Source: Mimachlamys varia (lineage: Eukaryota > Mollusca > Bivalvia > Pectinida > Pectinidae). Taken from it: a stretch of DNA of 64,000 bases. The stretch spans positions 57,492,322-57,556,321 of the forward strand of contig OX392528.1 of assembly GCA_947623455.1 (NCBI GenBank), in the 5' to 3' direction. The translations under genes and the position numbers were made by a program. The notes beneath the pieces were generated by a model. The model had not been told where the DNA came from and did not search any database. It saw only the letters and a program-made list of their open reading frames with translations. This document shows, piece by piece, positions 1-64,000 of this stretch (positions are counted from its first letter, which is position 1; every line of letters begins with the position of its first letter).

Positions 1-405
1 GACCTGTGCAGTATATATACTTGCACATGGACTTTTGGTCAGGTATTTTAGCTGTTTAGTTATTATGTGTATATTCATACAATATAAATGTTTGTATATA
101 ACATTATTTATGTTCATCAATGTTATAGAGAGTAATGTACTGTGCTTGTGTTGTGTATTGTGTAATTGTACAATGTGTTGTGCTTGTATTTGTCAACATT
201 TACTAGTTATCTCCCTTGCTAATTTTATTTGTTTTGTGTTTATACAAAATTAATTTTCATTTCACATTATTTTTCTTAATTGATTTTATAAACTAAATTA
301 CTGTTTTTTTCGGCCACCTATGGAGAGAATTTATATAGGCTTCTGCCTGTTATTCCATCAAATTGACGTATGAACATCTTTGTCAATAAAATTTATTGAA
401 ATGAA
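1..405 (+). mobile_element. LINE 3' untranslated end (window-edge fragment)
   Basis: This block is almost identical to 18534-18936, with only about four or five differences seen over 400 bases. At that second site it follows the C-terminal part of a LINE ORF2, so this is a 3' UTR. It ends in an AATAAA-containing stretch and short ATGAA repeats at 395-415, like the short-repeat tails of CR1/Jockey-type LINEs. The body of the element lies upstream of the window. A 72-codon open frame at 35-253 is a UTR artefact because it recurs in the second copy without any family match. Confidence 0.8.
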
Positions 406-407
406 AT

Positions 408-1895
408 GAAATGTATAGGATGTGTATACCAGATGTATAGGAGGTGTTTACCAGATGTATAGGAGGTGTATACCAGATGTATAGGAGGTGTATACCAGAA
501 ATAAAGGAGGTGTATACGAGATGTATAGGGGGTATATACCAGATGTATAGGGGGTGTATACGAGATGTATAAGAGGTATATACCAGATGTATAGGAGGTG
601 TATAACAGATGTATAGGAGGTGCATACCACATGTATAGGAGGTGTATACCAGATGTATAGGAGATGTATACCAGATTTATAGGAGGTGTATACCAGATGT
701 ATAGGAGGTGTATACCAGATGTATAGGGTGTATACCAGATGTATAGGAGGTGTATACCAGATGTATAAGGGGTATATACCAGATATATAGGGGGTGTATA
801 CCAGATGTATAGGAGGTGTATACCAGATGTATAGGGGTGTATACCAGATATATAGGGGGTGTATACCAGATGTATAGGGGATGTATACCAGATGTATAGG
901 AGGTGTATACCAGATGTATAGGAGGTGTATACCAGATATATAGGGTGTGTATACCAGATGTATAGGAGGTGTATACCAGATGTATAGGGGGTGTATACGA
1001 GATGTATAGGGGGTATATACCAGATGTATAGGGGGTGTATACGAGATGTATAGGAGGTATATACCAGATATATAGGGGGTGTATACCAGATGTATAGGAG
1101 GTGCATACCAGATGTATAGGAGGTGTATACCAGATGTATAGGAGGTGTATACCAGATGTATAGGGTGTATACCAGATGTATAGGAGGTGTATACCAGATG
1201 TATAGGAGGTGTATAGCAGATGTATAGGAGGTGTATACCAGATGTATAGGAGGTGTATACCAGATATATAGGGTGTGTATACCAGATGTATAGGAGGTGT
1301 ATACCAGATGTATAGGAGGTGTATACGAGATGTATAGGGGGTATATACCAGATGTATAGGAGGTGTATACCAGATGTATAGGAGGCGCATACCAGATGTA
1401 TAGGAGGTGTATACCAGATATATAGGGGGTGTATACGAGATGTATAGGAGGTATATACCAGATATATAGGGGGTGTATACCAGATGTATAGGAGGCGCAT
1501 ACCAGATGTATAGGAGGTGTATACCAGATGTATAGGAGGTGTATACCAGATATATAGGGTGTATACCAGATGTATAGGAGGTGTATACCAGATATATAGG
1601 AGGTGTATACCAGATGTATAGGGTGTATACCAGATGTATAGGAGGTGTATACCAGATGTTTAGGGGTGTATACCAGATGTATAGGAGGTGTATACCAGAT
1701 GTATAGGGGTGTATACCAGATATAAAGGAGGTGTATACCAGATGTATAGGGAGTGTATACCAGATGTATAGGAAGTGTATACCAGATGTATATGAGGTAC
1801 ATAATTTGATATAAACGAGGTGTATACCAGATGTATAGGAGTTACATACCTGATATATTTGGGGCGTATAACAGATGTATTGAAGGTACATAATT
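408..1895. repeat. 22-bp minisatellite array
   Basis: About 65 head-to-tail copies of a 22-bp unit (ATGTATAGGAGGTGTATACC plus AG), with variants carrying GGGG, a deleted G pair, or ATATATAGG. Divergence rises towards the right edge (1780-1895). The array begins directly at the ATGAA tail of the preceding LINE, as if it expanded from that junction. Because 22 is not a multiple of 3, the rc strand is open in several frames, giving long Tyr/Ile/Pro-rich ORFs that are not genes. Confidence 0.97.
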
Positions 1896-1899
1896 TACA

Positions 1900-3600
1900 A
1901 TTCAAATATTACATTTGTATGCATATTGTATCAATATGGAATTGATTGAATTGGTCCACTTTTTATTCTTTTTTTTTTCAAAGGTTGATTCCCAAACAGA
2001 ATTTTACTGTATCAAAAAATTCAAGGTTAATTTTCTCAAATTCTAAGTACAGTTGGCTTGAAAATTAGACAATCATCTAATGTACTACAGTGTATGATCT
2101 AGAGGCTGGGAGGTTTGTCACTCATCATAACTATGGATGATGAGATGGGTTTAATGAATTGTATTTCATTATAAAATGTTCTCTGTTTAAATAATTCTAG
2201 ATTTGGTCATATCTGTTAGACTTTTTAAAACAGTTGATAACATTAAGAAAAACATTTGATTATATCCAGCAAGATAATTGAGGTCATAATATTAATAAAA
2301 TCAAGTTTCTCAGCTTAATTTTAATTCTGACATCAAGTATCTGTATTTGTACAGGAAATCTGCTGTGGAATATTTAACCAGAAACTTCAGCTTCCAAACT
2401 GATAATTGCAAACCAAATGAAAATGGCATGGAGAACATGATGACAAGCCCCTCGGAATGATTAGCAATTCAGGGGAAATCAGGAACCATTGAAAATAAAC
2501 TTTTACAGTATAATCTAACTAATCTTATAGTGAATAATTGATGGCAGTTAACTGTCGAGATAACTCAGTCATATTACTTTGTACTGGTCTTCATTTCAGG
2601 GTTTTCTATATCTCTTACATCGAAAACTAATAAATAGTCCCTTGATTTACTTATAATGAATCCAGATCTCGATCGTGCTCCCAAACAGTTATTGTCCAAA
2701 CCATTTATGCATTGCACTGCTTTATTTACGACATACCCATATACAAATGTAAACGCATATTCATCATGTGTTTATACCTACCATGTATTCATCATGTCAA
2801 GTTTAAATTTTAAATGTGTTCAATGCCTTTAATGATATGAAATAAAGTACGCCCAAACCTGTTACAAATTTGTCTAAAATACATTTAGACTGATCAAGAT
2901 TGATCCCGGTTTAAAGACTACTTTTCCATTCTTTTTACTATTTGCCAATAGATAATTATTATCTTAATCTCCTAATCTGGTCAATTCCGACCCCCTCATC
3001 CGGTCAGTTACGAGCTGTTTAGTTGACATTGTTTTCAGGAGTGCCAAGATCTTTGACATTTCTAGTTCTTGACTATATTAGTTCATGCACGGACTTCTTT
3101 AATTGATATACATGCGGGAAAAAGAGTTCAACATCCAGCAAATGGATAAACACTTATAATTAACATTGTTTCAGCTATCGGCAGTCTTTTAATGAACCTT
3201 CTGGTACCGTGCTTACTTACATTGGCCTATTTGGTCTCATTTCGATATCGAGCCTGGTCCCCTTGGGCTCGTGCTGGTCCCGTCCTGGACGAAATGACAC
3301 AAACTCGGGCATCATTTTTTATATTTATTTTTATTTCTGTGTTAGTGAACAATTAACAATAAATGATACAGTGTAACGATGACGATAAATGAAATGGTTG
3401 ATTATAAAATAAAGATACAAATCCTTGTCCATTCTGAGGACTTGTCACTGTTTTGTTATTCAATTAATGCCTGATACATACACTTCACATTCAATAAATG
3501 TCCCTGCGTATGTTTAGAATACAGAAATGTGGCGCCGTAAAAAGTAGGTACGAGTCCTTTTTATTGGTTTGACAGCGGGGGTCATATAAGGATGTGCTGG
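1900..3600. other. Intergenic, no gene recognised
   Basis: AT-rich sequence without a convincing coding frame on either strand. A modest inverted repeat lies near 3238-3299 (TCATTTCG paired with CGAAATGA, with inner GAGCC/GGCTC). Nothing else is supported. Confidence 0.5.
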
Positions 3601-3978
3601 AATTTTATGGAGAAGAAAAGCGAAAGTGATCAGAGAAAAACCAAGTCCCCGAGCTCGGGTTCCCACTGACAAGGTCGTACTGCGAACACAACAGAATCCG
3701 TGTCACAATAGAGCACGCGAGTGTCCAGTCTTTCTAGATAACTATACAGCTTCAAATGAGCTTGAGCGGTCGTGTAGGCTGCAACAACCACATTTGTGCG
3801 TCCAGACGCTTCGACGATATCGCTGCTGTATGACCAGTCCATATGTACCATGCTTTTACCGATGAATTTACATCCTTTATGTTCTGTATCACTGGGCATC
3901 ATATCAAAATAGTTGGCAGGATTAGCGACGTAGGTCGACTGCACCATGTTCGTCCGTTGACCAAATTTACCACTGAAG

Positions 3979-4115
3979 CTGAAATGATAAAGAAATGGAA
4001 AAGAAGTCAATGAGTTGTTTTACACATATTTATAAATGCTTTATGTTCACTTAGCAATGTATTTATTGAAAGTTTATCACATGGAACAAGTGAGTGTTAG
4101 AAAGAAAATACCAAC
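3979..4115 (-). other. Putative 137-bp spliceosomal intron inside the polymerase B pseudogene
   Basis: On the - strand the sequence reads AACAG then GTTGGT, and 137 bases later TTTCATTTCAG then CTTCAG. Both boundaries fit GT-AG rules with a pyrimidine tract before the acceptor. The flanking peptides are the two halves of one conserved polymerase motif (LAKLMLN upstream, KFGQRTN downstream), and removing the segment keeps the frame. This could also be a chance insertion. Confidence 0.6.
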
Positions 4116-4994
4116 CTGTTAAGCATGAGTTTGGCAAGCCTTCTCAGTCCTGGGTTTTTCGTTATGTTATCTTTGTCCAACAATATTCCCTCGTTGTCAT
4201 AATAGTCGTTGATGCATCTGTGTTTGTCATATCCTGTTTTACACCATTTTCAAGAAAGCGTTGACATAATCGGCGAGGACTCCGCCAGTTTTTGTTTGGG
4301 GGTCGTAGTGGGTGACGCGATCAAAATGCCACACTTCATGAACCCTGTTGAGTTTTTAACATTTTCTTATAGTTGTTTTTAGGTCATCGGTCACCCAAGT
4401 GTATGTAATCGCTCTCTCCTTATCGTCGTGCTCATATTTAACTTGTTATGACATCTCTGCGCAAGTGCGACAAAGAGGGAACAAGAGTTTTCCAACAGCT
4501 GTATACTGTTTACATTGTAGACAGTAGTAGTTTATATTTAGGTAGGCCGGCATGCCTTGTGATGTCTCGTCTAAGACTAACTGTTCGTAAGATTGAAGCA
4601 AGCCTTCGATTTCGGAAAACAATCTTTCTGCTGTCAGTTCCGAAACCTTCATGATCGGAAGGGAGATGGGGTAATCCAGTTTAGGGCACGCCACTGACAA
4701 CCGAACCAAATCGCTCGTATCCATAAATTCGGTGATGTTTCCTATCGGTGACTGAAACAGCCTCTTCAATGTCCTAAGTATATCTGGTAAATCCCGTACT
4801 TCCAAATCCACAAAATCCACTTTATAATGCGTGGCCTGAGTCTGGATTTCGAAATATCTGTCTCCTTCAATACACGTAAAGTGTAATAATCTTCTATATT
4901 AGCGCTTTTTGGTAGGTGACTTTCTCTGAGTATACCGTGTTTGCATCAGAAGGTCTCTTGCCTGCCCCGCCGTATTGACCATATTTTAGTCTGT

Positions 4995-5160
4995 GGCGCT
5001 GTAGGTTGTCGATTCTACTAAACAACATGCCACATTGGTCACACTGGTGTAGGGAGCCATTAAAATGCCTGACTAAATATCTGTCGTAGTTGTCTCTCCT
5101 TCCAAACTTCTCGCCGCAGATGGTGCAACAGAACTCTCGTCTGTGTCCTCGTAACCGTCT
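4995..5160 (-). other. C2H2 zinc-finger segment of the polymerase gene
   Basis: The rc strand encodes a Cys-Cys/His series: EFCCTICGEKFGRRDNYDRY and CDQCGMLFSRIDNLQRH. The first finger keeps Cys-x2-Cys and a His-rich end but has Tyr where the third ligand spacing would be usual. The second keeps all landmarks up to the final His. Immediately upstream, the His-x4-His end of another finger (EHRRLRGH) stands alone, because its Cys half lies beyond the retrozyme at 5759-5801. Confidence 0.7.
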
Positions 5161-5257
5161 ATGTTCTTAAAGTAATAAATTAAAGGGGTTTTACGCACCT
5201 GACCCATCTGCTTCTACATAAGTTTAGAAATTTTGGATTCCTACCTTTTGACCCCTA

Positions 5258-5301
5258 GCATCACTGAAGAGTCCTAGGAGGACGAAACAGCTGTATGATG
5301 C
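5258..5301 (+). ncRNA. Hammerhead ribozyme, type I, copy 1
   Basis: Stem I is GCATCA (5258-5263) paired with TGATGC (5296-5301), perfect over 6 bp. The core CTGAAGA is at 5264-5270. Stem II is GTCC (5271-5274) paired with GGAC (5280-5283) around loop TAGGA. The core GAA is at 5284-5286. Stem III is the short ACA (5287-5289) with TGT (5292-5294) across GC. The cleavage nucleotide is A5295. All invariant core positions of the family are present. The very short stem III is the pattern reported for metazoan retrozyme and PLE hammerheads, which often work as dimers. Confidence 0.88.
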
Positions 5302-5636
5302 AGTTTAATTCATTTTTTCGGCATACTGTATCTATTACTAAATTTAAGAGGTGCAACATATGTGTATGTTACGTGATCTATATGATAGGGGGTGGCAGAC
5401 TCTGCTGGTGAATTTTTTAGTCCCCGAGGTTTGCTGGAGCCTCCATAGCCACAGTTAATATCATTTGAGTAGTGGCACGGTACTTAATATACACATTTTC
5501 GTAGTACACGATTTGAAATTATACAGAACTAGTTTAATTCTACTTCTAGATTAATAAATTAAAGGGGTTTTACGCACCTGACCCTTCTGCTTCTACATAA
5601 GTTTAGAAATTTTGGATTCCTACCTTTTGGCCCCTA

Positions 5637-5680
5637 GCATCACTGAAGAGTCCTAGGAGGACGAAACAGCTGTATGATGC
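5637..5680 (+). ncRNA. Hammerhead ribozyme, type I, copy 2
   Basis: Identical in all paired and core positions to the copy 379 bp upstream: stem I GCATCA/TGATGC, core CTGAAGA, stem II GTCC/GGAC, GAA, stem III ACA/TGT, predicted cleavage after A5674. Two intact cores at exact unit spacing predict a 379-nt excised RNA. Confidence 0.88.
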
Positions 5681-6002
5681 AGTTTAATTCAATTTTTCGG
5701 CATACTGTATCTATTACTCAATTTAAGAGGTGCAGCAAATGTGTGTGTTACGTGATCTCGAAGAAGACTCATCTTGGAAAACGAGGCCCCACACTCATTA
5801 CATTCGTATGCCATGTTGACCGTTCAGACGTCGACCGTAAACTGGCAGGAAAGTATAACCTGCCATAGATAAAACGACACCGTCACTTTGACTTGATGAT
5901 AAACATTACCCACAATGCATTGCACATTACCCAGAATGCATCTGAATAATGTGTTAAAAACACCACCCAGTGTGTAAGGTGTGTCATTTTTATTCTGACT
6001 CT

Positions 6003-6937
6003 CGGGGAGAGAAGATGTCTTGGTTTGCGTGTCCGAAATATCAGAAACATTTTGTAGCAAATACAGTATCCAAAAGCATATCAAGAAACAACACTTGGAA
6101 GAACAAAGAGCAACGAGACCAGCAGAAGCGCCAGGAGAGCCAGGTGTACCGGGAGAGCAGGAAACAGTAATAACACCGGGAGAGCCAGGTGTAACGGGAG
6201 AACCGGGAGCATCGGGAACACCGGGAACACCGGGAACACCGGTAGCGCCCGAAGTAACGCAATTTACTGCAAGACGGCAGCTCACGATGGACAAAGAATC
6301 GGAACAGTTCCGATTTTAGTACCATTTACGATGATTCTGTTCGGGCCGACCTCATGTGGCAAGACGCATTTCGTGACAACTCTGTTATAGAACAGCGTCA
6401 GTAAAATTAGCCCAACACCGGATATGATCATAGGGCTGTACAAGCGATGGCAACCGTTGTATGACGTAATCAGCTCGACCGTCCGTCCTCAAGTAGAATT
6501 TGAGCAAGGACTACCTTTGGACCTTGAGAATGATCACTTTATGGATCCGAACGTGAAAAAACCTCATTGTGTTGGACGACGTCATGTCAATCGCAGCAAA
6601 CGACCGGCGAGTCAGTGAGCTGATTACGGAAGGAAGTCGTCACCGGAACTTGTCGGTCGTCGCAATCAACCAAAACCTCTACTATAGTAAGGATCCTAGC
6701 CAGAGTAGATATTGTCACTATTTGGCGGTATTTAACAACCCCATAGACAGACAGAAAATCATGACTCTGGCACGACAGATGTTCCCCGACGAAGTACAAC
6801 ACTTTATGCGACATTTCGAACAGGCTTACAGCATCCCCTATGGGTATTTACTTGTGGATTTAAAACCGACGACCCCGGAAACTCTGCGCCTGCGCACGAA
6901 CAATTTAAAAAGTGAAGTCAAGAAAAGTCCTACATAA
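6003..6937 (+). pseudogene. Polinton A32-type packaging ATPase with N-terminal zinc finger and collagen-like linker
   Basis: The C-terminal part is a FtsK/HerA-type genome-packaging ATPase: Walker A GPTSCGKT at about 6337-6360, Walker B-like VLDDVMS near 6570, and a conserved SRHRNLSVVAINQNL segment in the ORF 6569-6937. The ORF 6020-6319 precedes it in the same direction and ends EQFRF just before the Walker A strand, which suggests one original protein. That ORF holds the His half of a C2H2 finger (SIQKHIKKQH), whose Cys half ACPK is in another frame at 6020-6035. About ten Gly-X-Y triplets follow (GEPGVTGEPGAS, GTPGTPGTP). At least three frameshifts break the gene: in the finger, near 6317, and between 6390 and 6570. 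The opposite-strand ORF over the Gly-X-Y part is a shadow. Confidence 0.75.
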
Positions 6938-6939
6938 AA

Positions 6940-7985
6940 ACGCATCGAGTCTACCGAACCTCATTTTGTTGAAAGCAGTTCAACAGGGCAGACGTCAGTT
7001 GGAGAGCTCAGTCCATTCACACAGGACAGTCATTTGAGGGATAACATTGAAAAATCTTAAATGCACTCTTATTGTGTTGTTATATGACAAGCGGTGTGAA
7101 AGTTCTTATCTTATTGGTCTTTGTGTTTGTAATAAATGGATTTTTGTATTCAAAGAAAATACATTGAAAAACAAAAAGCAAGATAATTGACCTGTTCTCC
7201 GTACAACAAGTGTAATGCATAACAAGCTTAATTCACATTTGTTCCCCTAATTTTGAATGTTACCAAACATACGTGTTCGTGAGACTATGCAACGAAGTGC
7301 TCATGATTATTGCTTTGACAATGAGATTTAAATAGAAATAATAAACCTATTGCAAGCACAGCATTAAACTTTTAAACGTTTGAAAATAAACTGGGGACAA
7401 TACAAAGACGCGAATGACCTTTGTTTTACCACTATCTTTCGTTGAAGTCAAATTGGCGTTGTCATTTGATAAAAACAAAGTGAAAAGAAATGAAAGATTA
7501 ACAATCTCATATGTCATCTTACCTAACTTTAAATGAAATAACAGACCATTTGTAGTCTAGAATTTGACTTAATTACGTCATAATGAATCAAGCATCAAAG
7601 TATAGTGGCAAAGATCGGTTTATATTATACTGGTGTGTGTCATATCATTTTTAATTACATATTCATCTACCATGCGATGGTTGCGATTTACGTTATCTCC
7701 ATTAACATCGGTACATACATTTGTAGTTAATGTGTTCACCTAAATAAATACACGTTGATTGTAATATTTGGCAAAATAGTCAAGGCAATTCAATGTGTAT
7801 ACAAACATTGCATTTTTATTAAAAAATCAAGGATACATGCAATCTTGGTTTACAGGTCATAAACACGTACAATGGTATATTAACTTGGCCAGTTAAGCCA
7901 TTTCACGAACAATTGTTTCTTTTGTCCTTTGCCTCTGTTTTTAGGACTTTCTCGGTTTTCCACATATCTCCATCTTTAGGATCTA
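6940..7985. other. Polinton interior without recognisable gene
   Basis: AT-rich sequence between the ATPase and integrase remnants. No open frame longer than about 60 codons resembles a known Polinton protein, so capsid or protease genes are not visible here. They may have been deleted or decayed. Confidence 0.4.
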
Positions 7986-7989
7986 TTTT

Positions 7990-8930
7990 CTACAGTTCGG
8001 ATTGATAAAATGTACCCGTGATGTCGTCACCATTGTAGTCCTTCACTCGGTAAACCGGCACCGCTTGCCTCCAGAACCGTTTTGCAATCGTAACTATTTC
8101 ACCAGTCCATCGTTCGTCGTATTCTCGAGTGAATATGTTTCTCAAGTGTGTGATACGCACATGGTCACCTATTTTGAATTTGAACCTCATTTTCTTCTTA
8201 GGTTTTATCTCTCTTGTTAGTCTCGACAAATACGTATCCAGTCTCACAGTTTCAGCATTGTTCTTTCTCACATCAGCCGGTGCCATGTCGATGAATTTGT
8301 GTATTGTTTCATTGTAGCCATCTGCAAAACTTTGCAGTTTATCGATGTAACGGTACGACTGTTTGTACATTAAGTACCTGCACAGCTTCGTCTTGATTGC
8401 TCGCTCGGACACTGCCGCTTTGACCTCATTTGGGGAATATTAATGTTTTATTCCATATCGATCAAGGGAAGAATTATATTTAAATTCCTGTCCCTTATCG
8501 GTCCTGAACCGGCTGGGTTGTCTTCCCTTGGTAAGAATGTCACGGAGTGTTTCCGCAACCGATGTACCTTTCTTGTCCTTTAGCGGCCTCATTTATAGAA
8601 ACTTTGAAAACACGTCGATTACAACTAAAACGTACGTGTATCCATCGTTGTATTTGGAAAATTTGACCATGTCAATGAAATCAGCAGACCACTGATCATC
8701 TATCCCCGCGACATCTACGTGAGTTCTTTTTGCTGGTTGCCTATTTGGTCGCTGTAAACTGTAGGGTTCCTATCGCTTCAGCCACTTTCTTATCATGTAT
8801 TTACTGATGTTGTATTCCCCTTCTTTTTTGATAAATTGATAAAATTTGTGGGGTGCTGACAGACTAGCCGATTTCTAAGGGTCAAAATAAATGTTCCGTA
8901 AGTGATTTTCACAGACAGGCCATGATGCGT
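7990..8930 (-). pseudogene. Polinton retroviral-type integrase, broken
   Basis: Inserts the element by a DDE strand-transfer reaction. On the - strand, remnants resembling the Polinton integrase N-terminal segment lie at about 8910-8770, followed by the catalytic core. The first Asp is in DDQWSADFID (near 8700), the second in FRTDKGQEF (near 8500), and the Glu in SERAIKT at the start of ORF 8412-7990. That ORF continues with the helix MYKQSYRYIDKLQSF and a C-terminal SH3/chromo-like part (FKIGDHVRI, DERWTGEI, YRVKDYNGDDI). Three stops interrupt the frame (near 8786, 8594 and 8442), and there is probably a frameshift. The ORF 8002-8220 on the + strand is a shadow. Confidence 0.82.
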
Positions 8931-8976
8931 ACAGCTCGAACGTATCCAAACTAATGAAGGAGGTTGTTAGCAGACC

Positions 8977-9581
8977 TTACTTTTTTATTCGTCCTCATTT
9001 TCTTTCTCGTCTTCGCTTTCCTCGTCAGATTCGGACTCGGCATTCGATTCGTCATCATCTTCATCATATTCACGATCAAACATGTATTCCTGGAGTTGGT
9101 GTTTGCACTTTAATAGGAACTTCTCCACAGACATCATTATTTTTTTGTGCATTATCAACCTTTCAGTTGCAATATATTGATGAGGGTCTGTCCATATTGA
9201 TTAAGAAATTCCAAGAAATCTGCAACTTTCATCTTTTCATAAGCTTTTCTCCCAGCCTGTTTATTCGATAACCCTTTACCTCGTATTTCGATATCTTTTC
9301 TAAAAACAATCTCTATTGTTGGCTTTAGCTCGTTTCCGCATTTTATCGAAGAACACTTTTTCCTTTGATTCCTTTTCCTTGTTCCCGACATCGTAGTCAA
9401 TTGAAGTAAAACCGTCGACAAGGTTTACTCTCTGTTTCTTGGCCTGGCTTTTGGCTTCGTCCTCCTTTTCGCTGAACGTTCTCTTCAGAGTACAGTTCTC
9501 GAGACACCATAGCTTGACGTGTCGCTGTTGATCGTGTATGTTTTCGAACATTACACCACAATGAGAAAACATCACAACCAT
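8977..9581 (-). pseudogene. Polinton-associated zinc-finger protein with acidic C-terminus
   Basis: ORF 9581-9300 begins MVVMFSHCGVMFENIHDQQ and has a finger-like Cys/His cluster (HCG, RHVKLWC), then a Lys-rich stretch. Overlapping ORF 9421-9155 continues in another frame (KAYEKMKVADFLEFLNQYGQ). A third frame continues as MMSVEKFLLKCKHQL and ends in a highly acidic tail (DEDDDESNAESESDEE) with a stop near 8977. This implies one gene of about 200 codons with two frameshifts. The function is unknown. Its position beside the integrase on the same strand makes it part of the Polinton. Confidence 0.55.
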
Positions 9582-9599
9582 TTTATTCAGTAAACTTTA

Positions 9600-10440
9600 A
9601 CGCATTTTATTTTGCTCATTGGTGGAGTTTGTAGGGAGCACATCAATGATATACTTACTTTCCAAGGTAATTAATCCAAATTCACGAGTACAAAGTAACG
9701 TGGCCTAACGGTACAGTACAAAACCGGTTAATGATTTGGGCGGCTGATCACCGGGCTGTTATGAAATAAACTCGCACGTCGCCGAAGACCCCCATTGAAA
9801 GTTACGGTAAAGTTCACGAGTCATCGCAAGCTGTGTTTCATTAACAGCACATTATAAGCAATAAAAGATGTATTGCTTGACCAATTTGAAAATCTATCGT
9901 ACCATCCGTGGCATCAGTAAAAAGTCTGCCAAGTAGATGAAATACTGTCATATTAATATATCGATACACGTTGTCACAGTAATAGATAATCATTCCAACC
10001 TATGAAGTATGATGCATAACTGACGGTAATTTGTCTTTAATATGTTTGTGAGTTAACTGATCAGATCAATTAGATGGTTAAATGAAACGTTAAAACAAAG
10101 TTAACATTTTAATTACTTGTTCATTCACATACACTAAGTGAAACCAACGTTTTAATCAACAAAGAATCAGTAACACAACACAGATGATCGTAAAAGGGAT
10201 ATATAGGGGTCGGTGAGGCATATCTGTATGTGTGTTTAGTGAAAGGTTATACGACAGCTGCTAGCTATAGTAGCTATATATAGTGGCACACGGTAATGTT
10301 AACAATAAAGGCAGTCACCGTGTTGATCTTTACGAGCTATTAATGTATTGTTGTTATGGATCCCTTTCAAACGTTGTTTTTGTAATAAATAATAAATCAA
10401 ACATATAAGTAAAACACTCATTAAGCTGTATATTAAAATA
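9600..10440. other. No gene recognised
   Basis: No coding frame with family resemblance. This may include the outer part of the Polinton, but I could not identify a terminal inverted repeat partner near 3.0-3.6 kb. Confidence 0.4.
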
Positions 10441-10449
10441 TCAATAGTC

Positions 10450-10675
10450 TGTATTTTTTATGCTATATATTAATTAATCAGTCAATTATATGATTAATTA
10501 TCATAGATCTATTATGCTATATATTAATTAATCAATCGATCAAGCCTATAATTAATTCTAATTATTTTATTATGCTAAATATTAATTCTTCAATCAAACC
10601 TATAATTAATTATTATAATTCTATTATGCTATATATCAATTAATCAATCAAGCCTAGTATTAATTCTCATAATTT
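10450..10675. repeat. AT-rich imperfect tandem repeat, 53-58 bp period
   Basis: Four irregular copies marked by TATGCTATATATTAATTAAT beginning at about 10459, 10513, 10571 and 10624. Each contains ATTAATTAATC and AAGCCTATAATTAATT variants. Confidence 0.8.
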
Positions 10676-10679
10676 CCTC

Positions 10680-11595
10680 CTCAATCCAATATGGCGGCTC
10701 TACATAGATAAAGAAGGGAAAAAAGTGATCTGAAGAGATGTCATTGACTAATTTCAATATTGGTCAATACTGAATTGAAATAATCGTAGATGGTCAGAAA
10801 TGTCAACCACACGGTCACAGCCTCCTATAACAGTAGAATGTTTTTTTAGAACTGACCTCCAATAACATCAAATTTCAAAAACTTATTCTCCCTACTCCCA
10901 ACAATGTTAGATGTTAACACTGCAAGACAGGCAGTCGGCAAAATCACAGTCCGATAGAACAAAGGCCGACCAGCGGCCTCGTGCTATAGTACCCATCACT
11001 CCTGTTGACTCATTTGAACTCCTCTAATTCAAAGGTTGGAATACATGTATTTCATTTTAGTAAGGTACGTAAATCCTGAGAACACCTTATTTAAAAGTGG
11101 AACTAGTACTGTTTGGTATGATCTACCAAACAATGAAACCAAATGGCCCTGGTTTATAAAAGCCGATCAAAATATCTCAACTCATTCACCCTTACATGTA
11201 AAGTTCCAGGATATTGAACCACATGTAATTAACCATTTTCATTGGAAAAGTTTAAATAAATGTCACACCCACACTACCTATATAATTTGTTGTTGACACC
11301 AATTTTATATCATAAACCTAAAAATGTTACAGAAACAAATGTGCAGTAAAATTGTTTGTTTTATAGAGATTTAATGGTGCTTTTCTCCTTCAAAGAAACA
11401 CAAGGATCACTCAAATATTATTAAAGCTTTCTTTGTGCCAATTCAAAAACATTCACTTACATTCATAAAATTGACAATCTTTAAATTTCTACCATTGAAC
11501 CTCTGGTAAACTTGGGGTGAAAACTGGATGTTTTAAACATATGTAGCTGTTTTTATTCTGTTTTAGAATCAAAAGCACAAACCCCTGCACTCATC
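10680..11595. other. No gene recognised; one unassigned 86-codon frame
   Basis: The + frame at 11036-11296 (starting MEYMYFILVRYVNPENTLF) has no family resemblance that I recognise and no clear splice context. It is more likely a relic or a chance frame than a gene. Confidence 0.3.
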
Positions 11596-11930
11596 CTTCA
11601 GTATGAGACCCGGTATGCGAGTAATGGTTAATCCGTACGACTTCAGTATTACCCGGTACGCGAGTAATGGTTAATTCGTGCGACTTCAGAATGACCCGGT
11701 ACGCGAGTAATGGTTAATCCGTGTGACTTCAGTATGCCCTGGTACGCGAGTAATGATTAATCCGTGCGACTTCGGTATGACCCGGTACGCGAGTATTAGT
11801 TAATCCGTGCGACTTCAGTATGACCCGGTACGCGAGTAATGGTTAATCCGTGCGACTTCGGTATGCCCCGGTACGCGAGTAATGGTTAATCCGTGCGACT
11901 TCAGTATGCCCCGTACGCGAGTATTGGTTT
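11596..11930. repeat. CpG-rich 43-bp tandem array
   Basis: About 7.8 copies of a 43-bp unit beginning CTTCAGTATGACCCGGTACG and containing GCGAGTAATGGTTAATCCG. Each copy carries up to five CpG dinucleotides, which is unusual in this AT-rich window. Copies differ at one to four positions. Confidence 0.95.
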
Positions 11931-12674
11931 ATGAAAGCTGCATGGGTATTTCACTTTGACCCTTGCTGGGTTTTCCATCATAGAAAAGGGTGAGATGCAT
12001 TGTTGGAGGGATCGGCTTGAATGAGGTATCGAAGTCAGAGACTGATATAACAAGATACAAATAATTGGATTTATCATCTAATATTTTAACATAGAACGTA
12101 TGCTTCATGAGAGTGTTGTTCGAGAGTGCTGTGAACTGTAAATGTATAGACAACATATGAAACAATTTGAATACTACTTTTTGAACTTCAAAGCTTTTCG
12201 GTATTGCTAATATAATACTTCAAATATAGTCATATACACTATATCTATTAAACGAATGGGGTTTCCAAGACTTTAAGAAAATATTTTCAACACATTCCCA
12301 TCCGAGGACCAACTTTTGAATACATTTTTTAGTTCCGTGATGAAATATAAAAAACAAATCATATTTCGGAAAAGTGGTCATCCTTTGGGAAAGTGCTGAA
12401 AGGAATAAAATGAACAATGTTGATTAATTTTCCCAAAACTGCGAAAGTTTTTGCCTTTGTTAGAGCAATTTCTTTTTCTGAATCTGTTCATATCCAATAT
12501 GGTCGAACGTGTAACACAGTTTCCTTGTGACGAGGAAATAAACGGTTCAGCCTAAATCACTTTTTAGTTATTAATATTTGGCATTTAGTAAAATAAGAGA
12601 ATACCGAAGCGTCAACATAATCATAATCCAAAATCAAAATCGATTAAACCAGGGGCAAAATTTGAACAAAGGAA

Positions 12675-12777
12675 AGATTTACATGGAGACCCTTGCAGAA
12701 GTACAAGAGAATAAGACCAGGTGTTCCGGAAGAGTAAGCGTCTTCTGCTTCATCGACGACACCCGCCATGTAAATCT
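12675..12777 (-). promoter_or_regulatory. Conserved inverted-repeat block in the PLE 3' tail
   Basis: A perfect 12-bp inverted repeat (AGATTTACATGG at 12675-12686, CCATGTAAATCT at 12766-12777) encloses about 80 bp. That interior contains further short complementary segments (GGTGT/ACACC and GAAGA/TCTTC). The same arrangement appears near 33952-34053, 49493-49590 and 60889-60989, and is degraded in older copies. It looks like an RNA stem-loop used by the element, but the role is unknown. Confidence 0.6.
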
Positions 12778-12852
12778 CTGTCACATCCAAGTAAACATCA
12801 AGTTATCAAAATGAGAACCGAGTATCATTGTCAATCACAACAAGTAAACACA

Positions 12853-14352
12853 CTAATGAGCATGCTCAAAAAAGTCCATCTTCATATCACCTAAAGAAAC
12901 AGAATATTTCTCAATGAGACAAAGATGGCGACCATAAAACTTGCCCATAGTACTGATCAACCTGGATCTCTCGAATCCTTGTGTTGTTAGCTTGTTTGTC
13001 AGCAGTCGACATCGATCACGAAAATCCCGATATTTAGAGCAAGCCCTGGAATACCGAATCAACTGCGACATGTAAACACCATAGGTTGGAGAAGCAGGGA
13101 AGTTACTATCAAGAAATGGAAAGTTAACGATCGGAAAATTGAAATCATCACGTTTATCGTATAGCTTAGTAGTAAGCTGTCCATGTTGGTCGTAGTTTAA
13201 GTAGAGATCGAGGTAAGCAGCTGATGTAGAAGAGTCGGTTGTGTCCTTTATTTCAAGTTCAGAAGGGTTTATCCGATCGACGTGGTCAGCAAACTTCTTA
13301 TTGTTTATAGACAACAAATCGTCGATATATCTGAAAATGAAATTAAAATATTTGGCAAGGTTTTTGTTACCTGTCCTGATTAGCTCCCCCACAAATACAG
13401 CCTCGTATGAAAACAAAAACAAGTCGGCTAAGAGTGGGGCACAGTTTGTTCCCATGGGAATGCCAACAGTCTGCTGGAAAATCTTTCCTCCGAACTCAAC
13501 AAAAATGTTGTCGACCAGGAATTCAATCATCCTTACTACATCTTCTTCAGTATATTTCCTCTTAGCTTTTGCCGTGTTTTTGACAAAGGATGCTCCGAGA
13601 TAGCTCACTACCATATATTTGTATCGTCGTCCGCCTTTCTTAGAAAAGAAAGCTCTCATAACAAGAGATCGGAGACGTTCCTTCAATTTTGTATGAGGTA
13701 TGGTAGTGTACAGGGTGGAAAAATCAAATGTTTTGACCGAAAAGACGTTCTTTAGGAGGGGATGTTCAAGATTGATCAAAAGATCTTTCGAATTTTTCAA
13801 AATCCACATCCCATTAATGCCACTTCTTGAGTACACAGTGTCACAATACGACTGAAGCCCTGATTTTATGGTACTAAGAATTGTAGTAAAAAGTTTTGAT
13901 AATGGCTTGGTCGAGCAATTAGCAGAGCCAGCGATAAAACGTTGCTTATAAGGATCCTTGTGTAGTTTCGGTATCCAATAAAAACAAGGTAGGTCAGCAT
14001 CTTGCTCATTAACCGGTACTTGGAAAGATTGCAATACCGAAGCATGGTTTGACAGTATTTCATCTTTCGAAAAACCGGTCAATGTGTAAGTAGGATTACC
14101 TTGGTTATCAAGCAGGCCTAGTTCTTTTTGCAAGCAATGAATGTAATAGCGTTTGCAAACAATGATCAAGTTGTTAGATGCTTTGTCTGCAGACACGACC
14201 ACATACTTATCATGTAGATTGTTGAGTGTTGCTCGAACATCGGGGTCAAGAAATATCGACTTGTGTTTAGTTTTCATTTTGTTACGCAAATTGCTTATTC
14301 TTTTCTGAATAGAGGACCTAATAGACTTCACCCACTCTGAAAGTGAATCCAA
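12853..14352 (-). CDS. Penelope-like reverse transcriptase
   Basis: A 499-residue open frame. Landmarks in order: [15 protein letters not shown] (residues 56-70), [17 protein letters not shown] (126-142), the catalytic [12 protein letters not shown] (209-220), [16 protein letters not shown] (296-311), and RYIDDLLSIN (341-350) with the YIDD active-site pair. A basic Tyr/Arg-rich C-terminal part follows ([19 protein letters not shown], 429-447). The order and motif wording fit the PLE-type RT group rather than LINE or LTR RTs. The frame is intact, but the N-terminal part lies in a separate frame at 14382-14867 because of a small local duplication (about 14350-14385). No other copy in the window keeps an intact RT. 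It is probably not functional alone. Confidence 0.85.
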   Translation of the reverse strand: MDSLSEWVKSIRSSIQKRISNLRNKMKTKHKSIFLDPDVRATLNNLHDKYVVVSADKASNNLIIVCKRYYIHCLQKELGLLDNQGNPTYTLTGFSKDEILSNHASVLQSFQVPVNEQDADLPCFYWIPKLHKDPYKQRFIAGSANCSTKPLSKLFTTILSTIKSGLQSYCDTVYSRSGINGMWILKNSKDLLINLEHPLLKNVFSVKTFDFSTLYTTIPHTKLKERLRSLVMRAFFSKKGGRRYKYMVVSYLGASFVKNTAKAKRKYTEEDVVRMIEFLVDNIFVEFGGKIFQQTVGIPMGTNCAPLLADLFLFSYEAVFVGELIRTGNKNLAKYFNFIFRYIDDLLSINNKKFADHVDRINPSELEIKDTTDSSTSAAYLDLYLNYDQHGQLTTKLYDKRDDFNFPIVNFPFLDSNFPASPTYGVYMSQLIRYSRACSKYRDFRDRCRLLTNKLTTQGFERSRLISTMGKFYGRHLCLIEKYSVSLGDMKMDFFEHAH

Positions 14353-14381
14353 TTCAGCATGTTTAGTTTAGTCATTCACGT

Positions 14382-14867
14382 TTATTCACGTTTAGTCCAT
14401 TGTCTGGCGTAATCTTCAACCGAGTCCATAAGAATCTTGAAATTCACATGCCAATTGATGGATGGAGTCTCACGATACTTAGGACCTTTCATGAAAAGCT
14501 CCCGGAGCTTTATATTTGGGATAATATTAAGATTACCCGTTACTATGTGGCCAGCTGGACCATAGCAATATTGAGATGAAGAACATGAACATGCTGAAGG
14601 AGGAGTCATTCTAAAGTCATCTATATTCAATTGTTGCAATATTTGCTTGTAATTGAAAAGCTTTGGTGCAATAGGTATAGAATAACTGTAGGAAATAATC
14701 AATGAACTTTTATATCGGAAGTACGGTGGTATGTTAGCTTGAACAGACTTTTGGTGCAAGATATTGCTGATGTTAATGGCATCAATCCCCTTATTGGCAA
14801 ATAATAAACAAACCCCTGTCCACGTGTACAGTACACGTTTGTGATGTAGGTAGGGCATCAATCTCAA
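14382..14867 (-). CDS. N-terminal part of the Penelope-like polyprotein
   Basis: A 161-codon frame ending DYARQWTKRE followed by a stop, immediately upstream of the RT ORF. A Cys-rich block CSCSSSQYCYGPAGHIVTG lies near residues 93-111, followed by IPNIKLRELFMKGPKYRE. The corresponding junction in the copy near 35130 shows the same residues (DYARQWAKR) leading almost directly into the RT start. The two frames here were therefore originally one ORF, split by a short tandem insertion. The domain's role is unknown; I saw no endonuclease motif. Confidence 0.65.
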   Translation of the reverse strand: MRLMPYLHHKRVLYTWTGVCLLFANKGIDAINISNILHQKSVQANIPPYFRYKSSLIISYSYSIPIAPKLFNYKQILQQLNIDDFRMTPPSACSCSSSQYCYGPAGHIVTGNLNIIPNIKLRELFMKGPKYRETPSINWHVNFKILMDSVEDYARQWTKRE

Positions 14868-15639
14868 TGATCTGTGTTAATCATTTTATCCTCCAAATGG
14901 CAATAGTAATTATATATGACTTAAACACCCAACACATGATGCCGAAATACCAGCTATGTATGTTTGTTGCGTTAAGTTCGTCTGTTTACAATACCCTATT
15001 AATAGATACAGAACAACTGCATAAAAAATACGCGTACGCGTCATAATAGTGCATGCTTGAACGCACACACTAGCTATAGCGGAGTACAGTTTTGGGGGGA
15101 AAGGTATAGCAACCCGCCATACCTCATTTTTTAGAATGCGCTGATGGAATTCCATTTGACATGTACATTTGTATGACTTGCCAGAACAACGCATGTATTT
15201 TCTATTTTTAACCATTTCAAAATATAATATTACAGTTCCAAGCGTTACTTCAGTAAAAATGCGTCTTTTTTAATGAACATCGTACCGTACGTGTAATGGA
15301 AATGGTTTAAATATTTATCAATTATTTAATTCATTTCACGGTTTTATCAATACTGATCACGACTCATTGTTCAAACGCGTGTTTGATTTTGAGCTTTCTA
15401 AAAAAGCTTAACTTATCCTGGGTAACGTTTTGTTGTTAGAATCCTGAAACGTTTCGGATAGAAATTAATAAACACCAGCATTTGTTTTGTCCTTTTTTAA
15501 TGTATCAAAATGGAATTAAATAATCTACTCGCAATTGAACTAATAAATATTTCCATTCAAAATTTAAATCTTTTTTAAAAAATTGAGTTTGTCATACTTT
15601 CTGCTTGTTAACGCTTCGGTATTCTCTTATTTATTTTTC

Positions 15640-17165
15640 TAACCTACATACAATTTTTCTTTGGTGCTAACACATGAACTGCATTTTTATTTAAAAAATA
15701 TGTTACTAAATTTAACTGGTTTAGTTAAATGTGAACATCTTTCTCCTTTTATGTCTTTGCTTTTTTCCCTGATTCTGCCTGTTTTGATTTTCTTTGTGTC
15801 TCTCTCCGTCTTTAATCTCCCTATTTTTTTTATTCCAGATGAAAGTATAATTGTTATGTATTGCATTAATTGACCCATCAATTAATTGTTTATATTTATT
15901 GTACTTGAAAAAAAGGTATCTTGCTTAGTTGGTAAAACTTGTGTCCTTTTGTAAAAATTCATTTGAGATATATTTAAAATAAATACCACTATATGAATGC
16001 ACTGGTGACAGTATCCTATAATTTAATCCTGCTTATAAGAGGCCTTTTTATTGGCTTAGGAATTTGTGTTATCACCTCCTAACTTGAAAATGACGTCACC
16101 ATTTGTAACGTAACTTTTGATTTGCTGAATCAACAGCGTAATGATTTCTGAGAGGAAAGAGTTCCAATATGAAAGTGGAATGTTACAGGTATTATGAAGA
16201 AAAGACTGAAGTATTAGGATTAACTTCAATCTTTGGTTTATATTATTGAGCATTTAACACATTTTTATCTATCATTGCTAATTCTAAAATAACATAAAAC
16301 ATAGATTGAAGTTAAACCTTCAAATAAATAATGCCAAGTGTTTTGCATTTTTTTTATATTTACATTTTCACTTCACTCCGCCTCAATGAAACTAGTAAAC
16401 TCTGGTTATTCATTTCTCGATGAAACAAGTGGGGCACGCGCTTTTTCATTCCTGGCGAAGTAATACATTTGTTTACAGTGTATCGACCTGGACGAACTGT
16501 GTACAATAATGTACGGGTGTACTACACACGTAAAACAGCTGTTTTACATGCCAATGATTACATGCAATATCATATCACACATAGCTTTAATAATACATGA
16601 TATGACCAAATTCTGACATTTCCGAAAGCATTTATTCAAGATATGTTGGTCCTAAATTCCTCATTGATTCCATCGACGATCGTGCTTTTAATGCCCGTCG
16701 GCAGATTTCGCATTTTTTTCATGTCCAATACTAAAATAAAATGTTTGAGATTGGTCACAGAAATCCGTTCTCTTTTAAGAAGTTACATATGTTTGTTTCT
16801 ATTATTCGACAAATGTAACATGTTCACGAAACTGATAAGCTAGCTAGACTAGATCTACGTTAGGGCCTGACCTAGCTTGCTCATAGAGGCCCGAGAAATT
16901 GTTACACTTACAGCATAGTTTTTGGATTTAAACCACGGTGTCTAGAATACATTTATACTTCCGAGGAGTTTTGATTAGGGTGGCATATTTATCGGAAACT
17001 GATCTTAACCTCCAAAAGCTTAACAAACTATAAAAACTTTAGTTTATGTCCAAAAGCAGATGTATCGAATTCTCAGGCACCTGTGATCTTGTCAGTAACT
17101 GACCATGTGCTTACCTTTAAAGCTAAATATGTAGTTTTCGGTTGATATCCCAAATTAAAAATCGT
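15640..17165. other. No gene recognised
   Basis: AT-rich sequence with only short open frames and no domain resemblance. No exon of the downstream calmodulin-like gene was found here. Confidence 0.4.
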
Positions 17166-17169
17166 TAAA

Positions 17170-18936
17170 TCACTAATCCAGTTGATTATATGTCTCTTAA
17201 TTAGAGATGCAAAACATAAGTATGTGAAAAAATTACAAGACTCTTTGAATAATGATGCAATTTCCCAAGATAAATGGTGGAAGATAGCAAAGTCTATAAC
17301 TAATTTCTCAAATAAATCCTCTTCTATCCCCCCTCTTGAAATCAATAACCAAATCTTACACCATCCTACAGATAAAGCTGAAAGTTTGAATAATCATTTT
17401 ACTAATATTTCTTCATCTTCACCTGACCTTGAACTTCCCCAGTTAGCACAGCCCTTTACCCCTTTCTCCCTAACAAACATTCACATCTCAGAACAAGATA
17501 TATCTGACCAAACGCATTCACTAAATTCCAGTAAACCTCCTGGTCATGATGGGATTATTCCTAAGATTGTAAAAAAGTTGAGTATTTCACTAATATTACC
17601 CCTTAAGCTATTATTTAATAAAACTTTAAATACAGATGTGCTACCCAGTAGTTGGAAACAAGCTAATATTAATGCCATTTACAAAGGAACTGGTTCATCC
17701 AATGATATCTCTAATTATAGACCTATATCAATAACCTCATGTTTTAGTAAAATAATGGAAAAAATTGTTTTTAAATATCTCTACAATTACTTAATGGACA
17801 ATTCTATACTTTCTGCACCTCTCTGCAGAACAAATAATTATTTTGATAGCTTTTTTCCCTATATGTGCCGTACGGTTAATAATATGGATATTACATTGTT
17901 AAATGCTCCATCACTTTCTAGTTTTAAAAGATCTTTAATAAATAAAGTTACAACAAATATAACTTCTTCAATTTTTAAATTAGAAGGGGACAGAAGGGCC
18001 AATATTGTTCTATGTCAACTTAGAAATGAGTGCAGTGACCTCAATTTTGATTTACATAAAGATCACTTATTAGCCAGTCCAGCATGTTCATGTTATTTTA
18101 ATTTTGAAACTGTAACCCACTATTTTTGAATTGCCCCGTGTATAATGAACAGAGACATACTCTTTTGGCTTCTTTAAATAGTTATGGTAATCATAATCAT
18201 CTAAATATACATACTTTCCTTCATGGATGCCCTTTCTGTGATGAAGATGTAAACAGGCAAATTTTAAAAGATGTCTTAAATTTCATTGGTAAATCTAAAC
18301 GCTTCAAACTTTATTACTTATGATATGTATCATGAAGGCATGTACATGTACATTTAACTATTTAAAAATTATAATTTTTTCCACCAATAGCATAACAGTA
18401 TGGCTGACTGATGGATGAGTCCTTAATTGAATAGTATCTTATAGTTTTATTAAACTCTCTAATATTGATTTCTCTGTATGAATTAATTAAACTACATTTA
18501 TAATATTTATGTTGAGCAGTCCAATTTACAAATGACCTGTGCAGTATATATACTTGCACATGGACTTTTGGTCAGGTATTTTGGCTGTTTAGTTATTATG
18601 TGTATATTCATACAATATAAATGTTTGTATATAACATTATTTATGTTCATCAATGTTATAGAGAGTAATGTACTGTGCTTGTGTTGTGTATTGTGTAATT
18701 GTACAATGTGTTGTGCTTGTATTTGTCAACATTTACTAGTTATCTCCCTTGCTAATTTTATTTGTTTTGTGTTTATACAAAATTAATTTTCATTTCACAT
18801 TATTTTTCTTAATTGATTTTATAAACTAATTTACTGTTTTTTTCGGCCACCTATGGAGAGAATTTATATAGGCTTCTGCCTGTTATTCCATCCAATTGAC
18901 GTTTGAACATCTTTGTCAATAAAATTTATTGAAATG
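17170..18936 (+). mobile_element. CR1/Jockey-like LINE with internal deletion
   Basis: It contains the 3' half of ORF2 (17182-18323) and a 600-bp 3' UTR ending in AATAAAATTTATTG. The 3' end matches 1-405 of the window almost exactly, so the family has been active recently. Confidence 0.8.
17182..18323 (+). pseudogene. LINE ORF2 remnant (RT fingers fused to C-terminal zinc knuckle)
   Basis: The frame 17182-18129 starts within the linker before the RT (DKWWKIAKSI) and shows LNSSKPPGHDGIIPKIVKK and SNYRPISITSCFSKIMEKI, the RT finger motifs. At about 17815 (after DNSILS) it jumps to sequence typical of the far C-terminus (LNAPSLSSFKRSL), so the palm with its Asp-Asp pair is deleted. The C-terminal Cys/His knuckle ACSCYFNFETVTHYF is interrupted by a stop at 18127. 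The next frame continues NCPVYNEQRHTLLASL to 18323. It cannot encode an active RT. Confidence 0.85.
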
Positions 18937-18949
18937 GAAAAAAATTATA

Positions 18950-21900
18950 TGTCACCAATACCATTCAATAAGCTATGCATGCCTAAATCCACTGACTGTT
19001 ATGAGACGTTTTCAATATGCTTAGGCCTAACCGAAATCTGACTTCCGACAACTTTAATCGACTCGCTTCAACTGTGATCAAATCACAACGTAGTTTATTT
19101 ACTGCTGCGCGATGCAAACTGCTCTAAAAACACTCTAGTAATTCATTTCATACTGGAAAGGTATTTCAATAAATTCTTAATGAAAATAAAAGTTTGAGAG
19201 GTATGATTACAGCACATATAAAAGCCAAAAAATAAAAATCTTGTCTCTGGACTACATTTTTCTGTTGCCAAGTGATGAATGAAGCTAGCTATCAGCTGTT
19301 CCGCATATGTACATACTCGTGCAAATGGTACATGAACTGCTTCGCAGTTCACTTCATCTGCGCGAGGTTCACTTGACTTCATCAGCCGATGCAAACAACA
19401 AAATAGACATTCAATCCTTAAATGAAGTTTTGCTGTTGTATGTGTTGCCATATGCCTATAGCATAGCTCTTGTCCTAACTCTATCATGTAAATGTACCGT
19501 GTATGCTAATTGCTTTTACAATGCAAGGCATTTATATAGAGAAACACTTTTCCATTGAAGCAATAGTTCATAAAATAGACCAGTATATAATACATAGTTT
19601 TGTCGACCCTCGATCGATATCGCTGACCTGGAGTTGACAAAACTGTGTATAGTTGACATCAACATGCGATAATTGCTTAAAGATGCATACAAAAATTAAA
19701 TTAACGGAATTAGAAAATCAGCTTTGATTTTTCAAGATTTATGCCCTAAGCTATATTTGAGCAATATTTCTTCAACACATTGTGAAGTAATTCCCCTAAA
19801 ATAATCTAATCACCGCCATACAGCACCCGTATGCAGGTTCTAAAAACCAAAAACCCGTATGTTTCAAAACGAATGTTTATTTCGAATATGACCTTCTGAA
19901 CCGGGAGAATTAGTCCAAGTCATTTAAATAGACTATTTTCTATATAAACTGATTCAGAAACATTGTTTTTAGCTTACATTTACTATGGCAAATGTCACAC
20001 GACTCCAATTCCAACACGTTCTTCAACTGAAACATTATCCAATCAAGTCTAAATATTGTAACTACTTGAGCTCAAATGCTTACGAGGCAGTCGAATGGTC
20101 ACTTGCTTTTTGAAATTACTACATGTATATAGGGAGACGTAGCACGGAGCGGCTATACATGGGGCGCCGCGACGCAATTTGGTCTCAGTTTGAACTAGTT
20201 ATCATCTGCCGTAAATAATCGCCGCCGCTCTTGTTAGAAAAATTCCTGTAAAACACAGGAACACGATACTATGTTCTGTTTCACGATATGTCTGTTAGTG
20301 TATTGGAAATAGCCTTTTTAACGAATTTAAAACCGTTTTGTATTTTTTCAGTCTTTACTTGTAACAGCAATCCATCGGTCTGCTACAGTAATGTTATGCC
20401 CTGCATGTAGGGCGAAAGAATTGTAACTACTGCCCCATTGCATGAAGTCGACTAAATATGGGATTTTATATTTTCTCTTGTTTCTAAGCAACTTTCCCTT
20501 CCTAGTGTCTTCCTTTACATAATCTCACATTTTGCCTTTAGTTGTGGTGAAGGCTTTGGGTTCTCTTTCCTGGCTGAGACAAGTCTTAAACAATTGCTTG
20601 ATGTTCATCATAATGGGAGTGAAACGACTGTTTTACTCGTTGTCTGTACAATGTGACCGATGGGGTGTTTTGCTGGGGACCTTCGATAGTGTACTTTAGT
20701 TCAGTATGGTTGCACTTAAAATCGTCAAAAGATCCTGACTATTGCTAGGAGGCTTAAACGAACATTCCGCGGCCTCCCAAAAATGCGCACGCATTCAACA
20801 CACGCACACACACAAATCGCATACACCGGGAGGTCGTTCTTAAATGATCCAAGCTATTAATGGACGTAAAAAATCAAACCAAACCAAACTGCTAATGTTA
20901 TATACACTTGAAAGTGTGCATGTATATACCCAATCTTTGTTCAATACCTATTTCATCTTTCTCGGGTTGACAAAACCCGTATTACGTAACCTTATAAAGT
21001 ATAAAAAAAACTGTATATTACTTTTACCTCAGTCGTAGCATCGCTGTTCTCTCAGCAATTGTCCTGTGTTACATCATGTTGTTTGATAATTTTATAATTT
21101 TATAACAAAATACTTTTATTTCGGTAAATATGTGATGATTCGAACCTTAAACGTTCAATCACCAAATGTCCAGGTTTATACATTGTATAACTTCATATCC
21201 TCCTCCCAAAAGTCCATGATTGTTAAAAAATATACCTAATATCGTGTAAAACCAACATTATATTTCAACAAACGGAGTTTCAACTAACGTTTTTTATATA
21301 TGCAATGGACGATTTTATCGTGTTTGTATCAAATTGTCATTCCACCGATATATGTTCATAATATTTCCATACAAATTCCAGCCGAAATTATCGAATTTAA
21401 AACGATTTTCTTGTTTGATTGTAATATAACATGACAATTATTGAGATTTATTGTGACTGTCATGAAAAGATTGATCGTTTCATGTGTTTTGGCATTCTCA
21501 GGTTCTGTACGTCCGTTTAAGAAGACTAATTTCTTTTTATAAACACCATTTAAAATATATCGTTTTCAACACAATAACACGATCGTGTTACAAGAAGTAT
21601 GATTTTTTTTTATTAAATAAACACTGCAGACTTCTCAGTCTTCCCTCTAAACAACGCATTCTGAAATTTTATTGGATATTATGAAATCATTCTCCAGAAC
21701 ATGGACTACAGCGTGTCCATTAGTGCGTAAATTACCTCTTTCTGTTTTGTAAAGGGGTTACTTTTAGTCTGAAAGGACTAAATGCAAGGGAAATTATTAT
21801 GAATGAAACATTTTGAACTTTAAACAGAAGTAAAATCGCTACCTGAAAGAAACATGAAAGGGAGGTATAATTCGGAACCAAATACTTAGAAATCCGGATA

Positions 21901-21955
21901 AAGATGTTCTAATTTATTTACTTATTTATTCTTAATAAATCATTGTCTGTTACAG
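18950..21955. other. No gene recognised; presumed upstream intron of the calmodulin-like gene
   Basis: No convincing ORF in 3 kb. The first EF-hand exon at 21956 needs an upstream exon ending in phase 1, and I could not identify one here. It may be a very short exon, as in other calmodulin genes where the first exon carries little more than the start codon. Confidence 0.4.
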
Positions 21956-22099
21956 AGCTCCGTGAAGCCTTCTATATGTTTGATAAAGATGGGGACGGCC
22001 GAATCACCGCTTCGGAACTAGGAGTCGTTCTAAAATCTATGGGACACACACCAACCGACACAGAGTTACGGGACCTGATTCATGAAGTCGATGCTGATG
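21956..22099 (+). CDS. Calmodulin-like exon A (EF-hand 1 and first half of EF-hand 2)
   Basis: Preceded by TTGTCTGTTACAG and followed by GTAAAT. Length 144 bp, phase 1 at both ends. It encodes [20 protein letters not shown], then [17 protein letters not shown] and HEVDADG. The acidic loop residues of EF-hand 1 are all canonical. Confidence 0.9.
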
Positions 22100-25000
22100 G
22101 TAAATAATCAAAATGAACAACGTTTATCATGAAACGGTTGACCGGAATAAGGCGTCACACCCCTCATCCAATTAAATCTTTTTTTTTACCATTCACAAGA
22201 TATTTGAAATCAGAATTATCTTTTCTTTTAAAGAATGCAATGAAGCATACACGTATTTCTCCCTCAAAATTCGTCACTGAAATGTTTTGTTTGCTATAAA
22301 AATGATATGAAACGCATGACGGTTACGTCTTTTTGTTTTCGACAGGGCTTGCTGTGTCGCTGACACAACGTAAGATAAACAGCCACTAGGGATGTATCAG
22401 TAACACAAAAGACAGATACTCGAAATTAAATTATCACAAACAAAGTGTTCTCAGGCTATTTTGTACATGTGAGACACTTCGAGATATATACGTTGTTATA
22501 ATTAACGCAAACAACGACGTCATGGCGGGAAAATGTAATTTGATAAGAGTTGATTCCCTTTTTTTCCACAGAATTTGTGGCGCCAGTGGGCCTCTTTACA
22601 TCTATTCGTCTATGTTGTTTTGGAGGTATTTGATTATTCTATTGAGAAATTGCAATGCCCTTTTGTGTACTATTTATTTCTCTCTGTAAATAGATACCTG
22701 CTACTTAATTGCATTTCCAAACGTCCTTTGATGCGAAATAAGAAACAGAAATCAGTACAAGTAATCTCTTTTTCATTATAAAATCTTAATTGCCCGTATG
22801 TCAGTACAATGAAGTATACCTCAATAGATATTTCAAAATCTAGGACAAAATTCAAAATTCCTATAAAAACAAAATTGACAAAAGGATATATTTTGAAATA
22901 AATATTCTCCGATGTACATTTAAATAAATTCAAAAATAAAATGTAAATTCTGGAGTTGAAGTTATGTAAAAGATGTGCATTGCTTAGGTTAACGTACAAG
23001 CATGAGCTACAGGGAAGGAACCTATCTATATTCCCTCATCCTATTAGCTCAACGATAGCCCATCGGTTTGTAGAGCCAAGGATCGCAACGGTACTATCTT
23101 TATTATTTTCCTTGTCCTATACCAAATTGTTGCCGATGACCATCCCTGTTCAATGAAGGAGACAGGAGAATCCTTGATGGCGAGTCAAAGAATCTCGGTT
23201 GGAGATTAAGAAAATGAAAATAGGGGAAAGTGTAAAAAGCGCGAAGCAGCAAGAATACACATGTAAACATTGAACACAAATGACAAGCTCTCATTCAGGT
23301 GAATATTGCAAGTTTTACCAAGTTATACCTGTACATAGACCATATATGTAGATGTCTCTTGCCCGGGGCACTTACAACATAGGTACAGTGGCGGGGAGGG
23401 GGAGGGGACGGGGTGTTCAAAAAACTAATTATAAGAGTCCAGTTTGTTTTCATAACGATCGCTCGGTAATGGCTGTCGTAGCGGATCGCCGGACACGGGA
23501 CAGGTAAAACTCTGACTTGTTATTTATCTTGAAGCTGAACCCGCACTTGACTGTCTCCTAGTCACTGTAATGCTGTTTAATGTATATTGTAAAATTAACA
23601 AATTCCGTATAAATATGATGCGAATTTATATAGTTTTTCGACAGGAGGGTTCCATATGTTTTTCATTCCATAAAATGTATCGACCAATTATACCAAATCG
23701 TGCGTGTGTGCGCTGGGAATCGCACACATCTTTCAATCGCCCAGTTGTGCGCACCATGGGCGAGCGATGTGTGCACGCTGTATGCACGATGCACGCACGC
23801 AGTTTTTGGTGCGTTGTGCGTTACCACAACTGTAAAAAAAAATTCAGAGAATACCAAAGCGTCAACAAAACTATAATCCGAACTCAAAATCGATTAACTA
23901 GGGTCAAAATAGGAACAAAGGAAATATTTACATGGAGAATTTCGTCAAAGCACAAGAGAATAAGACCAGTTGTTCCGGAAGAGTAAGCGTCTTCTGCGTC
24001 ATCGACGACACCCGCCATGTAAATTTTGGTCACATCCAAGTAAGCATCAATCCTCAAAATGAGAACCGATTCATCATTGTCATCACAACGAGTAACCACA
24101 CTAACAAGCAAACTCAAAAACGTCCATCTTCATATCACACAAAGATACAGAATATTTTTCGACAATATCAAGATGGCGACCATAAAACTTGTCCATAGTC
24201 TTCATCAACCTGCATTTCTCGAATACCTGTGCCGTAAGTTTGTTCGTCAGCAGTTGACATCTATCAGGAAAATCTCGATATTCAGAGCAAGCCCTAGAAT
24301 ATCGAATCAACTACGACATGTAAACACCATAGGATTGCGAAGCAGGGATGTTACTATCAAGAAAGGGAAAGTTCACGATCGGAAAATCGAAATCGTCACG
24401 TTTATCATCAAGCTTAGTAGTAAGTTGCCCGTGTTGGTCATACGAGGGGTGTTCTATAAATAATGTCATATGTGCTTTATTTCGCGGAAATCGTGCAATT
24501 TATGAACAAAACAACCTCGTGTCGATTGAGTGATCACTGGCTCGTGACTCAGGTAAATATCTCGTCCACACGTTCACTGGCCTCGGTACAGTGTACATCG
24601 TTTCATAGCCTATTCGGTAGACTAGACACAAAATTACACGAAAACGAGCTGAAAATGCTCTTGAAATTAGGGCCTATATAAAAGGTAGGTCATTACTCGG
24701 CATAAAAGCCGAAGATATTCACCGCGAGGTGTGTGACATTTATGGGGAGGGCCAAATGTCTCACATGACTGTTTGTAGGTGGGTAGGTAAATTTAGTGCT
24801 GGACAGCAGCAACTGAAAGATGCTGCTCACCCAGGTCGTCCTGCAACAACTACGACCAAAGGTAACATAGAAAAAAATCCGAAAAATCCTCCAAACTGAT
24901 GCTCGATTCACCGTAAGACAATTGGCTCGAATGACAAACTTGTCGTTAACAAGAGTTCATGCACTTTTGAAGAAACACCTAAAAGTTAGAAAGATAAATG

Positions 25001-28000
25001 CAAGATGGATACCCCATTTGTTAAAGGATGAGCAAAAGAAGACGCGTGTAACAATTGCAAAAAACTTCTCAAAATGTACCCAAAATGTAGTAAAAAGGCT
25101 TTTGATATTATAGTCACTGGTGATGAGACCTGGGTGTATTATTTTGAACCAAAGCGGAAGGTTGCCAACCGAATAGGGGCCACTAAAAATGCCAGACGCC
25201 CAAGTATTGCCAAACGAATACGAACGGTAAAGAAGGTTTTGTATGCTATTTTTTTCACTAATAATGGGTCCAGCTATTAAAATCCCGTCGCCAAAAGGCA
25301 GAACGGTCACAGGCAAGTTCTATAAAAACGTTGTTCTGATAAAAGTTGAAGAACTACTACAAAAGTCGCCGCCCCAAAACAGGACTTAAGTATGTCCGAC
25401 TTTTGCATGATAATGCATACGCTCACAAGGCACGTATTGTGACTGACTTTTTGGAGTCAGAGAAGGTTACCGTCCTTCCGCACCCTCTGTATTCGCCAGA
25501 CTTGGGCCCCTGCGACTATTTTCTCTTTCCAAAATTTAATATCATTTCTCTGGAAGGAGATACAATTTGAGAAATGCCCTTGGATCTGCTGTTTACCAGT
25601 ATCTGATGGATGTACCCATTGAAGAGTATGAAAAATGCTTCCAAAAATGGATTGACCGGCTAAAAAGGTGTGTTCTGGCTGGCGGAGAGAATTTTGAAGG
25701 GCAGAGCAAATTAAAATGAACAAAAGCACTTCCGCTATATGAGCACCGATGCAAGTGACATTATTTTTGGAACACCTCGTAGTTTAAGTAAAGATCGAGG
25801 TAAGAAGCTGATGTAGGAGAGTCTGTTGAGAGTCAAGTTCAGTAGGGTATATACGATCGACTAGGTCAGCAAACTTGTTGTTGTTTATAGACAACACATC
25901 GTCGATATACCTGAAAGTGAAATTGAAAGATTTGGCAAGGTTTTTGTTACCCGTCCTGATAAGCCCCTCGAAAAAATTCAGCCTCGTATGAAAACAAAAA
26001 CAAGTCAGCCAAAAGTGGTGCACAGTTAGTGCCCATTGGAATGCCAACAGTCTGTTGGAAAATCTTTCCTCCGAACTCAACAAAGATATTGTAAACCAGG
26101 AATTCAATCATTCGTACTATATCTTCCTCAGTATATTTCAACCTAGCTTTTTTACAGAACTTGCCTGTGACCGTTCTGCCTTTTGGCACCGGGATTTGAA
26201 TAGCTGGACCCTTATTAGTGAAAAAATAGCATACAAAACCTTCTTTACCGTTCGTATTCGTTTGGCAATACTTGGGCGTCTGGCATTTTTAGTGGCCCCT
26301 ATTCGGTTGGCAATCTTCCGCTTTGGTTCAAAACAATACACTCAGCTCTCATCACCAGTGACTATAATATCAAAAGCCTTTTTACTACATTTTGGGTACA
26401 TTTTGAGAAGTTTTTATGCCATTGTTACACGCGTCTTCTTTTGCTCATCCTTTAACAAATGGGGTATCCATCTTGCATTTATCTTTCTAACTTTTAGGTG
26501 TTTCTTCAAAATTGCATGAACTCTTTTTAACGACAAGTTTGTCATTCGAGCCAATTGTCTTACGGTGAATCGAGCATCAGTTTGGAGGATTTTTCGGATT
26601 TTTTTCTATGTTACCTTTGGTCGTAGTTGTTGCAGGACGACCTGGGTGAGCAGCATCTTTCAGTTGCTGCTGTCCAGCACTAAATTTACCTACCCACCTA
26701 CAAACAGTCCTGTGAGACATTTGGCCCTCCCCATAAATGTCACACACCTCGCGGTGAATATCTACAGCCTTTATGCCGAGTAATGACCTACCTTTTATAT
26801 AGGCCCTAATTTCAATAACATTTTCAGCTCGTTTTTGTGTAATTTTGTGTCTAGTCTACCGAATAGGCTATGAAACGATGTACACTGTACCGAGGCCAGT
26901 GAACGTGTGGACGAGATATTACCTGTGTCACGAGCCAGTGATCACTCAATCGACACGAGGTGGTTTTGTTCATAAATTGCACGATTTCCGCGAAATAAAG
27001 CACAGATGACATTATTTATGGAACACCCCTCGTATGCTCAGTTTAGCATGTGGTATGGTAGTGTAAAGGGTGGGAAAATCAAATGTTTTGATGGACGAAA
27101 CATTTTTGAGAAGGGGGTGCTCAAGACTGATAAGAAGATCTTTTGAGTTTTTCAAAATCCACATCCCATTAATGCCACTTCTGGAGTATACAGTGTCACA
27201 ATAAGACTGAAGCCTTGATTTAACGGTACTAGGAATGGTAGTAAGAAGTTTTGATAATGACTTGGTTGAGCATTGAGACGAGCCAGCGATAAAACGTTGC
27301 TTATAAGTGTAGTTTAGTTTAGTTTAAGTATCCAATATAGCCGAGGTAAGTCAGCGTCTTTATCATTAACGGGTATTTTGAATGATTGCAATACTGATGT
27401 ATAATTGGAAAATATTTCATCTTTCGAAAAACTGGTTAATACGTAAGTAGGGTTACCTTGGTTATCAAGCAGGCCCAGTTCTTTTTGCAAACAATGAATG
27501 CAATAGTGTAACTAGTTTTACCTGAACTGAAAACAGCATGCACTGGACGATTGTTTTAGAGAGGGAACCTTTCTCACTGATACTCTGATTTAGAGACTAA
27601 TATCGAAATTTTAACATTGGGCTATCATTTTATGAACATTGAAGTAATTTTGTATTACTTTTATAACAATATAAAATATATTTACACACTCCCATTTGGA
27701 TATTATTTATCTAATATTTTTCGTCAGTACAGATTTTTTTTTTAATTTTTGGGGCTGAACTGCATTTTATATCAATATTAAACATAATAGATAAAGCTTA
27801 TGCCATTTATTGGAAGGAAACATAAACATTTTAGTATAACCATTTTCAAGAAGGTAACAACCAATACGGCTGTACCTGGTCCTTAATGGCCGCTTTGGTA
27901 ATGGTGGCAGTGTATTAATCGATGCTGTTGACTATCAATCTGATAATGTGAATGATCTTACTGAGCCGAAAAGCATGGATAAATCTGTAAACACTTTTGC

Positions 28001-31000
28001 TAGAAAGTTATTGTCTCTGTGTAACTCTACTGGGTTTAGGATATTGAATTGACGTCACTCGGGTGACCCGGATGGAAGTGTTACTTTTTTCAGTTCTGTT
28101 GGTACCAGTCTGATTGATTACCTCTTAGCAGAGAGTGACAACTTTCATAATGTAAATTATTTTAAGTCAGGTAATTTTGTAACCATGTCTGATCACTCAC
28201 CTTTGTGTTTTTAATTAAGACTTGATATAAATATGGACGCATACTTCCTTGGAACTTCAGCCCATCCTAGATGTGTATGCAGAAATGTAAAGTGGAGTGA
28301 TGATAATTAACACTCCATTAGACAGAAACTAAGTCAAAATACCAATGCTTTAAGTGAGGTCCTCGCTACACCTTTGTTAAACAAGACAGATGTCGAAGTA
28401 TGTGTTGACAGCCTTTGTTCTTTTCTGAATGAAATTTGTTTACCAGTGTGTGATGAACATAGATTAAAAGTCAACTATAACTGATAATGTTCCAAAGAAA
28501 AACAAAATTCAGTGTGAAGATAAACCCTGGTTTAATCTCACATGTAAACAGAAATATAAGATATACAAAGATGCATTGCATACATTTAACAATTTTAAAA
28601 ATGCTGATAATCATAGAATATCGAAAACAATGAAAATGCTAAATGAACTTTTTATTGATTGCAAGGATATCATTTTGCCATTTGTAATCACTCTTGTTAA
28701 TTCTATTTTTGAATTGGGGATTTTTCCTGAAGCTTGGTCAACTGGAAATAAATAAGAAAAGACCTAAGCGTTAATAAAATCACAATCCAAACTCAAAATC
28801 GATTAAACCAGGGGCAAAATATGAACAAAGGAAATTTACATGGGGACTCTTGTAAAAGTACAGGAGAATAAGACCAGGTGTTCCAAAAGAGTAAGCGTCT
28901 TCTGATTCATCGACGACATGTTGGTCGTAGTTTAAGTAGAGATCGAGTTAAGCAGCTGATGTAGAAGTGTTTGTTGTGTCCTTTATTTCAAGTTCAGAAG
29001 GGTGTATACGATCGACGTGGTCAGCAAACTTCTTGTTGTTTATAGACAACACATCGTCGATATATCTGAAAATGAAACAAATGCTCAATTTGGTTTTAGA
29101 CCTGGACATTCAACTGTGGATGCAATATTTGTCTTTCAGACTTTGACTAATAGATACTAATTAAAAAAGGAGGAAGACTTTATTGTTGCTTTATTGATTA
29201 TAAGAAAGCCTTTGATTTAATTGACAGATCTCAGATGTGATGTAAATGAATTAAGCAGGGTGTTACATTGTATAGGGGAAATGTTACGAATAATTTAATC
29301 ATTATTGAAGTCTTGTGTAAAGCACAATGGTTTTTGTTTCCTAAATGCAATCGGTCTTTTCCAGGGGAAAATTCTGTCACCCATTTTATAATCCATGTAC
29401 GTCAATGACTGTAAAATACATTTTATAAAAGAAGGTTGTCCATCAATCGAAATAAATTTGATTAATGTTTTTCTGTTAATGTACGCCGATGATAGTGTGC
29501 CATTTGCAGAAACGCCAGAAAAAAAAATACAACAAATTCTGGAAGCTCTCAAATCATATAATAAAAAGTACAAACTCAATTTGAACACTGATAAGAAAAC
29601 AATTGTAGTTTTTAGGAATGGTGGTGGGATAAGAAATAATGAGAAATGGTTTCATGACAATCATGAGCTCCAAGTCGTTAACCAATTCAATTATCTAGGC
29701 ATGTTTTTAAATTATAACGGAAAATTTAATGTTACTCAAAAACATGTGGCAGATAAAGGTAATAAGACATATTATTCACTATGTAATTAGTTCAAAAATC
29801 ATAGTTTTAATATCACAACACCGCGTTCTGTATTCGACACTTATGTCAATAGCATTGTAAGTTATAGTGTGGAAATATGGGAATTTCATAAGGCTTTAGA
29901 TGTTGAAAGGATACATATATATATTTTGGGAAAGGCTTCTCAGAAACAAGAGGAGTACTTTTAACAATTTATTGTGAGTTTAGGAAGATTACCTTTGTGT
30001 GGATGTAGCAAATTGAATTTTTTTCAAATATAGGTTGAAATTAAAAACTACGAATAATAGAATTTTTTAAATCATGTTACGAAGAAAAAATTTTGTCTAA
30101 TGATAGCCGGTTTTAAGATATCCGCACTGAACTTAACATATCGGGTTTAGGTTACCTAATTACAGAAATACCTATACAATCATTTAGCAAATACTTTTTG
30201 ATATTTACCCACAGGAAATACTAGCAAATCGACCTTTATCGACATATGATAGATAATTTTACTCTTCAATTATATTTAAGAAAATCAATAAATAACCCAT
30301 ATAAAAAGATTATAGTTCGTTTTAGACTTAGCTCACATAATTTTGATATTGAACAGTGGCGTTATAAAAACCTACATAAAGATCAAAGATTTTGTAATTT
30401 ATGTACCTCATATAGCATTGAAGATGAATTTCATTTTATATTAAAGTGTAACTTTTATAACGACTTAAGGTACGAATTTATTAAGCCCTATTATTATAAA
30501 CGACCAAGTGTTTTTCAAATTGATTCAGCTATTTAATACTCAAAACATTAAGGAATTGAAAAGATCAGGAAAATTCTTGTTTTTAACTAGTAAACGTCGG
30601 AATAGCACCGTATAATCTTATATCGATTTTTTCCAAGTCACATTTCAATAAGTGTTTCTTTTTATATTTGATAAGATATCGTAATAACACTGTAATACCT
30701 TTTATCCAATTTTGCCTGCTTACATTTCAATCAGTATTCCTAATCATAATTGAAAAGAAATTTGTAAAATGTTTATAAAAATGATATATGCTGTCTCTTA
30801 AGATATATGTCATTTTGTCGTATTGCACGGTTAATGATATTACATAGGGATTGAACGGCGTTTTTTAATTTTCATGCCGGTATGAATGCAAAGCGGTTAC
30901 ATCCATATTCCATGAAGCCCGCTAGGGCTTCATGGTCAATATGGGTGTAACCGATTTGCATTCATACCGGCATGAAAATTAAAACAACGCCGTTCAATTC

Positions 31001-34000
31001 ATATATTTACATTTTTACTACTGAACAATTGTCTAATCTATTTCCTTATTTGTTGAACAACAAACTGCGTTTGTTATTGCGCCGTCCTTTAAACGAAAAA
31101 GGCGGAACAGCCATAATTTGGGTAAAATTGACGCCAATAATCTACCGTAGTCATTTGAACGTTTGACGCGGGGGCATTCTCCATGTTATCCGAAGCGGAG
31201 CCGTAAGACTCCCATTGAACAAGACTAATATATTACGTCATAAGTAATTCACGTGAATGGATGTATTCATACTGTATTCATGATGTATTCATAGTCTAGT
31301 GTTTGTTGTTTTCAGTTGGTATGTTCATATAGAGAAGAAAAAATCAGAATGTAAATATATGTACATATTGTTATCATGTATGCCATTATGCAATGTGTTC
31401 ATCTTGTTAGTATGACTATTAATGTTAACATGTTTTATTATAAATTTTTATTATACATACATATATGTATGTGTATTGCACAAGGAATAAAGTTATCTGA
31501 ATCTGAATCTGAACGAAATCAGGGAGAATCAGGTTTTCCGTCCGTTTGTAGACACAAATATGTACCGGCTACTCCTCCTAAACTACTGAGGGGATTTCAA
31601 CGAAACTTGGTGGCAGTGATCCTTATACATAGTAGATGTGCGTAATTTAGATCACGTTAAAAAAATGGTAACCAGGTCACTATACTTTATTTTTGAGGGA
31701 AAATTTTGTCAGACAATTACTAATAAACCTGTGAACCGATTCAAGAGACACTAAACAGGAATTTTAGGGACCATGTGTTAATGTGCATGCAGGGTATCTT
31801 TCTACATAAATTTTGGTTGCCGTGGTAACCAGGTAAAAATACCCAAATTATTGTGGAACACTTATTTGACAGCGCAACTCCTTGATCCCATTTCAATGGA
31901 GCCTACACAAGAATTTAAGGGATTATGCGTAGATATGCATTCAGATTTTTTTTAACTAACAGAAATTAAGGTTGCCATGGTTACCAGGCCATATACACAT
32001 ATTTTTGTTGGAAACTTTTCAAAAGACAACTCCTCCCAGCCAGTGAGCTAGATTCAACGAAGTTCCACATGAACCAATTTCCATGAAACTACAAATGGAC
32101 GTTTGGGATGATATGTATAAATGTATCTGCAAATAACAATTTGTTCATCATCAACATTGCCTTATAAAAGTTTTTATTGCAAAGGTGAGGGGCGGGGGTA
32201 TAAATAATATTTAATATAACATTTTTAAATAATATAAAAAAGAAGGGAGAAATTTTGTTTATTTTTTTTTTCCGATCAAAAATAACCAGTTTTTTTCTTA
32301 CAACATCAAATTGGTTTTACAAATTTTAAATTTGTTATTTTTATGGACATTTTCATTTTACAGATCTTGAAAATATGTCTTTTTTTCAGGAAACGGGACA
32401 ATTGAGTTCAACGAATTTTTAGTGATGATGTCTAAACGGCTATCCTCAGACCTAAAGAAACAGAAACAGGAATATGTTGACGCATTCAAGGCGATGGATC
32501 AGAACGGGGACGGGGTAATCAGTGCGTCCGAACTTCGGCAAGTTCTCAAGTCCATGGGTGAACATATAAACGACAAGGATATAGACGATATGATGAAAGC
32601 AGCCGACAAGGACGGCGACGGTCAAATTGACTATTACGGTAAGAGTGTCACGTGATGATCTCACAAAACTCACTTCAAATTCATATAAGACTCTTTCATG
32701 ACCAGGGGACTTAACATAGGAAAATTCCATCCGAGAGGTTTTCAAATTCGGTTAAACCCGAGGCTTTTTTTGTTAATAAGCCACTAACAGGAATACTAAC
32801 CGACAAAATAAAATGGCTGTATATTGCAAATTATGTTAAATGTTACCGTAACAGTGAACTAATTTTTCCATATGTAAGTGAAATGTACAGTTGAGGGATC
32901 GCACAACGTTACACGATGTGCAGTGGGCGCACGATGGGCGAACGGTGTATGCACGATGTGCGAACGATGCGATCCTGGGCGATTATTTCCAACGCACCTG
33001 TGAGCGCACGATAAACTAACATTGTGCAATAACAATCGTGGTTGATGTAAATTAAGAAATGGTTTAACAATATAAACGGTTTCGCACTAGTTGTTTTAAA
33101 CATATTTCTATATTTCAACTATTTTCACTAGCTGATAGTTCTATCTATATATTTCTTAAAATTAGTCATAGTCTTTCTGTAGTTTTTGAAACAAACCAAA
33201 CAGACACATGTAAATATTCAACACATATTGACAAGTTCTCATTCAGGTAAACATTGCCAGTTTTATTAAGTTATACACTGCACCTGTACATGGACAATAT
33301 ATGTAGATGTCTCTGGCCCGGGTGGGGGCCTTTACACTCGCCTAGGTGTGAAAATACAGGTAGAGTGGTGGGGAGGGGAGTTTTTTTTAAATACCTAAGT
33401 ATAAGAGTCCAGTTTGTTTTCATAACGGTCGCTCGGTAACGGCTGTCGTAGCGTATCGCCGCACACGGGACAGGTAAAACTCTGGCATTTTATTTACCTA
33501 TTCTGTTACCTAGTAGCTAAACCCGCACTTGGCTGTCTCATGGTCACTCTAATACTGTTTACTGTATATTGTTAAATTGACATAATCTCAATAAAATATG
33601 ATGCGAATTTAAATAGTTTTTGGACAAGAGGGTTCCATATGTTTTTCATTCCGTAATATGTATCGACCAATTGTACCAAATCGTGCGTGTTTGCGATTCT
33701 AATCGCACACATAAACGCACGATATTTAGATCGCCCAGGTGTGCGCACCATGGGCGAACGATGTGTGCACGATGCACGCACGATGCACGCACGCAGTTTT
33801 TGGTGCGTTGTGCGTTACCACAACTGTATGTAATTTTTTTTCGATTTGACTATAGATAGCAATATTGGTTGTCACGTCGAGTTAAAAAGATCATAGAATA
33901 CCAAATCGTCAACAAAACCATTATCCGGGGCAAAATAGGAACAAAAGAAAGATTTACATGGAGATTCTCGTAAAAACACAAGAGAATAAGACCAGGTGTT

Positions 34001-36391
34001 CCAGAAGAGTCAGCGTCTTCTGCTTCATCGACCACACTCGCCATGTAAATCTTTGTTACATCCAAGTAAACATCAAGTTCTCAAAATGAGAACTGAGTAT
34101 CATTGTCAATCACAACAAGTAAGCACACCAATGAGCATACTGAAAAACGTCTATATTCATATCACTTAAAGATAAAGAATATTTTTTTCAATGAGACAAG
34201 GATGGTGACCAAAAAACTTGCCCATAGTTCTTATCAACCTGCATCTCTCGAATTCTTGTGGTGTTCGTTTGTTTGTCAGCAGTCGACATCGATCACGAAA
34301 ATCACGATACATAGAGCAAGCTCTTGAATATCGAATTACGATCGGAAAATTGAAATCACCACGTTTTTCGTATAGCTTAGTAGTAAGATGCCCACTCGTC
34401 CGCCTTTCTTGGAAAAGAAATCTCTCATAATGAGAGATTGAAGACGTTCTTTCAGTTTGGTATGCTGTATGGTAGTGTACAGGGTGGAAAAATCAAATGT
34501 TTTGATGGACGAAACAATTTTGAGAAGGGGAGCTCAAGACTGATCAGAAGATCTTTTGAGTTTTTCACAATCCACATCCCATTAATGCCACTTCTGGAGT
34601 ATACAGTGTCACAATAAGACTGAAGCTCTTCGATTTAACGGTACAGTACTAAGAACGGTAGTAAGAAGTTTTGATAATGTCTTGGTTGAGACGAGCCAGC
34701 GATAAAACGTTGCTTATAAGGATCCTTGTGTAGTTTAGGTATCCAATATAGCCGAGGTAAATTAGCGTCTTTATCATTAACGGGTATATCGAATGATTGT
34801 AATACTGATGTATGATTGGAAAGTATTTCATCTTTCGAAAAACCGGTCGATGCGGAAGTATGGTTACCTTTGGTATCAAGCAGGCCAACTTATTTTTACA
34901 AACAATAAATGTAATAGTGTTTGCAAACCAGGATCAGGTTATTAGATGCCTTGTCTACCGACACAACCACATACTTGTCGTGTGGATCGTTGAGTGTTGT
35001 TCGCACATCGGGGTCAAGAAATATCGACTTGTGTTTAGTTTTCATTTTGTATCGCAAACTGCTTATTCTTTTCTGAATAGAATACCTGATGGATTTAACC
35101 CACTCTGAAAGTAAATCCAATTCAGCATGTTAACGTTTAGCCCATTGTCTGGCGTAATCTTCCACAGAGTCCATAATAATCTTGAAATTCACATTCCATT
35201 TGATGGATGGAATCTTGCGGTACTTAGGACCTCCATGGCTATTTAAATATAAATCCGTGGTCCGTCGTCCGTGGTCCGTCCGTCTATCGTCTGTCCTTAA
35301 AGAATTCTTGTTACCGCTTTTTCTTGAGAAGTACTCAATGAATAATTTTAAATTTCATGAGCGGGTTCCTGTATGTGCATTGTTGTGCATAGTCAATGTT
35401 CGACCAGATCCGATAAACAATATGGCCGACAGGCGGCCATCTTGGATTTGTTAGAAATAGTTGTTACCGCTATTTCCTGAGAGGTTTTTGATGGATCATT
35501 CTGAACTTTCATTTGTAGGTTACCCTTTGTGCCTTGTTTTGCATAGTCCATTTTCGGACAGATCACTTTTTCTTGAAAAGAACCTGATGGATCTTACTCA
35601 GATTTCATATACTGAAATAATCTAATGAAAGTTAAAATAAAAAGGGAAATGATCCATCTTTCTAAAAAGGAATGAAAAATCATCAATGATGGGCGCCAAG
35701 ATCCCTCTGGGATCTCTTGTTATGCATACGATTTCCTAATCATTTGTCAAAAAAAGCTGACAAACTACATCGAAACGTCACATAAAAATATTCATTCCTA
35801 ATATACATTCTCTCTACATGTCAGTGTCTTATATAATGACATCCCTATATTAATAACTTGCTGTAATTAAGCTTGGCTAGCATGTCCTTTGTGACATCAT
35901 ACTCTTGAGGCCAATACGTAATTTGCATGTAGTACCAAGTTTGAAAGATTCGTGGTTATGCTGAATCTTAAAAGTAGAATCCTGACTTATACAGAATTAC
36001 TAAAAAAACATTCAAGATACATAATGTTTATATATCTAAAACATTTTCATTAAACCAGTAACATATTTTGAACAACTGAACTGTATTATCTGTTTATATC
36101 GGAGAACAATGTTATCTCTTTGATATTTTTTCTGGTCTTTTCTTTTGCCAAATGTTGAAAAAACGTACTTTTTTGGGACAAGGCTTTGATAATGTTGAAA
36201 GAACTTATACCAGCTCCTATTGCTTTGTTTTGTGGCAATGAAATATGTTAAAATCAACCTGAAAAACAATAATTATTAGCATTTAAGTGCTATTCTTGCG
36301 ACAGAAATTACAGTCTTAGTATAAAGTATGGATGGATAAGTTTTTGTTTATTTTACTTTCAGAATTTACCCAAATGATGAAAAACCGGTAA
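21956..36391 (+). CDS. Calmodulin-like EF-hand protein (gene span, 5' exon missing)
   Basis: Three coding exons (21956-22099, 32390-32638, 36363-36391) with AG acceptors and GT donors join in phase 1. They encode about 140 residues with four canonical EF-hand loops: [36 protein letters not shown] and [12 protein letters not shown]. The product would bind four Ca2+ ions and act as a cytosolic calcium sensor. The central linker ([21 protein letters not shown]) differs clearly from canonical calmodulin, so this is a calmodulin-like paralogue or a troponin-C-like protein. The intron after the DADG of loop 2 is at a position common in animal calmodulin genes. The start codon and N-terminal residues before ELREAF are not visible. 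Introns of 10.3 and 3.7 kb are filled with transposable elements. No disabling change was seen. Confidence 0.85.
22105..23245. other. Intron, no feature recognised
   Basis: AT-rich intronic sequence after exon A without repeats or ORFs that I can assign. Confidence 0.4.
23250..23838. repeat. Dispersed repeat block, copy 1
   Basis: About 590 bp related to 33185-33836: shared CATATATGTAGATGTCTCT, AAGAGTCCAGTTTGTTTTCA, GCTGTCGTAGCG, and a GC-rich end with alternating GCGCA/TGCAC words followed by TTACCACAACTGTA. In both places a - strand PLE tail starts 10-60 bp further on. It is non-coding. The terminal TGCGTTGTGCG motif resembles a DNA-transposon end, but I could not define the boundaries. 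Confidence 0.7.
24443..25779 (+). mobile_element. Mariner (Tc1/mariner superfamily) element, full length
   Basis: Length 1337 bp, flanked by TA at 24441-24442 and 25780-25781. The inverted terminal repeats are about 28 bp: CGAGGGGTGTTCTATAAATA at the left and the complement of TATTTTTGGAACACCTCG at the right. Confidence 0.9.
24700..25722 (+). pseudogene. Mariner transposase, inactivated
   Basis: Cut-and-paste transposase with paired helix-turn-helix DNA binding and a D,D34D catalytic domain. Seen: the N-terminal [19 protein letters not shown] (near 24750), [19 protein letters not shown] (24922), the first catalytic Asp in [14 protein letters not shown] (near 25115), the second in [18 protein letters not shown], and the third in [16 protein letters not shown]. 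The last two Asp residues are 34 residues apart. Frameshifts near 24880, 25065 and 25280 and an in-frame TGA at 25568 inactivate it. Confidence 0.88.
26156..27032 (-). mobile_element. Mariner, 3'-truncated inverted copy
   Basis: The reverse complement of bases 24443-25321 of the other mariner. It keeps the 5' inverted terminal repeat (ending at 27032 next to TA) and the N-terminal two thirds of the transposase, but lacks the last catalytic Asp and the 3' terminus. It differs from the first copy at scattered sites, so the two are probably separate insertions of close relatives. Confidence 0.85.
27880..30540 (+). pseudogene. Decayed LINE (endonuclease, RT and C-terminal knuckle remnants)
   Basis: Endonuclease remnants at about 27880-28215 include [12 protein letters not shown] and MSDHSPL. 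Linker pieces continue to 28755 ([25 protein letters not shown]). A PLE fragment intervenes. Then come RT motifs: [14 protein letters not shown] (near 29090), KILSPILF, and ORF 29395-29790 with [12 protein letters not shown], the catalytic Asp pair. ORF 30246-30536 holds the C-terminal Cys/His knuckle ([20 protein letters not shown]). Stops and frameshifts are frequent. It is distinct in sequence from the LINE at 17-18 kb, so it is another family of the same broad clade. Confidence 0.8.
28755..29070 (-). mobile_element. Penelope-like element fragment inside the LINE
   Basis: The PLE 3' tail (28755-28917) is joined by deletion to a piece of the RT region (GTTGGTCGTAGTTTAAGTAG, 28920-29070). 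LINE sequence resumes at about 29071, which dates this insertion after the LINE. Confidence 0.75.
30850..30998. mobile_element. Foldback palindrome, MITE-like
   Basis: Two arms of about 70 bp pair almost perfectly around GCTAG: ATTGAACGGCGTTTT at the left, complement at 30983-30998, with ATTTTCATGCCGGTATGAAT and CATGAAGCCC inside. No coding capacity. A clear target duplication was not visible. Confidence 0.8.
31540..32130. repeat. Dispersed repeat with about 150-bp internal periodicity
   Basis: Begins CCGTCCGTTTGTAGACACAA and contains three diverged units. Each unit has a pyrimidine-rich ACTCCTCC-like segment, a TTCAAYGAAR-type segment, and TTGCCATGGTTACCAGG or a variant (31663, 31818, 31972). 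It is non-coding and of unknown class. Confidence 0.55.
32390..32638 (+). CDS. Calmodulin-like exon B (second half of EF-hand 2, EF-hands 3 and 4)
   Basis: Preceded by TCTTTTTTTCAG and followed by GTAAGAG, a strong donor. Length 249 bp, phase 1 at both ends. It begins [18 protein letters not shown] and contains [20 protein letters not shown] and [14 protein letters not shown]. The last EF-hand loop needs its Glu at position 12, and that codon is completed by the next exon. Confidence 0.92.
33185..33836. repeat. Dispersed repeat block, copy 2
   Basis: Related to 23250-23838 across most of its length, including the GCGCACCATGGGCGA/GATGCACGCACG end and TTACCACAACTGTA. A partial third relative of the GC-rich end lies at 32890-33020. 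It is followed by a - strand PLE tail. Confidence 0.7.
33895..35245 (-). mobile_element. Penelope-like element, internally deleted
   Basis: The 3' tail is at 33895-34140 with the perfect AGATTTACATGG/CCATGTAAATCT pair. A C-terminal RT piece follows to about 34395, then a deletion removes the RT core. N-terminal RT runs from 34400 to 35120 ([38 protein letters not shown]). The upstream Cys-rich ORF is cut at about 35245. It shares subfamily-specific differences with the copy at 27035-27513. Confidence 0.78.
35246..35720. repeat. Dispersed repeat, GTCCGTGGTCCGTC type
   Basis: Begins with CCGTGGTCCGTCGTCCG words, then two diverged units that each open with TTGTTACCGCT and a run of the TTTTTCTTGAGA or TTTCCTGAGAGG type. 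Non-coding. Similar wording is common in bivalve intergenic DNA, but I cannot verify that here. Confidence 0.5.
36363..36391 (+). CDS. Calmodulin-like terminal exon C
   Basis: Acceptor TTTTACTTTCAG, then a codon completed from exon B (Glu, the last ligand of EF-hand 4) and FTQMMKNR followed by TAA at 36389-36391. The short Met-Met-Lys ending matches the usual calmodulin C-terminal pattern in length and position. Confidence 0.88.
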
Positions 36392-36405
36392 CACAACACA
36401 CTAAT

Positions 36406-36432
36406 CTGCTGCTGCTGCTGCTGCTGCTGCTG
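36406..36432 (+). repeat. (CTG)9 trinucleotide repeat in the presumed 3' UTR
   Basis: Nine uninterrupted CTG units start 15 bases after the stop codon of the calmodulin-like gene and are followed by CAGGATAACG. Confidence 0.97.
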
Positions 36433-36439
36433 CAGGATA

Positions 36440-37345
36440 ACGTCACGTAACATTCCGTTACTTGGTCTCGGATTTTCAAGGACTTCTCATCGTATTGTTA
36501 TTTATCCATCGTTCTTTCTCTCTTCAATTAATCTTCTTAAATAGCTTTACATTCACACGGACCGTTAAGATGTTTCCTCAGAAATAATTTAATGTTTAAT
36601 CTTTTTAATAACCAATTACTGATCCTATTGATTACTATGCAATAGACAAATTTCGGGAAAACGAAGACTTTTTTCACCTTTATTATTGTAAAGTTTTTAA
36701 TATTCGAGACAATAAGAGTGTCATTCCAAGGGAAATAACCCTCATCATTTCAAGCCGTCAACACATATTCTTAGCGATTTTCATATTGGACCTTTTAGTT
36801 AAACAACATATCTTTTTTTCATTTATAATTTGTCCTTAATTGTGTGTATATCTACTCGAAAAGAATATAAATACCTACATTTTCGGATATATTACTGAAC
36901 TATTGAGACATAGAAATTCGAAATTTGAAATTATGCGAAAAATTGAGCGTAGTAATGAAACTCTATAACCGGGATACTGTTTCATTATCAAAATATTTGC
37001 ACATAAAAAAAACACCTATTCTTTAATCAATTTCGGTTTTTGACATGCTGAATTACGGGCGTTTGCTTAATCTCTTTCCGGTTGATGGCGCCATTAGTAT
37101 TGAAATTTACCACCATGTTAATTATTGTAAAATAAGAAAAAGGGCACGAGGCTTGTTGGATGTTGTCCATTTTGTGTAATTCATGTACCGTGCCTAAAAG
37201 TTCAGCTCTCCGACTGAGTACTGCTGCATAAGATTGTGTTTTATTTAACATTTTATGAATTATGTTTGTAATAATATTTTATTTTATTTTACTTTATGAT
37301 GTGTTTTGTCTTCCCCTTGTGTGGTTGCTTCTCAGGAACAAGGCG
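36440..37345. other. Presumed 3' UTR and intergenic sequence
   Basis: AT-rich, with no ORF of recognised family. No clear AATAAA signal was found close to the stop codon, so the end of the transcript is not defined. Confidence 0.35.
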
Positions 37346-37351
37346 GCAAGT

Positions 37352-37427
37352 ATGATTCTTATGTCCCGCTGTCATATGAAGTATGGTTAAAACCATACTT
37401 CATATGACAGCGGGACATAAGAATCAT
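37352..37427. repeat. Perfect palindrome, 37-bp arms
   Basis: Left arm 37352-37388 begins ATGATTCTTATGTCCCGCTG. Right arm 37391-37427 is its exact reverse complement, and the spacer is AA. No mismatch in 37 bp. Confidence 0.97.
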
Positions 37428-37760
37428 GTTGTCAACGAAAATCTTTACTCCCAACTTCGCGAAGTGATTTGCGAAAATTTTGTTGTGTAGTATTTGGGTT
37501 TTTTCAAATACGTGTCAAACTATGAATCGTATTCTAAAAAGATATATCAAAGAAAATTAATTTGTAGAAATCAAGGTTCCGCACCAATTACAAAAAAGAC
37601 TATGCCAACCTATCGGCCAGTCTTATTTTTCATCATCCTAAGAGAGGTAACTTTTCCAAAAGCTTGTTTGAATTCAACGGTAATACATGTTTTAATCACA
37701 GAAAGTTACAATGTTATTTTATGTTGGCTATTGTTTGATACGTAAAACCGGATGAAAGTA

Positions 37761-37830
37761 AGGGTCCCGTGATATCGTCATGGCTGGGAGGAGGGTCCCG
37801 TGATATCGTCATGGCTCGGAGGAGGGCCCC
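37761..37830. repeat. 31-bp tandem duplication
   Basis: AGGGTCCCGTGATATCGTCA plus TGGCTGGGAGG is repeated at 37792 with one change, followed by a partial third copy. Confidence 0.85.
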
Positions 37831-38410
37831 GCATTTCCCTCTTTTACACTTCTGTAGACGACATACCAATAAATTGGCATTCCAGTTAACTCTTCAACAT
37901 GTTGTTTTGGCTTTTTTGTATTGCATGAAGTGAAATTCAGATAATTTCATGCGAATGTTAAGCCATTTGAAAATGTTCGATGCTTAACCGTCAACCCAAG
38001 GAATAACATATACCACACTTTTAACAAGCAGGTATAATATATATGAAAATGTCATCAGTATCGGCATCAATACGCAGCGACAAATTGTACCACAATGTCA
38101 AACGAAAAGGTCATCGTCAACAAACAAAAACAAAGCATACTGCAGCGTCAAAACACAATATTTACCATCGTATGGCATTGCCACTATATAACCCTACCAA
38201 ATTCAATTGGCATTAATTATTATGACGTCATAATTGTTAAGCTGGATACCATTAACCGTCCCCGGCAAAGGCTGTTCTTTTCATTGAACAAGCAATCAAA
38301 CATTTGAAAAGCAAATCCAACAATTGAAAAGCAATTCAAACAATCAAACAGTCGAACAATTGAAAAGCAAATCCAACATGAAGCGCGCTTCATTGAATTT
38401 GCCTTTGTCC

Positions 38411-38443
38411 AGTTGGCATTCATGTAGCCTATGAATGCCAACT
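38411..38443. repeat. Perfect 13-bp hairpin
   Basis: AGTTGGCATTCAT and ATGAATGCCAACT pair perfectly around GTAGCCT. Upstream (38290-38380) are short repeated words of AATTGAAAAGCAAATCC type. Confidence 0.85.
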
Positions 38444-39011
38444 GAAAGCAGTTCAATGCTTAAAGAGGACAAAAATACCACAGCGTCCAAACAAAAGTAC
38501 AAAATATCCTTTCTCTCGCCGGGTGACGTCGTTACCCGGAAATAGTATCCCAAAAGTGATCCACGCAAGTCCGTCATAAACATATCAATAAAAACTAAGA
38601 AAAACAAAATTGAGAATAAAAAAACGAAACATTTCAAGCATAAATATGCATTATAAGAAGGCCAATGACGACATCCTTGCTTTCAAATGACACTAGAAAT
38701 CGCTTGGGTATTTATAGGTGACTTTCCTTAGATAAAGATATATAAAAAGTAGTAGTACACAAATAATAAACATTTCTATCACACAGTTTTTTCAGGTTTT
38801 GTCGTTCAAACAATTATCTCATCGCTCACACGTAGATCACTTATCAAGTCAACCTACGGTGGCCTTTCGATTTTATCCACGTGTTTGCAATGATAACGTT
38901 GTTCTCACGACAAACCCTGAAAAACAGTGCGATACATCTATACATTTCACAATTTTATCAAATAGATCATGTACAGAGTGGACCTTTAGGTCATGAAGCC
39001 TGTCTTTCTTC

Positions 39012-39120
39012 ATTACATTATACATTGCTATTTTATTTTTCTTTGTTACAGTATACATTGCTATTGTAGCTTTTTTTATTACAGTATACATTGCTATTAT
39101 AGCTTTCTTTATTACAGTAC
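39012..39120. repeat. 33-bp tandem repeat abutting the truncated Gypsy element
   Basis: Three copies marked by TATACATTGCTATT at about 39019, 39052 and 39085, alternating with T-rich stretches. The integrase frame of the Gypsy element stops exactly here. Confidence 0.8.
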
Positions 39121-39870
39121 TTCTCGCCCCATCATCAACTTATTAGGTGTTAAACCTGTGGGCTCTTGAGGAGTAGCTCAATATGCTGCAGCTACACATC
39201 CTAGATTCCTGTCCCATTCTGTCTGTTGACCTTTCAGGTACGCATTGATCATACAAAGTAAGGTTCTATTGAACCTCTCCACCTGTCCGTTACATTGCGG
39301 ATGACGAGGTTAGGTTCTAGTCTTCTTTATTTCTAGAATTTTACAGAGTTGATGAAATATGTTACTCTCATAATTTCTTCCCTGGTCCGAATGGATGGAT
39401 AGAGGACATCCAAAGCGACTAATTACTTCATCCAGGATAGCTTCCGCACAAGTCTTGGCAGTCTGGTCAGGTACTGGTAATATATCCACCCACTTAGAAA
39501 AGTAATATGTTACCAAAAGTATATAACGGTTCCCTCTTGGATTAAGGGGTAAGGGTCCAAGCATGTCTGTAGCAAGGCGATCCAGTGGGGCCCCATCTGG
39601 TATACTGCCCAAACCTGTTATTGGTTTCTTCACTAAGGCTGTAATTTAATCTCGGAATCCACAAGTTCACATCTTCTCGCATTGCATACCAGTAATATCG
39701 TTGAATTGTTTTTTCTCCTGTTTTCTTTTTCCCCAGATGACCTCCAAGTAAGTCGTTGTGCATCTGATGTAAGATTTCGGTATGCGGTGTCTTCGGTACA
39801 AGTAATTAGATATGCGTTCCGGTGCCATCTCTACGATGAAAAGTTCTGCAGAGAAGATCATCTTTTATAA
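39120..39870 (-). pseudogene. Gypsy integrase, truncated
   Basis: The zinc-binding and linker region includes HLGKKKTGEKTIQRYYWYAM (near 39720). The core follows: first Asp in LDRLATDMLGPLP (39590), then ILLVTYYFSKW, second Asp in SIHSDQGRNYE (39395). The Glu region near 39260 is in another frame, and a C-terminal LTPNKLMMGREVL-like segment lies at 39160-39122. A stop near 39640 and a frameshift near 39305 break the frame. The chromodomain or other tail is missing because the element ends at 39120. Confidence 0.85.
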
Positions 39871-39975
39871 GCAAAGACTGGAAAATGTGCCAGTAATGGC
39901 GTACAGCTAGACTGGACTGTATAACTTCTGAATGTGGTGGTCTATTCTTCTCTTTCATCAATTTGTAAACACCTT

Positions 39976-41330
39976 TTAGGATAGAGTCCTCTGATTGGAG
40001 CTTCTTAATAGACTTTCGACTGTATGAATCACTCCAAGGTGTCCATGAGAAGTCTTGTATTCCTCTATTGGGTGGTCTTGCCTTGTTTGGGCTCTGGTTG
40101 TCACCGCTTGAGTCTCCTCTATGACTTCCGATACTATGGTACTCATCATATCTCTGCCTCGCTTTATACATGTAGCACAAGTACCACACTTCAGGTATTC
40201 CATGGCATCTGTATATTTACAATCGCATTCATAAGGGTTGTCACATCTAGACATGGCATCGGCATTCGCATACTTCGGTCCTGGTCTGTATTCTATAGAG
40301 AAATCAAAGGAAGACAATATTTCTAACCACCTAGCTATTCTACCTTTTGGCTCTTTCCTAATGAAAAGCCATACCACAGCTCGGTGATCGGTTCTAACTA
40401 CAAATTTTCTTCCTAGAAGATACTGTCTGTAGTACTCTACAAAATGTCTCACAGCTAGAAGTTCTTTGTCAGTAACACAGTAGTTACGCTCTGCTTTGTT
40501 AAGGGTTCTGCTTCCATTAGCAATTACCCGGGAGGTACCATCTTAAATTTGGCTCAGGACTGAGCCTATTCAAAAGTCACTTGCATCAGTGTCAAGTGTG
40601 TATTCACCTTCATCCTGGGAATAGGCCATACTATCTGGACTGGTCAGCTTCCGTTTCATTGTCTCGAAACTTCTCTGGCAGTTCTCAGTCCACAAAAATT
40701 CTGTTTCATTTTTGGTGATGTCTACTATAGGTTTAACTAACTCTGAAAATCCCTGTATAAATCTTTTGTAGTAGCTTGCCATTCCGATAAACGGTCTAAC
40801 TTGTTTCACATTTTTGGGAACAGGCCATTGTGCTTTCCTCATTACATTGTCAGGATTTGGTCTAACACCGTCATGGGCTACCCCATGTCCTAGGAAGGTA
40901 ACTTATGGCTGTAGTAGTTGGCATTTATCTGGCTTCAGCTTGCGACCAGCGGTCAGGATTCTTTGTACAACTTACTCAACTCTAGCAATATGCTCTTCAA
41001 GTGGCAGGTGCGTTGCACAAGCCAAATAGCATGGTTAGGAACTTATACAACCCGTACTTTGTGATAAATGCTGTTTAGGTATATCTTCTCCTCTTACAGG
41101 TACATGTATTTGATAATAACCGGATGTCAAGTCAAAGGTTGAGAAATACTTGGACCCGGCAAATGAGTCGAGACAATCCCGAATTCTAGGCAAAGGAAAT
41201 GCGTCTTTCTCCGTCACTTCATTCACCTTCCTGTAGTCAATACAAGGACGTATCTTTCCGTTCTTCTTCTTGACTTATACTATAGGATGTGCCCAATGAG
41301 AGGTAGATTTCCTTATAACTTTCTATTCTT
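39976..41330 (-). pseudogene. Gypsy reverse transcriptase and RNase H
   Basis: RT finger and palm start: DAFPLPRIRDCLDSFAGSKY and STFDLTSGYYQIHVP (41200-41090), carrying the first catalytic Asp. The frame then breaks and the segment that should carry the YxDD active site is deleted around 41030. The thumb/connection follows (ASYYKRFIQGFSELVKPI, 40770). RNase H shows TLDTDASDF (40600), ELLAVRHFVEYYRQYLLGRK (40460) and VRTDHRAVVWLF (40395). The segment to 39976 links to the integrase. Without the YxDD box the enzyme cannot be active. Confidence 0.85.
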
Positions 41331-41657
41331 CCATTTGTTTGATGGCTTTCTTCTCCTCAGCTGCATAGGCTATAGCCACTAACTTGGTCTCTGTTTAATT
41401 GGCATGGAGGTACCAGTATTGACGGTATGTTGGGCAAACACTGCTAATCCTAGATCTTTGTCATCTTTGGAAAAGGTGTCTCCAAACTTGGACAACATTG
41501 AAGCTATCACTGTACATTTATCAGGCCTCAGGTCCTTACAGGTTTTCCAGTTTAAATCTTTTATGTGTTCTGGTACAGCTGTTTCACCTGAATATTATGT
41601 ATTGTCAAGATTGCCTTTAAGATCCTCGGCCATTTCTCTGGTACATTGTCTCATCCT

Positions 41658-42409
41658 CTAAGTTGCATGAAAATTTTCTTTCTCTTTCATATCTTCAGTT
41701 TCAGCAAACATTGCCAAATCGGCATAGGTTTCTGCTGTACCTACAACCGCGTCTTGATTAATAGAAGCTTCTTTAGGATAGGGATCCATGATCCTGACTT
41801 TGGCAGTAACTGTGTTCCTGATGTTGACTGTACTAGGAGCCATGCCTAAACCATAGTCTTGTGTGAAATTTTCTGCAGGCTCAATAAGTAGACAATCATC
41901 AGCATCATCTTCATTCTTGGCAACAAACACATCTATGATAGACTCAGAATGTCCCGGTATCTGGTAATGATCCGCCGCTCGTACTTTTCTGACTCCCTCT
42001 AACACTCCTACTTGATTGCATGGGATAGTAGCTCCTCCAAGGTGTATAACACCCTTGCACAGAAGTATATCTGCTGGACCTTACTACTGTGCTGTAAAAT
42101 ATCCATCCCCAGCAAACTGCCATCAGATATCTCTGCTACTATGACTTCATGGTTAAACTTGAATGAATTTAACTAAATCTCAAATACAGCTTTTCCTCTA
42201 ACTCTTCTAAAGGTGAGTCGTTTGCTGTCTTCAGTTTTGTGGTTGGCATCAATTTTGGTCTCTTTTGGAATTATGTAGTAAATTCTGTCAGAAATTATGG
42301 TTTTTGTCGCTCCAGTATCTGTAGTGAACACCTTCTTTATAACCTCTAAGGTTCCTTTAATGTACAGGCAATCTGCTTTTGCTTCTTCGTTTGACAACCT
42401 CTTCAACAT
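41658..42409 (-). pseudogene. Gypsy aspartic protease and spacer
   Basis: The active-site motif TDTGATKTIISD is in ORF 42409-42173, and a second strand LLGMDIL lies near 42085 after a stop at about 42170. The ORF 42005-41658 (YQIPGHSESIIDVFVA) is the spacer that leads to the RT in related elements. The product would cleave Gag-Pol. Confidence 0.75.
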
Positions 42410-42657
42410 CTACTTCTTCCTCAGTTGTCTTTTTACTGCTATGACCTTTTTCATTCATCGGTCCGGCAACACTCCGGTCACTAGAAATGGCCGTTAATAG
42501 TTTAAATGAGCTGGACTTGGTCTGTTCACATCCATGTTCCTCTCATTGTCTTCTGTTAATGGAGTCTGGTCTGAAGGAAAACTTTGGTTTCTCAAGTTTC
42601 CATGATGAGGATTGTAATATTGATCTCGAGCATGCTTGTCATCATGTCTAATATTGG

Positions 42658-44464
42658 TTATATCTTGATGCCATGAGTTAACATTTCCTTCAAGTCTCTG
42701 ATCATAGTTTTTATACAGGAAGGACTGGTTCCTCTTGTTTTGCAGTTTCGCGAGAAGTGGCCAGGTTCACCACAAGCAAAACATCTTCTATCCTCAGAAC
42801 TTGGTTTCTTTATTGACATTCTGGTTTTTTTTTTTTTTAATTCTTGGCATGCCTTCTCCATAATTTCCAGCATAGCATCAACTTCAGGGCCGTATTCATG
42901 AAACTGTTCTCATGCTCAAGCATGGATTCTGTGCTTAAGCCAGCTTTCTTGAAACTCTCCTTAATCATGTCGAAGAGTCAAAAAGTCAATGTAAAAGTTG
43001 AAACCAGTTTTTGGCTTTATATCTCTTCAACTTTTTTTCCCAAAACTTTGACAAAGTTAGATTTTTTTAATAATTTATAACCAGAACAAGAAACAAGGCT
43101 TGAGCACGAAATCCATGCTTGAGCATGAGAACGGTTTAATGAATAGGGGCCTTGTACCTATCTGGTCTTTTGTGGTCTGCCTTGCATCAGTTTTCTGAGT
43201 TTTGGTCACATCCCTCTTATGATCTTGTTTGGTGTTCTGTTTGAGTTTTCTCTTCTTCGCCTTAACAGTCTTAACATTCCGTACAGAGTTACGGTTCTTG
43301 TTGTGGTCAGCATCTTCATATTCCTCATCACTGGAATCATAATACTGTCTGTTTCGTACTTTCCTTGTCTTTCTCGAGTTTCTAGCAGATTCCTGGTTAG
43401 GTGACCTCTTGGTTTCCACATAATTCACCACATGGAAAACAGCTTCATCAATATTCTTTGGGTCTTTGTGAAATTAAACTTCAAAGTCTGCTTTCTCATT
43501 GTATACCTCATCAAAGAATCTTCTTAGTAAATCTTCAGATCTAGTATGCGAGTCCCTTCTTTTGTTTGCCTTGTCGTACAGTCTCTTTAATTCAGCAGCA
43601 TACTCCTCCACGGTTTCATCAGCTTTTCTTATATCTTCGACTGAATTGAGCAGTATAGGTTTTTGAAGACTCCATAACCCGTTATCGATTATTCAATTCC
43701 ATTACATGTGTCTTAAAGTTGTTTCGTTTTCTCTTGGTTAGCTGGTCAAATGCTAAATCTCCCATCTTCCCCTGTTTCCTTGACAACAGTTGATCTAAGC
43801 GTTCCCCATTACACTCCATCTGCATCTATCTGCTACAGTCTCAAACCGGCTAAACCAGGTCTTCCAGGTCTTTATCTGTAAACGGTGGGAGTTTAGTACT
43901 GCTATTCTTTCTTGACTGGGTTTACCCATATACAATCTCACTGTTTATATTGTTACTATCTGTTTCGGTGTCTGTCGTTTCCCTGCTATGGTTGCCTGTT
44001 GATCCGGAATCTTCATCAAAACTGGATGAATCTGATCGATATATAGTTCTAGATGATCTGGCGGAACTACGAGAAGGTCGCTGAGAATTTGGGCCCTTGC
44101 GAGGATTTATACTGGAGTCTTGCACTGGAGCGGGTACCATCGTGTTCGCCACATAGTTCAAGGCTTCTTGTGTTCCAGATACAGCAGTGTTAATAGCAGC
44201 TAAGCTATTTCCAAATACAGACTGCATAACAATCATGTTTGAAGTCAACAGGTTCATGTTCTCGCTCACAAAATCTGTTGCATTAACTGGTTCAACTTCC
44301 ATATTCTCAGGAGGCTGATATACCGAGGCATTCTGTGAGACCCCTGGATCATCGTTGACTGTAGTGTCCTTTAGAGCTGTCATAATGTCTATATCTGAAA
44401 TTTCTTCATCCAGGATAACTGGATCAATCTGCCTTCGTTTGGATTGTCTTCTTTTCCCCGGCAT
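42658..44464 (-). pseudogene. Gypsy gag with CCHC knuckle, interrupted by a MITE
   Basis: The N-terminal frame 44464-43922 (starting MPGKRRQSKRRQIDPVILDE) is Ser/Thr-rich and ends in a stop. Capsid-like sequence continues in degraded frames to 43431 (KRLYDK and RRFFDE segments near 43500-43600). ORF 43431-43075 is strongly basic with an acidic patch (SSDEEYEDAD). The 265-bp MITE follows, and then ORF 42873-42658 with the nucleic-acid-binding CCHC knuckle CFACGEPGHFSRNC. Confidence 0.78.
42887..43151. mobile_element. MITE with about 55-bp terminal inverted repeats
   Basis: Left terminus GGGCCGTATTCATGAAACTG and right terminus the complement of CGGTTTAATGAATAGGGGCC. The inner part of the repeat shares TTCTCATGCTCAAGCATGGA. 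265 bp, non-coding. It splits the gag frame of the Gypsy element and so inserted later. Confidence 0.88.
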
Positions 44465-44599
44465 TGTTCAATTCTTTTTATATGCTCTGGGCAGTAGCTC
44501 ACTGTCAATTCAGTGGAAATAAGTTTTTTATGACCACTGGAAAACACAGTTTCTTCCATTTTACACCACGTAACTAGTGAAACACACAAGTATTAAAGG

Positions 44600-44965
44600 A
44601 AATGTGATTTCGCTCCCTTACAGCATGTGCCAATACTGGTTGGAGGAAATAGCCACTTAACTAGTGAAACACACTAGTTCTGTATGGAGTATAATCACCA
44701 ATTAGTGAAACACACTGTCTTGGTCAATTAGATGTTTGATACCACTCTTTTCAGTATGTACCTATACTGATATGAGGAAATTCACCATATAACCAGTGAA
44801 ACACACTAGTTCTGTATGGAGTATAATTACCAATTAGTGAAACACACGGTCTTGGTCAATAAAATGTTTGATACCACTCTTTTCAGTATGTACCTATACT
44901 GTTATGAGGAAATTCACCATATAACCAGTGCAACACACTAGTTCGGTATTGAGTATAATTCTTAT
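44600..44965. repeat. 132-bp tandem repeat in the Gypsy leader
   Basis: About 2.7 copies marked by CTAGTTCTGTATGGAGTATA at 44674, 44806 and 44938. Each contains TTAGTGAAACACAC and TTTCAGTATGTACCTATACT. Confidence 0.9.
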
Positions 44966-46120
44966 CTTGAGTCAGCAAGACTACTTATTTCCTCTAATCT
45001 GTGAATTATTTCTCCAAAGACTCCGTATCTTAATTATCTATCTTAAACCACTTTGAAAACTCAGTTCTGTCTTCAAATGGCTAGCTATGGTTGGTCAATC
45101 AATACTTGGTAACTGTCAAATACACACAAACAAACAATATGCAAAATTATGTTTCCTTCATCATACCGACGGCTAGTTTCTCAATATTCATACTCATCTA
45201 TCCACGTGGGTCAGCAGTTACTTAAATCCATTATGGTTTAAACTTTATAATATCAGCAGCTTGTCAGCTACCACTGCATATAAATTCGTAAGTACAATGT
45301 ACCTCCTGTATACGACAGTTTTACATTACTATTAAAGTTTAACTAGGATGTATATAGCTAAGTCTATACACACCCACAGATCACAGTCATACAGACTGTA
45401 TTTTTTATTATTGCTGCATGGGTTTCACATTGTCAATAGACTATAAAAAATGGTAGCTGGTTTGTGTATTCATTTACAATAAAAATATTATTTTGTAGCA
45501 TTAATTAGCTGGGCATGTTACTCCCTGCACAACAAAAATTCCACAAGAATACCCAACTCGACAAGAAAAAGAAAATCGCTGGCGTATTTCGAATACTCAT
45601 AAAATGTAGAATCATTATATTATAAATCATTGTGACAGGCCTTAATTGTCAGCAAGAGAATTACGAGCAATGGTTATACATATACATGTCGGTAAACTTC
45701 ACATACAAAATTCCACGAAGTATTTATGCGCAACTCGATTCATATATAGAATCACGTACTTATCGCCTTCTTACATTATACAAAAACTTAACATAGCAAT
45801 CCGATGGTGGAATTATACATCATCATCCCAAACAAAACCTGTATGTCTACATTTTGTACCGCAGGTCTCCTCAAGATTATCCTCCATCTAATCTGAACAG
45901 TGTAAAACACAATCCCGTACAATAATACCACGTCAAGTACAACACCAAGGTGTTCAATACTGCTAAACACTAGAGCCATAACCACCAAGGTCCAAATACA
46001 ACAACTTAAACTCAATGCACAATTCACAACTCTACAATTCAAAAATAACCAGTTTCTTCACAACACCGCATAATATTGTAAGACTTGAGCTTGTATCACT
46101 GGATTAATGATAAACAATTC
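44966..46120. other. Gypsy untranslated leader
   Basis: About 1.1 kb between the primer-binding site and the tandem repeats upstream of gag. No open frame of recognised family. Confidence 0.5.
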
Positions 46121-46124
46121 AAAA

Positions 46125-46142
46125 ATCCCACTGCTGCCACCA
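46125..46142 (-). promoter_or_regulatory. tRNA-Leu primer-binding site
   Basis: On the - strand the site reads TGGTGGCAGCAGTGGGAT, complementary to the 3' end of a tRNA-Leu including CCA, with one difference from the common leucine acceptor sequence. It lies 11 bases inside the putative LTR end, as expected for initiation of minus-strand DNA. Confidence 0.75.
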
Positions 46143-46153
46143 AAAAATTATAA

Positions 46154-47788
46154 ATGACAGTGAAGTGGTCAAGACTCTGCGTCCAAACTCAACTTGAACA
46201 TAACCTATGGTAGCGTGGTTACCATCACAGTAGAATGGGTGGGTAGTAGACTCTTGCCTACTACCCGGATACCGACGACTTAATTTGCACCAAGCAAGCT
46301 TTAAAATCTATTACTTAACTAAGAGACAACAATAATCCAGAAATACAGGTACAAACTCGGCCATTTATTAAACAGACAACAAATAATAGAGTACAGCAGT
46401 TCTTCCACTCATATCTACAACTTGAAATTATACAACTTTTCATACAAGTTCAACTATGAACCTATTTCGCTACAAATAACCTCCCATAGACACAATAATA
46501 AATACTTCCATGCTTTCACAATTCTGGCACAATACATCTTGCAGATAAATTATATAAATAATCCAATTCATTCTTTCATTAAAATGGAATAACTCATTTT
46601 GGTATCCTAACTGTAACACTTGACAATCTCAACATTATATAACAACAACAAAGTCAGAGATAAATTCTAAAAGTAACCAATCGCTCGATAAAGGTTAGAT
46701 AAATCTTATATTAGCCAACAACAACAGATAACTTGATAATCATAACTCACATTAAGAGTAAGAAATAGACTTTTAAATGTGACTAGAATAAATTCACTTT
46801 GGACTGATTCTCATCTTTTCCATACTTATATTTCAATAATCATTCACATATGAAACACAAATACTTTCATATAAACTAGTTAGACTTAATTACAAGTTCA
46901 TATAACTCATACACTGGTCAAACACGAACGTGAACTCGTCCATAGCAGAATAGATTACGATGATTACATAGACAATTGTGGAAATAAGATATTCTAGTAA
47001 TAGATAATGAAATATTCCCAATATGAATAATATTCCTTATGAACAAATAAGTTCAAACTCTTTGTAATAACGTAAACGCAATCCTATTCCGTTTCTACCA
47101 TTCCGTTACAAGTTACAACCCCCGTCCGTCCCAAACACTACGAATTATCCCTAAAATTCCCATAGTCAACATTGAAAAAAAAACAATGATACATAGACTA
47201 CACCTAACGTAACACATAATGACAACACAAGCTCCGGAACTGATGAAACACCTTTTTGTCCATCGCTAAACACATACCTTGATAAACACAGCAAGACTGA
47301 TTTTGACAGAAACCACTAAATCTGGAATAAAGTCGCATGCCACTATAGCTACCGCTGAAAACTGCTGAAAAAAGCTGGTACTCTCTAAACAATCAGCAAA
47401 GTTATTTTAAGTTGCGATACTGTTATGAATATGAACGAAACATAACGCATATAGGTCACATACCTTTACTATATATCAATCGTTTTTTACTGAATCTCAC
47501 TAGTTATTCGCCATAAACTATACCGGAAGTGTTCTAAATAAGAATACGAATCTGCGGTCAGCTAGCTTTATAGCTGTCACAACAAATATGGCCGCTCCCG
47601 GTAATATGTGCTACAGTGTACAAATTACTTGAATTGTTTACAAAGAAAGTCTTTCAGTAAGTAACGCGTCAATACAACTAACAACTCGAATTAGACTTGG
47701 AAGAATTCATTAGGAAGCATTCATTAAATTATATTACAAGAACGTGAATATTCCAGCCGAATATTGGCTATAATACCTGCTTGTCACA
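46154..47788 (-). repeat. Putative 5' LTR of the Gypsy element
   Basis: On the - strand it starts TGTGACAAGCAGG (47788) at the edge of the 43-bp satellite array and ends CTTCACTGTCA (46154) just before the primer-binding site. The short TGACA/TGTCA termini are inverted. The 1635-bp length is long for Gypsy. There is no second LTR to confirm the boundaries. Confidence 0.6.
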
Positions 47789-47968
47789 ATATATACTAAC
47801 TCACAAGTATTACAGTAAAGAATGTCAGATAAGATATACTATTTCACAAGTCTTACAGCTAGGAATGTTAGAGAAGGTATACTTATTCACAAGTACTATA
47901 GCAAAGAATGTCAGATAGGATAAACCATTTCACACGTATTACAGCAAGGAATATCAGATAAGATTTTT
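47789..47968. repeat. Left part of the 43-bp satellite array
   Basis: About four diverged units of the array that continues at 53104 (ACTCACAAGTATTACAG, GTCAGATAAGATATACTATT). It ends at CAGATAAGAT, where the LINE 3' end starts. Confidence 0.88.
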
Positions 47969-48689
47969 CATTTTAACAAATTTTATTCATTTTGATGGTA
48001 CAATGAATGGGATTGAACAACAGGCTGGGCCTATATCAGTTCCCTCTCGCATGTTTGGTATTATATAGATGTTTAAATAATACACTTTTTTATTAATAGA
48101 TTGAAAGTGAAAGGTTGAAATAAACAAACACAACATATATATTATATCTAACAAGATCAATGTGCAAGGCAATGGTGTAAGGGAAATAACTCGTACTGGT
48201 TGTCAACCTGAGTCAATTATTGACATCATAGTAGGTTATAAGTGTATTTCTCACAAAAGAGAACTAATATAAACACAGAAGGACTCCTAGCTAGATTAAT
48301 ATAGCGTTGATGTATAATAGATATTATGAATTACAATTTTCATTTAAAATTTTGAATATTTGGCACACACATACTTATTAATAATAATAATTCATTGGTA
48401 ATTAATATTTTCTAATTACTGGTTACAAATTTCGAATTACTTCATCCATGCCGATTGTTTGGGGTAAAGCACACCATTTTACAATTAGGTGTCTGATGGT
48501 TACTATCTAGATTCAACAAAAGGCGTTCATAATATAAGTTGATATTAGATATTCTATATGAATCTTTTTGAGTTGACAATAAAAGTTGAAACTCTTTCGA
48601 GAATATTCATAATGGTTTCATCATTACATTGGTTATAACCATTTAAAATAGCGTGTAAAGTATAATGTGAATGGTTTTCACTGAGCAGA

Positions 48690-51600
48690 GATGCTGATAG
48701 TAACTGCCTGTGGTTGCTTTACCGGGCACAATCAAAGAAGAAGTGATGACTTGTTTCCTGTGAATAACCACAATCACATGAAACAGATTTTGAGAGGTGG
48801 TCATTATATAGATCATATTTTAAATAACTGGCATCGTTTCTAATTTGACATTATATTATATTGATTTTTCTTTCACCAGAGTTTTTTTACTGCTGCCTGA
48901 GTATCATTCGTTGGTGCATTATTTATTTTGTTAATTAATTTCTTTAATTGGGACATGGATTCGGCGTTTGAAATAGCAGGGTCTAATTTATTATAAAGCC
49001 GAAAAGTTGAAATAGCTCTCAGTTCTTCATATTGGGGGGTTAAATATTCTATTTTGCCTAACCTGGTATCTTATATTGGTTTGGTCATTTAGGAAGGGAT
49101 TAACTATATCATTTAGGTATTCTGGGCTAGTTTTATGCAATATTTTGTACATAAAGATAAATTTATTTGTTTCTTTTCTATTAGCTAAGGTTTCCCATCC
49201 CAATTCTTTGTATATTTTATGGTGTGACGTGCCTTTACGAAGCCCCGTTACTACTCTAGCTGCATCTAATTGTACTGATTCTAATATTTTTTTATTGCTC
49301 TGTACAGTTATCCCAGACTACCTTTGCATATTCTAAAATTGGTCTAATATACGATCAAAACATAGAGGATTTTAGATTTTTTAATATATTAATTCTCTTA
49401 TAAAAAAATATCAGAGAATACCAAAGAGTCAACGAAACCATAATCCGAACTCAAAATCAATTAAACTAGGGGCAAAATAGAAACAAAAGAAGGATTTACA
49501 TGGAGACTCTCGTAAAAGCACAAGAGAATAAGACCAGGTAATCCGGAAGAGTAAGCGTCTTCTGCTTCATCGACGACACCGCCATGTAAATCTTGGTCAC
49601 ATCCAAGTAAGCATCAAGCCTCAAAATGAGAACCGAGTCATCATTGTCATTACAACAAGTAAACACTAACAAACAAACTCAAAAACGTCCATCTTCATAT
49701 CACACAAAGATACAGAATATTTCTCGATGAGATCAAGATGTCGACCATAAAACTTGCCCATAGTCAAATCATCGATAGATTGAATATGCTGGTCCCATTT
49801 ACCATCTTCATTAAAAGTAAGACCTAGATGTTTATGTCTAGTACTGTTGTTAAGTGGTTGATTAGAGAAGAAGATTAGTTCCTTTTTTTCTAGTGAATGT
49901 CATGGTTATGGTTTTAATTGCATTAAATTGAATATCCCATGATTTAGTCCATGAACATATCTTTTGTAGGTCATTTGTGAGATTCTGTGCTGCTTCAATA
50001 GGATTATCTTCAACAATAATATATAGAGAGGTATCGTCAGCAAAGAGTTTACTGTTACTATTTACTAACTGAGTGATGTCATTAATATAGAGAAGAAAGA
50101 GAAATGGACCCTGGACAGATCCCTGTGGAACACCCGCATTAATATATTTAAAAGTTGATTGGTGACCTTCTGTAATTACCCTTTGTTTTCTCTCAGATAG
50201 GTAGTTCCTGAACCATGCCAGTAATTTCCCTTTTATTCCATAAGTTTCCAATTAGTAAAGAAGACCATCTTGCAAAACCCTATCGAAAGCTTTACTAACA
50301 TCACAGAAGACAAATCTAACTTCTTTGCCGTTATCCAAATTATTTACAATAGTATGATATATAGACAATAATTAATTCACAGTTGAGTCACCCAGGAAGC
50401 CTGACTGATGCTCAGTAATAGTTTCAGCTTCTACAAGGTAGTTATATAGATATTTAAAAAAAAAAATCAATGATTTTGCTGAAGCTGAGATTGGCCTATA
50501 ATTATTGGCATCATTTTGGGACCCCTTACCCTTTTTATAAAGCATTGACATCAGCGAGTTTCCATAAGGCAGGGAATGTCCAAGCTCCATTGTTTTATTA
50601 AAAAGTAGTGTTAATGGATATGGTATTAAGGATGTTAGATTTTTTATTATTTTAGGTACTATTCCATCTAGTCCTGCTGGTTTATTTGCATTCAGTAGGT
50701 TAAGTTGATCGACTACATCTTGTTCTAATACAATGTATGTCAATGTTCTCTAGATGAAAAGGATAGTTATTTGTATTGGGTGGAAGTGGGTCAAGATCTT
50801 GTGAGGATGTTGATATTGAGGTGAAGTAATAATTAAGTGCATTAGCCTTATCTATAGGATGTTGCAGGGATGTACCATTATGGTTAGGTGGGGGAATATT
50901 ACTTAATTTGTTATTAAAATTGGTTACATATTTGGCTATTGTCCACCACTTAGAGGCGGAGAAGGACTTATCACTCAGCTATCTCTGTAGTTTATTAAGA
51001 TAGTCTTTTTTCTTTGTCGTATGCATTTCTAATCATTCTATATTTATTCCAGTGGTATTGACTATTCGTGACTTTTGCTGTCCTATGTATCCTATTCTTC
51101 TGTCTAATTTTTAATCGAATTTCACTATTTACCCAAGGTTTATCATCAGGACGCATAGTAATTATTTTAGAAGGGATGTGACTATTTATTTGTTGCTTGA
51201 TATCGTTGGTAAGTTTCTGGTTAAATTCTTCAGGTGTACTATTTTGTGAGTGTGTCAACCAGTCAATATCTCTCAGTTCGCTATTCGTTTTATCAAAATT
51301 AGCATTATCATACCTTAATATTGACTTTTTATAACATTTATGTTTAAAGACAGAGTAGGAGACTGTATTATGTATATAGGAGAGTGGTCACTACAGAAAG
51401 GGGGGCTTTTACATGTATTCCGAATGATTCTGGTATTATCAGTAAAGACTATATCTAAAAAGTTTAACTATTAGAAGTTATTCTTTTCGGTTCCTTTATC
51501 GGACTGCTGAGATTATCTTTAGTAAGAAGTCTACTTAGATATGAGTTAGGACGGAAATTTAACATGTCAATATTTATGTCGCCTGTTAAGATTATGTCCA

Positions 51601-52125
51601 GTGAGGTATCAGCGGCTCTATCAAATAATATATCAAGCTGTGTCCAATACTCTACATTAGATTCTGTTCTATATATACAACCTAACAAAAATGTATGATT
51701 ACCAGTAAATACTTCAATCCAAATGAGTTCTATAGCATTATTCTCCAAGTCTGTTCTTCTTTTGGTCTGGACTGCATTTTTTGGGGTAAATCAAAACCCC
51801 ACGCCATCCTATTTTGTCTATCTTTTCGATATGGTTCATTTGGAAATGAGTCGAGCTTGATATCGTCATTGTGAATATCTTGGGTTAGATGGGTTTCTGT
51901 TAGGCAGACAATATTATTAAGTTGTAGCTCGGAATCAACTATTTCAAGTTTGTTCCTCACAGACCTAACATTGAGATGACAAATTTCTATATTTTGTAAG
52001 GGACCAGGATTACACTCTATGCCATTAGCAAGAAGAAGTATTTTATGACTTACATAAAGAATATAGCTTTTAGTGCTAATTAGAAGTATAATGTGACAAA
52101 GTATTAGGGGACACCTGTACACCAC
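48690..52125 (-). pseudogene. LINE ORF2 (endonuclease and reverse transcriptase), broken
   Basis: N-terminal frame 52125-51730 shows LLLANGIECNPGPLQNIEIC, the motif at the start of many LINE endonucleases, then LNVRSVRNKLEIVDSE and CLTETHL. Frame 51748-51464 continues the endonuclease (IILTGDINIDML). Frame 51258-50995 is the linker (DDKPWVNSEIRLKIRQK). The RT has LNANKPAGLDGIVPKIIK (50743-50372) and GVPQGSVQGP plus SKLFADDTSLYI with the catalytic Asp pair (50251-49862). After the PLE at 49404-49764, it continues (SYIRPILEYAKVVWDN near 49330) to a Cys/His knuckle CDCGYSQETSHHFFFDC (near 48760). Stops and frameshifts make it inactive. Confidence 0.85.
49404..49764 (-). mobile_element. 5'-truncated Penelope-like element in the LINE
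   Basis: Only the PLE 3' tail and the start of the C-terminal RT remain, from CAGAGAATACCAAAGAGTCA to ACTTGCCCATAGT, with the GATTTACATGG/CCATGTAAATC pair. LINE sequence is continuous on both sides (FNEDGKWDQHIQSIDD before, NILKNLKS after), so the target was the LINE coding region. Confidence 0.85.
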
Positions 52126-52271
52126 ATGTGTATATTTTATGCAGACATATGGAGTTCTGAGAATTCTATAAATGTATGCTCCCCCACTCTGCCCTGAAAC
52201 CTCTACGAAGTACTTATAATAGGTTAAAATATGTCAAGCATTTACAAAGTACTGACCATCCTGATTTACGA

Positions 52272-52302
52272 CAGCTGCACACATTCACACACACACACAC
52301 AC
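52272..52302. repeat. (CA)n microsatellite
   Basis: A CACACA run with a short TTCA interruption near the presumed 5' region of the LINE. Confidence 0.85.
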
Positions 52303-53103
52303 ATTAGCACGTATATGTGTCATAACACATGACATGTCAGTATGGAAGTATGCACACGAACTTCTGCAATGAGCCACAATGAAAAGGTATAAGGCAGGTT
52401 CAGCATGGACAGGTAGCAAGAAATCTCAGTTAATGTCAGAATGCTCTGGATATATTATATGCGTGCATGCCCGGTCCACATATGTAGAACGAACACCGCC
52501 CCTTCCCTCCCCATGCTAACTCGCCACACACTTATGGGCCAGAGCACAGGTGCATGCAACAACTGGCCGGTATACACACATGCCACACCGATAAAGGTCA
52601 ACCCATACCCACAGATATGTGTTTACATATGTCACGACCCATACCGGCACGACACGAGCGCACACATGACACCCACAACGATCCAGAACTACGCTGTCCA
52701 GAACATGTTATTATGCCAGTGAATATAGAGGAATGTTTTAAATATGGGTCTATAGTGTCTTGCACATTGATACAAACAAACTATAGTCTATTGGTTCAAC
52801 GAAATGGAGAGTATGCTTCAAGGTATGAAAGATAGCAATATAAATTTTACCATATTAACTGTTACAAAAAGCAATAATGCAAGAAACTTAATAGTACATG
52901 TCATATAAATAAGAAATCCGAATTGAATAATGGAAGCATTAAACTGAAAGCATAGTCCAAGATCGGTGCTTCTAGCATAGACGTCTATATATCTGTTAAC
53001 TGTAACCTATGCAATGGAATTTTTCTGAAAAGTCGCGATAACTCTGGAGAGTAAAGAAGTAACGATTTGATTGTAATTTACTAGTAACTTTGCACAAAAA
53101 AAA

Positions 53104-55259
53104 TACTATTTCACAAGTATTACAGCTAGGAATGTCAGATAAAATATACTATTTCACAAGTATTACAGCTAGAAATATCATATGAAATATACTATTTAAC
53201 AAGTATTATAGCTAGGAATGTCAGATAAAATGTACAATTTCATCAGTATTATAGCTATGAATGTCAGATACAATATACTATTTCACAAGTATTACAGCTA
53301 GGAATGTCAGATAAAATATACTATTTCACAAGTATTACAGCTAGGAATGCCAGATAAAATATACTATTTCACAAGTATTACAGCTAGGAATGCCAGATAA
53401 AATATACTATTTCACAAGTATTACAGCTAGGAATGTCATATGAAATATACTATTTAACAAGTATTACAGCTAGGAATGTCAGATAAAATATACTATTTCA
53501 CAAGTATTACAGCTAGGAATGTCAGATAAAATATACTATTTCACAAGTATTACAGCTATGAATGTCAGATAAAATATACTATTTCACAAGTATTACAGCT
53601 AGGAATGTCATATGAAATATACTATTTAACAAGTTTTACAGCTAGGAATGTCAGATAACATGTACTATTTCATCAGTATTATAGCTAGGAATGTCAGATA
53701 AAATATACTATTTCACAAATATTACAGCTAGGAATGTCAGATAAAATATACTATTTCACAAGTTTTACAGCTAGGAATGTCAGATAAAATATACTATTTA
53801 ACAAGTATTACAGCTAGGAATGTCATATGAAATATACTATTTATCAAGTATTATAGCTGGGAATGTCAGAAAAATATACTATTTCACAAGTATTACAGCT
53901 AGGAACGTCAGATAAAATATACTATTTCACAAGTATTACAGCTAGGATTGTCAGATAAAAAATACTATTTCACAAGTATTACAGCTAGGAATGTCAGATA
54001 AAATATACTATTTCACAAGTATTACAGCTAGGAATGTCAGATAAAATATACTATTTCACAAGTATTACAGCTATGAATGTCAGATAAAATATACTATTTC
54101 ACAAGTATTACAGCTAGGAATGTCATATGAAATATACTATTTAACAAGTTTTACAGCTAGGAATGTCAGATAACATGTACTATTTCATCAGTATTATAGC
54201 TAGGAATGTCAGATAAAATATACTATTTCACAAATATTACAGCTAGGAATGTCAGATAAAATATACTATTTCACAAGTTTTACAGCTAGGAATGTCAGAT
54301 AAAATATACTATTTCACAAGTATTACAGCTAGAAATGTCATATGAAATATACAATTTAACAAGTATTATAGCTAGGAATGTCAGATAAAATGTACTATTT
54401 CATCAGTATTATAGCTATGAATGTCAGATAAAATATACAATTTCACAAGTATTACAGCTAGGAATGTCAGATAAAATATACTATTTCACAGGTATTACAG
54501 CTAGGAATGTCAGATAAAATATAATATTTCACAAGTATTACAGCTAGGAATGTCATGAAATATACTATTTAACAATATTATAGCTAGGAATGTCAGATAA
54601 AATGTACTATTTCACAAGTATTATAGCTGGGAATGTCAGAAAAATATACTATTTCACAAGTATTACAGCTAGGAATGTCATATGAAATATACAATTTAAC
54701 AAGTATTATAGCTAGGAATGTCAGATAAAATGTACTATTTCACAAGTATTATAGCTGGGAATGTCAGAAAAATATACTATTTCACAAGTATTACAGCTAG
54801 GAATGTCAGATAAAATATACTATTTCACAAGTATTACAGCTAGAATTTTCAGATAAAAAATACTATTTCACAAGTATTACAGCTAGGAATGTCAGATAAA
54901 ATATACTATTTCACAAGTATTACAGCTAGGAATGTCAAATAAAATATACTATTTCACAAGTATTACAGCTTTGAATGTCAGATAAAATATACTACATGTA
55001 TTTCACAAGTATTACAGCTAGGAATGTCAAATAAAATGTACTATTTCATCAGTATTATAGCTAGGAATGTCAGATAAAATATACTATTTCACAAGTATTA
55101 CAGCTAGGAATGTCATATAAAATATACTATTTCACAAGTATTACAGCTAGGAATGTCAGGTAAAATATACTATTTCACAAGTATTAAAGCTAGGAATGTC
55201 AGATAAAATATACTTTTTCTCAAGTATTACACCTAGGAATGTGATATAAGATATACTAA
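53104..55259. repeat. 43-bp satellite array with higher-order structure
   Basis: About 50 units of 43 bp (CTAGGAATGTCAGATAAAAT followed by ATACTATTTCACAAGTATTA and CAG). Variant units with CATATGAAATATACTATTTAAC recur every several monomers. The block from CTATGAATG at 53555 to about 53770 is repeated without visible change from 54071, an offset of 516 bp or exactly 12 monomers. Non-coding. Confidence 0.96.
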
Positions 55260-55517
55260 TTTAGAGAAACCAGTCAGATCTAAACGTATACACTTTTAAG
55301 ATTCAATATTTAAATACGTTTCAAAAACAGGAACTTTTCGAATTCTTTGTGTTAAAAAGGATTTAGAAAAAACAGGGTTTTATTGATCTTTATAGAACAA
55401 TATTATTGTTTTCGTACCAAATGAACTCTTTTAGTCAAAATGGTAAAGACGAGTTATTTCTTTAAATATCAATGATAGGTTATACTAAATTGCAATGATA
55501 CATTAGATATATAGAGG

Positions 55518-55871
55518 TTTTCTGGAGTTAACCGTGGACTATTTCCGCAAAAATAAATGATAATTTAATACCCCGAGAGTTGAATAACACCAAGCTATGT
55601 TTCTACCAAAATACCCTGTGTTTTGCCACTCTCAGACCATTGTATAAACGTGCCGACTGTTGGATAAATATATATTATATATCACTAGTGGCATGTGACC
55701 TTCCCGTCATTTGATTGGTTGAGAAGTTGAACTTTGACCGAAAAATCACGTGGTTCATTGCCAGGTGCAGATTGTTGACGTCATCATTAATCGTTGACGT
55801 CGTCACAACTTGGCGGTAATACACGATATAATGTGTTTTCGCGCAAATAGTCCGTGGTTCACTCCAGAAAA
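55518..55871. mobile_element. MITE with about 32-bp terminal inverted repeats
   Basis: Left terminus TTTTCTGGAGTTAACCGTGG and right terminus the complement of CCGTGGTTCACTCCAGAAAA, followed inwards by ACTATTT and a CGC. 354 bp, non-coding. The interior holds two GTTGACGTCRTC words (55776, 55793). Confidence 0.8.
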
Positions 55872-56311
55872 GAGCACTGCCACTGCCGACTTGATATTTG
55901 TTGTAGAAAGAGGTCACACCACTCGTGGTTATTGGATATTGGATTTATTTTACTCTCGTTATTTTTATTTCAAACCTCCAATCGTCGCGAAACGCCGCCG
56001 GAGTTTGACTCTGTAATCAATAAGTGCATTTCCGATGTTGCCCCAAGCATGAAATCCTTCTGCGAAATTATGGCTGCATACAGTCTACTAAAAATATAAA
56101 AGCTGACTCCACGGTATTCATGTTTAGTTCATGATAGCAGTGAAATATAATGAATTTTTCGTGTGATGAAAATATCTTGGACACAGTGGAAGTATAAAAA
56201 TATCCTCCTCTTAAGATATTTCTCAATGGATTGAGATAAATGGAACCATGCAATAACAGCAGAATGTACAGGTCGGTAGAAAGTACCATAGAGTTTTTTG
56301 TGAGCTAAGTT

Positions 56312-56551
56312 TTAGCCAAACAAATTCAATAGGTCGGATGCAACATCATTCGATTTTAACCATGCCTCATTAAAGGATAAAATTGATATGTTACTTAACT
56401 CTGTAAAAGTATCTGAGTATATAGATGAGGAAAACGAACTATAAGAACTAGGCCCAGGATTTAGTTCTATGTCGTCAGACGTCAGCAGTAGACCCGCCCT
56501 ATAAGCAAAGATATAGAAAATCCATCTACAATGAACGCGATAGAAGTACAA
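56312..56551 (-). pseudogene. LINE endonuclease N-terminal fragment
   Basis: The frame contains RAGLLLTSDDIELNPGPSSY, the motif that opens the endonuclease of many LINE ORF2 proteins. It then jumps to FNEAWLKSNDVASDLLNLFG, so an internal part is missing. Upstream frame 56768-56526 may be the preceding leader. The rest of the element is absent. Confidence 0.65.
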
Positions 56552-56832
56552 ACTGATGTAGCGATTTTATAAACATCGATGTGGCCATTAGAGGAGGAGT
56601 TGAAACAACTGATGATATAGACAACTGGCTTGAGTTAAAGTCAATGTAACCTGATAAAAACCAGCTGATCAGTACGTAATGCGATGAGATATAAGTAAGG
56701 AAGTCTTTAAGTAACAGTGTGAAGTGATAAATAAAAATGTTTGTATAGCTTGCACGGACATAAGACACTAAGACATATCATAGAAATAAGAGTAGTGAAA
56801 TACCCAGGATGTGGGGAGCAGTCACATACCGA

Positions 56833-56933
56833 TGATATAATGACATAATATGATCTTACTATTCCACATTATCGATATCCAGGGGTTGCGCTCACCTACG
56901 CTCTGTACACCCCTGGATTATGTCATTGCAAAG
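56833..56933. repeat. Nested inverted repeat
   Basis: TAATGACATAAT near 56837 pairs with ATTATGTCATT near 56917, and an inner CCAGGGGT pairs with ACCCCTGG. Probably a small foldback element. Confidence 0.6.
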
Positions 56934-56934
56934 C

Positions 56935-58220
56935 TAAAGGCATGATCAGGTAAAAAACGACCAATCGCTAGGCTGATGCCTGTCCTTTGATTTTCATCAT
57001 CATGGTTGCACACAGGTGTGGAGAGCGTGGGTGATCATAACTTCGGATTTCGATGATGACCACTCCAATTTTGCCTTGTTTCTGCGATTGCAATGAAAGA
57101 CAATATTAGGATACTTATCTTCCCTGATGACCATACGCACAGCAGCTGGAGTAAGCTTTAAGGCTAGCCGATGTGAGGAATCGAATATCACAGTTTGAAT
57201 GTAAAACTAACCGCAACAGGCATCTCAAACACATTCTTATTCTGTCTGAATTGTGCAGTAGACGAAAAAGATTTGACAAATGTAGCCCTCTATTATTAAT
57301 TGCTTTCAGAACATTTGTTGTCAACAGGATGACACTTTGCCTCACATGTATAAAATACTGCTCCCGTTACAAGTTTCAAATCGAGATAACGTTTACGTCA
57401 TGGACTTTGAAATGAACTCTATACTTAATACATGTCGTTAACACACTTTTATAATTGATAGTGTCTGCATCCCAGAGTACCAATGTATATAATTAGAAAT
57501 AGTAACAATAGCACCAGATGTTTATTTTACACATTTACCATATGACTACCGTTATATTCGGTGCAATAAAGCCATTACATACATTTTCTATATTACACAA
57601 GCGTAATAACATCTTCCGCTTACCTGATTGGCTGGTTCCTTGTGAACTGTATTAAAACGCACTTCTTTTTACTATGAAACGTACAACTTGCGACTGCTAG
57701 TCGAATGGATGAAGTTGCCGATGAAAATAATGTCGACAACAAATACAATGGTCGTTATAAAGCGTAAATAATTACAGACATGTAAACAATACTAATATAT
57801 ATATAAGATGTTTTAACAAAATGTTCATTTAAAACATTATCGGTGCACAATCAACATCACTTTTGACTCCCACGATGATAGGAATAATTCTCCAACTATA
57901 GGAAAACGCCACACAGCGGTTGTGTACGACAGTGATAGCTAAGCGGCAACGAACCAGAGTTTGTATTCATTGTTTCTAATTACTAGGGACAATTTATCAG
58001 TCATAATATTAGTTGAAACTGTCTGAAATCTTGAATAAGGTGTCTTCATTTTATAAAATTAATCAATTGCAAGAGTCAATTTTGTTGACTACTTCTTCGT
58101 TCGCCGGTACATTTGACGTATTTCGAAGGTTCGGTTATTTGGTTCGACATATTGAAATCAGTTGGCGAGAACGGCAAAGACAAAATATGTTTAGGATGGG
58201 AAAGACAATAAATGTCATAT
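56935..58220. other. No gene recognised
   Basis: Short frames only, including 57191-57000 on the - strand and a 20-codon frame from the ATG at 57704. Neither has a resemblance that I can name or clear splice context. Confidence 0.35.
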
Positions 58221-58230
58221 GATAATAAAA

Positions 58231-58369
58231 ATCTGCCATAAGTTTCTCTTCATATTACATTTATGATGCTCGTTTATAATTTTTCATTTTTACTCGCCAG
58301 AGGCTCGCGAAAATGAAAAATTCAATACTTGTATCATAAATTTAATATGAAGAGAAACTCATGACAGAT
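58231..58369. mobile_element. Foldback palindrome, MITE-like
   Basis: Arms of about 60 bp pair with a few mismatches: ATCTGCCATAAGTTTCTCTT at the left and the complement of AAGAGAAACTCATGACAGAT at the right. Between them, ATTTTTCATTTT pairs with AAAATGAAAAAT around ACTCGCCAGAGGCTCGCG. Confidence 0.78.
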
Positions 58370-59217
58370 CCTCTATATATAGTATATGTGACACTTTTAT
58401 GACGCATTGAAATTCAAATTTTGTATTTAAATTGAAACATGTATTTGTAAAAGGCAAACACGATTCAAGATAAAAAAAAAAAGCTTATTTAGTTTTTTTA
58501 TATCCACCTACCAGATAAATTATAATACGGTTTGGAGACAGCTGTAATTTCTGTAGTGCAATCCGTATTTATAGATGTATAATGGCAACTGTAATTCATC
58601 ATTCTTACATGATTAAGTAATGACTTGCTGGATAATTACTTTATCATTAAATTGTAAATCATATTTGAGTCAGGTTTATTCTAATATTATTGTTAAGTTG
58701 ATGACGATTTACATGACAACGGGTGTCATGATTGCTTATGTTGCCACGTACAATTTTGTAAATTATTGCAATCGACACTCTGTGACTTTTTTTAACATAG
58801 CGACACAACTATAGTATATTATTACTCTATCACGTGTCTAGTAAATCGGCTTGCCATTGGTAAATAATTATAAAGAACCCATTACATGATGATAGATACA
58901 CCTGTTCCAACGACATCCCGGCATCATTGATTATTAATCAGATTTTAATTATAATAAAGAAACGTATATGTGTATACATATATATAAGTAGCAAAAGTAA
59001 TTTTTGTGATGGAAGATGTCAAAAAATGAAATAATACATAATAAATGTAATCTGACGGTAGCTCAGAAGGGACAAGTGTAAAAGCAAAACGCATCAAAAA
59101 ATAATGCGAATGCAGTATTACTTATATTGTTAAGCAACATCCGCTTAAGAACATTGTTCCAAGCAACTAGTCAGACAAACATGGTATTCTCCATTGTACC
59201 AGCAACGGCAACCAGCA

Positions 59218-59446
59218 ACTACAGAAGCCGATTAAGACCACTAGAAAAAATAAAATTTCTTGTAACTGGAATTTTTTTTCTCTCTATTCTCGTAATTACG
59301 AGTTTCTTTCTCGTTATAACGAGAAAGAAACTCGTTATTACGAGAAGCAAACTCATTACATTGTATCACGAAAAAGAAATTTAAAAATATTTTCTTGTTA
59401 CAAGAAATTATATTTTTTTCTAGTGGTCCTAATCGGCTTCCGTAGT
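59218..59446. mobile_element. MITE with about 35-bp terminal inverted repeats
   Basis: Left terminus ACTACAGAAGCCGATTAAGA and right terminus the complement of CTAATCGGCTTCCGTAGT, both extended by CCACTAGAAAAAA. The interior is made of CTCGTTATAACGAG-type short palindromes. Non-coding, 229 bp. Confidence 0.85.
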
Positions 59447-59570
59447 TAACTCTATGGTGTGGCTTGGAAATAATCGGAATTGGAACTTGATAATCACGAA
59501 AGTTATAAACCAAAACAATCAACGAATGTAGAAAGATGTCACCTGTCTTTTTCTTCTTTTTGTTAATTGG

Positions 59571-61068
59571 AGAATACTGAAGAGTCAATAAAACACAATC
59601 TAAACTCAAAATGGATTTAACAAGGGACACTATATAAAGAAAAGAAAATATACACTGAGGCTTTTGAAAAAAAAAAGTATAAAAGAATAGGACCAGGTGT
59701 TTCGGAGGATTTAGCGGTTTTCTGCTTCGTCGACGACACTCATAATATCAATTTTAGTCACATCCAAGTAAATGCCACGTCCTCAAATTTTGATATGAGG
59801 TCGATTTTAAAACTTACAGCAGTTATATTTGTCCCAAAACAAGATTAATCACGGCATAACTGTTCTAAACAAGAAAATATTGTGGGGTCGACGGTAGCAG
59901 ACGTATACGGCGTAGATGGAAACGCTTCCTGTAGAAATCCCCGGTTAAATGACAAATCTACTTGCCAACGGGACAAATTGATCTTGACCTTTCCAGGCAA
60001 ATCATGAGCGAAGTTCCATGCTGACAAGAGGGTCGGACAAGTTTTGACCAATGGATGAAACTGAGGAAGGAGAAATATATGCTATGAGAAAAAGTATAAA
60101 ACTGGTTCCTGCAAGGACTGAAGACGATATAGTAAGGATGATTGAATTCCTGGTCGACAACATTTTAGTTGAGTTCAGAGGAAATATTTCCCAGCAGACT
60201 GTTGGCATTCCAATGGGAACAAGCTGTGCCCCACTTATAGCTGACTTGTTTTTGTTTCCATACGAGGCTGAATTTGTGGAAGAGCTAATCAGGACAGGTT
60301 ACAAAAGCTTGCCAAATCTTTTAATTTCACTTTCAGATGTATCGACGATGTGTTGTCTATAAACAACAAGAATTTTGCTGACCACATCGATCGTATATAC
60401 CCTTCTGAATTTGAAATAAAGGACACAACAGACTCTTCTACATCATCTGCTTACTCGATCTCTACTTAAACTACGATCAACATGGACAGCTTACTACTAA
60501 GCTATACGATAAACGAGATGATTTCGATTTTCCGTGGCGAGCTTTCCATTTCTTGATAGTAACATCCCTGCTTTTTCAACCTATGGTGTTTACATGTCGC
60601 AGTTGATTCTATATTCCAGAGCTTGCTCTAGGTATCGTGATTTTCGTGATCGGTGTCGACTGCTGACAAACAAACTAACAACACAAGGGTTCGAGAGATG
60701 CAAGTTGATCAGAACTATGGGTTAGCTTTATGGTTGCCATCTTTGTCTCATTGAGAAATATTCTGTACCTTTAAGTGAAATTAAGATGGACGTTTTTTAA
60801 ATTGCTCATTCGTGTGTTTACTTGTTGTGATTGACAATGATACTCAGTTTTCGTTTCTAAGGACATGGTATTTACTTGAATGTGACAAAGATTTACATGG
60901 CGGGTGTCGTCGATGAAGCAGAAGACGCTTACTCTTCCGGAACATCTTGCCTTATTCTCTTGTGCTTTTACGAGAGTCTCAATGTAAATCTTCTTTTGTT
61001 CCTATTTTGCCTCAAGTTTAATCGATTTCGAGTTCGGGTGTTGACCCTTTGGTATTCTAGTATTTTTT
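59571..61068 (+). mobile_element. Penelope-like element with inverted tail copies at both ends
   Basis: A degraded PLE tail in - orientation occupies 59571-59795. A + strand PLE follows from about 60117: RT ORF 60051-60362 ([37 protein letters not shown]) and further RT pieces 60345-60790 (the 60534-60725 frame has SQLILYSRACSRYRDFRDR). A + strand tail at 60840-61068 includes AGATTTACATGGCGGGTGTC. The 60051-60116 part of the ORF is not PLE. Frameshifts near 60330 and 60450 disable the RT. Confidence 0.75.
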
Positions 61069-61689
61069 TTTTTTTTTGAATATTTTTTTTTAAACGTACA
61101 CCGTTAATTGTGCAACAGAGTCAAAAGATATGCATGTACAATTATTTTACATTGGAAATGACTTTTGTTGTAGGTATGTAGTTGTTGCTTACTAAGTTCT
61201 TTTTGGTGGATAATGTGTGAATTATTTTTTGTTTCAGAACGGCCTCTTGATGATTGCGTATTTCGGAGGCTGCAATACGTAAGCCTCTTTGTGATAGTGC
61301 AGAACAGATCCCGACTTTATCGCGCTCACACACCGACGTACATGCACCGATAGCCCCTCAGCAGTTCACCCCACCCGGTCACATACTAACAACAACGGTT
61401 GAGCAGGTCGTTCCATTCCCATAATGCTGAGCGTCAAGCAGGGAATATTAAGCGTCATTTTTTAAGACTCTGGTATTTCTCCACATGAGTGAACGGTCAA
61501 CTAAGGCCAAAAGTGAGGTAGTGTAAAGGGAGACATTTGGAAAAAATAGCAGTTAGACAGAAAAGATAAAATCCAAAATTCAGTCGTCTCTTACGATCAT
61601 GCAATTGGTGCAACATGACATTGTACAATGTTACAGTAATACCCTACCATTACAATTTTTACTTATGCTTGGGACCATATCGCTGAAAA

Positions 61690-62448
61690 CAAAGCGTCAA
61701 CAAAACCATAATCCGAACTCAAATTCGATTAAACCAGAGACAAAACATGAACAAATGATAGTTTTATATGGAGACCCTAATAAAAGTACAATAGAATAAG
61801 ACCAGGTGTTCCGGAAGTGTAAGCGTCTTCTGCTCCATCGACGACAACCGACATGCAAATCCTGGTCACATCCAAGTAAAAATCAATCCTCAAAATGAGA
61901 ACTGAGTTATCATTGTCAATCACAACAAGTCAGTACACTAATAAGCAAACTCAAAAAAAAATACAGAATATTTCACGATGGGATTAAGGTGGCGACCATA
62001 AAACTTGTTAATAGTCTTCATCAACATGCATCTCGAGAATATGTGTTTCGTCAGCAGCTGACATTTATCACGAAAATCTCGATATTCAGAGCAAACCCTA
62101 GAATAACGAATCATATGATGGAGCAGCAGGGATGTTACTATCAAGAAAGCGAAAGTTCATGATCGGAAAATCGAAATCGTCACGTTTATCATACAGTTTT
62201 GTAGTAAGCCCGTGTTTGTGATATTTTAAGTAAAAATCGAGGTCTGTGTCTTTAATCTCAAGTTCAGGAGGATATAGACGATCGAATAGGTCAACAAACT
62301 TTTTGTTGTTTACAGATACCACATCGTCGATACATTGTTTACCTGAAAGTGAAATTGAAAGATTTGTCAAAGGTTATGTTACCCGTCCTGATAAGCCACT
62401 CGACAGGTTCAGCCTCGTATGAAGACAAAAACAAGTCAGTAAAAAGTG
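61690..62448 (-). mobile_element. Penelope-like element fragment
   Basis: Tail 61690-61930, then C-terminal RT (the 62144-61938 frame with HMIRYSRVCSEYRDFRDKCQ) and 62370-62098 (VSVNNKKFVDLFDRLYPPEL), ending at about 62448. Several deletions. A + strand tail relic follows at 62523-62720. Confidence 0.75.
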
Positions 62449-62522
62449 GGGAACATAACAGCATTTACACATTTCTTCAATGCAAGTATCTTTTTCTTGG
62501 TAGCATCATGAAATAGCAGTAT

Positions 62523-62720
62523 TTGTTCTATGTGAATGTCGGGTGTCGACAGTTAAGAAGAAGATGCTTGCCCTTCCGAATCACCTGCTTCTCACTTATT
62601 TTCTTCTACATCGTCAATGATATCCGTGATAATCTATCCTATTTTCATATTTTGTCACTATTCAAATCGATTTCGAGGAGCTTGGGTCATGGTTTAACGT
62701 CGACTTTTCGATATTTTTTT
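62523..62720 (+). mobile_element. Penelope-like element tail relic
   Basis: Degraded tail in + orientation: GGGTGTCGACAGTTAAGAAG, then CTTGCCCTTCCGAATCACCTG and ATTCAAATCGATTTCGAGGA, which match the conserved tail words. It lies next to the oppositely oriented copy at 61690-62448. Confidence 0.6.
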
Positions 62721-62908
62721 CAAATGCATTTTTCTATTTTGATGGATTGATGCGATTCAGTGGGAGAGAGCCATGTTTTTGAAAAGAAATTTAATAATAA
62801 AACAAACGTATAACAAGTGTAAATGGAAGCATTTACTGAAATCATTTACTCAGCTGGGTAGTGGTTCTATGTGACATGTACATAAAGCAACTTGTATACA
62901 ACAAATCA

Positions 62909-63300
62909 GAGAATACCGAACCGTCAGCAAATCCGAGCTTACAATTGATTACACTAGATGCAAAATTATGAACAGAGCAACGATTTAACGTAGACTCTTA
63001 TTAAGCCACAATAGAACAAGACCAGTTGTTCCGGAAGAGAAAGCGTCTTCTGCATCATCGACGACACCTGGTATTAAAATCTTAAACATTTAAGTAAACA
63101 CCAAGTCCTCAAAGTGAGAACTGGGTCATCATCCTCAATCACAACGAATAAGCACAATAACGAGCAAAAATTAAATAAAAAAAAAACGTCCATCTGCATA
63201 TCACACAAAGATACAAAATATTTTTCAATTAGACAAAGATGGCGACCATAAATTTTGCTTATAGTCTTCATCAACCTGCATCCCTCGAATCCCTGTGTAG
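62909..63300 (-). mobile_element. Penelope-like element tail fragment
   Basis: Starts CAGAGAATACCGAACCGTCA and covers the 3' tail and the last part of the RT (the 63319-63074 frame with TTQGFEGCRLMKTISKIYGR). It is cut at about 63300. Confidence 0.75.
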
Positions 63301-64000
63301 TAATGAAAAATGGCGACATACTGACGATTTTAAATGATCAATCAAGCATAAAAATCATGAAATTTTGGCTGTTCCTAAAGGGGATGAAATACACTGAAAT
63401 ACTTATTTTCAAAATGGCCGCCATAATGATCTTTTTTTAAAATTCGTCTAAAAAAAGTTCTTCAAAAAACAGACATCTAATTTTTTGCTATATTTTTGAG
63501 ATGCATATTTGCTATCGAAATTGATAATAAATTCTTAGATATTACAAAAATATCTCACGTGAGACCAAAACGAGATTTGAACGTGATTGAAACCTCACAA
63601 GAGCAGATCCTTAAGGGGTATCTATATGAAGCATATTATGTGGTATTTTTACTAGTCTATTAATGTATTAAAGGGTTTTGGCCACGATTTTGAAAATCTT
63701 TAAAAAGTTATGAAACGTGTAGAACATTTCAATAAATACTGATTAGCATATCAACGAGCATTCGATTGTGTCCCGGCATCTAGATATTGATAGTCAAAGT
63801 TGACCGCTCCCGACTGGCGAGAATTTTATGAGCTAACTGGTCACGTGGTACCTGTGACGTCATTGAGGCACAACTGATCGACTCACGTAAACTGATCAGT
63901 GGTACATTTACGAAGAAAATTTAGTAGAAAAACGCCTATTGATTTCGACATGTAAGTCGATCTTGATTGTTGTTTAATTATATTGATTAACGAATAAAAT
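63301..64000. other. No gene recognised
   Basis: AT-rich sequence with only short frames and no repeat that I can assign. Confidence 0.35.

Follow-up and report, generated by a model that had tools for sequence, protein, structure and literature searches.

A short non-coding element of the bivalve Mimachlamys varia carries a hammerhead ribozyme, and comparison of its copies across the genome reveals how they are built: many dispersed insertions end at the same 3' point, 84 nt beyond the ribozyme cleavage site, their 5' ends vary, the successive passes of the unit within one insertion appear to go back to a single unit, and target-site duplications are not found above chance. The explanation that we consider probable from this comparison of sequences is that a circular retrozyme RNA is copied by a Penelope-like reverse transcriptase from a fixed internal site.

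Results

Two type I hammerheads in a 1.56-unit insertion

The window, by which we mean the whole 64,000-nt stretch of DNA analyzed (contig C2), contains two type I hammerheads on the plus strand, spaced by 379 bp as in the preliminary description (Table 1). That description had expected a covariance search to recover them, and the Rfam model RF00163 did match both, at 32.4 bits each (E-values of 4.2e-6 in 751 bp and 3.6e-4 across the whole window), but these scores are slightly below the gathering score of 34 bits, so that a default Rfam scan reports neither. The hammerhead core pattern is matched twice in the window compared with a mean of 0.17 in shuffled sequence, and two matches were reached in 2 of 100 shuffles. 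Stem I (6 bp) and stem II (4 bp) have the lengths first described. For stem III, given there as 3 bp, we prefer a reading in which 2 bp of the self-complementary octamer ACAGCUGU close an AGCU tetraloop, because three pairs would leave a 2-nt loop. The minimum-energy fold of a 50-nt stretch formed stems I and II and paired the third helix differently. Given the palindromic stem III, action as dimers is possible; according to the portion of the mussel retrozyme paper available (PMC7229834), a cloned mussel repeat self-cleaved, and amphibian repeats needed dimers.

The surrounding anatomy departs from the preliminary description in several respects. The "tandem" it reported does comprise more than one unit, but it is an insertion of 1.56 units, fixed at the 3' end and variable at the 5' end, rather than a repeat array. 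The direct repeat is present at a spacing of 379, although a repeat tool gives its length as 212 bp and not 207 bp, and the unit, described as having no ORF, has no sizeable one: seven ORFs of at least 30 aa touch the insertion, and the longest (64 aa) begins inside it and extends into the flank. The predicted 379-nt circle is not more stable than its shuffles (z -0.32, 60 shuffles), and a search by folding for unusual stability in the 84-nt tail found none.

Table 1. Retrozyme features and other features of the window (positions are those of the window).
Feature	Position	Strand	Remarks
Type I hammerhead 1	5258-5301	+	RF00163; predicted cleavage after A5295
Type I hammerhead 2	5637-5680	+	RF00163; predicted cleavage after A5674
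Retrozyme insertion, 591 bp, 1.56 units of 379 nt	5168-5758	+	5' boundary uncertain by a few bases
Direct repeat, first copy (unit positions 1-212)	5168-5379	+	Repeat comparison
Direct repeat, second copy	5547-5758	+	96% identical to first copy, spacing 379
Predicted released unit, 379 nt, 38% G+C	5296-5674	+	Cleavage sites read from the sequence; putative circle
84-nt tail, from ribozyme cut to fixed 3' end (...GTTACGTGATCT)	5675-5758	+	End fixed in 38/40 and 27/29 elements; putative reverse transcription start
Frame apparently split by the insertion, zinc-finger-like CxxC motifs on both sides	4500-5172, 5759-5814	-	By eye
499-aa ORF	12853-14352	-	Weak RVT_1 match (16.9 bits, cut-off 29.6, E 0.0055)
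22-bp minisatellite, 67.6 copies	411-1887		Open in three minus-strand frames
43-bp satellite, 50.3 copies	53098-55258		

A dispersed family of retrozymes

Across the assembly searched (975 Mb, 71 contigs), there are 1,217 exact occurrences of the 38-nt ribozyme core, compared with 0 for the pattern read backwards, and multi-unit loci are also present, in line with the earlier expectation of further copies. The 586-bp element used as a genome query gave at least 48 matches (40 scored of 5,105 candidates). RF00163 produced 35 hammerhead matches above the 34-bit cut-off elsewhere in the genome, and the retrozyme was recognizable in 13 loci read around RF00163 matches, two of which scored below the cut-off. 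Because dispersed copies, a type I hammerhead, a 379-nt unit, the lack of a sizeable ORF and the multi-unit structure of longer copies occur together, the window element is, judging by its sequence, almost certainly a non-autonomous animal non-LTR retrozyme, and the metazoan retrozyme reading first put forward is upheld. Its type I hammerhead scores just below the cut-off (32.4 versus 34 bits), its non-coding unit of 379 bp lies within the range of about 150-450 bp that defines the class, its copies are many, dispersed and in some cases multi-unit, and its G+C content of 38% is below the limit of 50%. A Penelope-like element would have its own reverse transcriptase and GIY-YIG ORF, and here no ORF exceeds 64 aa; nor does a fixed 3' end inside the unit fit the ends of LTRs. 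The element is thus a new one in a known class, the metazoan non-LTR retrozymes.

The hammerhead core is intact in 64 of the 80 motifs of 38 loci and broken in the other 16, and among copies the hammerhead has no clear advantage in conservation over the remainder of the element (0.027 vs 0.031); both the share of intact cores and their unremarkable conservation are what one would expect if most copies were dead on arrival. Some relatives of the retrozyme repeat the hammerhead head to tail with a period of 45 bp, in 19 copies at locus L100 (276-1131 of C9:49269400-49270700), 13 at L112 and 8 at L111.

Copies share a 3' end and differ at the 5' end

We determined copy ends in two samples. The first consisted of 40 rows, the window and 39 loci with flanks, which were chosen by similarity and aligned to the tripled unit. 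Since its query itself ends at the fixed 3' point, the second sample was chosen independently, and without regard to length, as the first 30 exact ribozyme matches, all on contig C1; these gave 29 elements, L057 being left out as the same element as L056. In the first sample, the 3' end lies at unit position 208-222 in 38 of 40 rows (exceptions, 204 and 239), a count that includes every row and hence segmental duplicates, and in 35 of 37 rows once three segmental duplicates are removed. The second sample gave the same interval for 27 of 29 elements, with the others ending at 203 and 159. Ten other relatives found via RF00163, roughly 84-92% identical, include six that end at unit positions 213-215; the remaining four end at 202, 168, 151 and 110, the last of these being the edge of the fetched piece. 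We rejected the linear cleaved RNA as the source of the copied 3' end: such copies would stop at unit position 128, the ribozyme cut, as none of the 40 similarity-picked rows and none of the 29 elements with an exact ribozyme match does.

By contrast with the fixed 3' end, the 5' ends are scattered by variable truncation in both samples. In the second, 24 of 29 elements are shorter than one unit, five are longer and three reach 500 nt, and therefore only a minority keep the two hammerheads needed for unit release. Head-to-tail units would also arise in an ordinary satellite spreading as DNA through unequal exchange, and the hammerhead repeats of newts were initially reported as satellite DNA, as the available part of one paper recounts (PMC7229834). 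For the present element we give this origin next to no credence, since the copies are dispersed and mostly below unit length, and an end structure that is fixed on the 3' side and variable on the 5' side argues strongly against it.

The sequence context of the fixed end offers further information. At the first three bases of the 3' flank, T, T and A are found in 30, 22 and 20 of 34 rows of the first sample (leaving out L024, L031, L036 and L043 besides L027 and L032), with no clear preference beyond, and in 18, 17 and 10 of 27 elements of the second. As the unit itself reads on with TTTATG beyond position 212, this TTA-like flank may reflect microhomology to a TTA target site or, with the same appearance, a start point that shifts slightly. 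An AT-rich target is what Penelope-like machinery would be expected to use. AAAAA occurs within the first 15 flank bases in just 2 of 69 flanks, and there is therefore no poly(A) tail.

Target-site duplications, direct or inverted, do not exceed cross-locus controls near the ends of 38 loci (without L027 and L032, segmental duplicates of L023), and within 700 nt there were 25 matches versus 32.4 expected in 37 loci, the test set here also lacking L013, a duplicate of L009 that was kept in other tests. The 27 well-ended elements of the second sample did yield 67 direct matches compared with 8.5 expected; 57 of these come from three insertions into minisatellites (L049, L065 and L068) and 10 from the remainder. 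By eye these three insertions look near-blunt, with about 3-4 bp duplicated at L068, about 7 bp missing at L049 and L065 within a few bp, although each value can be given only up to a multiple of the repeat period.

LINEs, too, leave insertions whose 3' end is fixed and whose 5' truncation varies. A LINE might thus move the retrozyme by recognizing its last ~80 nt as a 3' tail, much as SINEs use LINEs, and the template could even then be a circle. We nevertheless think it unlikely that a LINE is responsible, given that duplications do not rise above chance, that A-runs are rare in the flanks, and that the retrozyme ends at a distance from its hammerhead that is typical of Penelope elements, as described below.

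Passes of one insertion appear to descend from one unit

Insertions that extend beyond one unit allow the successive passes to be compared. We used 38 loci with at least two passes (L027 and L032 removed, L013 retained though duplicating L009). Within a locus, passes have 2.03 variants per 200 nt in common, compared with 0.29 between loci, a seven-fold difference that none of 2,000 permutations reached, and shared variants number 108 in all versus about 3.2 expected by independent mutation. Among locus-private variants, 39 are present in both passes and 161 in one pass only, the latter as expected for later mutation. The upstream pass has its own downstream pass as nearest among the 38 in 21 of 38 loci. 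Pass-specific alleles were seen at p<0.01 in 0 of 379 columns, and identity between loci differs by 0.0004 between cross-pass and same-pass comparisons. Since the passes of a locus share variants and pass-specific alleles are not seen, each insertion seems to have been copied from one unit, most simply a circle. A circular unit would explain this single origin directly, and on the sequence evidence the template is very probably a circular RNA.

Passes inherited separately by way of linear multimers would look otherwise, unless repeats had been homogenized in most loci. A template of this kind, multimeric or read-through, would have its 3' end or its start at unit position 212, which the TTT that follows this position could mark as an RNA end, and its passes would later be homogenized by gene conversion. 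Unprocessed RNA is indeed the main substrate in the anole Penelope-like system, according to the part of that study available (PMC11167929). We regard a linear template as quite improbable for the retrozyme all the same: separately inherited passes would not share rare variants within one locus and would be expected to carry alleles of their own, and the homogenization would have to have taken place in most of these short, dispersed loci.

The shared 3' end lies at a Penelope-type distance from the ribozyme

We compared the fixed 3' end with the behavior of Penelope-like elements. In vitro, reverse transcription of the anole element begins internally, at ORF nucleotides 111-118; its hammerhead cuts after nucleotide 29, which places the start 82-89 nt downstream of the cut. 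In the available sections of this work, the hammerhead is dispensable for insertion and circles are not used (PMC11167929). The M. varia genome contains at least 56 GIY-YIG matches (150 of 241 candidates scored), by way of which we found two families, both young and both carrying a hammerhead. Three of the six family B copies part from the rest at 78, 82 and 85 nt beyond the cut, and the other three continue together to about 198 nt; in family C, three of five copies diverge at 68, 71 and ~72 nt, and the other two continue to about 183 nt. The farther end class (~183-199 nt past the cut) was not seen in the retrozyme copies examined. The retrozyme insertions end 84 nt past the cut, compared with Penelope-type values of 82-89 (anole), 78-85 (family B) and 68-72 (family C), a span of 22 nt (68-89) or ~6% of the 379-nt unit, so that spacing alone is weak evidence. 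Comparison of the retrozyme with 22 Penelope-related loci detected no DNA similarity (best E 1.4), and hence no sequence shared with an autonomous partner among them.

A direct Penelope kinship is instead visible in L113 (C18:13297000-13300600; relatives L114-L118), a multi-pass element of 1,410 bp whose hammerhead is of the Penelope type. Over its last ~200 bp, which include hammerhead and tail, it matches family B at about 92%. Its 323-aa frame, for which no Pfam family was matched, shows a relationship to the reverse transcriptase of a telomeric Penelope-like family (29% over 258 aa, E 4e-31). The passes of L113, at least 2.3 in number, are 99.9% identical; the element stops 85 nt beyond its cut, and a second end (L118) lies at about 81 nt. 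Judged by these features it is a mid-sized counterpart of the retrozyme, with which it shares a hammerhead, multi-pass insertion and a near-equal end (85 vs 84 nt past the cut), but it carries the family B tail and a reverse transcriptase-like remnant, neither of which the retrozyme has. By analogy with these elements, the enzyme that copies the retrozyme is probably a Penelope-like reverse transcriptase.

At L078 (C16:17800-22300), a Penelope-like family has a 741-aa open frame (RVT_1 and GIY-YIG) that adjoins CCCTAA telomeric repeats, and neither the pattern nor Rfam found a hammerhead in it. This family occurs in tandem near contig ends, and further GIY-YIG matches lie near the ends of C1, C4, C5 and C17.

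Discussion

The proposed course of events draws on the motif, the copy anatomy and the literature. We infer that a transcript running through a copy with two hammerheads would cut itself twice and free the 379-nt unit, which a host RNA ligase would close into a circle. A reverse transcriptase, most likely Penelope-like, would then enter the circle at the fixed site 84 nt past the hammerhead cut, with priming at a target DNA break whose first bases are often TTA, and would travel ~0.3 to 2.6 turns round the circle before stopping at variable points. The outcome would be an insertion without target-site duplication.

Several known systems resemble parts of this picture. The retrozymes of the mussel Mytilus galloprovincialis (Cervera and de la Pena 2020, PMC7229834, as far as the available text goes) share the type I hammerhead, low G+C content and non-coding, head-to-tail units (350-390 bp compared with 379 here), and in both genomes retrozymes coexist with hammerhead-bearing Penelope-like elements. 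For target-site duplications the mussel paper gives a length of over 4 bp "when present", whereas none stood above chance here, and its available text yielded no description of a fixed 3' end such as we have mapped. Plant LTR retrozymes also have a hammerhead-flanked non-coding unit that yields RNA circles, here predicted, but differ in having type III hammerheads in LTRs, a primer-binding site, a polypurine tract and a 4-bp target-site duplication, according to the part of a review available (PMC7761336). Penelope-like elements with hammerheads (anole Poseidon PAc and families B and C) have in common with the retrozyme an end or start 68-89 nt past the cut, 5' truncation and repeated units. 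They encode a reverse transcriptase and a GIY-YIG endonuclease, in contrast to the non-coding retrozyme, which has no sequence in common with those compared, and some of their copies have a second, farther end, unlike the retrozyme copies examined.

The copy anatomy is the new part of these findings, for which we claim no priority: at the level of titles and the beginnings of abstracts, with few subscription papers covered, we found no report of a mapped reverse-transcription start in a metazoan retrozyme. In the parts of two reviews available, metazoan retrozymes are said to lack a conserved motif that would help deduce the autonomous retrotransposon used (2020; PMC7761336), and both LINEs and Penelope-like elements are left possible as the machinery (2024; PMC11722881). 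Both the mapped end and the comparison of variants within loci speak to this question, and the fixed 3' end together with single-unit passes provides a defined start site and template, and with them a direct biochemical question. For animal retrozymes more generally, it is an evenly balanced proposition that RNA circles serve as the direct template of a Penelope-type reverse transcriptase, which would begin at one site ~84 nt past the cut and proceed for up to 2.6 rounds; the circle, rather than the linear cleaved RNA, would then be the intermediate, and the start site would reveal the machinery.
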